From IMG/VR virus record IMGVR_UViG_3300047300_000955, positions 1 through 37,834 of that record: a DNA stretch of 37,834 bases. One strand, given 5' to 3'. This DNA comes from a virus. Made by a program: the position numbers and the translations under genes. Shown piece after piece: positions 1-37,834 of this stretch (positions within the stretch are counted from its first letter, which is position 1; each line of letters starts with the position of its first letter). Under the pieces are notes generated by a model. That model was not told the origin of the DNA. It was given only the letters and a program-made list of their open reading frames with translations, and did no database searches.

Positions 1-31
1 CGCTTCACAAACATTGGCAGGTGGATAATCC

Positions 32-1696
32 ATGGCGCTCTACAACCAATCTGGACTCACCTACAACGCTGCCGTCACATACAACAAAACGGCAGCAACA
101 ATTCAGCGAACCACAACATCTAGTGGTTTAGGCTCCAGTTCAACAACAACGCACATCACCCGTAAGCGAACCGTTACAGGGGCTGGGACTGGCTCCAGCA
201 GCACCACAAGGCTCGTCAAGCGCTTAAAAACAGCCACTGGTACTGGTACTGGCTCGTCCGCTACCACAACGCTTGTAAAGAGCCGCAGAACAGCAACAGG
301 CGCAGGCACAGGGTCCTCGACAACGCAAAGACTTGTTACTCGAAAGAGGACCGCCACAGGGTCTGGAACATCAGCATCCACGGCACCGTCACTGCACACA
401 GCCAAGAGAACTGCCTCGTCATCTGGCTCAGGGTCATCAACAACCACTGGACTGGCAAAACATCTGCGGTCCGCTACGGGCAGCGGTCAATCAACCTCAA
501 CCGCAAGTTGTACCCACATTGTCCATACAACAGCGTCGGGGGCTGGAACTGGTTCCTCTACCGCAAGCGGCAGCAGGATTGTTCATGCGAACGCTCAAGG
601 CACCAGCACCTCCACGAGTACGGCTACTGGCAGACATATTTCCCAGCGGACCGCACTTGGCGCATCGTCCTCAAGTTCGTCCGTTACCTCAAAAACCACA
701 CATCGCCATACCGCCTCTGGTTCTGGACAGTCAGCACAATCGGCAGACAAGCAACTCATCCACATTCGCACTGGAACATCGACCGCAACAGGTGATGCGA
801 ATGTTGTTGAAGTTCTTACCGCCAAACGAACTGCCGCTTCGTCGGGGTCATCAAGTTCGACCAACTCAATCCGTCACAAGGTCTATTCCAACGCTCAAGG
901 ATTTGGACAAGGCTCCACAGACAACACGGCGGTTGGACACCACATATCGCCACGCCAATCCACTTCACAGGGCACAGGTTCATCAACAGCGACCAAGCGG
1001 CATACTGCACCCCGAACTGGTACATCGAGCGCCACAGGCTCGTCTAGCGCCGTATCAGTACGAGTAGTACAACGCAACGCTTCCGCCACGGCTAACGGCT
1101 CACAGACAACCGTAAATGTCGTCATTCATTCTCGGGCTGCAACCTCCTCGGGAGCATCATCATCAAGTACCACTTTCCGACGCACACGCCGCAGAACAGC
1201 CAGCGCCACAGGGTCATCCGCCGCTCAAGTTGTATCCGTAGTCATCCACGCTCGTACGGCATCGGGGACTTCGGCAAGCGGTCAAACCGCCGCAAAGAGA
1301 GTTATCAGGTATCGGAACGCTACTAGCGCTGGTTCAGGAGCCTCAACTACTCAATCTCACACAAATCGTTCTCGGTCCTGCAGCGGTGCAGCAACAAGTT
1401 CGTCGACCATCTTCTGCCGTCGTGGTCTTATGCGACGCACCACATCTAGTGGTACGGGAAGTAGTACCACCGCCTATCTACATGTTGTGCCAAGGCAAGC
1501 CGTGGGTCAAGGCACAGGAACGAGCATCAGCGAGGGGTATCGACGCATCAGAATCTTCGTTCAACAGGGTTCAACATCCACAAGTGGTAATGCAAACAGA
1601 ACTTCACTGGCGGGGAAGTCAGGTCAAACGACTGTTGGTGGTCAACACAATGTCACGACCGCAGGCGGCTCTGCTGGAACGGTGACATTAGGGTGA
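32..1696 (+). CDS. Ser/Thr/Gly-rich protein of 25 tandem 20-residue repeats
   Basis: I do not recognise a family. After a 25-residue head, residues 26-527 split into 25 consecutive repeats, 24 of exactly 20 residues and one (the fourteenth) of 22. Each repeat usually starts with Arg-Thr-Ala, continues with alternating Gly and Ser/Thr, and ends with a hydrophobic-basic stretch such as LVKR or VVIH. A 27-residue Gly/Thr-rich tail follows. Exact periodicity with alternating small residues fits a beta-solenoid or fibrous fold (inference). It lies just upstream of the head-tail connector gene, so a virion decoration, head fibre or adhesion role is plausible. There is no signal peptide. Other long frames over this region are shadows of the repeat. 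Confidence 0.85.
   Translation: MALYNQSGLTYNAAVTYNKTAATIQRTTTSSGLGSSSTTTHITRKRTVTGAGTGSSSTTRLVKRLKTATGTGTGSSATTTLVKSRRTATGAGTGSSTTQRLVTRKRTATGSGTSASTAPSLHTAKRTASSSGSGSSTTTGLAKHLRSATGSGQSTSTASCTHIVHTTASGAGTGSSTASGSRIVHANAQGTSTSTSTATGRHISQRTALGASSSSSSVTSKTTHRHTASGSGQSAQSADKQLIHIRTGTSTATGDANVVEVLTAKRTAASSGSSSSTNSIRHKVYSNAQGFGQGSTDNTAVGHHISPRQSTSQGTGSSTATKRHTAPRTGTSSATGSSSAVSVRVVQRNASATANGSQTTVNVVIHSRAATSSGASSSSTTFRRTRRRTASATGSSAAQVVSVVIHARTASGTSASGQTAAKRVIRYRNATSAGSGASTTQSHTNRSRSCSGAATSSSTIFCRRGLMRRTTSSGTGSSTTAYLHVVPRQAVGQGTGTSISEGYRRIRIFVQQGSTSTSGNANRTSLAGKSGQTTVGGQHNVTTAGGSAGTVTLG
107..1612 (+). repeat. 25 degenerate 60-base tandem repeats within the coding sequence
   Basis: Twenty-four units are 60 bases and one is 66. 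The protein pattern is far better kept than the DNA, so the array is old and selected at protein level rather than recently amplified. Confidence 0.85.
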
Positions 1697-1748
1697 AGTA
1701 CAATCGCTGCAAAACCGTGCAGCGGTAAAGGTTTTAGGAAAGTAAATT

Positions 1749-2471
1749 ATGGCTGACATAACAATCAAAAGCGGCGACCGCCTCCCAATCATCGCCCGCC
1801 AATTCCTTTTGAATGACGCTGCCGTCGACTTGACTGATGCGACCGTCAAGTTCAACATGTGGTCCGCTTCGTCGGGGACCCAAGTAATCACAAATGGTTC
1901 CTGCACCATCACGAATTCCGCTACGGGCTATGTCGAATACCCATGGTCGTCAGCAGATGCAACGCTGGCGGCAGGGCAGTATTTCGCTTCTTTCACGGCA
2001 ACATACGCAGGCGGACGAATGTTGACCGCCCCCAACTCGCAGATGATTGTCATCGAGATTCTGTCTCAAACGGGGTCAACATGGTCCTACTCTGGAAACC
2101 CGCAAAACAGTCTGCTCGATGCCTGCCGATTCGTTATTGGAGACACGAACGCAGAGAACCAACTGCTCATGGACGCAGAAATCATCTGGCTTTTGGACCA
2201 ATGGGAAAATAACATCTACTCTGCTGGAGCAGAAGGATGCGTTGCCATTTCTGGCAAGTTCACCGCCAAAGCCGACTACTCACGGTCCGTTGGCGACCTC
2301 TCTATCTCGACGCAATACCAAGCCCAAGCAGAGGCTTACCTTAACCGTGGCGACCACCTCCGTGAGCAAGCCAACAAGTTTGGACAACCCACGCCCGCTT
2401 ACTTTGCAGATGCCGACGGCAATGTCTTTGGAGCCTCTCACTTCAGCGTCGGAATGGACAAGTGGCTGTGA
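1749..2471 (+). CDS. Head-tail connector (adaptor) with N-terminal Ig-like domain
   Basis: Residues 1 to about 105 look like the beta-rich N-terminal domain seen in phage baseplate upper proteins (starts MADITIKSGDRLP). Residues 110-240 look like the helical head-tail adaptor family: LLDACRFVIGDTNAENQLL followed by a DAEIIWLLDQW helix and a long C-terminal helix. The adaptor docks on the portal ring after packaging. The start follows an AGGAAAG ribosome site. The next genes are a stopper, an HK97 gp10-like protein and a tail terminator, which is standard connector order. The fusion of an Ig-like module to an adaptor is unusual; the adaptor half is the surer call. Confidence 0.75.
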   Translation: MADITIKSGDRLPIIARQFLLNDAAVDLTDATVKFNMWSASSGTQVITNGSCTITNSATGYVEYPWSSADATLAAGQYFASFTATYAGGRMLTAPNSQMIVIEILSQTGSTWSYSGNPQNSLLDACRFVIGDTNAENQLLMDAEIIWLLDQWENNIYSAGAEGCVAISGKFTAKADYSRSVGDLSISTQYQAQAEAYLNRGDHLREQANKFGQPTPAYFADADGNVFGASHFSVGMDKWL

Positions 2472-2794
2472 CAATCGAGGCTGCTTTTCTTGACCTGATG
2501 CCCTCAATTGTTACGGTCTACCCCAAGACATCGACTGATGCGTACGGCAAAATCTCGGTGTCTGCTACGGGTACGCAACATCGTTGTCGAGTGCAAGAAA
2601 CCACTCAAAAATACCGTCAAGACCATAATCGTGACGAATTTGAGGTCGGAACTGTCATTTTCTACGGTGTTGTCGACATCACAACCGATTCAAAAATTGT
2701 TTTACCCGATGGAACAAGCCCCGTCATCCTGACCGTCAACTCACATAACGACGATTTAGGTGGTCATCACACGACCATCACTTTCGGTAAGTAG
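2462..2794 (+). CDS. Head closure (stopper) protein
   Basis: A protein of 110 residues, almost all predicted beta strand, in the position and size of SPP1 gp16-like head closure proteins. These bind below the adaptor and keep DNA in the filled head. The opening (FLDLMPSIVTVYPKTSTD) and the middle motif around CRVQETTQK resemble that family. It overlaps the adaptor gene by 10 bases if GTG 2462 is used; GTG 2468 gives a 4-base overlap and is equally possible. The assignment rests on size, fold pattern and order. Confidence 0.65.
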   Translation: MAVTIEAAFLDLMPSIVTVYPKTSTDAYGKISVSATGTQHRCRVQETTQKYRQDHNRDEFEVGTVIFYGVVDITTDSKIVLPDGTSPVILTVNSHNDDLGGHHTTITFGK

Positions 2795-2799
2795 CCATC

Positions 2800-3240
2800 A
2801 TGCAAAATGTTCATGTCACGGGAATTGACAAACTGATGAGAATTTTGCTTCGTGGCTCAAGCAAAGCCGTCGATGCGACTCGAGCAGCCTTGTATCAAGA
2901 AGCCTCAATCATCCACGGGAAAGCCGTAAAAATTGTGCCGTTCCAATACGGAACACTTGCCGCTTCTGGTCGAGTCCATGACCCCGTGGTTCAAGGGCGT
3001 GACATCCTCGTTGAGATTTCATTTGGCGGTCCCGCTAGGGACATGCGACCATTGAACAAAGGCGGAACTGGTAGCGAAATTCAAATCGGTTATGCCCGTG
3101 TTCAGCACGACAATCTCAAATTCAAACATGCCGCTGGTCGTCAAGCCGAATACCTCAAGCAACCTGTCGAAGAGGCAGCAAAAACGCTGCAAGATAGGCT
3201 AGTCAAGCGTGTATCGGCAATCATCGAAGGGAAAATCTGA
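2800..3240 (+). CDS. HK97 gp10-like neck/tail-completion protein
   Basis: A protein of 146 residues with an N-terminal amphipathic helix, the motif PFQYGTLAASGRV and a later aromatic-rich segment, as in the HK97 gp10 family (PVDTGxLRxS-like core). Members act at the head-tail interface or in tail completion. It starts 6 bases after the stopper gene and its stop overlaps the start of the tail terminator by one base. A long C-terminal helix (residues 105-146) ends the protein. Confidence 0.7.
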   Translation: MQNVHVTGIDKLMRILLRGSSKAVDATRAALYQEASIIHGKAVKIVPFQYGTLAASGRVHDPVVQGRDILVEISFGGPARDMRPLNKGGTGSEIQIGYARVQHDNLKFKHAAGRQAEYLKQPVEEAAKTLQDRLVKRVSAIIEGKI

Positions 3241-3635
3241 TGGCACTCCTTGATGCGTTGGCTGACCAACTCCAGACTGCTGGTATCGGTACGGTCGCAA
3301 CCGACATTTTCCTGACCGTGATGCCTGACTCTCCAGACTTTTGCATTGTCCTCGTTGAAGATACGGGGACTGGACCAGAACAGGTGTTCGGTTCTTCCTC
3401 TTACGCCATCGAACGCCCTCGAATCAGGGTTTTTGTGAGGGCTTCCCGTAACGATTATCCAGCGGCTCGAGCAAAAGCAGTTTTGATTCGCAACGCAATC
3501 GGCGGTATTCGAGACCAAATCATTTCGGGGGTTCACTTCCTCTCCGTTATGGCGACATCAGACATTTACCCCGTCGGACGAGACGGCGACGACCGACCAA
3601 CAATCGGCATTGATTTCTCTGGCTGGGTCCAGTGA
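3240..3635 (+). CDS. Tail terminator protein
   Basis: A protein of 131 residues with an alpha-beta pattern typical of tail terminators (gpU-like). An opening helix MALLDALADQLQ is followed by beta strands and a second helix (PAARAKAVLIRNAIGGI), and the protein ends in strand IGIDFSGWVQ. Terminators cap the tail tube and join it to the neck. It is the last gene of the connector set. The next gene overlaps its stop. Confidence 0.7.
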   Translation: MALLDALADQLQTAGIGTVATDIFLTVMPDSPDFCIVLVEDTGTGPEQVFGSSSYAIERPRIRVFVRASRNDYPAARAKAVLIRNAIGGIRDQIISGVHFLSVMATSDIYPVGRDGDDRPTIGIDFSGWVQ

Positions 3636-3931
3636 CCACCATAAGGCAAACCGTTTTGCAGGAAGAGTCCCCTGTCGGTAGCCGTGAAATGGTTGTTGCA
3701 GCCCTGCTTGCTGCTGAAAGCGCCGCTAAAGCCCTTGAATCGCTCACTGCTGCTCTTCTTTCCTTATCTGCGGTACTTGGGGACCAAAAACAAGTTACGG
3801 ACTCAGAAGCCGTCGTACAGGCAGATGAACTTTGTCGACATGTCAACAGAATTGACACCACTACCATGGGTGGTTATTCGTTCTACTGCAACGACTGTGA
3901 AACATCAGTTCAGGTATGCGATGCACCATGA
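3632..3931 (+). CDS. Small protein with C-terminal Cys/His cluster
   Basis: Not recognised. It has 99 residues with a GTG start overlapping the terminator stop (GTGA). Residues 15-75 are Ala/Leu-rich helix. The end carries C-R-H, then YCNDC and VQVC, a plausible zinc site. It opens an accessory block (3632-4737) placed between tail terminator and tail tube genes. Confidence 0.6.
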   Translation: MTTIRQTVLQEESPVGSREMVVAALLAAESAAKALESLTAALLSLSAVLGDQKQVTDSEAVVQADELCRHVNRIDTTTMGGYSFYCNDCETSVQVCDAP

Positions 3932-4080
3932 GCGACGAATCCAAGCCCGATGCCTACGGCAGAAAGTTTGAGACCGACGAGTCTCCTCGCTGCTGGCGCT
4001 GTAACCGCCTTTTGGCTATCAGAGTGACTAGACCATGGTTGATACTTTGCAACCGTTGTAAGGCTAAAAACGCCAAATAG
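3928..4080 (+). CDS. Com-like zinc-ribbon protein, 50 residues
   Basis: A 50-residue protein with the pattern CWRCNRLLAIRVT...ILCNRCKAKN, which matches the layout of Mu Com-like translational activators (CxxCxKLL...IxCPRC). Com proteins are small zinc-binding RNA-binding proteins. The start overlaps the previous stop as ATGA, so translational coupling is likely. No mom-like modification gene is nearby, so the RNA-binding role is an inference from the motif only. Confidence 0.65.
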   Translation: MSDESKPDAYGRKFETDESPRCWRCNRLLAIRVTRPWLILCNRCKAKNAK

Positions 4081-4109
4081 TTGACTACTTGACCACGGTT
4101 AAGTATGGT
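4081..4109 (+). promoter_or_regulatory. Sigma70-like promoter for the Rpf-like gene
   Basis: TTGACT, 17-base spacer, TATGGT. It starts at the stop codon of the Com-like gene. The leader of about 118 bases down to 4234 holds three small inverted repeats (GCCC/GGGC at 4117-4130, TTGG/CCAA near 4170, GGCGT/ACGCC near 4193). Confidence 0.55.
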
Positions 4110-4233
4110 TGCGGTAGCCCAAAAATGGGCGGTAGACAATAAGTAACAGTCTGGTGTTCAGGCAACCAGTTGGAGGAAATCCAAAAGCCTGTTGGCGTAT
4201 TACGCCCGTCCTATCCCTCGTCGAAGGAACCGC

Positions 4234-4737
4234 ATGAAGTACCCCTTGGCGCTTGCCGCTACTTTCATCTTGTCAATCACAACTGCTCCTGCAACTGTTC
4301 TGGCGCAAAAGCAAGTTGTCCCACCAATCAAGCCAGACATCGCAGAAATCGAACTGCGTCATCAACTTCAAGACCGCCGAACAGCCCCAAATCATTACTG
4401 GATTGAAGGCGTAGCGCAGTGTGAAAGTAAGTCGAATTGGTCCGACGGAGGACGGTTCGCTGGCGGATTAGGAATCTTCGTCGGCACTTGGCGAGCGTAC
4501 GGCGGACTGCAATTTGCTCCTTCACCTGCAAAAGCATCGGTCACGCAACAACTGGTCGTGGCTAACCGCATCAGCGTCCACGGTTTCCAAACTCGCTCTC
4601 ACTTCTTGACACTTGAGGACCGCCTCAAAAATCGTCCGTACTATCGCCCTCCCGTCGGCTTCAACGGATGGGGCTGCATCAAAAACAATCGTTACCTGCA
4701 ACTCCGCAACTGGCTTCGTAATCACCCCAAAAGATAG
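4234..4737 (+). CDS. Secreted Rpf-like lytic transglycosylase
   Basis: A protein of 167 residues starting at ATG 4234 behind AAGGA; an in-frame TTG at 4192 is less likely. Residues 1-25 are a clear signal peptide (MKYPLALAATF... cut near VLA-Q). Residues 60-120 match the Rpf/transglycosylase-like fold of actinobacteria: WIEGVAQCESKSNW with the catalytic Glu in CES, a GGLGIFVGTW block and a QQLVVANRI helix. Such enzymes cleave peptidoglycan glycan strands and, as resuscitation factors, can wake dormant cells. It sits inside the structural cluster with its own promoter, like a moron. It could instead be a virion lysozyme, but a Sec signal argues for export during infection. Confidence 0.8.
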   Translation: MKYPLALAATFILSITTAPATVLAQKQVVPPIKPDIAEIELRHQLQDRRTAPNHYWIEGVAQCESKSNWSDGGRFAGGLGIFVGTWRAYGGLQFAPSPAKASVTQQLVVANRISVHGFQTRSHFLTLEDRLKNRPYYRPPVGFNGWGCIKNNRYLQLRNWLRNHPKR

Positions 4738-4883
4738 ACCCCACTCAACCAAGAGGGTTTATGCGATTGCAATACAATCAGGGGCGTAGCGTGTCCTAGT
4801 GACCTCGGTTGTCGGTTTCCTCCGTGCCCATTGTGGTCCCGACCTCAGCCGAGGTTGGTCCACGCCCAAAAGCAGGAGAACCG
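4738..4883. other. Intergenic region with inverted repeat
   Basis: No gene seen. It contains ACCTC-AGCC-GAGGT (a 5-base-pair stem near 4841) without a U-run. It also contains GTGTCCTAG near 4787, a word that recurs in the hairpin at 13236, upstream of the other small operon start. Confidence 0.4.
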
Positions 4884-5069
4884 ATGACAAAGTACAAGGT
4901 CAAATCAGGAATTGAGTACCTCGGCAAGCGAGCCGAGGTTGGCGACATTGTCACAGACATCCCCGCAAAATCAATCAAGTGGCTTCGTGAATGTGGGGCA
5001 ATCGAACTTGTTGATGGCGATGCGAATGAGTCTGAAGAAGTCATTGAGACATCGGAGGATGCAGAATGA
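4884..5069 (+). CDS. Small tail-cluster protein, unknown function
   Basis: Not assigned to a function. It has 61 residues starting at ATG behind AGGAGA. It begins with a short beta segment (YKVKSGIEYLGKRAEVGD) and ends with an acidic tail rich in Glu. Short proteins of this style often precede capsid or tail tube genes in actinophages. Its stop overlaps the next start. Confidence 0.6.
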   Translation: MTKYKVKSGIEYLGKRAEVGDIVTDIPAKSIKWLRECGAIELVDGDANESEEVIETSEDAE

Positions 5070-5788
5070 GTTTCCGTCACGGCAAAAACACCAAGGTCCT
5101 TTTTGGAACCGACGACCTTTCCCCATATTTCAAGGAGAGTTCGGTCAGCGAAAAGGTTGACACCGCCGAAACTACGGCGTACGGTAAGGATTCCAAGTGC
5201 TACATCGTGGGCTTGATGGATTCGACCATGAGCATGAGCGGTTTTTTTGACGGTGATGCGGGAGCGGTCGACGAGGTCATTTCTGGCGCTCTGAACGACA
5301 ATGAGCACATCATCACTTTCGCTCCAGAAGGTCTTGCCGTGGGTTCTCGGTTGACATCGCTTTCCTCGGTGCAAACTTCCTACGAAATTTCAAGCCCCGT
5401 AGCGGATGTGGTATCCACCTCGCTTGAGGCACAAACAACTGACCACCTCGACCGAGGCGTGTCTCTGTGCGATTTGGCAGCAGTTACCGCTACTGGTAAT
5501 GGCACCGCACACGATTATGGTTCTCCATCTGGCACTCCTAACGGCGGCGTAGGCGCTCTTCATGTGACCGCCAACACACGCAACGGTTCATCAACATTCA
5601 AGGTCCAGCACTCCGCAGACAATGCGACATGGGTCGACCTTGTGACATTCTCGGTGGTCGGCACGGCTACCAAGACTTCGGAAAGGGTTGCCGTCACGGG
5701 AACCGTTAACCGATACATCCGTATCCAGCGCACCCTTGCTGGCTCTACGGGTTCCATCACCTTCCATGCGAATTTCGCAAGACGATAA
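5066..5788 (+). CDS. Tail tube protein A with extra C-terminal domain
   Basis: A protein of 240 residues. Residues 1-130 share a long alignment with the next gene product: KVDTAETTAYGKDSKCYIVG against KVDTAETTTYGKDSKTYIVG, then a strand-rich middle and the motif TSYEISSPVADVVS against TSYETSSPVGDVVT. Residues 135-240 form an added beta domain (TFKVQHSADNATWVDLVTF...) resembling discoidin or Ig-like decorations on tail tubes. It probably forms decorated rings of the tail tube or its end. The start overlaps the previous stop by four bases. Confidence 0.75.
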   Translation: MSFRHGKNTKVLFGTDDLSPYFKESSVSEKVDTAETTAYGKDSKCYIVGLMDSTMSMSGFFDGDAGAVDEVISGALNDNEHIITFAPEGLAVGSRLTSLSSVQTSYEISSPVADVVSTSLEAQTTDHLDRGVSLCDLAAVTATGNGTAHDYGSPSGTPNGGVGALHVTANTRNGSSTFKVQHSADNATWVDLVTFSVVGTATKTSERVAVTGTVNRYIRIQRTLAGSTGSITFHANFARR

Positions 5789-5803
5789 GGAGTAACACCC
5801 ACC

Positions 5804-6214
5804 ATGGCTTTCAAACACGGAAAAAACGCCGTATTCAAAGTTGACAACTCGAGCGGCTCAATCACCGACATCAGTGCTTATGCGAAAGAGGTTTCGCTGC
5901 CACGGAAGGTCGATACTGCCGAAACGACGACCTATGGAAAAGATTCAAAGACCTACATTGTGGGCTTGAAGGACGGCACGGTCAGCGTTTCGGGCATGTG
6001 GGACGCAACCTTGGATGCTCACCTTGCTGGCATTTTGGGTCAGGACGCTTCCGTGACTTTCGAGTACGGTCCTGCTGGCTCAGCAACGGGTGCTGTCAAG
6101 TTCACTGGTGAGGCTTTCCTCACTTCATACGAGACCTCATCTCCAGTTGGCGATGTGGTGACTTTCTCGGCTGAATTCCAGTGCTCTGATAGCATCACTC
6201 GCACCACCTTCTAA
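5804..6214 (+). CDS. Tail tube protein B (major tail protein)
   Basis: A protein of 136 residues, the compact form of the paralogous pair and the likelier main tube subunit. It follows a strong AAGGAGT ribosome site. Core motifs are EVSLPRKVDTAETT, SVSGMWDATLDAHL and VTFEYGPAGSATG. These fit a siphovirus tail tube beta-sandwich. It lies directly before the tail assembly chaperone genes, the normal position for a major tail protein. Confidence 0.8.
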   Translation: MAFKHGKNAVFKVDNSSGSITDISAYAKEVSLPRKVDTAETTTYGKDSKTYIVGLKDGTVSVSGMWDATLDAHLAGILGQDASVTFEYGPAGSATGAVKFTGEAFLTSYETSSPVGDVVTFSAEFQCSDSITRTTF

Positions 6215-6227
6215 CTAGGAGAACATA

Positions 6228-6614
6228 GTGTCCATTCTTCGTGACCAAATCCTTTCGTCCAACGATGTACAGCAAGAAATCCTTGAAGTACCGCAGTGGG
6301 GTGTCAGCGTCGCCATTCATGGCATGTCTGGCGCAGCCCGTACTGCAATGATTCAGAACGCAGCCGACAATGACGGCGTGATGAACTTTTCAAAGATGAT
6401 GCCAGACATCGTGATTATGTGCACATACGACCCCACAACAGGGGAACAAGTATTCACAGAGGACGACCGTGAAGCCCTCATGCTCAAGTCGGGTGCAGCC
6501 TTGGACCTCATCGTTAACACAGCGATGCGAATCTCTGGTCTTGCTCCCGATTCGGCGGATGTGGCGGGAAAAGGTTCCTCGAACACTCTCACCGCCGATT
6601 CGTCTTTGAGTTAG
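6228..6614 (+). CDS. Tail assembly chaperone, short form (gpG-like)
   Basis: A protein of 128 residues starting at GTG behind TAGGAGA. It has the features of actinophage tail assembly chaperones: N-terminal ILRDQILSSNDV, a mid-region EVPQWGVSVAIHGMSG, and a helical end. It binds the tape measure before tube polymerisation. Ribosomes that stay in frame end at TAG 6612-6614; the slippery site at 6566 diverts some into the long form. Confidence 0.8.
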   Translation: MSILRDQILSSNDVQQEILEVPQWGVSVAIHGMSGAARTAMIQNAADNDGVMNFSKMMPDIVIMCTYDPTTGEQVFTEDDREALMLKSGAALDLIVNTAMRISGLAPDSADVAGKGSSNTLTADSSLS

Positions 6615-6754
6615 CAGAGATGCTCGGGCGGACCGTTGGGGAGTTGCTCTACGGTTCTGGCGGACACCGCCCGATTTCGTCAGAGGAAATGACCGAATGG
6701 GCTGCTTTATTCAAGATTCGTGCTTGGGAACAAGAACAGCAAAGTAGGAAATAA
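6228..6754 (+). CDS. Tail assembly chaperone, -1 frameshift fusion (gpGT-like)
   Basis: A -1 slip at GGGAAAA (6566-6572) joins the first 115 residues to an overlapping frame that reads RFLEHSHRRFVFELAEMLG and continues through GELLYGSGGHRPISSEEM to the stop TAA at 6752-6754. The second frame has no good start of its own and its content is typical of the T-domain that contacts tape measure and tube. The tape measure gene begins 4 bases later. This arrangement is conserved in siphoviruses; the exact efficiency cannot be read from sequence. Confidence 0.85.
6566..6572 (+). promoter_or_regulatory. Programmed -1 frameshift slippery site GGGAAAA
   Basis: The heptamer is in the correct phase (G GGA AAA) for X XXY YYZ slippage. 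A short inverted repeat GTTC-CTC-GAAC lies right after it and could act as a stimulator. Confidence 0.8.
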
Positions 6755-6757
6755 CCA

Positions 6758-9700
6758 ATGGCAATACTCGAAGTAGTAGCGCATCTCAGGGCTAACGCTG
6801 ACGACATGGTCAGCGGTTTCCGTCGTGCTCAAAATGCTGCGTCGAGTTTTAATGGTGAGGTTGCCAAATCAAGTGCCGTAGCCCAACGGGGATTCGGGCT
6901 GATGAAAGTTGCTGCCATTGGCGGCTTTGGTGCGATGCAGACCGCCGCAATGATGGGTGCCAAAAAAGGTATTCAGTTTGCAATGGCAAACGAGCAAGCA
7001 ATTATTTCATTCAAGACTTTGCTCGGCACTCAAAGCAAAGCAGAGGACATGTTCAAGTCCCTGCAGACTTTTGCTGCTTCAACACCGTTTGAATTTCCTC
7101 AACTTCGTGACGCAGCATCCAAGTTGCTTACGACGGGTGTTGCCGCAGACCGTGTGATTCCAATCATGACCGCTTTGGGTGACTCGACTGCCGCTATGGG
7201 TACGGGCGCTGAAGGTATTCAACGAGCCGTTTATGCGTTGCAGCAGATGAACCTTGTTGGTGCGGTCAAGGGTCAAGACATGATGCAGTTGGCTAATGCT
7301 GGTATTCCTGCTTGGGATGTGCTTGCCAACGCAGCAAAAATGTCGGTTTCTGAAGTCAAAAAAGCGGTTGAAAAAGGAACGCTTAAAGATTCTGTGCCGC
7401 TCTTGATGTCGGGTATTGAAAAGTATTCTGGCGCTGCAATGGGGCGAATGAAAGGCATGATGGCTGAACAGTCTCAGACCTTGACTGGTTTGATGTCCAC
7501 ATTGAAAGACAACATCAACATTGCGCTTGGCGACATGATGAAGCCAGCAACGGGGGCAATCAAAGATGCTTTGCCCGCAATCAATGATGCGATTGGCGCA
7601 ACCATGAAATCAATGACCAAACCTATTGGGGACATGGTCACTATGGCAATGGAACAATTCAAAAAATTGATTCCGTCGATTCTTCCAATCATGATGGCTT
7701 TGTCACAGGTAATGGTTTCTGTTATTGGCGCAATCGTTCCAGTATTTGTGTCGATGGCTTCGATTATCCCGTCTGTCACTCCTGCTTTGACTTCATTGGG
7801 CAAAGTGCTTGGCGACCTTGGTGCGATTCTTGGTCCGCTGGTATCTGAACTTGTTGTTGCTTTTGTACCCATTCTCATGAGCGCCACGACAGTTGTTTCT
7901 GTTTTGACAGGGTTCCTCGCTGCTCACAAGGGCATTTTGCAAGCCTTGATTCCAGTCATCGGTGGTGTCGTCGCTGGCTATGTTGCATGGAAAGCCGTCA
8001 ACATGGTGCAGGCGCTTTGGAAAACGGTCAGCGGAACAACCGCTTTGATTCTTGAGACTTTGGGTCTCGGAACTGCTCACGCTGTTGAGGCTACGGCGGC
8101 TACGGCAGCAATGGTTTCTCAGCAAGCATTGGCTGTTGCACAGGCAGAGGCTATGGTCGCTGCTGGTGGTGGAGCGGCTGCTGCTGCGGCATTGACCGCT
8201 GCTGAGACTGCTCTGGCTGCAGCGACAGGTGCGGCTGAGGCATCGACATGGGGTCTGACCGCTGCAATGATAGCCAACCCAATTGGCTTGATTATTGCAG
8301 GCGTTGTGGCATTGGTTGCTGCTTTCGTGATTCTGTGGATGAAAGTCAACGGATTCCGTAACTTCTGGAAGTATGTCTGGAACGGCATCGTCCAAGGTGT
8401 CCAGTGGTCCATCAACATCATTCTTGGAATTTTCAATTTTCTTGCTAATCGAGTCATCGATGTCGCCAACATCATGATTGCAGCGTGGAACAAGATTCCT
8501 TGGCACAAAGATGTAAAACCGCTTAGTCAAGTGAACTATCAATTGAATGTGATGGGCGCTCAGGTTGACACCAATGTCGATAAAGCCAACAAACTCAGCG
8601 CTGCGCTGCAGCACTCGGCTGGAGCGTTCCGCAAATTTGAAGAGGCAAGTAAAGCAGTCTGGGCAAGTGAAGCAGATTCAAAGGCATCACTTGCCAAGGT
8701 GGGGCATCGTGGTAATCCTCTTGGCAGTGGTCCTGCGGCGGCGGCGGCTGCTGCGGCTGCTGCGGCTGGCACGGGCGGAGCAGGCAAGGCTGCAGACAAA
8801 CTCAAGCAACTTGTCACCAGCGCCAAGCAACTCGGAAGTTCCGCTCTGAGTAAGGCACAAGGCTTCTTTGACAACATCAAGCAGCGAGCAGACGACTTTG
8901 CCAAGAGCATCAAGGATGCGATTATGAATGTGTACTCATTCAGCGACGCATTTACCAAGGCAACACAGACTCAGACCGATTACACCACTGCAGCACAAGC
9001 ACTTGCGGACGCTGAAGCCAAGGTTGCCGATGCGTTGGCTACCCGTGACCTCAAGGCGTACAACGATGCCCTTATTGAGTACGGAAAGGCACAAACGGCT
9101 GCTGCTGCCGCCGACAAGGGGCGTATGACCTTCTTGCAGGCTCTTGAGGCTCAGTACAATCAAGCGCAAGACTTTACGGTCCTCATCAACCGTTTGAGGG
9201 CTGCAAACCTCAACGAAGCGGGTATCTCACAAATAATTGCGGCAGGTGCTGACACTGGAGCCAAGATTGCTAACGAATTGCTCAATGGCGGTGCCGATGC
9301 GATTAACAAGGCAAACACTTGGTACACCGCTCTCAGCAGTACCGCATCAGACGCTGCCGCTGCTGCTCGAGAGGACTATTACGGGGCTGGATTGACCACG
9401 GGTCAAGCGCTTGTGAACGGTATCAAGGACGCAGTCAAGGGATTCACATTGAAGTTGTCCTCCAAGGGAATCACTGCTGCTCAAATTGACAAACTCAAAA
9501 AACAGTTCGGTGTTGACATCGAGTTTGGTATGACAAGCCTCGAGTCGCTTGCCAAGCCGATGGCAACTGGAGGAATCGTAAAAGCCCGTTCTGGCGGCAT
9601 GCTTGCCCTCCTTGGCGAAGCAGGACGAGACGAAGCAGTCATCCCCCTCAACCGAGGCGGTGGCTCCAATGCGATGGGCGGAAACACTTACGCAATCACT

Positions 9701-9805
9701 GTGCAAGCAGGTGTAGGCGACCCAGCAGAAATAGGTCGACAAGTTGTCAAGGCTCTGCAGGCGTACGAAAAGAGGGCTGGACGATTGCCCATTAGGACCG
9801 CCTAA
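6758..9805 (+). CDS. Tape measure protein
   Basis: A protein of 1015 residues. The N-terminal 270 residues carry the tape measure domain with motifs FKTLLGTQSKAEDMF, FAASTPFEFPQL and QLANAGIPAWDVL. Hydrophobic segments follow at about residues 300-420 and 505-530, then Ala-rich helices including a run of Ala near 657-672. The end (MATGGIVKARSGGMLALLGE, then EAVIPLNRGG) is a typical tape measure tail. At about 1.5 angstrom per residue it predicts a tail near 150 nm. Its stop overlaps the next start as TAATG. Confidence 0.95.
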   Translation: MAILEVVAHLRANADDMVSGFRRAQNAASSFNGEVAKSSAVAQRGFGLMKVAAIGGFGAMQTAAMMGAKKGIQFAMANEQAIISFKTLLGTQSKAEDMFKSLQTFAASTPFEFPQLRDAASKLLTTGVAADRVIPIMTALGDSTAAMGTGAEGIQRAVYALQQMNLVGAVKGQDMMQLANAGIPAWDVLANAAKMSVSEVKKAVEKGTLKDSVPLLMSGIEKYSGAAMGRMKGMMAEQSQTLTGLMSTLKDNINIALGDMMKPATGAIKDALPAINDAIGATMKSMTKPIGDMVTMAMEQFKKLIPSILPIMMALSQVMVSVIGAIVPVFVSMASIIPSVTPALTSLGKVLGDLGAILGPLVSELVVAFVPILMSATTVVSVLTGFLAAHKGILQALIPVIGGVVAGYVAWKAVNMVQALWKTVSGTTALILETLGLGTAHAVEATAATAAMVSQQALAVAQAEAMVAAGGGAAAAAALTAAETALAAATGAAEASTWGLTAAMIANPIGLIIAGVVALVAAFVILWMKVNGFRNFWKYVWNGIVQGVQWSINIILGIFNFLANRVIDVANIMIAAWNKIPWHKDVKPLSQVNYQLNVMGAQVDTNVDKANKLSAALQHSAGAFRKFEEASKAVWASEADSKASLAKVGHRGNPLGSGPAAAAAAAAAAAGTGGAGKAADKLKQLVTSAKQLGSSALSKAQGFFDNIKQRADDFAKSIKDAIMNVYSFSDAFTKATQTQTDYTTAAQALADAEAKVADALATRDLKAYNDALIEYGKAQTAAAAADKGRMTFLQALEAQYNQAQDFTVLINRLRAANLNEAGISQIIAAGADTGAKIANELLNGGADAINKANTWYTALSSTASDAAAAAREDYYGAGLTTGQALVNGIKDAVKGFTLKLSSKGITAAQIDKLKKQFGVDIEFGMTSLESLAKPMATGGIVKARSGGMLALLGEAGRDEAVIPLNRGGGSNAMGGNTYAITVQAGVGDPAEIGRQVVKALQAYEKRAGRLPIRTA

Positions 9806-12800
9806 TGGCTGTTCCACAACTGCTCGTAGAAGTAGCGTTCGACGCTCCAAAGCCGTACACGGTCAACCCCACTTGGACAGACATCACCTCAGATGTCCGC
9901 ACCATATCCATCAACCGTGGTCGTTCGGACGACTTTGACGACCAATTCGTGACCAATGCGACGCTTGAACTAAACAATCAAACTCGCAAATACGACCCAT
10001 TCAACGACGCTGGACCGTACGCAGGAAAACTCACCCCACGCCGTCAAATACGAATCTCTGGAATTGTCGGCTCGACCCCGTATGTCATTTTCAGAGGATT
10101 CATTAACGGTTTTCCTGTGCGCTGGACGGACGCTGGTTATAACTCCACAGTCACAATCGATTGTTTCGACATTCTTTCGCTGTTGTCAACTACCACGCTC
10201 CGCACAGATACTGCCGACATCTTCACTCGCAGTCTCACTCCTAAGCACTATTACAAGTTCAGCGACCCAGACGGCTCCACGACCATCAAGGACTTTGGTA
10301 GCGACCCTCAAGATTTGACATTGACCACGGGTTCACAAATGAAATCATCGATGCCTCTCGGTTTTGGGTTGTTTGGTAAAAGCGCCAGCCTTGTTCAATC
10401 TGAGTATGGGAAAACACGCTCGTCCACAGCGACGACGGGCGACATAACTGTTTGTTTCTGGGCACAGTTTCCCGTGTCGTCGGACGGTGCATCTGACCGA
10501 ATCCTGAGAATCGGTGCTGCTTCGTCGGCGGACCACCTTGACTTCTACATCAACAAAAACGCCAGTGGATACTCAAAAGGCGATGCCTACGCCGAGGTGT
10601 ATCGCAGCCCGTCAACTGGTTATGTCGTGTCCAACAAAGCAAACTCAACAAACCTTGTTGCACATCATTATGCGATTACCTACAACTCAACATCTGGGGC
10701 GCTCAAAATCTTTGTTGACGGGGTGGACACAACTGGAGCGACATCGACACGCTCGGGAGCATTATTTTTTCCCACTCACGACATCATCGTGCAAACGGGG
10801 GTGGTGCAAGAACTGGCTTTGTTCGACTCAATTTTGTCTGATGCGAACATCGAGCAAATCTACAAATGGGGTGCTGCCAAGCAGGACGAAACAACCGCCG
10901 AAAGATTCAACAGATTCATAGCGCTCACAGACCTTGAAGCGGGTTCATACTCGGTGTACACGACGGGAACAAGCGGAATTCTTGGCATCCCTGACCAACA
11001 AACACCAATCAGCGATGCGTTGGTCCAAGTGCAAAGAACTGAAGGAGGTTATGTCTTTGTCTCCAGAGAAGGCGTACTAACCGCTGTCGACAGGTCATAC
11101 ATTTACACCAATACAAAGTCCGCTACACCTCAGATGAAGTTCTCCGACGACGGCATCGAATACGGATACACGCAAGATTTGCAATTCTGGATTGACGGCG
11201 ACAACCTTCGCAACGAGGTGGTCATCAACTACGGCGGGGGAATCCAGTCATCGCTTGCAGACCAAACATCAATCGACACATACGGTCGCCATACTCACAC
11301 CATCGATACCCAATCATCGACATCTGACGAGGCAGACGAACTAGCCCGCCACTGGCTTGCCTTCTATTCCTCCGTGTATGCCAGCATCTCGCCCATCGAA
11401 GTCGGTTTGCCGTCGACCACCACAACGGAATGGCAAAAACTCTTGCAACTGGACCTCCTTCAGCGTATTTCTTTTGTGCGTCAAGACATGGTCGGAACGA
11501 GTTTTCAGCACGACATGCTGCTGAACTCCATTAACTTCAACATCACGCCAAAGATTTGGTCCATGAAAATTGAAGGAACTGCCCGATTCTGCCCACCTCC
11601 AACGGCAACCATTGCTGCCGCTACGAGTGTCACGGGCACATCAGCAACATTGAACGGAACCGTCAGTGCCAACGGACCGTCAGCAACAGTCAATTTCCAA
11701 TACTCGACAGATTCCACCTTCGCTACAGGTGTAACAACGGTCGCCGCAACACAATCACCCGTCACGGGACAGTCTGTTGCGGTTAGCAAGGCAATTACGG
11801 GACTCACTGGTAACTCGACTTACTACGCTCGTATTGTCGCCACAAGTTCTGCGGGTACGACCACCTCGGCAAACACTTCATTTGTTGCTGGGGCGCTTGC
11901 AACTGCAAGCATTTCGGCAACCACGGCGTTCAATCAAAACTCTGGAACACTGCATGGAACAGTCAATGCGAATGGTCTTTCTACGACCGTCACTTTCGAA
12001 TTGTCCCTATCAAATACCTTCGGAACCATCGCCCATACCATCTCTGCGGGAACGGCAACTGGCGGCTCACCGACCACCTTTAATACCTCCACAGGCACCG
12101 TATTGTCAAACGGCACAACCTATTATGTGCGTGTCAAAGCCGTCAACTCATTCGGTACGACATATTCGTCGACATACGACACTTTTACGACATACGCTCT
12201 GAAAACAGTCGTATTCACGGCTTCTGGCTCGTGGACCATGCCCTCATTGGGTAACGGCAGCACTCCAACATCAACAATCAATGCGTTTGCCGTTGGCGGT
12301 GGTGGAAGTTCAGATTTGGGCGGCGGTGGCGGTGGCAGCGTCATAAATACGACCTCAATCACCCTTGCCTCGACAATGAGCGCCGCTATCGGCGCAGGTG
12401 GAACATACGGCAACAACGGCGGTACATCGACACTGACCAACTTGTCTAACGCCGTTGGCGGATACAAGGACGACCCGTGGACTCGAGCAGGTTCTAGCGG
12501 TAACGGAAACCTCGGCGGTACGAACTACCTTGACACTCTTGGCTCATACCCAAGTTGCGGTGGTGGTGGCGGCGGCGCAGGCGGAGCAGGTGCTGACCAT
12601 TCAGGGTTCTACGACGGCGGAGCAGGCGGAGCATCCCTCTATGTTTCGTGGCGAGGCGACTACTACGGCGGTGGCGGAGGTGGCGCTGGAATGAGCAGCG
12701 ACGGAGCCTCTGGCGGCGGAGCAGCGGGCGTTGGCGGCTCTTCGACCTACAGCGGCGGCTCTGGCGGCGGCTCTGCAGGTCAAGTTGCTTTTCAGTATTA

Positions 12801-12846
12801 TGGACCGACAGGTTCAAGAAGCGGAACAGGATGGAGCGAATCGTGA
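9805..12846 (+). CDS. Tail tip/receptor-binding protein with LamG, FN3-like and Gly-rich parts
   Basis: A protein of 1013 residues. Residues 1-125 resemble the N-terminal part of actinophage minor tail proteins (distal tail or hub type). Residues about 145-356 form a LamG-like jelly roll (HYYKFSDPDG, ITVCFWAQFP, LKIFVDGVDT, LALFDSILSDANI), a likely glycan-binding module. Residues 598-690 and 697-790 are two FN3-like beta repeats (TSATLNGTVSANG, NSGTLHGTVNANG). Residues 795-1013 are Gly-rich with runs of Gly, like polyglycine adhesin tips. One chain therefore spans baseplate anchor to host contact. It probably combines tail and adhesin roles split between genes in other phages. Confidence 0.8.
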   Translation: MAVPQLLVEVAFDAPKPYTVNPTWTDITSDVRTISINRGRSDDFDDQFVTNATLELNNQTRKYDPFNDAGPYAGKLTPRRQIRISGIVGSTPYVIFRGFINGFPVRWTDAGYNSTVTIDCFDILSLLSTTTLRTDTADIFTRSLTPKHYYKFSDPDGSTTIKDFGSDPQDLTLTTGSQMKSSMPLGFGLFGKSASLVQSEYGKTRSSTATTGDITVCFWAQFPVSSDGASDRILRIGAASSADHLDFYINKNASGYSKGDAYAEVYRSPSTGYVVSNKANSTNLVAHHYAITYNSTSGALKIFVDGVDTTGATSTRSGALFFPTHDIIVQTGVVQELALFDSILSDANIEQIYKWGAAKQDETTAERFNRFIALTDLEAGSYSVYTTGTSGILGIPDQQTPISDALVQVQRTEGGYVFVSREGVLTAVDRSYIYTNTKSATPQMKFSDDGIEYGYTQDLQFWIDGDNLRNEVVINYGGGIQSSLADQTSIDTYGRHTHTIDTQSSTSDEADELARHWLAFYSSVYASISPIEVGLPSTTTTEWQKLLQLDLLQRISFVRQDMVGTSFQHDMLLNSINFNITPKIWSMKIEGTARFCPPPTATIAAATSVTGTSATLNGTVSANGPSATVNFQYSTDSTFATGVTTVAATQSPVTGQSVAVSKAITGLTGNSTYYARIVATSSAGTTTSANTSFVAGALATASISATTAFNQNSGTLHGTVNANGLSTTVTFELSLSNTFGTIAHTISAGTATGGSPTTFNTSTGTVLSNGTTYYVRVKAVNSFGTTYSSTYDTFTTYALKTVVFTASGSWTMPSLGNGSTPTSTINAFAVGGGGSSDLGGGGGGSVINTTSITLASTMSAAIGAGGTYGNNGGTSTLTNLSNAVGGYKDDPWTRAGSSGNGNLGGTNYLDTLGSYPSCGGGGGGAGGAGADHSGFYDGGAGGASLYVSWRGDYYGGGGGGAGMSSDGASGGGAAGVGGSSTYSGGSGGGSAGQVAFQYYGPTGSRSGTGWSES
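12290..12790 (+). repeat. GGC/GGT-rich coding tract (polyglycine tip)
   Basis: This tract codes for runs of up to six Gly with Ser/Ala between them. It is low-complexity DNA and a likely site for length variation in the receptor-binding end. Confidence 0.7.
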
Positions 12847-13208
12847 CCCTATTTGCACAACTCGACGATGCGAATGTTGTTATCAACTTGATTGTCATTC
12901 CCGACGAAATTGTCGAAAAAGGTGGCGAACAGGCAGGTTTCGATTATTGCCGTGATTTTGCTGATTCAAAATGGCTTATGACATCGCACGACGGCGGGTC
13001 TCGAATCAATTGCGCCGCCATAGGGGGAACTTACGACCCCGTACGAGATGCTTTTATTCCCCCACAGCCCTTTCCCTCGTGGACTCTGAACGAAACCACA
13101 CTTCAGTGGTCCGCTCCCTCCCCTCGTCCAGAAGGTCAATGTTTCTGGCTGGAAGCAGAACAACGCTGGGTCGAGGTGCCGTTGACAGCGCCCGATGCGA
13201 TGCACTAA
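12843..13208 (+). CDS. Tail-associated conserved hypothetical protein
   Basis: A protein of 121 residues. GTG 12843 is preferred because GGAG lies six bases upstream and it overlaps the tip gene stop (GTGA); ATG 12831 is the alternative. The sequence FAQLDDANVVINLIVIPDE, then CAAIGGTYDPVRDAFIPPQP and PSWTLNETTLQWSAP, matches a small protein often found after tail fibre genes in aquatic phages. It may assist fibre assembly or form part of the tip; the function is not known. Confidence 0.7.
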   Translation: MTLFAQLDDANVVINLIVIPDEIVEKGGEQAGFDYCRDFADSKWLMTSHDGGSRINCAAIGGTYDPVRDAFIPPQPFPSWTLNETTLQWSAPSPRPEGQCFWLEAEQRWVEVPLTAPDAMH

Positions 13209-13258
13209 AGTTCTACAGAAATTGCAGTGACCCCTGTGTCCTAGACACGAGGTCCCTA
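13209..13258 (+). promoter_or_regulatory. Hairpin upstream of holin-like gene
   Basis: GTGTC-CTA-GACAC (13236-13248), extended by an imperfect outer stem (GACC with GGTC). There is no U-run, so it is not a clear terminator. It may be a processing or translational control element. Confidence 0.35.
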
Positions 13259-13480
13259 ATGAAGCAAATCATTCTCCGAGTTTTCGCCGTTTTTGGCTAT
13301 TCCAGCCTTGCCATGATTGGCGGTGCTTCAATGCTGGGTGTGTCCGTTATCAAGGGTGCGGCACTGGCGGGAATCGTCGCAGCAAGTCAGGTCATTGAGA
13401 AGTTGGCTCGTGCCTACGCAGATGATGGCGTGGTCTCCAAGGCTGAATTGGCGGAAATCTTCGGTGCTTCGAAGGGTTAG
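13259..13480 (+). CDS. Holin-like membrane protein, 73 residues
   Basis: Residues 5-50 contain two closely spaced hydrophobic segments (VFAVFGYSSLAMIGGASMLG and VIKGAALAGIVAASQVIEKL) followed by a charged tail. Size, membrane topology and position in front of the endolysin fit a class II-type holin. No biochemical motif distinguishes it from other small phage membrane proteins. Confidence 0.55.
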   Translation: MKQIILRVFAVFGYSSLAMIGGASMLGVSVIKGAALAGIVAASQVIEKLARAYADDGVVSKAELAEIFGASKG

Positions 13481-14636
13481 CCGCCTCCTTCTGCTGCTTG
13501 TCCCGCTGATTTCACTCATTCCTACGGGTCTCCTACACGCAGAAAATTTCATCATTTCGGCTCCAACAGACATTTGGTTTGATTACGCAGAGCCAACACA
13601 TTTTGACGCAACGACCTACATGGTTGCTGGACACAACTCAGACCCTCAACTCTGGCTGTACAACGAGGCGGGCGCTCTCATCACCAGTAACGATGACTCC
13701 AACGGTCTGCAATCTCACATTGCAATAGACCTTGAAGCGGGTAGATACCGCCTTCGAGCGGGCGTGTGTTGTGGGCAACCAGATGTGTGGTCCTCACGGA
13801 GCAACTGGAATCTTGACTATGAACTTGCTTTCAATGGCGTTGGGTCCATGCAAACTACGACGGTTGTGACAACCACCACATCGACCACGGTGCCTCCGAC
13901 AACCACGACTTTGGCACCTACGACCACAACTACAACCTTGCCGCCGACTACGACGACTCTGGCTCCGACAACGACTTCAACCATTCTTCCTTCGACCACG
14001 GTACGGGTCGTTCAAACAACAACCTCAACGCTTTTTGTACCCGTCGTCTCCTCAACCACGCTCGCCCCATCGACCACAACAACACAGTTGCCGTCCACAA
14101 CACAGTTGCCAACAACAACCACGCAACCTGCTGCATCCACCACAACCACTGAGAAAACAACGACAACCTCCAGCACCCTTCTTGTTTTGCCGACTACCAC
14201 AGAACCTACAACAACGACGACCGTGCCCAATGCGATGCACCAAGACCCCGAGGTGACTGCCGCTGTGAGCGAACTGCTGGACTTGAAGCCTTCTGAGGTC
14301 AAAGTATCTCAACTTCAAAACATTCTGACTCCAGAGGTAGCCAGTCAATTGACCTCAGAACAGGTCAATGCGATTGTTGATTTGATTAGCGCAACGGCTG
14401 ACGGGTTAAGTGATTCTGAATTGCTGGTCCTCGCCGAAACACTCACATCGGCACCACAAAGCGTCAAAGACACTTTTGAAGCAAAAATCAATGTGTTTGG
14501 TGGCAAATTCGATACTTATGTTCCCGTTGGCTCAACAATTCCAGTCGGTCAGCGTCGAGTATTGAACGCTCTTGTAGCAACAGTCATGGCAGTTCCCGCC
14601 GCTTCCAGCGGCTCATCACGCAAAAGGAAACCATAA
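13464..14636 (+). CDS. Secreted protein with PPC-like domain and long Thr/Pro linker
   Basis: A protein of 390 residues starting at GTG 13464 with a signal peptide (LRRVSRLLLLLVPLISLIP...). Residues 30-125 look like a pre-peptidase C-type beta domain (PQLWLYNEAGALITSNDDS, then HIAIDLEAGRYRLRAG). Residues about 130-255 are almost only Thr, Pro, Ser and Val. Residues 260-370 form helices ending with an FGGKFDTYVPVGSTIPVGQR segment, then a basic tail RKRKP. The layout resembles surface proteins of Acidimicrobiia more than any phage lysis protein I know. It lies among holin and endolysin genes, so it could help lysis, modify the envelope or block superinfection. Confidence 0.7.
   Translation: MLRRVSRLLLLLVPLISLIPTGLLHAENFIISAPTDIWFDYAEPTHFDATTYMVAGHNSDPQLWLYNEAGALITSNDDSNGLQSHIAIDLEAGRYRLRAGVCCGQPDVWSSRSNWNLDYELAFNGVGSMQTTTVVTTTTSTTVPPTTTTLAPTTTTTTLPPTTTTLAPTTTSTILPSTTVRVVQTTTSTLFVPVVSSTTLAPSTTTTQLPSTTQLPTTTTQPAASTTTTEKTTTTSSTLLVLPTTTEPTTTTTVPNAMHQDPEVTAAVSELLDLKPSEVKVSQLQNILTPEVASQLTSEQVNAIVDLISATADGLSDSELLVLAETLTSAPQSVKDTFEAKINVFGGKFDTYVPVGSTIPVGQRRVLNALVATVMAVPAASSGSSRKRKP
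13855..14220 (+). repeat. ACC/ACA/ACG-rich tract coding Thr linker
   Basis: Degenerate short repeats encode strings of Thr with Pro, Val and Leu. Codons vary, so the tract is kept at protein level. Long antisense frames here are artefacts. Confidence 0.7.
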
Positions 14637-14800
14637 TGAATAAATTCATTTCTAATTTCAATGGTCTGATTTGGACCGTCGCTGGCACCGCTTTGGTGCT
14701 CATCACCTTGTCGGGTGTTACTCAAAAGATTGGCTTGTGGATTTCCGCAGGTGCATTGATTCTGAATGTCGTCGGCATGCTCATCGAACGAGACGAGTAA
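14636..14800 (+). CDS. Small two-helix membrane protein, 54 residues
   Basis: Two hydrophobic stretches (LIWTVAGTALVLITLSGV and IGLWISAGALILNVVGML) are separated by a short polar turn, and the end is ERDE. The start overlaps the previous stop as TAATG. It is a second holin or antiholin candidate next to the endolysin. Confidence 0.6.
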   Translation: MNKFISNFNGLIWTVAGTALVLITLSGVTQKIGLWISAGALILNVVGMLIERDE

Positions 14801-14861
14801 GGGGCGGTTTAGTCCTTATGCGAACTAGAGTTTTCGAAGTTCCACGGCATAAGGATTGAAC

Positions 14862-15377
14862 ATGATTCGCAAATACAGTTATTACCCCGCTTTTGACGGA
14901 AAAGCAGCAGGCGAGGGAACTCTCAAACTGGTTGAACTCTGTGCAAAACGATGGAAATGCAAATCCTTGGGCGTGTATCAGGTTCGATTGATGCGAAATG
15001 ACCACACCAAGAACATGAAGATTGGCGACGCTGGTTACGAAAAGTTCCTGTCTGTTCATTCCACTGGAGCCGCAGCAGACATCCAATACCCGTCAGAAGC
15101 AGTTGCAAAAGAGATGTGGGACTGGTTCATTGCCCATACCGAAGAACTCGGCATCGAAGAAATTCACTGGTATGCGAAAGGCGACTACGGCTGGGGATAC
15201 CGCTGCTCTCGAGGTGCAAATGCCAAAGGCATAAAGCAGTTCACCGCATCCGACAATGCTGGTTCGTACCAAGGTTCGCCAAATTGGTTACATGTAGAAC
15301 TTTCGCCCGAAATGGCGAAAGATGCAGCAAAGTTTGAGGCTGCATGGAGAGCGCTTCCAAAGCCCAATCAGGCATAA
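14862..15377 (+). CDS. Endolysin, M15-type peptidase
   Basis: A protein of 171 residues starting at ATG behind AAGGA. It carries the M15 (VanY-like) zinc peptidase pattern: SVHSTGAAADIQYP gives the HxxGxAxD ligands, and WLHVELS gives the catalytic and zinc-binding HxE. The enzyme should cut cross-links or stem peptides in peptidoglycan. It has no signal peptide, so it needs a holin, and three small membrane proteins surround it. No separate wall-binding domain is visible. Confidence 0.85.
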   Translation: MIRKYSYYPAFDGKAAGEGTLKLVELCAKRWKCKSLGVYQVRLMRNDHTKNMKIGDAGYEKFLSVHSTGAAADIQYPSEAVAKEMWDWFIAHTEELGIEEIHWYAKGDYGWGYRCSRGANAKGIKQFTASDNAGSYQGSPNWLHVELSPEMAKDAAKFEAAWRALPKPNQA

Positions 15378-15415
15378 TCCACGGTGTACCAGAAATAGAC
15401 CACGAGATGTTTAAT

Positions 15416-15727
15416 ATGTCTGACATGAACCCAGCAATCATCACAGCCATCATCACCGCAAGCGGAACGGTGTTGGCAGCGTTAATCCAACTGATTCGTG
15501 GTCAACGGTCCTTCCGTCGAGAAAGCAGTACACAACACGGTGTTCTTCTCGACATGGTTGAGCACATCGCCATGCGAACAACCGACACCTTTGTGACCGT
15601 TTGTGAATTGAAAGCAGACCTGATTGAGCACATTGCCAATCACGACACGGTCCAAAACGATTCCGCATTGGTCGAGTTCGTAGCGGAAGTTCCACCGTCA
15701 AAGAAGCCAGCAAAAAAGGCTAAGTGA
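15416..15727 (+). CDS. Holin-like protein with one N-terminal membrane segment
   Basis: A protein of 103 residues (start at ATG 15416; ATG 15407 is possible). A membrane helix NPAIITAIITASGTVLAALI is followed by a basic stretch (RGQRSFRRES) and a helical tail ending in Lys-rich KKPAKKAK. This one-helix, basic-tail design is common downstream of actinophage endolysins and is a strong holin candidate. Confidence 0.6.
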   Translation: MSDMNPAIITAIITASGTVLAALIQLIRGQRSFRRESSTQHGVLLDMVEHIAMRTTDTFVTVCELKADLIEHIANHDTVQNDSALVEFVAEVPPSKKPAKKAK

Positions 15728-16017
15728 CCGTGAAAAAACCAACCAATGACCTTGTGTCACGGTTGGGAACACCGTCGTTAAGCCCTTATGCGAATCGTTG
15801 TTCTGTTGGGTTGATGATGGAAACTCTCACCGATGAAGAGCGGCAAGCCGTCGAGAGCGCTTTGGAAAAAGTGACCGCAGGACTGAAAACGAAGTCCTCT
15901 GTTCAAACTGGATACACCGCACGATGGTTTTCAAAGGTGCTCGAAGAAGCAGGGCATCATGTTTCGGACCGAATGGTTCGCCGTCACTGTCATGGAGAAT
16001 GTTCTTGTGAGTCTTGA
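15724..16017 (+). CDS. Putative HTH protein ahead of metallophosphoesterase
   Basis: A protein of 97 residues with a GTG start overlapping the previous stop. An acidic helix (LTDEERQAVESALEKV) precedes a likely helix-turn-helix (YTARWFSKVLEEAGHHVSDR) and a Cys-rich end HCHGECSC. Its role is unknown; DNA binding is an inference. Confidence 0.55.
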   Translation: MTVKKPTNDLVSRLGTPSLSPYANRCSVGLMMETLTDEERQAVESALEKVTAGLKTKSSVQTGYTARWFSKVLEEAGHHVSDRMVRRHCHGECSCES

Positions 16018-17158
16018 AAAAAAACTGACCGAAGGACCACCACCTTCCATCAAAGAGAAAATGGGCAAACTCGCTGACTTGCTCGAGCGCTCGGGAATCA
16101 ATCCAGACGAAATTGGCAAAGTCGAAAGAATCAATGTCTGGCAAGGTTTCCTCAAAGACGAAAACGGCGAAGCACAACTTGTTGACATGGCGGGCATCGT
16201 GCTTTCGCCAGAATGGGCAGAAGGTCCGCAGTATCCAGTCGTACAACCCGCTGCACCAACGCTGGTTCGCCCCCTAAAGTCCTCAAAAACAAAAACCGAT
16301 ACAAGGGTCACAGTTATCCTTCCCGACCCTCAAATCGGCTACAGGCGTGTAGGGGAAGAAATGATTCCAATGCACGACGAGCGGGCAATGTCGATTGCAT
16401 TGCAGATTGTGCGGGATATGAAGCCCGATGCGATTGTCAACCTTGGTGACTTTATTGACCTTCCAGAGTGGTCATCCAAGTTCTTGGTCCTTCCTGAGTT
16501 CGTGTTGACCACCCAACCTGCAATTGACAGGGCACATCGATTCTTGGCGGAGCAAAAAGCGGTCGTAAGCGAGGACACAGAAATTGTCCTAATCGCTGGC
16601 AACCACGATGACCGTCTCGGAAAGGCGATTGCTCGTAACGCTATGGCTGCCATGCGATTAAAGCGAGCAGATGTGCCAAACGAGTTCCCTGTATTGTCGA
16701 TTCCTTTCCTTCTGAGGCTTGACGACCTTGGAGTCAAATACATATCTGGCTATCCAGCGGGTCGACACAAAATCACAAACGGCAACGACATCATCACGCC
16801 GCTTTATGCGATTCACGGCGAGAAACTTGATGTTGCCAAAGTTGCCACTTCTGAGCGTCAATCGTTTGTACAGGGTCACATTCACCGATTTGCAATGCAC
16901 TCCCAAACCTATGAAATTGACGGCACACCAAAGTTCGTGATGGCGTTCTCAAGCGGCTGCTTGTGTCGAATCGACGGTGCTGTACCGTCGACCAAATCGG
17001 CGACGGACGACCACGGAACACCGCTTACACGCTGGGAATCATGGCAACAAGGGGTTGCGGTAGTCACTGAAAACCCCGACGGCTATTGGACCGCAGAAAT
17101 GGTCCCCATCTACAACGGGACCAGTGTGTTCCGTGGGAAAACCTACAAAGCAGAGTGA
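16007..17158 (+). CDS. Calcineurin-like metallophosphoesterase
   Basis: A protein of 383 residues. GTG 16007 has GGAG at a good distance; ATG 15992 is the alternative. The N-terminal 95 residues are helical and unassigned. The catalytic core follows: DPQIG, LGDFIDLPEW, AGNHDDR, then a His in YAIHGE and GHIHRF. These are the metal ligands of the calcineurin-like fold. The first motif is D-P-Q rather than D-x-H, a known variation. Possible substrates include nucleic acid or cyclic nucleotides; the location next to replication genes suggests DNA metabolism but does not prove it. Confidence 0.85.
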   Translation: MSLEKKLTEGPPPSIKEKMGKLADLLERSGINPDEIGKVERINVWQGFLKDENGEAQLVDMAGIVLSPEWAEGPQYPVVQPAAPTLVRPLKSSKTKTDTRVTVILPDPQIGYRRVGEEMIPMHDERAMSIALQIVRDMKPDAIVNLGDFIDLPEWSSKFLVLPEFVLTTQPAIDRAHRFLAEQKAVVSEDTEIVLIAGNHDDRLGKAIARNAMAAMRLKRADVPNEFPVLSIPFLLRLDDLGVKYISGYPAGRHKITNGNDIITPLYAIHGEKLDVAKVATSERQSFVQGHIHRFAMHSQTYEIDGTPKFVMAFSSGCLCRIDGAVPSTKSATDDHGTPLTRWESWQQGVAVVTENPDGYWTAEMVPIYNGTSVFRGKTYKAE

Positions 17159-17159
17159 C

Positions 17160-17765
17160 ATGACAACGATTCTGGCGTATCAAGGAAACGACTTTGCGGT
17201 TGTTGGCACTGACAGCAGAATCTCAAGTTTCGACGACGGCGGAATGGTCTATCAGATAACGACGCTGGGTTCTGGGGCTGCCAAAGTCGCCGAAAATGGC
17301 GAGTACCTCATTGGGGTTGCTGGCGATGTGCGGGCAATCAACATTGTTCATCACGCTTTTTCACCGCCAGTCGCTTCACGGACTGTCAAGGATAAGAAAC
17401 TCGACATTTTTATGACAAAGTCATTTGTGCCATCGTTGCGCTCGTGCTTTGAAGAACAGGGTTATGCGACACCTGAAAAGGAAGGTCAGCAGCATCGAGC
17501 CGAGCAAGCATCGTCGGTTCTTGTTGCAATTCACGGAACGGTGTATGTCATTGAATCTGATTATGGGTGGACCTCGGACCAAAGCGGTATGTATGCGATT
17601 GGCACGGGCAGCGCTTACGCCCTTGGTGCGCTTGAGGCTCTCGTTGGTCGTCGTGTGTTATCGGTCGAGCAAGCGAAATCGTTTGTCACAAAAGCGCTTG
17701 GTATTGCAGCAAAGTTTGACCCCTTCACGGGGGGACCATTCAAAACATTCCTCCAAGAGCGTTGA
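17160..17765 (+). CDS. Proteasome beta/HslV-like Ntn hydrolase
   Basis: A protein of 201 residues beginning MTTILAYQGNDFAVVGTDSR. Removal of Met would expose Thr1, and the Asp in GTDSR falls at position 17, as in proteasome beta subunits. A Lys in GAAKVAENGEYLIGVAGD is a candidate for the catalytic Lys33 equivalent (displaced by an insertion). The rest keeps the alternating strands and helices of the fold. Phage-coded stand-alone members could form small peptidase rings or process a phage protein. The start ATG follows the stop of the phosphoesterase gene closely. Confidence 0.75.
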   Translation: MTTILAYQGNDFAVVGTDSRISSFDDGGMVYQITTLGSGAAKVAENGEYLIGVAGDVRAINIVHHAFSPPVASRTVKDKKLDIFMTKSFVPSLRSCFEEQGYATPEKEGQQHRAEQASSVLVAIHGTVYVIESDYGWTSDQSGMYAIGTGSAYALGALEALVGRRVLSVEQAKSFVTKALGIAAKFDPFTGGPFKTFLQER

Positions 17766-17790
17766 CACACTGACTAAACCTCGCTAAAGT
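17762..17790 (+). promoter_or_regulatory. Sigma70-like promoter, leaderless start
   Basis: TTGACA, 17-base spacer, TAAAGT. The ATG at 17798 lies seven bases after the -10 box, so transcription would begin at or next to the start codon. Confidence 0.7.
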
Positions 17791-17797
17791 CCACGCA

Positions 17798-17998
17798 ATG
17801 ACAAATTGCGCTGCCTGTTATGACACGAAAGAAGTCAAACTTCCAGTTGACGGTGGAGACCAGTGGTTTGACTGCCCCTGCTGCAAACCGTGGGCGGAAG
17901 GATTCGGCGGGCTAGGTTTCAAAACCAACGGAAGTTGGCGTTGGATAATCGAGCCAGCACAACCAAATACATCAGCCAAACATCACATAGGGGGATGA
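17798..17998 (+). CDS. Small zinc-binding protein (CxxC...CPCC)
   Basis: A protein of 66 residues with CAAC near the N-terminus and CPCC at residues 27-30, a likely treble-cleft or zinc-ribbon site. It appears leaderless behind the promoter at 17762. It starts the replication operon; its role is unknown. Confidence 0.6.
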   Translation: MTNCAACYDTKEVKLPVDGGDQWFDCPCCKPWAEGFGGLGFKTNGSWRWIIEPAQPNTSAKHHIGG

Positions 17999-18000
17999 CC

Positions 18001-18546
18001 ATGGCAAATTTCAACCTAAACGACTATCAGTTAGTCGAGGACAGAATCAACCTTTTCTGGGCAAAATACCCGAGCGGTCGAATTATCAACGAGATTGTTT
18101 TTGACGACGGCGAGCGAGTTGTTATCCGCTCGGAGGTGTACCTAGACCGTGAGGACCCACGCCCAACGGCTGTGGACTTCGCAGAAGAGGTGAAGGCTGC
18201 CAAGGGAGTCAACGCAACTTCTCGTGTCGAGAACGGCGTTACAAGCGCCACTGGTAGGGCTTTAAGCCTGCTCGGTGGGGAGTTTTCCCCCAAGGGAAAG
18301 CGTCCATCCCGACAAGAGATGGAGAAAGTCCAGCGCATGACGCAACAGCCTCAGCAAGCGCCTGAATCTCTGGACCCAACGCAACAGGCTTTGTTGGACC
18401 GACTGAACGCTCTACCTGACTTCATGCGAAAGAAAGCCAAAAGCGACTTCCTCGAGACTTTTGGTCATCCACGGGATTTGACAGGTGAGGCATTGGTCGA
18501 GGCATCGGACTTTATTACGAGCCTCGAGATTGAGCCACCGTTCTGA
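18001..18546 (+). CDS. Putative single-strand annealing/recombination protein
   Basis: A protein of 181 residues starting at ATG 18001 behind AGGGGG. The motif TSRVENGVTSATGRALSLLG resembles the conserved ENxxTSAIGRAL block of Erf/Rad52-like phage annealing proteins. The C-terminal part is a helical region after a Gln/Pro-rich linker. Position between a zinc protein and the replication initiator supports a recombination role. The call depends mostly on one motif. Confidence 0.55.
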   Translation: MANFNLNDYQLVEDRINLFWAKYPSGRIINEIVFDDGERVVIRSEVYLDREDPRPTAVDFAEEVKAAKGVNATSRVENGVTSATGRALSLLGGEFSPKGKRPSRQEMEKVQRMTQQPQQAPESLDPTQQALLDRLNALPDFMRKKAKSDFLETFGHPRDLTGEALVEASDFITSLEIEPPF

Positions 18547-18788
18547 TGAAGGTTCAGTTCACTATCGACACGACCGATGCTTTTGTCGAGGTCAAGGTGC
18601 TCGAGTCAAGAATGAAATTCACCACAGTAAATTGGCGTTTCTGGAAAGACCATGTTCAACAAACAGTGAAACCGTTGCTGCACAATGCGAATGGTGTTCG
18701 ATGGACTGAAGAACAAATTATTGACGAAGCAACTATGCGGTTGTCGTTTGAGCCAATTGCGGCTGCCAAGCCAGTCGTCGAGTCCTGA
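18546..18788 (+). CDS. Unknown protein in replication operon
   Basis: Not recognised. It has 80 residues and overlaps the previous stop by one base (TGATG). A beta-strand start (VQFTIDTTDAFVEVKVLE) is followed by a helix. Tight coupling to the annealing-type gene suggests a shared function. Confidence 0.55.
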   Translation: MKVQFTIDTTDAFVEVKVLESRMKFTTVNWRFWKDHVQQTVKPLLHNANGVRWTEEQIIDEATMRLSFEPIAAAKPVVES

Positions 18789-18816
18789 TACAGTCGTCGG
18801 ACTCTGAGAGGAAGTC

Positions 18817-19665
18817 ATGTCAGTCGAAGTTATTTCGTGGGTGCTCAACGAAGCACCAGTCCAATCGCCTGTTTCCAAGTTTGTACTTGTTGCCTTGGCA
18901 AATCATGCCCATCCTGATGGAACTGCAGCGTTCCCATCGGTGAAAACCATTTGCCGATACACCTGTTTGTCGGAGCGTTCGGTCCGTCAGCACCTTGACA
19001 ATCTTGAGGCTCAGGGAATCATCAAACGATGCGACCAGCGGATTGTGGCTGCCTATATTGACCGTTCTGACCGTCGTCCTGTGGGGTACGACATCGTCAT
19101 GAGCGGGGTGCAGGAGATGCAGGTCGAAGGTGAACGGGGTGCAGGAGATTCACCTAACGGGGTGCAGGAGATTCCAGAACGGGGTGCAGGAGGTGCACCC
19201 AAACCATCCAATAAACCGTCAATTAAACCGTCCGAGGTTGCGGCGCTCGTTCAAGAGTTCAAAAAGGTGATAGCGGATACGACACCAGAGGGGGTAGCAA
19301 GCCCAGCGGTCTCTACACAGTGGCACAAGGCGCTACAAGCGCTGTTAACCGTTCATGGTGCCTCCAGTACCCAAATCATCTCTGTCATGCGTTCAGCGGC
19401 TTCTGACGCTTTCTGGCGCAAGAACATCAGAACACCAATGGCGCTCGAGAAGCATTGGGAGCGACTCAACATTGAAATCGGGCAGGCAAAGCCTGTTGTG
19501 TCAACATCACGGCGGGACATTGGACTCGATGATGGAAAGACGATGGTCCTGAATTTTGTGCGGTTGAAGAAAGACGATTCTGAAATTGCCGAGTACATCG
19601 CTGGTCGACCAGCATCACATCACGATGCGTTGCACCAGTGGTGGAAAGAAAACCGCAGCGCATGA
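18817..19665 (+). CDS. Replication initiator (replisome organiser), winged helix
   Basis: A protein of 282 residues. Residues 15-75 form a winged helix-turn-helix (VLVALANHAHPDGTAAFPSV, then LSERSVRQHLDNLEAQGIIK), as in phage initiators. Residues 95-135 are a low-complexity linker encoded by the iterons described separately. The C-terminal half is helical and could recruit helicase. This copies the layout of lambda O, where the origin lies inside the initiator gene. It follows GAGAGGAAG and is followed by an HNH gene overlapping as ATGA. Confidence 0.75.
   Translation: MSVEVISWVLNEAPVQSPVSKFVLVALANHAHPDGTAAFPSVKTICRYTCLSERSVRQHLDNLEAQGIIKRCDQRIVAAYIDRSDRRPVGYDIVMSGVQEMQVEGERGAGDSPNGVQEIPERGAGGAPKPSNKPSIKPSEVAALVQEFKKVIADTTPEGVASPAVSTQWHKALQALLTVHGASSTQIISVMRSAASDAFWRKNIRTPMALEKHWERLNIEIGQAKPVVSTSRRDIGLDDGKTMVLNFVRLKKDDSEIAEYIAGRPASHHDALHQWWKENRSA
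19104..19192 (+). repeat. Four iterons CGGGGTGCAGGAG: candidate replication origin
   Basis: Perfect copies lie at 19104-19116, 19135-19147, 19158-19170 and 19180-19192, with spacings of 31, 23 and 22. They are read in alternating frames (GVQE, RGAG, GVQE, RGAG), so the conservation is in DNA, not protein. Confidence 0.8.
19201..19236 (+). repeat. Three 12-base A+T-rich direct repeats (possible unwinding element)
   Basis: AAACC(A/G)TC units begin at 19201, 19213 and 19225, directly after the iterons. They also encode repeating K-P-S, so protein-level repetition is possible. Confidence 0.55.
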
Positions 19666-19970
19666 AAAGAACACCGCTCAAAAGAACAGGCTCACTCAAG
19701 CGGACCGCTTTCAAGCCAAAAAAGAAATACGACGGTGAATGGCAGGCTGCTCGCAAGAGTGTGCTGACACGCTCTTACGGACGCTGTGAAGCCCGTTGGG
19801 ATGGATGTCGAATGTACGCAGAACATGTTCATCACATCAAGCGCCGCTCTCAGGGCGGAGGAAACGAACCGAGCAACCTACTTGCTTGTTGTTTTTCCTG
19901 TCATGAATCAATCCATCGAAATCCAGCGAAGGCTTCAGAAAAAGGTCATTTATTTTTGAACAAAGGTTGA
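19662..19970 (+). CDS. HNH endonuclease
   Basis: A protein of 102 residues starting at ATG that overlaps the initiator stop. A Lys/Arg-rich N-terminus (KRTPLKRTGSLKRTAFKPKK) leads to C-x6-C, then HVHHIKRRSQGG, N-x2-LLACCFSCH and IH, the complete HNH zinc-finger nuclease signature. Free-standing HNH proteins in phages nick DNA in replication, recombination or packaging. Here the replication neighbourhood fits the first two. Confidence 0.85.
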   Translation: MKRTPLKRTGSLKRTAFKPKKKYDGEWQAARKSVLTRSYGRCEARWDGCRMYAEHVHHIKRRSQGGGNEPSNLLACCFSCHESIHRNPAKASEKGHLFLNKG

Positions 19971-19995
19971 CATACGCTTAACCATGGTGTAGTTT
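19967..19995 (+). promoter_or_regulatory. Sigma70-like promoter before 20047
   Basis: TTGACA, 17-base spacer, TAGTTT, overlapping the HNH stop codon. The leader holds a hairpin AATCGC-AACG-GCGATT at 20009-20024 and then AAAAAGGAG. Confidence 0.75.
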
Positions 19996-20046
19996 CATCA
20001 CCAATACAAATCGCAACGGCGATTGTACGAAGAAAAAGGAGACGAC

Positions 20047-20310
20047 ATGGGTCGGACAAAAGCAAATCCAGCAACACATTCAGTGACTTGGAAGAATCCA
20101 CCACCAAAGCGTTCAGCAGGTGCGCTTCGAACAGCAGAGTTTGTTGAAGTTCTTAAAACCCGTCCAAATACTTGGGCAATTTTCCGTCGCAATCACAGCA
20201 ACGCCGTTATTGTGAGTCACGCAAAGACCCGTTACCCAGACACTGAATGGACAAGCCGTTCAGACGGCAAGGGCAACTACACCATCTACGCTCGCTACAT
20301 CGGCAAGTGA
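20047..20310 (+). CDS. Small basic protein, unknown
   Basis: A protein of 87 residues starting behind AAAGGAG. Basic N-terminal half (VTWKNPPPKRSAGALRTAEF) and a beta-type C-terminal half with AIFRRNHSNA and GNYTIYARYIGK. It may bind nucleic acid. Its own promoter suggests independent, perhaps early, expression. Confidence 0.6.
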   Translation: MGRTKANPATHSVTWKNPPPKRSAGALRTAEFVEVLKTRPNTWAIFRRNHSNAVIVSHAKTRYPDTEWTSRSDGKGNYTIYARYIGK

Positions 20311-20312
20311 AG

Positions 20313-20714
20313 ATGAAGCCGTCAGTCTTTCTTCAAGAGTCAGACGGCAACGCAATGATTGTGTTTCGAGTCGCAGAACGACCTTGGACCACAAACGCAG
20401 AACGAAAAGGCAACCGTTGGGTCAGGGCAGAAAAGGTGTCCGAGTGTCGAGGGACATTCGGGTGGCTTGCCAAGGCTCAGCGGTTGCCTCTTTTAACCAA
20501 TGCCCGTGTCACTGTTGAGTTGCTGCAAAAAGGCAGACTGCAAGACACAGCAGCCTGTAACCCGTATGTCAAAGCAGCGATTGACGGATTGGTTGACGGG
20601 GGAATTTTGCTGGATGACACCCCAGACCATTTGGTGTCAATCACTTTTTGCGCCCCAACGAGGGCAAAGTTTGATGAAATAACAATCACAATTGAAGGGG
20701 AAATACATGAGTGA
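20313..20714 (+). CDS. RusA-like Holliday junction resolvase
   Basis: A protein of 133 residues (GTG 20307 is an alternative start overlapping the previous stop). The C-terminal half has the RusA-like catalytic layout: DTAACNPYVKAAIDGLVDG followed by GILLDD and a final strand pair. RusA-type enzymes resolve four-way DNA junctions during replication or before packaging. The first half (NAERKGNRWVRAEK) is basic. One canonical position (usually D-x-D/N-N) is modified, so activity should be checked. Confidence 0.7.
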   Translation: MKPSVFLQESDGNAMIVFRVAERPWTTNAERKGNRWVRAEKVSECRGTFGWLAKAQRLPLLTNARVTVELLQKGRLQDTAACNPYVKAAIDGLVDGGILLDDTPDHLVSITFCAPTRAKFDEITITIEGEIHE

Positions 20715-21189
20715 TGAAACAGTTCTGCCGTACAACGGCACCGAGGGCTTTATCAGCGGCTCCGATACCTCACGAGAACGAGCCGAGCGCAATGTCAAAG
20801 ACGGTACGGTCACAAAACGACAGCGTGATGTGCTCGATGCGTTGCACCAACGACCAGACGGCATGACATGGAAAGACCTCAACCTCTTGCTTGGTTTGCA
20901 CCACGGGCAAGTATCAGGGACACTGTCAGTGCTTCACAAAGCGGGAAAAATTGTTGCCCTCAAGACAAAACGAGACGGTTGCCACCCTTATCTGGCAATG
21001 CGATTTATTGACAACTACCACCCAAGCCAAACAATCATGACCCCGTCAAAAACTTTTTCGGGGATTAAGCGGGCAGCGCTCGAAAAAGTGGTGGAAGCAG
21101 CCCGTGCCGTGGACAAAGAACACACCCTTGAGACCGAGGCATACCTCCGTCAAGCCATTTGGGACCTTGATGCGATTCTGAATACTTGA
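20707..21189 (+). CDS. Winged-helix DNA-binding protein
   Basis: A protein of 160 residues starting at ATG behind AAGGGG, overlapping the resolvase gene by 8 bases. Residues 40-100 (KRQRDVLDALHQRPDGMTWK, then HHGQVSGTLSVLHKAGKIVA) form a MarR-like winged helix with a wing containing GCHPYL. The C-terminal helix may dimerise. A likely phage transcription or replication regulator. Confidence 0.6.
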   Translation: MSDETVLPYNGTEGFISGSDTSRERAERNVKDGTVTKRQRDVLDALHQRPDGMTWKDLNLLLGLHHGQVSGTLSVLHKAGKIVALKTKRDGCHPYLAMRFIDNYHPSQTIMTPSKTFSGIKRAALEKVVEAARAVDKEHTLETEAYLRQAIWDLDAILNT

Positions 21190-21209
21190 CCGTGCTATCG
21201 TCTGAACCC

Positions 21210-21452
21210 ATGAACGAGTTCGGACAAATACGAGTTGAGAACGAAGAAGTCGAGGACAGCGACCTTGACAAAGTCAAAATGCTCACATCGATGATGAGGG
21301 AGCACCAAAATTCCGTGATTCGTTTGGGTGCACAGCGTCGGTCGGTAATTCGTCGCCTGCGTAAGAACCGCACTCCGTATCGTGTGATTGCCGACGCTTG
21401 TGGCGTGACGGACCAAGCCTTGTTCGCCGACTTGCGTAAGCATCCAGAATGA
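21210..21452 (+). CDS. Small HTH protein, probably leaderless
   Basis: A protein of 80 residues. An acidic start is followed by a basic helix (IRLGAQRRSVIRRLRKNR) and a helix-turn-helix (YRVIADACGVTDQALFADL). An extended -10 (TGCTATCGT, 21193-21201) lies eight bases before ATG, and no ribosome site is visible. It resembles sigma-region-4-like or resolvase-type HTH proteins. Confidence 0.6.
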   Translation: MNEFGQIRVENEEVEDSDLDKVKMLTSMMREHQNSVIRLGAQRRSVIRRLRKNRTPYRVIADACGVTDQALFADLRKHPE

Positions 21453-21453
21453 T

Positions 21454-21482
21454 TTGACACCACAGTCCACATGTGGTAATTT
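21454..21482 (+). promoter_or_regulatory. Sigma70-like promoter before 21522
   Basis: TTGACA, 17-base spacer ending ATGTGG, TAATTT. The predicted start near 21489 is the first base of the leader hairpin. Confidence 0.8.
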
Positions 21483-21488
21483 GTTTCT

Positions 21489-21521
21489 GGAGGGAAAAGG
21501 ACCTTCCAAGAAAGGGGAAAG
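21489..21521 (+). promoter_or_regulatory. 5' leader hairpin plus ribosome site (copy 1)
   Basis: Six-pair stem 21489-21494 with 21502-21507 (one G-T pair), loop AAAAGGA, then AAGAAAGGGGAAAG immediately before ATG. Copies occur at 22211, 32038 and 35307. Confidence 0.7.
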
Positions 21522-21761
21522 ATGAAGGAACGACAAGAGTTTCTTTATCGGATGCAGCGAGTCCATGCGGCGACAGCGTTCATCTTTGATTATTGCGGTG
21601 TTCGAGTTGAGAACATCAAGGAACTGACCATGGAAGATTGGCAGAAGGTTCTGGATTGCCGTCACGGTGATGCCAAATTGGAAGAACTCTTTGACCGTCT
21701 CACAGCCGCTCGAGCAGACCTAGCAACTGCTTACCTCGCTCTCAAGAAGGAAACGGTATGA
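21522..21761 (+). CDS. Small helical protein at head of modification cluster
   Basis: Not recognised. It has 79 residues, nearly all helical, with FIFDYCGVRVENIKEL in the middle. Its stop overlaps the start of the HExxH gene. It is the first gene after a strong promoter and leader. Confidence 0.6.
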   Translation: MKERQEFLYRMQRVHAATAFIFDYCGVRVENIKELTMEDWQKVLDCRHGDAKLEELFDRLTAARADLATAYLALKKETV

Positions 21762-22174
21762 AGTACCACACTCGATTTAAGAACTTTCATCCCAAAACCA
21801 TCAGCGCTGTCAAGTATCTGATGAGGGAATGGCAATCTCGAGACCAATGGATTCTCATGGAGACCTGCGCTTGGCGACTATGCGAGTTGTACGGCATGCC
21901 GAGAGTAGATGTGCACAAAGACTGCACATCGGGTGATGGTTTTTACCGCCCGTCGACCCGCACCATTCACATGGTTAAGCCTTCAATCATCACCTTTCTT
22001 CACGAGTTCCGCCATGCGATGCAGCACCTGATTCACAAGCAGGTGGACCCAGACATCGAGGTCGATGCTCGGGCGTGGAGCCTGTCGCTCTACTTCGTGG
22101 TTGCCCCACGAACGCTCAAGAGATTGGTTCGAGAAGGAAAAGTGTTCCACACGACAATAAATGATTTCCAATGA
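21758..22174 (+). CDS. HExxH zinc metalloprotease-like protein
   Basis: A protein of 138 residues with FLHEFRHAMQH, the zinc-binding and catalytic HExxH of gluzincin/ImmA-like folds, and a downstream acidic residue in DPDIEVDARAWS as a possible third ligand. An upstream strand (RTIHMVKPS) fits the edge strand that positions substrate. It could be a small phage peptidase that cuts a repressor or a tagged protein. It is coupled to the preceding gene (ATGA) and followed by the amidoligase. Confidence 0.7.
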   Translation: MKYHTRFKNFHPKTISAVKYLMREWQSRDQWILMETCAWRLCELYGMPRVDVHKDCTSGDGFYRPSTRTIHMVKPSIITFLHEFRHAMQHLIHKQVDPDIEVDARAWSLSLYFVVAPRTLKRLVREGKVFHTTINDFQ

Positions 22175-22175
22175 T

Positions 22176-22204
22176 TTGCGTTTAGCAATTACATGTGGTA
22201 ATTT
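22176..22204 (+). promoter_or_regulatory. Sigma70-like promoter before amidoligase
   Basis: TTGCGT, 17-base spacer ending ACATGTGG, TAATTT. The spacer end and -10 are nearly identical to the promoter at 21454. Confidence 0.75.
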
Positions 22205-22210
22205 TTAGGT

Positions 22211-22242
22211 GGAGGGAAAGGGACCTCCAAGAAAGGGGAAGG
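22211..22242 (+). promoter_or_regulatory. 5' leader hairpin plus ribosome site (copy 2)
   Basis: GGAGG (22211-22215) pairs with CCTCC (22224-22228) across loop GAAAGGGA; then AAGAAAGGGGAAGG precedes ATG. The hairpin is at the predicted 5' end of the transcript. Confidence 0.7.
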
Positions 22243-23247
22243 ATGCCACGACAGACATGGGACTTCCAAACCGCTCATCAAATGCGGTTGGCAGGAAGCA
22301 CATGGCGAGAAATCGCTGACCACTTCGGTGTCGCTGGTGAATCAACGATTCGAGAAGGTCTCCGCCGCTACCTCGGCGAGACGACTCGAGACACCACTCG
22401 CAGCAACGCCGCTCACCAAGCACTAGCAGCCCGCTGGCAGCAACTCACTCATCGCACCTTCGGTTGTGAGATTGAGTTCCACACGGCAATTCGAGGCGAA
22501 GTCGCCGACGCTCTTGAGCAAGTGCTCGGCTACCACATCCACTTAGTCGGCTACCACGGCAACCAATGCGTAGTCTGCGGAAACGCAGTACGGGGATACA
22601 GCCAGTGGAAACTTGAGACAGACTCAAGCGCAACAAGCGGGATGAACAACGCTGGTGTCCACCGCCACAACCAAGGTGGCGAACTGGTCTCGCCAGTGCT
22701 GAGCGGTCCTCAAGGTCTCGAGGAAATCAAGAAAGTCATGAAGGCTCTCCGCTCGGTCGGTGCCAAAGTCGACTACCGCCACGGGATGCACATCCACATC
22801 GGAGTTGCAGACATCATCTCGGACCCCACCAAGGTACGGACACTCTTCGAGAATCTCCAGATGGCACAGACAACGCTCTACCAACTGGTTGCACCCAGCC
22901 GCCGCACCAACCACTACTGCAATCCAGTATCGAGCATGAAGTTCAGCCGCTGGGCACACGGTGACTTCAGCACCTGCAACCACACAGACGGAGTGAATGT
23001 TTCAAACATCAACCGAATCGGAACCATCGAGATGCGGATGCACCAAGGTTCACTCAACGGCAAGAAGGCAACAGAGTGGGTCAACTTCCTAGTCGCTCTC
23101 TTCGATGCCTCAGCCGAGGGAGTGGTCATAACACACAGCGACCATGTCCTTGCCACACTCAAGACGGCACGGAAACTCACCAACGCCAACTACGAGTGGC
23201 TGGTCAACCGCAAGAATCAACTCAACCCCACGGCAATCGCCGCCTAA
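22243..23247 (+). CDS. HTH-amidoligase fusion protein
   Basis: A protein of 334 residues. Residues 10-45 are a helix-turn-helix (MRLAGSTWREIADHFGVAGE). From about residue 68 the sequence follows the ATP-dependent amidoligase (carboxylate-amine ligase, glutamine synthetase-like fold) family: FGCEIEF, WKLETDSSATS, GGELVSPVLSG, YRHGMHIHIG and IGTIEMRMHQGSLNG. These form the metal and ATP site. Such enzymes join an amine or ammonia to a carboxylate. The next gene codes a glutamine amidotransferase that can supply ammonia, and the pairing is known from phage and bacterial gene clusters. The substrate is unknown; peptide tagging or wall modification are options. Confidence 0.85.
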   Translation: MPRQTWDFQTAHQMRLAGSTWREIADHFGVAGESTIREGLRRYLGETTRDTTRSNAAHQALAARWQQLTHRTFGCEIEFHTAIRGEVADALEQVLGYHIHLVGYHGNQCVVCGNAVRGYSQWKLETDSSATSGMNNAGVHRHNQGGELVSPVLSGPQGLEEIKKVMKALRSVGAKVDYRHGMHIHIGVADIISDPTKVRTLFENLQMAQTTLYQLVAPSRRTNHYCNPVSSMKFSRWAHGDFSTCNHTDGVNVSNINRIGTIEMRMHQGSLNGKKATEWVNFLVALFDASAEGVVITHSDHVLATLKTARKLTNANYEWLVNRKNQLNPTAIAA

Positions 23248-23262
23248 CGAAAGGACCACAAC

Positions 23263-23991
23263 ATGTGCGGAATCGCAGGATTCAGTATCTCCGACAAGGA
23301 CCATCGCAAAATCAATTGCCGACTGCTGGCATGCAAACTTGCTCTCCAGATTCAGCGTCGAGGCACCGATGCCACAGGCATCGCATGGTCAGCAACCGAC
23401 GAAGAGCACGGACTCGGTGTCTACTACATGAAGTCAGCAGTACCTGCTCACGAATTCATTGACAGCATGGACCAAGTTGCTCGACACACCCGAACGGCAA
23501 TCATCCACACCCGCTACGCCACAAAAGGCAGCCCCGAGAACAACGACAACAACCATCCAATTCTGGTAGGCAACACGGTCGGTATCCACAACGGCGGCAT
23601 CCGCAACGATGACCAAATCATCGAGGAAGTCGGCACAGGACGAACAGCACAAGTCGACACGGAAGCAATCTTCCGACTCATCGATGCCAGCGAAAACCCT
23701 GTCCGTGAACTCCACCGACTGCAGGGAACAGCAGCAATTGCATGGCTCAACACAGACAGCCCCAACGAAATGCACCTAGCCCGAGTCATCGGTAGCCCAC
23801 TCTGGGTCGGCACAACAGAAGGTGGCTCACTCATCTTTGCCTCCATCGAGGGGATGCTCCGTACGGCAGCAATGCAAGCGGATGTCAAGTTGACACAAGT
23901 CAAGGAAATTGCCGAGGGAATGTACTTCAAGGTCATCAACGGCAAGGTTGTTGACTTCGACCTCATCAAAGAAGGATTGTCAGTGGCATGA
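23263..23991 (+). CDS. Class II glutamine amidotransferase
   Basis: A protein of 242 residues beginning MCGIAGF, with Cys2 as the N-terminal nucleophile after Met removal. Other conserved blocks are RRGTDATGIAW, AIIHTRYATKGSPENNDNNHP and GIHNGGIRND, as in the glutaminase domains of PurF, GlmS and AsnB. No synthetase domain is fused, so ammonia is probably passed to the upstream amidoligase. It follows 15 bases after the amidoligase stop behind AAAGGACC. Codon use and overlap with the next gene show one operon. Confidence 0.9.
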   Translation: MCGIAGFSISDKDHRKINCRLLACKLALQIQRRGTDATGIAWSATDEEHGLGVYYMKSAVPAHEFIDSMDQVARHTRTAIIHTRYATKGSPENNDNNHPILVGNTVGIHNGGIRNDDQIIEEVGTGRTAQVDTEAIFRLIDASENPVRELHRLQGTAAIAWLNTDSPNEMHLARVIGSPLWVGTTEGGSLIFASIEGMLRTAAMQADVKLTQVKEIAEGMYFKVINGKVVDFDLIKEGLSVA

Positions 23992-24302
23992 GCCTCAAAA
24001 TCACATTTTCAAAAGACCACAGTTACACCGTCGAAAACGGTACAGAGTTTCTGGAACTGTACGCAGCACTAAACGCCCACACACTTGAACCACCATTGGT
24101 CAATCGAGTAGGTGCACGAAGTTTGCTCGCCCTACGAGTAATGTTCAGCGGCAAAGGTCTCGTCAACATGGAACTTGATGACGATGCGTTCGTAGCCGAA
24201 GTTGCCAATCGTGGCATTTATCAACTTGAGGAAATCGATGGAGTGGAGAAGCCGAGCGAATTGCCGTTCGATGGGTCCAAGCCTGTTCTTCGGTCCAATT
24301 GA
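23988..24302 (+). CDS. Small partner of the amidotransferase cluster
   Basis: Not recognised. It has 104 residues, an ATG start overlapping the amidotransferase stop, and mixed alpha/beta content (SL KITFSKDHSYTVENG, ALRVMFSGKG). It has no zinc or catalytic motif. It may be a substrate or carrier, but this is guesswork based on gene order. Its end overlaps the WhiB gene by 65 bases. Confidence 0.6.
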   Translation: MSLKITFSKDHSYTVENGTEFLELYAALNAHTLEPPLVNRVGARSLLALRVMFSGKGLVNMELDDDAFVAEVANRGIYQLEEIDGVEKPSELPFDGSKPVLRSN

Positions 24303-24696
24303 GGAAACCCACGCTGAGCGCATCTACCGAGAAGCACAAGCCAAAAATGTTTGCAGCCAATGCGATGTGGCTGGTGACTGCCTCGTCGAAGGTCAAGCCG
24401 AAGAGGGCATTTGGGGCGGTCTAACGGACGCAGAGCGCCGCAGGCAGACCCAACGCTCCAGATACTCGCCACCACGAATTACACCCGTTGTGATGCGAAC
24501 AGAAGGGCATGAGGACGATTCCGATACCGAACCGTGGACACCTCTTGAGTCTTTTGAAAATGTCATGCTTTTTCGTCGAGACTCAAAGAAATCGTGGCAC
24601 GGCTCAGAATTCATTCTTGTAAAAAACGGGATTGTTGTGACCATCACCACAGACTTGACCGAAGCGTACGCCCGTTACCACACTCTGCTAGGGTGA
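24238..24696 (+). CDS. whiB: WhiB-family iron-sulfur regulator with C-terminal extension
   Basis: A protein of 152 residues. The four cluster ligands are Cys9, Cys39, Cys42 and Cys48 in the C...CxxCx5C pattern, followed by the turn GIWGG (57-61) and LTDAERRRQ, the classical WhiB signature. ATG 24238 behind GAGGA is needed to include Cys9 and gives a 65-base overlap with the previous gene. Residues 80-152 are an added domain (beta/alpha, ending in DLTEAYARYHTLLG) that ordinary WhiB proteins lack. Phage WhiB proteins can reprogram sigma-factor-dependent transcription or block host WhiB. The family is essentially restricted to actinobacteria and their phages. Confidence 0.9.
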   Translation: MEWRSRANCRSMGPSLFFGPIEETHAERIYREAQAKNVCSQCDVAGDCLVEGQAEEGIWGGLTDAERRRQTQRSRYSPPRITPVVMRTEGHEDDSDTEPWTPLESFENVMLFRRDSKKSWHGSEFILVKNGIVVTITTDLTEAYARYHTLLG

Positions 24697-24712
24697 CACC
24701 CGTCTGCAGACA

Positions 24713-24776
24713 GTCAGCATCCCCTTCCCCCAGCGCAGTTGTTTCCCTCTTTTTCTTTCTGCGCTGGGGGGCTGAC
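24713..24776 (+). other. Long two-part RNA hairpin between whiB and ParB-like genes
   Basis: A perfect 12-base stem (CCCCCAGCGCAG 24727-24738 with 24759-24770) is extended by GTCAGC 24713-24718 with GCTGAC 24771-24776, leaving an 8-base bulge on the 5' side. The 20-base loop is pyrimidine-rich. AGTTGT in the loop can pair instead with ACAACT downstream. No U-run follows, so it is not a plain intrinsic terminator. Confidence 0.65.
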
Positions 24777-24792
24777 AACTTGAAAGGACCCG

Positions 24793-25380
24793 ATGCCTCC
24801 TCGCTCAAAGCCCATCTCAAAGGACCCAACAGCCAAGGTTGAGCAAACGCCTCTGGAGCAATTGCTTCCACATCCGATGAATCCCCGTCGAGGAAACATT
24901 GACAAGATTGTGGAGTCCATCAAGGTCAACGGCTGGTTCGGTGTAATCGTCGCTCAAAAATCCACCAAGTACATTCTTGCGGGCAATCACCGCTGGCAAG
25001 CAGCCCGACAGTTGGGGATTGAGTCTGTCCCCGTCATGTGGCTCGACTGCTCCAATGCCGAGGGCAAGAAAATTCTTCTGGCTGACAACAAAATGAACGA
25101 CATGGCTGGTTATGCGAATGACACGCTGCAGGAACTTTTACGCTCGGTTCTTGCCGATGACGACCTTCGGGGAACGGGATTTGACGCTACGGACATCGAA
25201 GCACTGGTAGACGAAGTCACGGACGAACCTGACGACAAGCGCAAGCGCAACCTCGAGCCATTCCACGACACATTTTTTCTGGTCCGCTGCCCCATTACCG
25301 AGCAAGGTCGAGTGATGCAACTGCTGACTAATGCGATGCAGGAAATCGAAGGCGTGGAGATTGCCTCGGCAACAAACTGA
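24793..25380 (+). CDS. ParB-like nuclease-domain protein
   Basis: A protein of 195 residues. Residues 20-100 have the ParB/Srx-type fold motifs: LEQLLPHPMNPRRGNIDKIV, ILAGNHRWQAARQLG and ADNKMNDMA. Unlike partition ParB it lacks the central DNA-binding HTH and is followed by an acidic linker and a C-terminal alpha/beta segment. In phages such proteins commonly sit beside methyltransferases, as here. ATG follows GAAAGGACCCG. Confidence 0.8.
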   Translation: MPPRSKPISKDPTAKVEQTPLEQLLPHPMNPRRGNIDKIVESIKVNGWFGVIVAQKSTKYILAGNHRWQAARQLGIESVPVMWLDCSNAEGKKILLADNKMNDMAGYANDTLQELLRSVLADDDLRGTGFDATDIEALVDEVTDEPDDKRKRNLEPFHDTFFLVRCPITEQGRVMQLLTNAMQEIEGVEIASATN

Positions 25381-25961
25381 TGAGCCGCAGGATTTACACC
25401 GAGAACAGTCACCTGTCCTCCAAAGCACGAATCCGTGCCGATTACATGGAGTCAACAGGCAAAACTGAGTGGTATGTCCTCGATGCGTTTGCAGGGGAAG
25501 GCAAAGTGTGGGACCGAGTACGGGAACTTTTACCCGAACATAAAATCACCTATCTTGGCATCGACAAAAAGAAATACACCCGCCCCGATGTCATCATGGG
25601 GGAAAACCAAAAAATCATGCGGGGTCTGGAACTCGACAAGTTCGACTTGATTGACCTTGACGCTTTCGGCTTCCCATGGGAACAACTTGAAATCTGCGCC
25701 AAACTCGCACCCAATGTCCCCGTCGCTTCGACCGCCATCTCGGTCACGCTCGGACCAACACCGTACGGTGTGCTCAAAGCCGCTGGTATCCCAAAAGAGT
25801 GGACCTCGGGGAAAGAGATACCCCACGCTCTCTTCAATCGCTGGCGCTGGGGCTTCTGGGAGCACTTCTGCTGGTCTCTGGGGTACAGGACCACAGACTA
25901 CGAATTGCACAACGACAAGCCGTCTGTGAAGCGCTACGAAATTCTTACTCGGGATAGTTGA
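25380..25961 (+). CDS. SAM-dependent methyltransferase-like protein
   Basis: A protein of 193 residues overlapping the ParB-like stop by one base. Motif I is VLDAFAGEGKVW, motif II GIDKKKY, and the catalytic-type motif is DLIDLDAFGFPWEQL, which resembles the DxDPFG of Trm1-like RNA methyltransferases more than the DPPY of DNA amino-methyltransferases. The target could be phage DNA, tRNA or another substrate. The pairing with a ParB-like gene suggests the two act together. Confidence 0.7.
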   Translation: MSRRIYTENSHLSSKARIRADYMESTGKTEWYVLDAFAGEGKVWDRVRELLPEHKITYLGIDKKKYTRPDVIMGENQKIMRGLELDKFDLIDLDAFGFPWEQLEICAKLAPNVPVASTAISVTLGPTPYGVLKAAGIPKEWTSGKEIPHALFNRWRWGFWEHFCWSLGYRTTDYELHNDKPSVKRYEILTRDS

Positions 25962-25986
25962 CATTTACTCCAGCGGGGTGTAGTTT
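25958..25986 (+). promoter_or_regulatory. Sigma70-like promoter before 26010
   Basis: TTGACA, 17-base spacer, TAGTTT, at the methyltransferase stop. GTGTAGTTTC at its end is shared with the promoter at 19967. Confidence 0.8.
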
Positions 25987-26009
25987 CCTACATCAACGAA
26001 CGGAGGACC

Positions 26010-26165
26010 ATGACAACAGATGTCACCCAAACACTCATTGACGAGCGAGACCGTGCTCGAACACTGGCGCAACTTCTTGAAGAAGAACTCGCTCAAGCGC
26101 TTGAACTAATTGACACTCTCAACTCAAAACTGGCTGGTCTTGAAGGAGGAACCAATGCCCAATGA
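26010..26165 (+). CDS. Coiled-coil protein, 51 residues
   Basis: A small helical protein with heptad-like Leu spacing (RTLAQLLEEELAQALELID). ATG follows CGGAGGACC. Its 3' end contains the ribosome site of the next gene. Confidence 0.6.
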   Translation: MTTDVTQTLIDERDRARTLAQLLEEELAQALELIDTLNSKLAGLEGGTNAQ

Positions 26166-26463
26166 AACATCCGCATACCGTGACGGTCAATGGGTCGAAC
26201 TCAATCGACCAATCGCTCACGGCAAATATGCCACCTACTCAAATTACGCCTGCCGATGCGATGACTGCCGCAAGGCACACAACGAGTGGCACCGTCAATA
26301 CCGCCAAACCGAAGGCGGACGAAAGCGCACACTCGTAGCCAACCGCAAAGCACGACTGGTCCAAACCGAATGTGCCGAATGGTTGAAACAGAACCACCCA
26401 GACATCTACAACTCAATCGCAGATGCCGTCAACGAAAAAGTCGAGGCGGAGGTCAACTTCTAG
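26155..26463 (+). CDS. Small zinc-binding actinophage protein
   Basis: A protein of 102 residues starting behind GAAGGAGG. The motif HGKYATYSNYACRCDDCRKA followed by basic helices (NEWHRQYRQT) matches a recurring small phage protein with a CxCxxC cluster. Function unknown, possibly nucleic-acid binding. Confidence 0.65.
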   Translation: MPNETSAYRDGQWVELNRPIAHGKYATYSNYACRCDDCRKAHNEWHRQYRQTEGGRKRTLVANRKARLVQTECAEWLKQNHPDIYNSIADAVNEKVEAEVNF

Positions 26464-26807
26464 TGGCGTTCCAAAACATCACCCAAATCAGAGAAGCAAA
26501 CGACCGAATCGGGCAATTCTGGTTCAGCCAGCAAGCAATGCGATGGTTCAACACACGCATCGAAAGCGCCGTGTATGTCACAAATGACATGTCGTACTTT
26601 TTGACAAGTGAACACGACGACCACGGACAAGCATGGTTCGGGGAACGCCGCTACAGCATCCGCCAATGCGATGCACAAGGAATAGTTGACACAGTCGGGG
26701 AATTTGGTGCTTACTTCACTCTTGATGAAGCACGAATGGCTGTGTGGGACATCATCAGAAACAAAGAAAAGGTAGAAACAAATGCAGAACACGGAAACAA
26801 TGGCTGA
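26463..26807 (+). CDS. Conserved small phage protein, unknown function
   Basis: A protein of 114 residues with a GTG start in the stop-start overlap (TAGTG). The opening ITQIREANDRIGQFWFSQQA and the later RRYSIRQCDAQGIVDTVGEF resemble a family seen in many actinophages near small zinc proteins. No catalytic residues are apparent. Confidence 0.6.
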   Translation: MAFQNITQIREANDRIGQFWFSQQAMRWFNTRIESAVYVTNDMSYFLTSEHDDHGQAWFGERRYSIRQCDAQGIVDTVGEFGAYFTLDEARMAVWDIIRNKEKVETNAEHGNNG

Positions 26808-27000
26808 AGCATCAGTCACGCTCCATCGTCATCTTGAGGTGCTGGACCAGCGAGACAAAGCAGTAAGGATGATGCACCTTCTGGCTTTTGCGTTGAAGAG
26901 TGTTGAGGAAAACCCAACCCGACTCAAGACATGGCACAAAGCGTATGACGCAATCAAAGACTACGAATCACTGTGCTGGCAGTTGGGAGAATCATCATGA
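26782..27000 (+). CDS. Small helical protein
   Basis: Not recognised. It has 72 residues (ATG 26800 is another possible start) and is all helical with a Trp/Tyr-containing C-terminus. It overlaps both neighbours. Confidence 0.5.
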   Translation: MQNTETMAEASVTLHRHLEVLDQRDKAVRMMHLLAFALKSVEENPTRLKTWHKAYDAIKDYESLCWQLGESS

Positions 27001-27074
27001 TGATTTACTTCCTCTGCGGCGTATGTTACGCCATTGGTGTTTTTGTCGGCTCACGGGACAAATATGACCACTGA
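26997..27074 (+). CDS. Tiny membrane protein, 25 residues
   Basis: One hydrophobic segment (MIYFLCGVCYAIGVFVG) followed by SRDKYDH. It starts in an ATGA overlap and its stop lies inside the next gene, which supports translation. See also 27731 and 28488 for similar peptides. Confidence 0.5.
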   Translation: MMIYFLCGVCYAIGVFVGSRDKYDH

Positions 27075-27303
27075 CATTGTGGCTCGGTTGCTTGACTCGG
27101 ATGGCTACCCACGAACAATTGGTTGGCTAGACCCAACGATGATTGCCGATGCGGTGCATGAGATTGAGCGCCTACGGACAGAGATTGAACGCCTAAGAAG
27201 CGAACTGGCTGACTGGCAACGCACCGTCAGAGCATTAGAAGCGGCAGCGGCAGAACAGGGCAACATTCCTGAAATGAACCTTGAAGGAGAGGAGTGGCTA
27301 TGA
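27064..27303 (+). CDS. Coiled-coil protein with Leu heptads
   Basis: A protein of 79 residues. Residues 25-65 form a strong coiled coil (IERLRTEIERLRSELADWQR). Start ATG 27064 lies within the end of the tiny membrane gene. It may dimerise with a neighbouring product. Confidence 0.6.
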   Translation: MTTDIVARLLDSDGYPRTIGWLDPTMIADAVHEIERLRTEIERLRSELADWQRTVRALEAAAAEQGNIPEMNLEGEEWL

Positions 27304-27503
27304 GTAAAAGCATCGTGGGGACGCACGAACTACTTGACTGCATCACTCATGCGATTATGACGAATAATGTCAGCAAAATCGAAGTATCGCCAGAAACAAA
27401 CCAAGTCCAAGTGACAATGACCGTCACCCCGCTACTGGTTCAAACCCTGATTGGTAGCGCAACCGTACAACCGAAAAAGAAATGGAAACCCAATGAGAAG
27501 TAA
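27300..27503 (+). CDS. Small unknown protein
   Basis: Not recognised. It has 67 residues: an N-terminal helix, then an IEVSPETNQVQVTMTVTP strand region and a basic end. ATGA overlap with the previous gene. Confidence 0.55.
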   Translation: MSKSIVGTHELLDCITHAIMTNNVSKIEVSPETNQVQVTMTVTPLLVQTLIGSATVQPKKKWKPNEK

Positions 27504-27729
27504 CTACAACCCAGCCCGCTACCGCACACAGTCCACTTCGACACGACTGTACGAATCACAAGAGGCGCACGGCAAAACCCTTGAAGAACTCGAGCAGGTC
27601 AAGAAAGAACTCGCTCTTGAGCGTCGAATCTCGGACGGTCTGTACTTCGCCATCAGAAGTGGCGACCTTGAAAGCATGAAAGCCGCATGCGAAGTGTATC
27701 GACAGCCCCGCCCTACAGATGGGGAATGA
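27493..27729 (+). CDS. Small helical protein
   Basis: A protein of 78 residues with basic N-terminus and a helical core (TLEELEQVKKELALERRI). It overlaps the preceding gene by 11 bases. Function unknown. Confidence 0.55.
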   Translation: MRSNYNPARYRTQSTSTRLYESQEAHGKTLEELEQVKKELALERRISDGLYFAIRSGDLESMKAACEVYRQPRPTDGE

Positions 27730-27730
27730 A

Positions 27731-27811
27731 ATGGCTGACTTCATCTCGATGATGATTCTTTACGGTGCGCTAGTGTCCATCGGAATTCTCATCGGACAGA
27801 AATTCAAATGA
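27731..27811 (+). CDS. Tiny membrane protein, 26 residues
   Basis: A single hydrophobic helix (MMILYGALVSIGILIG) and end QKFK. Its stop overlaps the start of the Gp88-like gene. Similar in size and layout to the peptide at 26997. Confidence 0.5.
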   Translation: MADFISMMILYGALVSIGILIGQKFK

Positions 27812-28491
27812 CACTGCTCAAGAACAACAACCGAGACCTCAAAAGAGACAAAATCTGGGTGTGGTCACTCCCCGCATGGATAACAAACCTTCCAGACGGG
27901 TCACGACTCAACACCTGCCCATCAGCGGGGGTATGCGCCAAAGCCTGCTACGCCCGCAAAGGCACCTTTAGGTTCTCGAATGTTCTTGCAGCACACACCA
28001 GAAATCTGATGATGATTCTTGACGACATTGACGGATGGCAGCAACAAATGCTTACCGAGTTGGACCATCCTCGGATGCGAAACGCTTGGGTCCGTATTCA
28101 CGACGGGGGGGATTTCTTCAGCGAAGAGTATCTCCAAGCATGGCTACACATCATGCGGGAAACACTCGATGTAAATTTCTACTGCTACACCAAAGAAGTC
28201 GAAATGTTCAAACGAGTCGTTGAATCAAACTGCCCACCCAACTTCAAGTTCGTCTACTCCTATGGGGGGAAACACGACAACCTCATCACCGACACCGACC
28301 GTCAATGCGATGTGTTCCCCACCGAAGAGGCAATGCTCGAAGCAGGATTTCACGACCAAGGCGAAAGCGACCTTCACGCAGTCCTAGGACCACACAAAGT
28401 CGGCATCGTCATCAACAACCATGTCGGAGCAGTCAAAGCCATGAACGGCTTATCCATGCGACAACAACAAGCCCAACTAAGGAAAAAATGA
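27808..28491 (+). CDS. Gp88-like phage protein
   Basis: A protein of 227 residues similar to the mycobacteriophage gene product 88 family: LNTCPSAGVCAKACYARKGT with clustered Cys, FSNVLAAHTRN, VRIHDGGDFFSEEY and FYCYTKEVEMF. The Cys cluster could hold metal or an iron-sulfur centre, and the alpha/beta pattern hints at a barrel, but the function is not established. Confidence 0.75.
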   Translation: MTLLKNNNRDLKRDKIWVWSLPAWITNLPDGSRLNTCPSAGVCAKACYARKGTFRFSNVLAAHTRNLMMILDDIDGWQQQMLTELDHPRMRNAWVRIHDGGDFFSEEYLQAWLHIMRETLDVNFYCYTKEVEMFKRVVESNCPPNFKFVYSYGGKHDNLITDTDRQCDVFPTEEAMLEAGFHDQGESDLHAVLGPHKVGIVINNHVGAVKAMNGLSMRQQQAQLRKK

Positions 28492-28604
28492 TTCCCTACA
28501 TCATCTGGATAACAATTCTTGCCCCGTTCCTCGACGGACCATCATTCAAAGTTACAGCCATTCTTTCCGCCGTGCTTTGGTACATGAGGGCAACACCAGA
28601 ATGA
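28488..28604 (+). CDS. Small membrane protein, 38 residues
   Basis: Two hydrophobic stretches (YIIWITILAPFL and VTAILSAVLWYM). The start overlaps the Gp88-like stop as ATGA and the stop overlaps the next gene the same way. The third tiny membrane peptide in this operon. Confidence 0.5.
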   Translation: MIPYIIWITILAPFLDGPSFKVTAILSAVLWYMRATPE

Positions 28605-29005
28605 CACGCCGCAGAAAACAAGACGGATTTCTTCGTCGTCTCCCAGCAGAACACATCCTTCGGCACTTCAAATGGGAAGAGAACGACACCGCACTCGCAC
28701 TACGCCTCGGGACCACACGCAATAAAATACGCAAGATGCGATTCCCCGACGCAACAATCACATGGCTCGAAGCAGACCGATTCGCAATCAACGGCGGAAC
28801 ACACCCAGCCTTCATCTGGGGAGAGTTATGGATGTGTGAACTAAGCCCCGTTGAGGAGACACAGACCACCGACACACATACGATGCACCTCCCACCAACG
28901 GAGGAACCATGCAATCAATCCCGCAAATCACGCTCACGCTCAACGAAGCCCGCATCATCCAAGACATCCTCCGCCATGTCTCAACCTCAAACCACGCAGT
29001 CGTAG
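28601..29005 (+). CDS. HTH-containing protein with long overlapping tail
   Basis: A protein of 134 residues. Residues 1-60 look like a DNA-binding helix-turn-helix (HFKWEENDTALALRLGTTRN). After residue 85 the sequence becomes Ser/Thr-rich, and its last 97 bases overlap the next gene in another frame. The true functional part is probably the first two thirds. Confidence 0.5.
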   Translation: MTRRRKQDGFLRRLPAEHILRHFKWEENDTALALRLGTTRNKIRKMRFPDATITWLEADRFAINGGTHPAFIWGELWMCELSPVEETQTTDTHTMHLPPTEEPCNQSRKSRSRSTKPASSKTSSAMSQPQTTQS

Positions 29006-29094
29006 AAGCCTCCTTCACCATGTACAACGCTCTCCAGCAGCGCATCGACACACCACCCACCTGCATTTGCAGCAACGGCGCACCTGTGCGATAG
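28909..29094 (+). CDS. Small protein, 61 residues
   Basis: The start follows a strong GGAGG site five bases upstream. The sequence ITLTLNEARIIQDILRHVST is helical, and the C-terminus has CICSNG. It overlaps the tail of the gene above by 97 bases; its ribosome site makes it the better-supported reading of the overlap. Confidence 0.55.
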   Translation: MQSIPQITLTLNEARIIQDILRHVSTSNHAVVEASFTMYNALQQRIDTPPTCICSNGAPVR

Positions 29095-29101
29095 TGAAAA
29101 C

Positions 29102-29392
29102 ATGGCAGTACGGCACTACACATACAACCTGACAACCACACCAACGGAACTCACCGTCATCTACGACACCGAATCAAACCGCCGTGGAATGACAATCATC
29201 TTCAATACGGACAAAGTCAACAACGACACAACAATGATTGGCGGCTCAGGAGTCACGGGGACAGATTTCGGACTACACCTCGACGCAGACCAATCAATGA
29301 CCGTCCAAGGCGAATTCAACTACAAAGACCGCTTCTACGCCAGAGCCAAAACAACCACATCAATCCTTCATGTGATGGTCATCGGGGGCTGA
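29102..29392 (+). CDS. Small beta-rich protein, possibly structural
   Basis: A protein of 96 residues made mostly of beta strands (TYNLTTTPTELTVIYDTE, then MTIIFNTDKV and SILHVMVIGG). It has no recognised family. No clear ribosome site precedes ATG. Beta-sandwich proteins of this size near terminase genes are often head or tail decorations. Confidence 0.55.
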   Translation: MAVRHYTYNLTTTPTELTVIYDTESNRRGMTIIFNTDKVNNDTTMIGGSGVTGTDFGLHLDADQSMTVQGEFNYKDRFYARAKTTTSILHVMVIGG

Positions 29393-29393
29393 C

Positions 29394-29573
29394 ATGCTCG
29401 ACTGCGACAACTGCGGCAGTCCCTACAACCCAACAGGCTCACGCTGGCGCTGCCCCACATGCGGCTGGAAAAACACATGCTGTGAAGGCGAAGCACAACC
29501 CTCCTGTAGTAGCATCGACACTCATGGGACGACCACTCAAACTGACCCCGAAGGTCCAAGAACAAATCTGTAA
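29394..29573 (+). CDS. Zinc-ribbon protein, 59 residues
   Basis: CDNCGSPYNP...WRCPTCGWKN is a clear two-CxxC zinc ribbon, followed by CC and a polar tail. It starts one base after the previous stop and overlaps the terminase small subunit gene by 50 bases. Confidence 0.55.
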   Translation: MLDCDNCGSPYNPTGSRWRCPTCGWKNTCCEGEAQPSCSSIDTHGTTTQTDPEGPRTNL

Positions 29574-29937
29574 CGCCATCAAAGCAGGCAGTTACTCAGA
29601 AATCGCAGCCCGCTACGCAGGCGTAGGCTCAGCAACCTTCTACAAATGGATGGCGCTCGGAGACGGCGACTCAGCAGAATCCCCCTACAAAGAGTTTCGA
29701 GAGGCAGTAGAAAACGCCCGAGCAGCCGCAGAAGTGCGAAACATCGGACTCATCCAACAAGCCGCCAACAACGGCACATGGCAAGCCGCAGCGTGGTATC
29801 TCGAACGCACAAGCCCCGCACGATGGGGACGACGCTCCGCTCTCGAGGTCACAGGAGCCGAAGGCGGACCCGTCAAAATCGATGTCTCCATTGACGAACT
29901 CGAAGCCAAGGTCGCCAAACTGCTACCCAAAGAATGA
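29524..29937 (+). CDS. Terminase small subunit
   Basis: A protein of 137 residues. Residues 5-45 form the DNA-binding helix-turn-helix (YSEIAARYAGVGSATFYKWM). The middle has the typical FREAVENARAAAEVRNIGLI and AAWYLERTSPARWG segments, and the acidic C-terminus (VSIDELEAKVAKLL) should contact the large subunit. It recognises phage DNA for packaging. Overlap with the next gene is ATGA. Confidence 0.85.
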   Translation: MGRPLKLTPKVQEQICNAIKAGSYSEIAARYAGVGSATFYKWMALGDGDSAESPYKEFREAVENARAAAEVRNIGLIQQAANNGTWQAAAWYLERTSPARWGRRSALEVTGAEGGPVKIDVSIDELEAKVAKLLPKE

Positions 29938-31565
29938 GCGACATAATCAACGCCACAACAGGGTCGCAACAGTTAATGCGATTCCTGTCTGCGGCAGAAC
30001 CCGCCGAGCGCCGCAAGTTTTTTGCTGAACTCAATCCCGAGGACAGAGTCGCCGTCGCAAACCTGTTGGACCTTATGGGCGAGAATCCATGGAGCCGCTT
30101 CAGAACGGACCCTGTGGGCTTCATAACCGAAGGAATGGGTGAAACCATCTGGTCGAAGCAAAGAGAGATTCTGGAGTCTGTCAGAGACAACAAACGAACC
30201 GCTGTCCCAGCGTGTCACGGTCTCGGCAAATCCCACTTGGCAGCCAGAGCAGTCTGCTGGTGGGTCGCAAGCCACCCGCCCCAGACCACCATGGTTGTCA
30301 CGACCGCAACCACTTTCCGTCAAGTGCGAAACATCCTCTGGCGAGAAATCCGCCGTGTATCAAGCCGACACGATTTTGGGGGAGAAGTTCTCACCGTCGA
30401 ATGGAAATTCCAAGGGACCGTCACAGCGTTCGGATTCGCTCCACAAGCCCACGACGAAACCGCTGTGCAAGGTATCCACGCCCCGAATCTTTTGGTTGTT
30501 GTGGACGAGGCTGGCGGTCTTTCAGAGACAATTGGCAACGCTCTCGAAGGTCTAATGACGGGCGACCATACTCGATTGCTTCTCCTCGGAAACCCTCCGA
30601 CAGACAACGAAGATTCATGGTTTGAACGAGCCTGCAACAGCCCGAACTACAATGTCATCCCTGTTCCCGTCTGGGTCACGCCGAACTTCACAGGCGAAGA
30701 AGTCGGCAACTGCAAAGCCTGCCCACCCCATATTGTGAAGCACCCACTGTCGGACCACCTCGTAGACCAAACATGGGTAGACGATGTCGTAGCCGAACTT
30801 GGCTCTGACAGCCCATTCGTTGAAGCCCGTGTCCACGCCCGATTCCCCCGTGTCACAGGCAACCGAGTCATCCCAATCACATGGCTTGAAGAAGCAGCCG
30901 CTAACGAAACCCCCATCGAGGGTGATGCGATTCGTCTCGGGGTCGATGTGGCTTCAGATGGAGGCGACGAATTCGTTATTGCACGGGCAGATGGCTACAC
31001 GGTGAAAGTTGTTCACCACGCCGCTGGCGCAGCCAACCAGAACGCCGTCGATGTCGCAGCCCGCATCCTGCAAGAGATTCACCAAGCCGAAGCCGACTCA
31101 ACAGACCTGATGCGAAACCCCGTCAGAGTCAAAATTGACACAATTGGCGTGGGCTGGGGAGTCGTCTCAATGCTGCAACGCTGGTACGACGAGCAACGCC
31201 ACCATTCGCTCATCATCCCCGTCAATGTGGCTGAACGAGCGCTCGAGGCAGACAAATTCAAGAACCAAAGAGCCGAAATGTGGTGGAACGGACGCACTCT
31301 GGTTCAACCCCAGAAAGACGGCACACCGTCTGTGCGAATTGAATCAGACCGTCGAATCCTGACGCAGTTGTCAACCCCGTCGTACCATTCGGACTCTTCG
31401 GGGCGCATCATCATCGAATCGAAGGCGAACATGAAGAAGCGTGGCATGACTAGCCCCGACCGTGGTGAGGCAATTCTTCTGGCGCTGTACGAGCCGCCGT
31501 TTGCCAATGCGAACATTGCGGTCGCCCCGATTGGTTTGGACCAGATAAATCCTTGGGCTGATTAA
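29934..31565 (+). CDS. Terminase large subunit
   Basis: A protein of 543 residues. The ATPase domain has the Walker A-type CHGLGKSHLA near residue 95 and Walker B LLVVVDEAGG near 190. The RNase H-like nuclease starts at LGVDVASDGGDEFVIARADG (around 340), and a later conserved Asp lies in VKIDTIGVGWG. It drives DNA packaging and cuts concatemers. It is followed at distance by the portal gene, as in other tailed phages, though a block of small genes separates them here. Confidence 0.95.
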   Translation: MSDIINATTGSQQLMRFLSAAEPAERRKFFAELNPEDRVAVANLLDLMGENPWSRFRTDPVGFITEGMGETIWSKQREILESVRDNKRTAVPACHGLGKSHLAARAVCWWVASHPPQTTMVVTTATTFRQVRNILWREIRRVSSRHDFGGEVLTVEWKFQGTVTAFGFAPQAHDETAVQGIHAPNLLVVVDEAGGLSETIGNALEGLMTGDHTRLLLLGNPPTDNEDSWFERACNSPNYNVIPVPVWVTPNFTGEEVGNCKACPPHIVKHPLSDHLVDQTWVDDVVAELGSDSPFVEARVHARFPRVTGNRVIPITWLEEAAANETPIEGDAIRLGVDVASDGGDEFVIARADGYTVKVVHHAAGAANQNAVDVAARILQEIHQAEADSTDLMRNPVRVKIDTIGVGWGVVSMLQRWYDEQRHHSLIIPVNVAERALEADKFKNQRAEMWWNGRTLVQPQKDGTPSVRIESDRRILTQLSTPSYHSDSSGRIIIESKANMKKRGMTSPDRGEAILLALYEPPFANANIAVAPIGLDQINPWAD

Positions 31566-31566
31566 C

Positions 31567-31595
31567 TTGCATCGCCATCCCGCATGATGTAAAAT
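31567..31595 (+). promoter_or_regulatory. Sigma70-like promoter before 31622
   Basis: TTGCAT, 17-base spacer, TAAAAT, just after the terminase stop. The leader ends with AAAGGAGG. Confidence 0.75.
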
Positions 31596-31621
31596 TCTTG
31601 TACAAGGGAAAGGAGGACCAG

Positions 31622-37834: not shown

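Follow-up and report, generated by a model that had tools for sequence, protein, structure and literature searches.

The locus raises the question of what a metallopeptidase, an amidoligase, a glutamine amidotransferase and a small partner protein, encoded next to each other in a virus, might do together. Pairs of amidoligase and GATase genes are long-standing annotations in phage genomes, and their role has only been guessed at. In the window, i.e. the whole stretch of 37,834 nucleotides analysed (IMG/VR record IMGVR_UViG_3300047300_000955), five ORFs lie on the plus strand: a 79-aa protein (21522..21761), the HExxH metallopeptidase P (138 aa, 21758..22174), the amidoligase AL (22243..23247), the stand-alone class II glutamine amidotransferase GAT (242 aa, 23263..23991) and the 104-aa protein Sm (23988..24302), a member of a family of small partners encoded immediately downstream of AL or AL-GAT. 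We see about an even chance that this cassette provides an ATP- and glutamine-dependent complex that amidates carboxylates (or ligates peptides), together with P as a dedicated hydrolase. The gene set, the intact catalytic residues and the recurrent association are apparent from sequence comparison. The order P-AL-GAT was kept in all P-bearing relatives examined with sufficient sequence length and, because this order is kept and the catalytic residues are invariant, the cassette is more than a chance arrangement. AL-GAT pairs and GGCT-AL-GAT clusters have already been published; the Sm family and the tracking of AL by P go beyond these, and the literature searches made here yielded no description of P or Sm.

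AL matched Amidoligase_2 (PF12224) at E 4.4e-28, with 99.2 bits against a Pfam cut-off of 22. Its start was taken as ATG 22243, not GTG 22195. Twenty columns were invariant in an alignment of 34 sequences, and the invariant residues included E76, E78, E147, H183, H185, R220, N252, E263 and R265, which we take to be the counterparts of GS metal and substrate ligands. The structure model (pLDDT 89.7) matched gamma-glutamylmethylamide synthetase in Foldseek at E 5e-6, with GMAS/GS matches at E about 1e-5. VIA comparison, in which a family missing from the list is uninformative, gave Z 11.4-12.8 for YbdK-like, GS and Dop structures, including 1tt4 (Z 12.8, rmsd 4.3, 219 aligned) and the depupylase Dop 5lrt (Z 11.9, rmsd 4.3, 214 aligned). 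By alignment and model, AL has a GS fold (residues ~66-334) in which acidic, His and Arg residues of the active site are conserved, and is a predicted ligase. GAT matched GATase_6 (PF13522, E 1.8e-17, 64 bits against a Pfam cut-off of 27) and phrog_14519 (E 1.7e-46). C2, N110, G111, D132 and other residues were invariant in 12 sequences and presumably have the roles known from class II amidotransferases, with C2 as the nucleophile. The nearest solved sequence was the GlmS glutaminase domain. No fused synthase domain was found in GAT; matches to GlmS, PurF and AsnB models covered only the N-terminal part and were far below the equivalog cut-offs.

P carries the motif HEFRH, and both H82-E83-x2-H86 and E101-x-D103-A104-R105 were invariant in 25 sequences and in a set of 7. 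The gene identities proposed in the first-pass annotation were correct, and neither outcome named there as a refutation was seen: no catalytic residue was lost in the alignments of 25 P, 34 AL and 12 GAT sequences, and relatives keep the gene order. The window's own P gave sub-threshold Pfam matches only (DUF6782, E 0.0058). When all 25 members were searched at E 0.1, six families were matched, including DUF6782 (17 members, best 1.9e-4) and DUF3920 (18 members, best 3.6e-4), both below cut-off for the P of the window. None of the 25 matched the ImmA/IrrE profile (DUF955) at this threshold, and a sequence search against solved structures returned one chance match only. The best Foldseek match of the P model (pLDDT 90.2) was weak (E 0.03). 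Its VIA neighbours were CapP (Z 6.2), minigluzincins, IrrE (Z 5.0) and a regulator of M. tuberculosis (Z 5.0), which we take to be IrrE-like; all were under 8, and matches to CapP, IrrE/PprI and the M. tuberculosis regulator were weak throughout (Z 3.6-6.2). P shares with ImmA/IrrE/CapP proteins the HExxH motif and a downstream Glu (H82, E83, H86 and E101 in P), and its small zincin-like model may resemble theirs, but it differs from them in lacking their Pfam match and in Z values of at most 6.2. A single match to P was obtained in genome contigs, and none in plasmids with the P of one relative as the query, so that a bacterial housekeeping family was rejected. The single match lies on a MAG contig with the same P-AL-GAT order, and this contig is probably phage.

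Structural neighbours of this kind would also suit a regulatory protease, which might cleave AL in the linker that joins its HTH to the ligase domain, or cut a free HTH repressor, and so switch on the operon or the enzyme with no part in the chemistry. AL has an N-terminal HTH at residues 8-43, which gave a weak Pfam match (HTH_28, E 0.098) and was modelled as three helices (block-mean pLDDT about 83-95 over residues 11-40, lower at the ends), and this HTH is joined to the ligase via a low-confidence stretch at residues 41-70 (block means 54-75). However, P was kept where AL starts without an HTH (L050, L051 and L064) and where a zinc-ribbon-like N-terminus replaces it (L053 and L164), Arthrobacter phages have HTH-AL without P, and the Z values were below 8. 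We consider a regulatory role of this kind unlikely; the general form of this idea, in which P always cuts the HTH-AL linker, was rejected because P persists alongside AL proteins that lack the HTH. The HTH fusion itself had been regarded as a new addition but is not peculiar to this phage, as Arthrobacter phage amidoligases align across the N-terminal HTH region of AL.

AL was present in 40 of 43 IMG/VR contigs with P. Two of the remaining three end at P, and in the third (L250, 38.9 kb) no AL was found. Among 50,697 phage records P was found in one, Geobacillus phage GR1, which is also among the 39 records with AL (tblastn). AL clusters were derived from 234 AL proteins (220 aa or longer), with overlapping loci (same contig, several ids) merged by clustering at 80% identity; for the count, P windows spanned -5000..+6000 nt and the others -3000..+3500 nt. 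In the resulting 109 clusters, a sample biased to relatives of the window in that about half of the loci were retrieved with the window's P and AL as queries and only the best 80 matches were used from one set, a class II GAT was found near AL in 55, gamma-glutamyl cyclotransferase in 35 and peptidase C26 in 4. P occurred in 21 clusters, 19 of which form a single clade with shared synteny. Synteny alone could account for the adjacency of P and AL within the main actinophage clade, where WhiB, ParB and other neighbours are likewise conserved; P might then be a hitch-hiker, an unrelated accessory gene held near AL by the common ancestry of one phage group. P is, however, found with AL again in L053, L164, GR1 and L165, where the gene order differs, and we consider hitch-hiking distinctly unlikely. 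In L053 and L164, AL, Sm, GGACT, peptidase C26 and P occur together; in L165, P adjoins a double-GGACT gene and AL is 21 kb away; L061 has AL-GAT-Sm without P. The association of a metallopeptidase with AL is real and recurs in unrelated phages. P is present in three or more phage lineages and is accompanied in some cases by gamma-glutamyl cyclotransferase or peptidase C26. Among the 55 GAT-II clusters, P was present in 19, GGCT in 11 and both in none (hypergeometric 0.005); because P was gained once in the GAT-II clade, this split represents one event, not a repeated one. Strict exclusivity of P and GGCT was rejected, as L053 and L164 have both with a better GGCT profile.

Sm was likewise tied to AL. 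Its profile gave 111 matches at E<0.05 among 21,645 ORFs, of which 110 fell within -400 to +1500 nt of the AL end; the remaining match was an over-extended ORF in the equivalent position. When the window's branch was left out of the model, this branch was still recovered at E 4e-6 to 0.05, including the window's own Sm at 9e-4. Pfam gave no match for the Sm of the window and only scattered matches in the family, and a sequence search against solved structures gave 11 weak matches (best E 0.092). No column was invariant across 27 relatives, with R50 and F68 at 90% or more. The C-terminus reads LRSN in the window and RSV or RSE in relatives, or ends earlier at GMAK, and the C-terminal tail is absent in L003 and L004. 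Distribution among P-bearing clusters was patchy (8 of 21 with Sm); GR1, L165 and L250 gave no Sm match in a search that had no control, so that absence is not established for these three. Sm belongs to a degenerate small family tied to AL. Its steady position next to AL is more in keeping with a subunit than with a substrate of modification, and the earlier idea that the 104-residue partner is itself modified was weakened by the missing tail and the lack of an invariant column. The same steady position could also reflect a protein-conjugation cycle, in which a carboxylate of Sm, or of some other small protein, is linked to a target by AL and released again by P (or by GGCT or C26), much as PafA and Dop attach and remove Pup. 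AL shares the GS-fold ligase domain with PafA and Dop and resembles Dop in structure, and the amide-bond hydrolases gamma-glutamyl cyclotransferase and peptidase C26 recur beside AL, which leaves some room for the cycle of tagging and untagging proposed in the first-pass annotation. In contrast to pupylation, Sm is without a Pup-like C-terminus and the GAT of the window is a separate protein; GAT would, moreover, provide ammonia, not a protein amine. Conjugation is, in our estimate, very unlikely. A Pup-like tag with a C-terminal Glu/Gln acceptor was not supported, given the variable C-termini.

In the amidating complex with a dedicated hydrolase, GAT would free ammonia from glutamine at Cys2, and AL would use ATP to turn a peptide or protein carboxylate into an acyl phosphate and then join the amine. 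Sm may serve AL as a small structural subunit, comparable to PurS and GatC in other amidotransferases. P may process the product of this reaction or a member of the complex, taking the hydrolytic role that GGCT or peptidase C26 would have in relatives. The occurrence of P and Sm with AL in distantly related phages points to one working system. The fullest form of this idea, which we regard as rather unlikely, is a hitherto unrecognised three-part amidating machine of amidoligase, glutaminase and Sm with a product removed or processed by P, a new and dedicated gluzincin family that alternates with or supplements GGCT and peptidase C26; during infection, such a modular system would write and erase amide bonds on peptides or proteins. 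If P does oppose AL, this would be a reversible modification made by a phage. As substrates, peptides of host envelope precursors and proteins of the host or the phage are about equally plausible.

In Actinobacteria, peptidoglycan carboxylates are amidated by glutamine-dependent enzymes, and the cassette might similarly amidate or cap peptidoglycan-precursor or other surface peptides and block adsorption of competing phages, with P trimming cell-wall peptides. A cell-wall change, also raised in the first-pass annotation, is the published suggestion for phages with amidoligase-GATase pairs (phiEco32-type), as given in the available passages of PMC10580990 and PMC11318856, both citing Iyer 2009. 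However, no experiment was found in these passages, and we consider the surface-peptide reading possible but somewhat unlikely. The literature passages available to us likewise held no biochemistry for any member of the cassette. With Sm and P recurrently following AL through unrelated phages, a defined set of four proteins is open to co-expression and assay.

Known loci share parts of this set. Arthrobacter phages Kovu (gp96-98) and Salgado (97-99) have GGCT-AL-GAT in the same order and on the same strand (see also PMC5513430), and their AL has an HTH-like N-terminus like that of the window, with WhiB nearby in Kovu; however, GGCT stands where the window has P, and P was not found there. The LUZ24-like/phiEco32-type cluster, as far as described in the available parts of PMC3890496 and for PhiCHU, shares Amidoligase_2 and a class II GATase with the window but has a COOH-NH2 ligase type, an ATP-grasp, GGCT and a longer GATase, and is without P or a recognised Sm. 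No ATP-grasp or second COOH-NH2 ligase was found among the 10 genes of 20692-25961 (Pfam, PHROGs) or among 19 chosen ORFs elsewhere in the window (PHROGs). Geobacillus phage GR1 likewise has AL, with GGCT adjoining it, and P, but its P lies 11 kb from AL and no GAT was detected by profile in the AL locus.

The earlier interpretation, supported in part overall, had described four or five adjacent coupled genes. The five ORFs do lie at the proposed positions, with ATGA overlaps at both the 79-aa/P and the GAT/Sm junctions and a gap of 15 nt between AL and GAT, but they probably form two units, [79aa-P] and [AL-GAT-104aa], instead of a single coupled run. This is likely because the gap of 68 nt between P and AL contains the second copy of a leader with a predicted hairpin and a purine-rich ribosome-binding site. 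Copy 1 (21469..21521, plus strand) precedes the 79-aa gene and copy 2 (22191..22242, plus strand) precedes AL; they are 88% identical, with predicted hairpin energies of -9.4 and -10.5 kcal/mol, respectively. The 79-aa protein gave no Pfam match and is an accessory, variable member; it was recognised in some close relatives only, other small ORFs occupying its position elsewhere, and a place in the conserved core was rejected. Hairpin-like sequences were seen by eye at the position of leader copy 2 in L004, L012 and L015.

The window of 37,834 bases comes from a virus record whose tail, terminase and WhiB genes mark it as that of a tailed phage, and WhiB points to an actinobacterium as the probable host. 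The five-gene cluster reported in the first-pass annotation was confirmed at 21522-24302, where it encodes a 79-aa protein (21522-21761), the HExxH metallopeptidase P (21758-22174), an amidoligase with an N-terminal HTH (AL; 22243-23247), a stand-alone class II glutamine amidotransferase (GAT; 23263-23991) and a 104-aa partner (Sm; 23988-24302). The start of AL is most likely the ATG at 22243, which has a purine-rich site upstream, rather than the GTG at 22195. AL (Amidoligase_2) and GAT (GATase_6/7) scored above the Pfam cut-off; no family above threshold was found in Pfam for P, Sm and the 79-aa protein, or in NCBIfam, scanned with P, AL, GAT and Sm, for P and Sm. ATGA overlaps were observed at the junctions of the 79-aa gene with P and of GAT with Sm. 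As the 79-aa gene and AL are each preceded by a copy of a hairpin-bearing leader, the cassette probably comprises two units. This leader, with a GGAGGG...CCTCC hairpin and a AGAAAGGGG site, occurs before start codons in four copies (21469-21521, 22191-22242, 32018-32073 and 35284-35338). A hairpin-like sequence was kept at the leader position in relatives, where the differing stem letters hint at paired changes.

Two observations that, according to the first-pass annotation, would refute its reading of the cluster, loss of catalytic residues in an alignment and a gene order kept in no relative, were not made, since both the order and the invariant columns were retained. The order P-AL-GAT was preserved in all IMG/VR relatives with a long enough contig, as seen in ORF detail and the profile table. 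Catalytic residues were retained in all three alignments, with 16 invariant columns in P (n=25; H82, E83, H86, E101 and D103 among them), 20 in AL (n=34) and 45 in GAT, including C2 (n=12).

Three IMG/VR scans with P profiles yielded 43 contigs (38, 4 and 1), 40 of which carried AL within the same record. Of the other three, L024 and L042 break off at P or shortly behind it, and in L250, which is 38.9 kb long, no AL was found. As the genes flanking P in L250 resemble by eye those of Geobacillus phage GR1, this contig may be a fragment of a GR1-like phage. Directly 3' of its P lies a second P-like ORF (L250:7265-7681) that has lost the HExxH motif and is perhaps a non-catalytic paralogue. In the INPHARED set, three different P queries detected P in one of 50,697 records, namely GR1, which belongs to the 39 records where tblastn found AL. 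The chance of such a coincidence, about 0.08%, is still small and is a lower bound, since LUZ24-like phages are missing from the list and AL phages in fact outnumber those listed. P and AL of GR1 are 11 kb apart, so that synteny does not explain their co-occurrence. Contigs L053 and L164 carried P together with AL, Sm, GGACT (PF06094) and peptidase C26; in L165, P adjoined a double-GGACT gene and lay 21 kb from AL. On a FastTree phylogeny of 109 AL clusters, 4 changes were needed for P, 15 for gamma-glutamyl cyclotransferase (GGCT) and 6 for GAT; GR1 and L165, an extra P lineage, were not scored as P-bearing on this tree.

The P model (mean pLDDT 90.2) gave nothing better than E 0.03 with Foldseek, the best matches being PprI and an M. 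tuberculosis regulator, which we take to be IrrE-like. With VIA, Z was 6.2 for CapP (rmsd 4.6, 123 aligned), 5.0-5.7 for minigluzincins, 5.4 for a DNA-protein-crosslink protease and 5.0 for ArdC and IrrE. As every VIA match was under Z 8, P is predicted only to be 'gluzincin-like', nothing more specific. The AL model (pLDDT 89.7) clearly predicts a GS fold for the ligase domain, with 72 Foldseek matches at E <= 0.001 and VIA Z 11.4-12.8.

The Sm profile of the window's branch and that of another phage branch, where a gene of similar size follows GAT, matched each other weakly. Intermediates unite the two: a model from which the window's branch had been left out scored that branch at E 4e-6 to 0.05, and the hhalign probability was 93.8%. 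To our knowledge, this small-partner family has not been joined up before. The final profile, enlarged with new members round by round, gave 111 matches at E<0.05 among 21,645 ORFs, of which 110 begin -400 to +1500 nt relative to the AL end; in the remaining one (L194), the ORF start was over-extended upstream and its end coincides with that of a related ORF in L197. Some matches lay outside the training set, e.g. eighteen proteins 7-45 nt downstream of AL with no GAT detected. Sm accompanies AL rather than GAT, as it was found at E<0.01 in 52 of 109 AL clusters and in 23 of 55 GAT-II clusters. R50 and F68 were its best-conserved positions. Sm was searched for and not found in GR1, L165, L250 and the group of L107, L100, L110 and L115. 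Contigs of this group encode, just upstream of AL, a short conserved CEVDGY...CPxCNQ protein (L107:4651-4863, with a 4-nt overlap with the AL start), which is possibly another small partner of AL.

N-terminal modules of AL vary: both the window's clade and Arthrobacter phages have the HTH, L053 and L164 have a zinc-ribbon-like stretch instead, and L050, L051 and L064 have none. Such modules resemble add-ons for targeting or regulation. Of 21 P clusters, 19 had an H..CxxC insertion in AL, as did L061 but none of the 87 other clusters; the carriers belong mostly to one clade. Stand-alone class II glutaminases require a partner synthase, and AL is the sole synthase candidate seen adjoining GAT; ammonia from GAT would thus pass to an acyl phosphate formed by AL. 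The repeated presence next to AL of GGCT and peptidase C26, which cleave gamma-glutamyl amide bonds, suggests that AL forms amides of a side-chain carboxylate. P may be a further hydrolytic arm beside GGCT and C26.

AL-GAT pairs and GGCT-AL neighbours are already known, and cell-wall change against superinfection appears only as a suggested role in the available parts of the literature (PMC3890496, PMC11318856, PMC5513430, PMC10580990, PMC3517423, PMC7824862). A metallopeptidase partner or constant small partner of AL was not mentioned in the portions available on AL-GAT phage clusters; that of PMC5705681 had no bearing on the amidoligase enzyme. Judged by its sequence, the cassette is a variant of a phage cassette type already known, with a new metallopeptidase partner and the small-partner family in addition, and its function is predicted.

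Elsewhere in the window, a proteasome/HslV-like Ntn-hydrolase gene (17124-17765; PF00227 E 3.9e-9, phrog_1040 E 1e-24) adjoins a metallophosphoesterase gene (15959-17158). An orphan 193-aa protein (25380-25961) with a methyltransferase-like DAFAGEG stretch stays next to a ParB-like gene in relatives; its single distant match among 50,697 phage records was Dulem virus 36. Imperfect fourfold repeats were observed at 19101-19202 (GAACGGGGTGCAGGAGAT unit, within the 18817-19665 gene) and at 13857-14101 (47-nt unit, two spacings being 48 nt, within the 13317-14636 gene).
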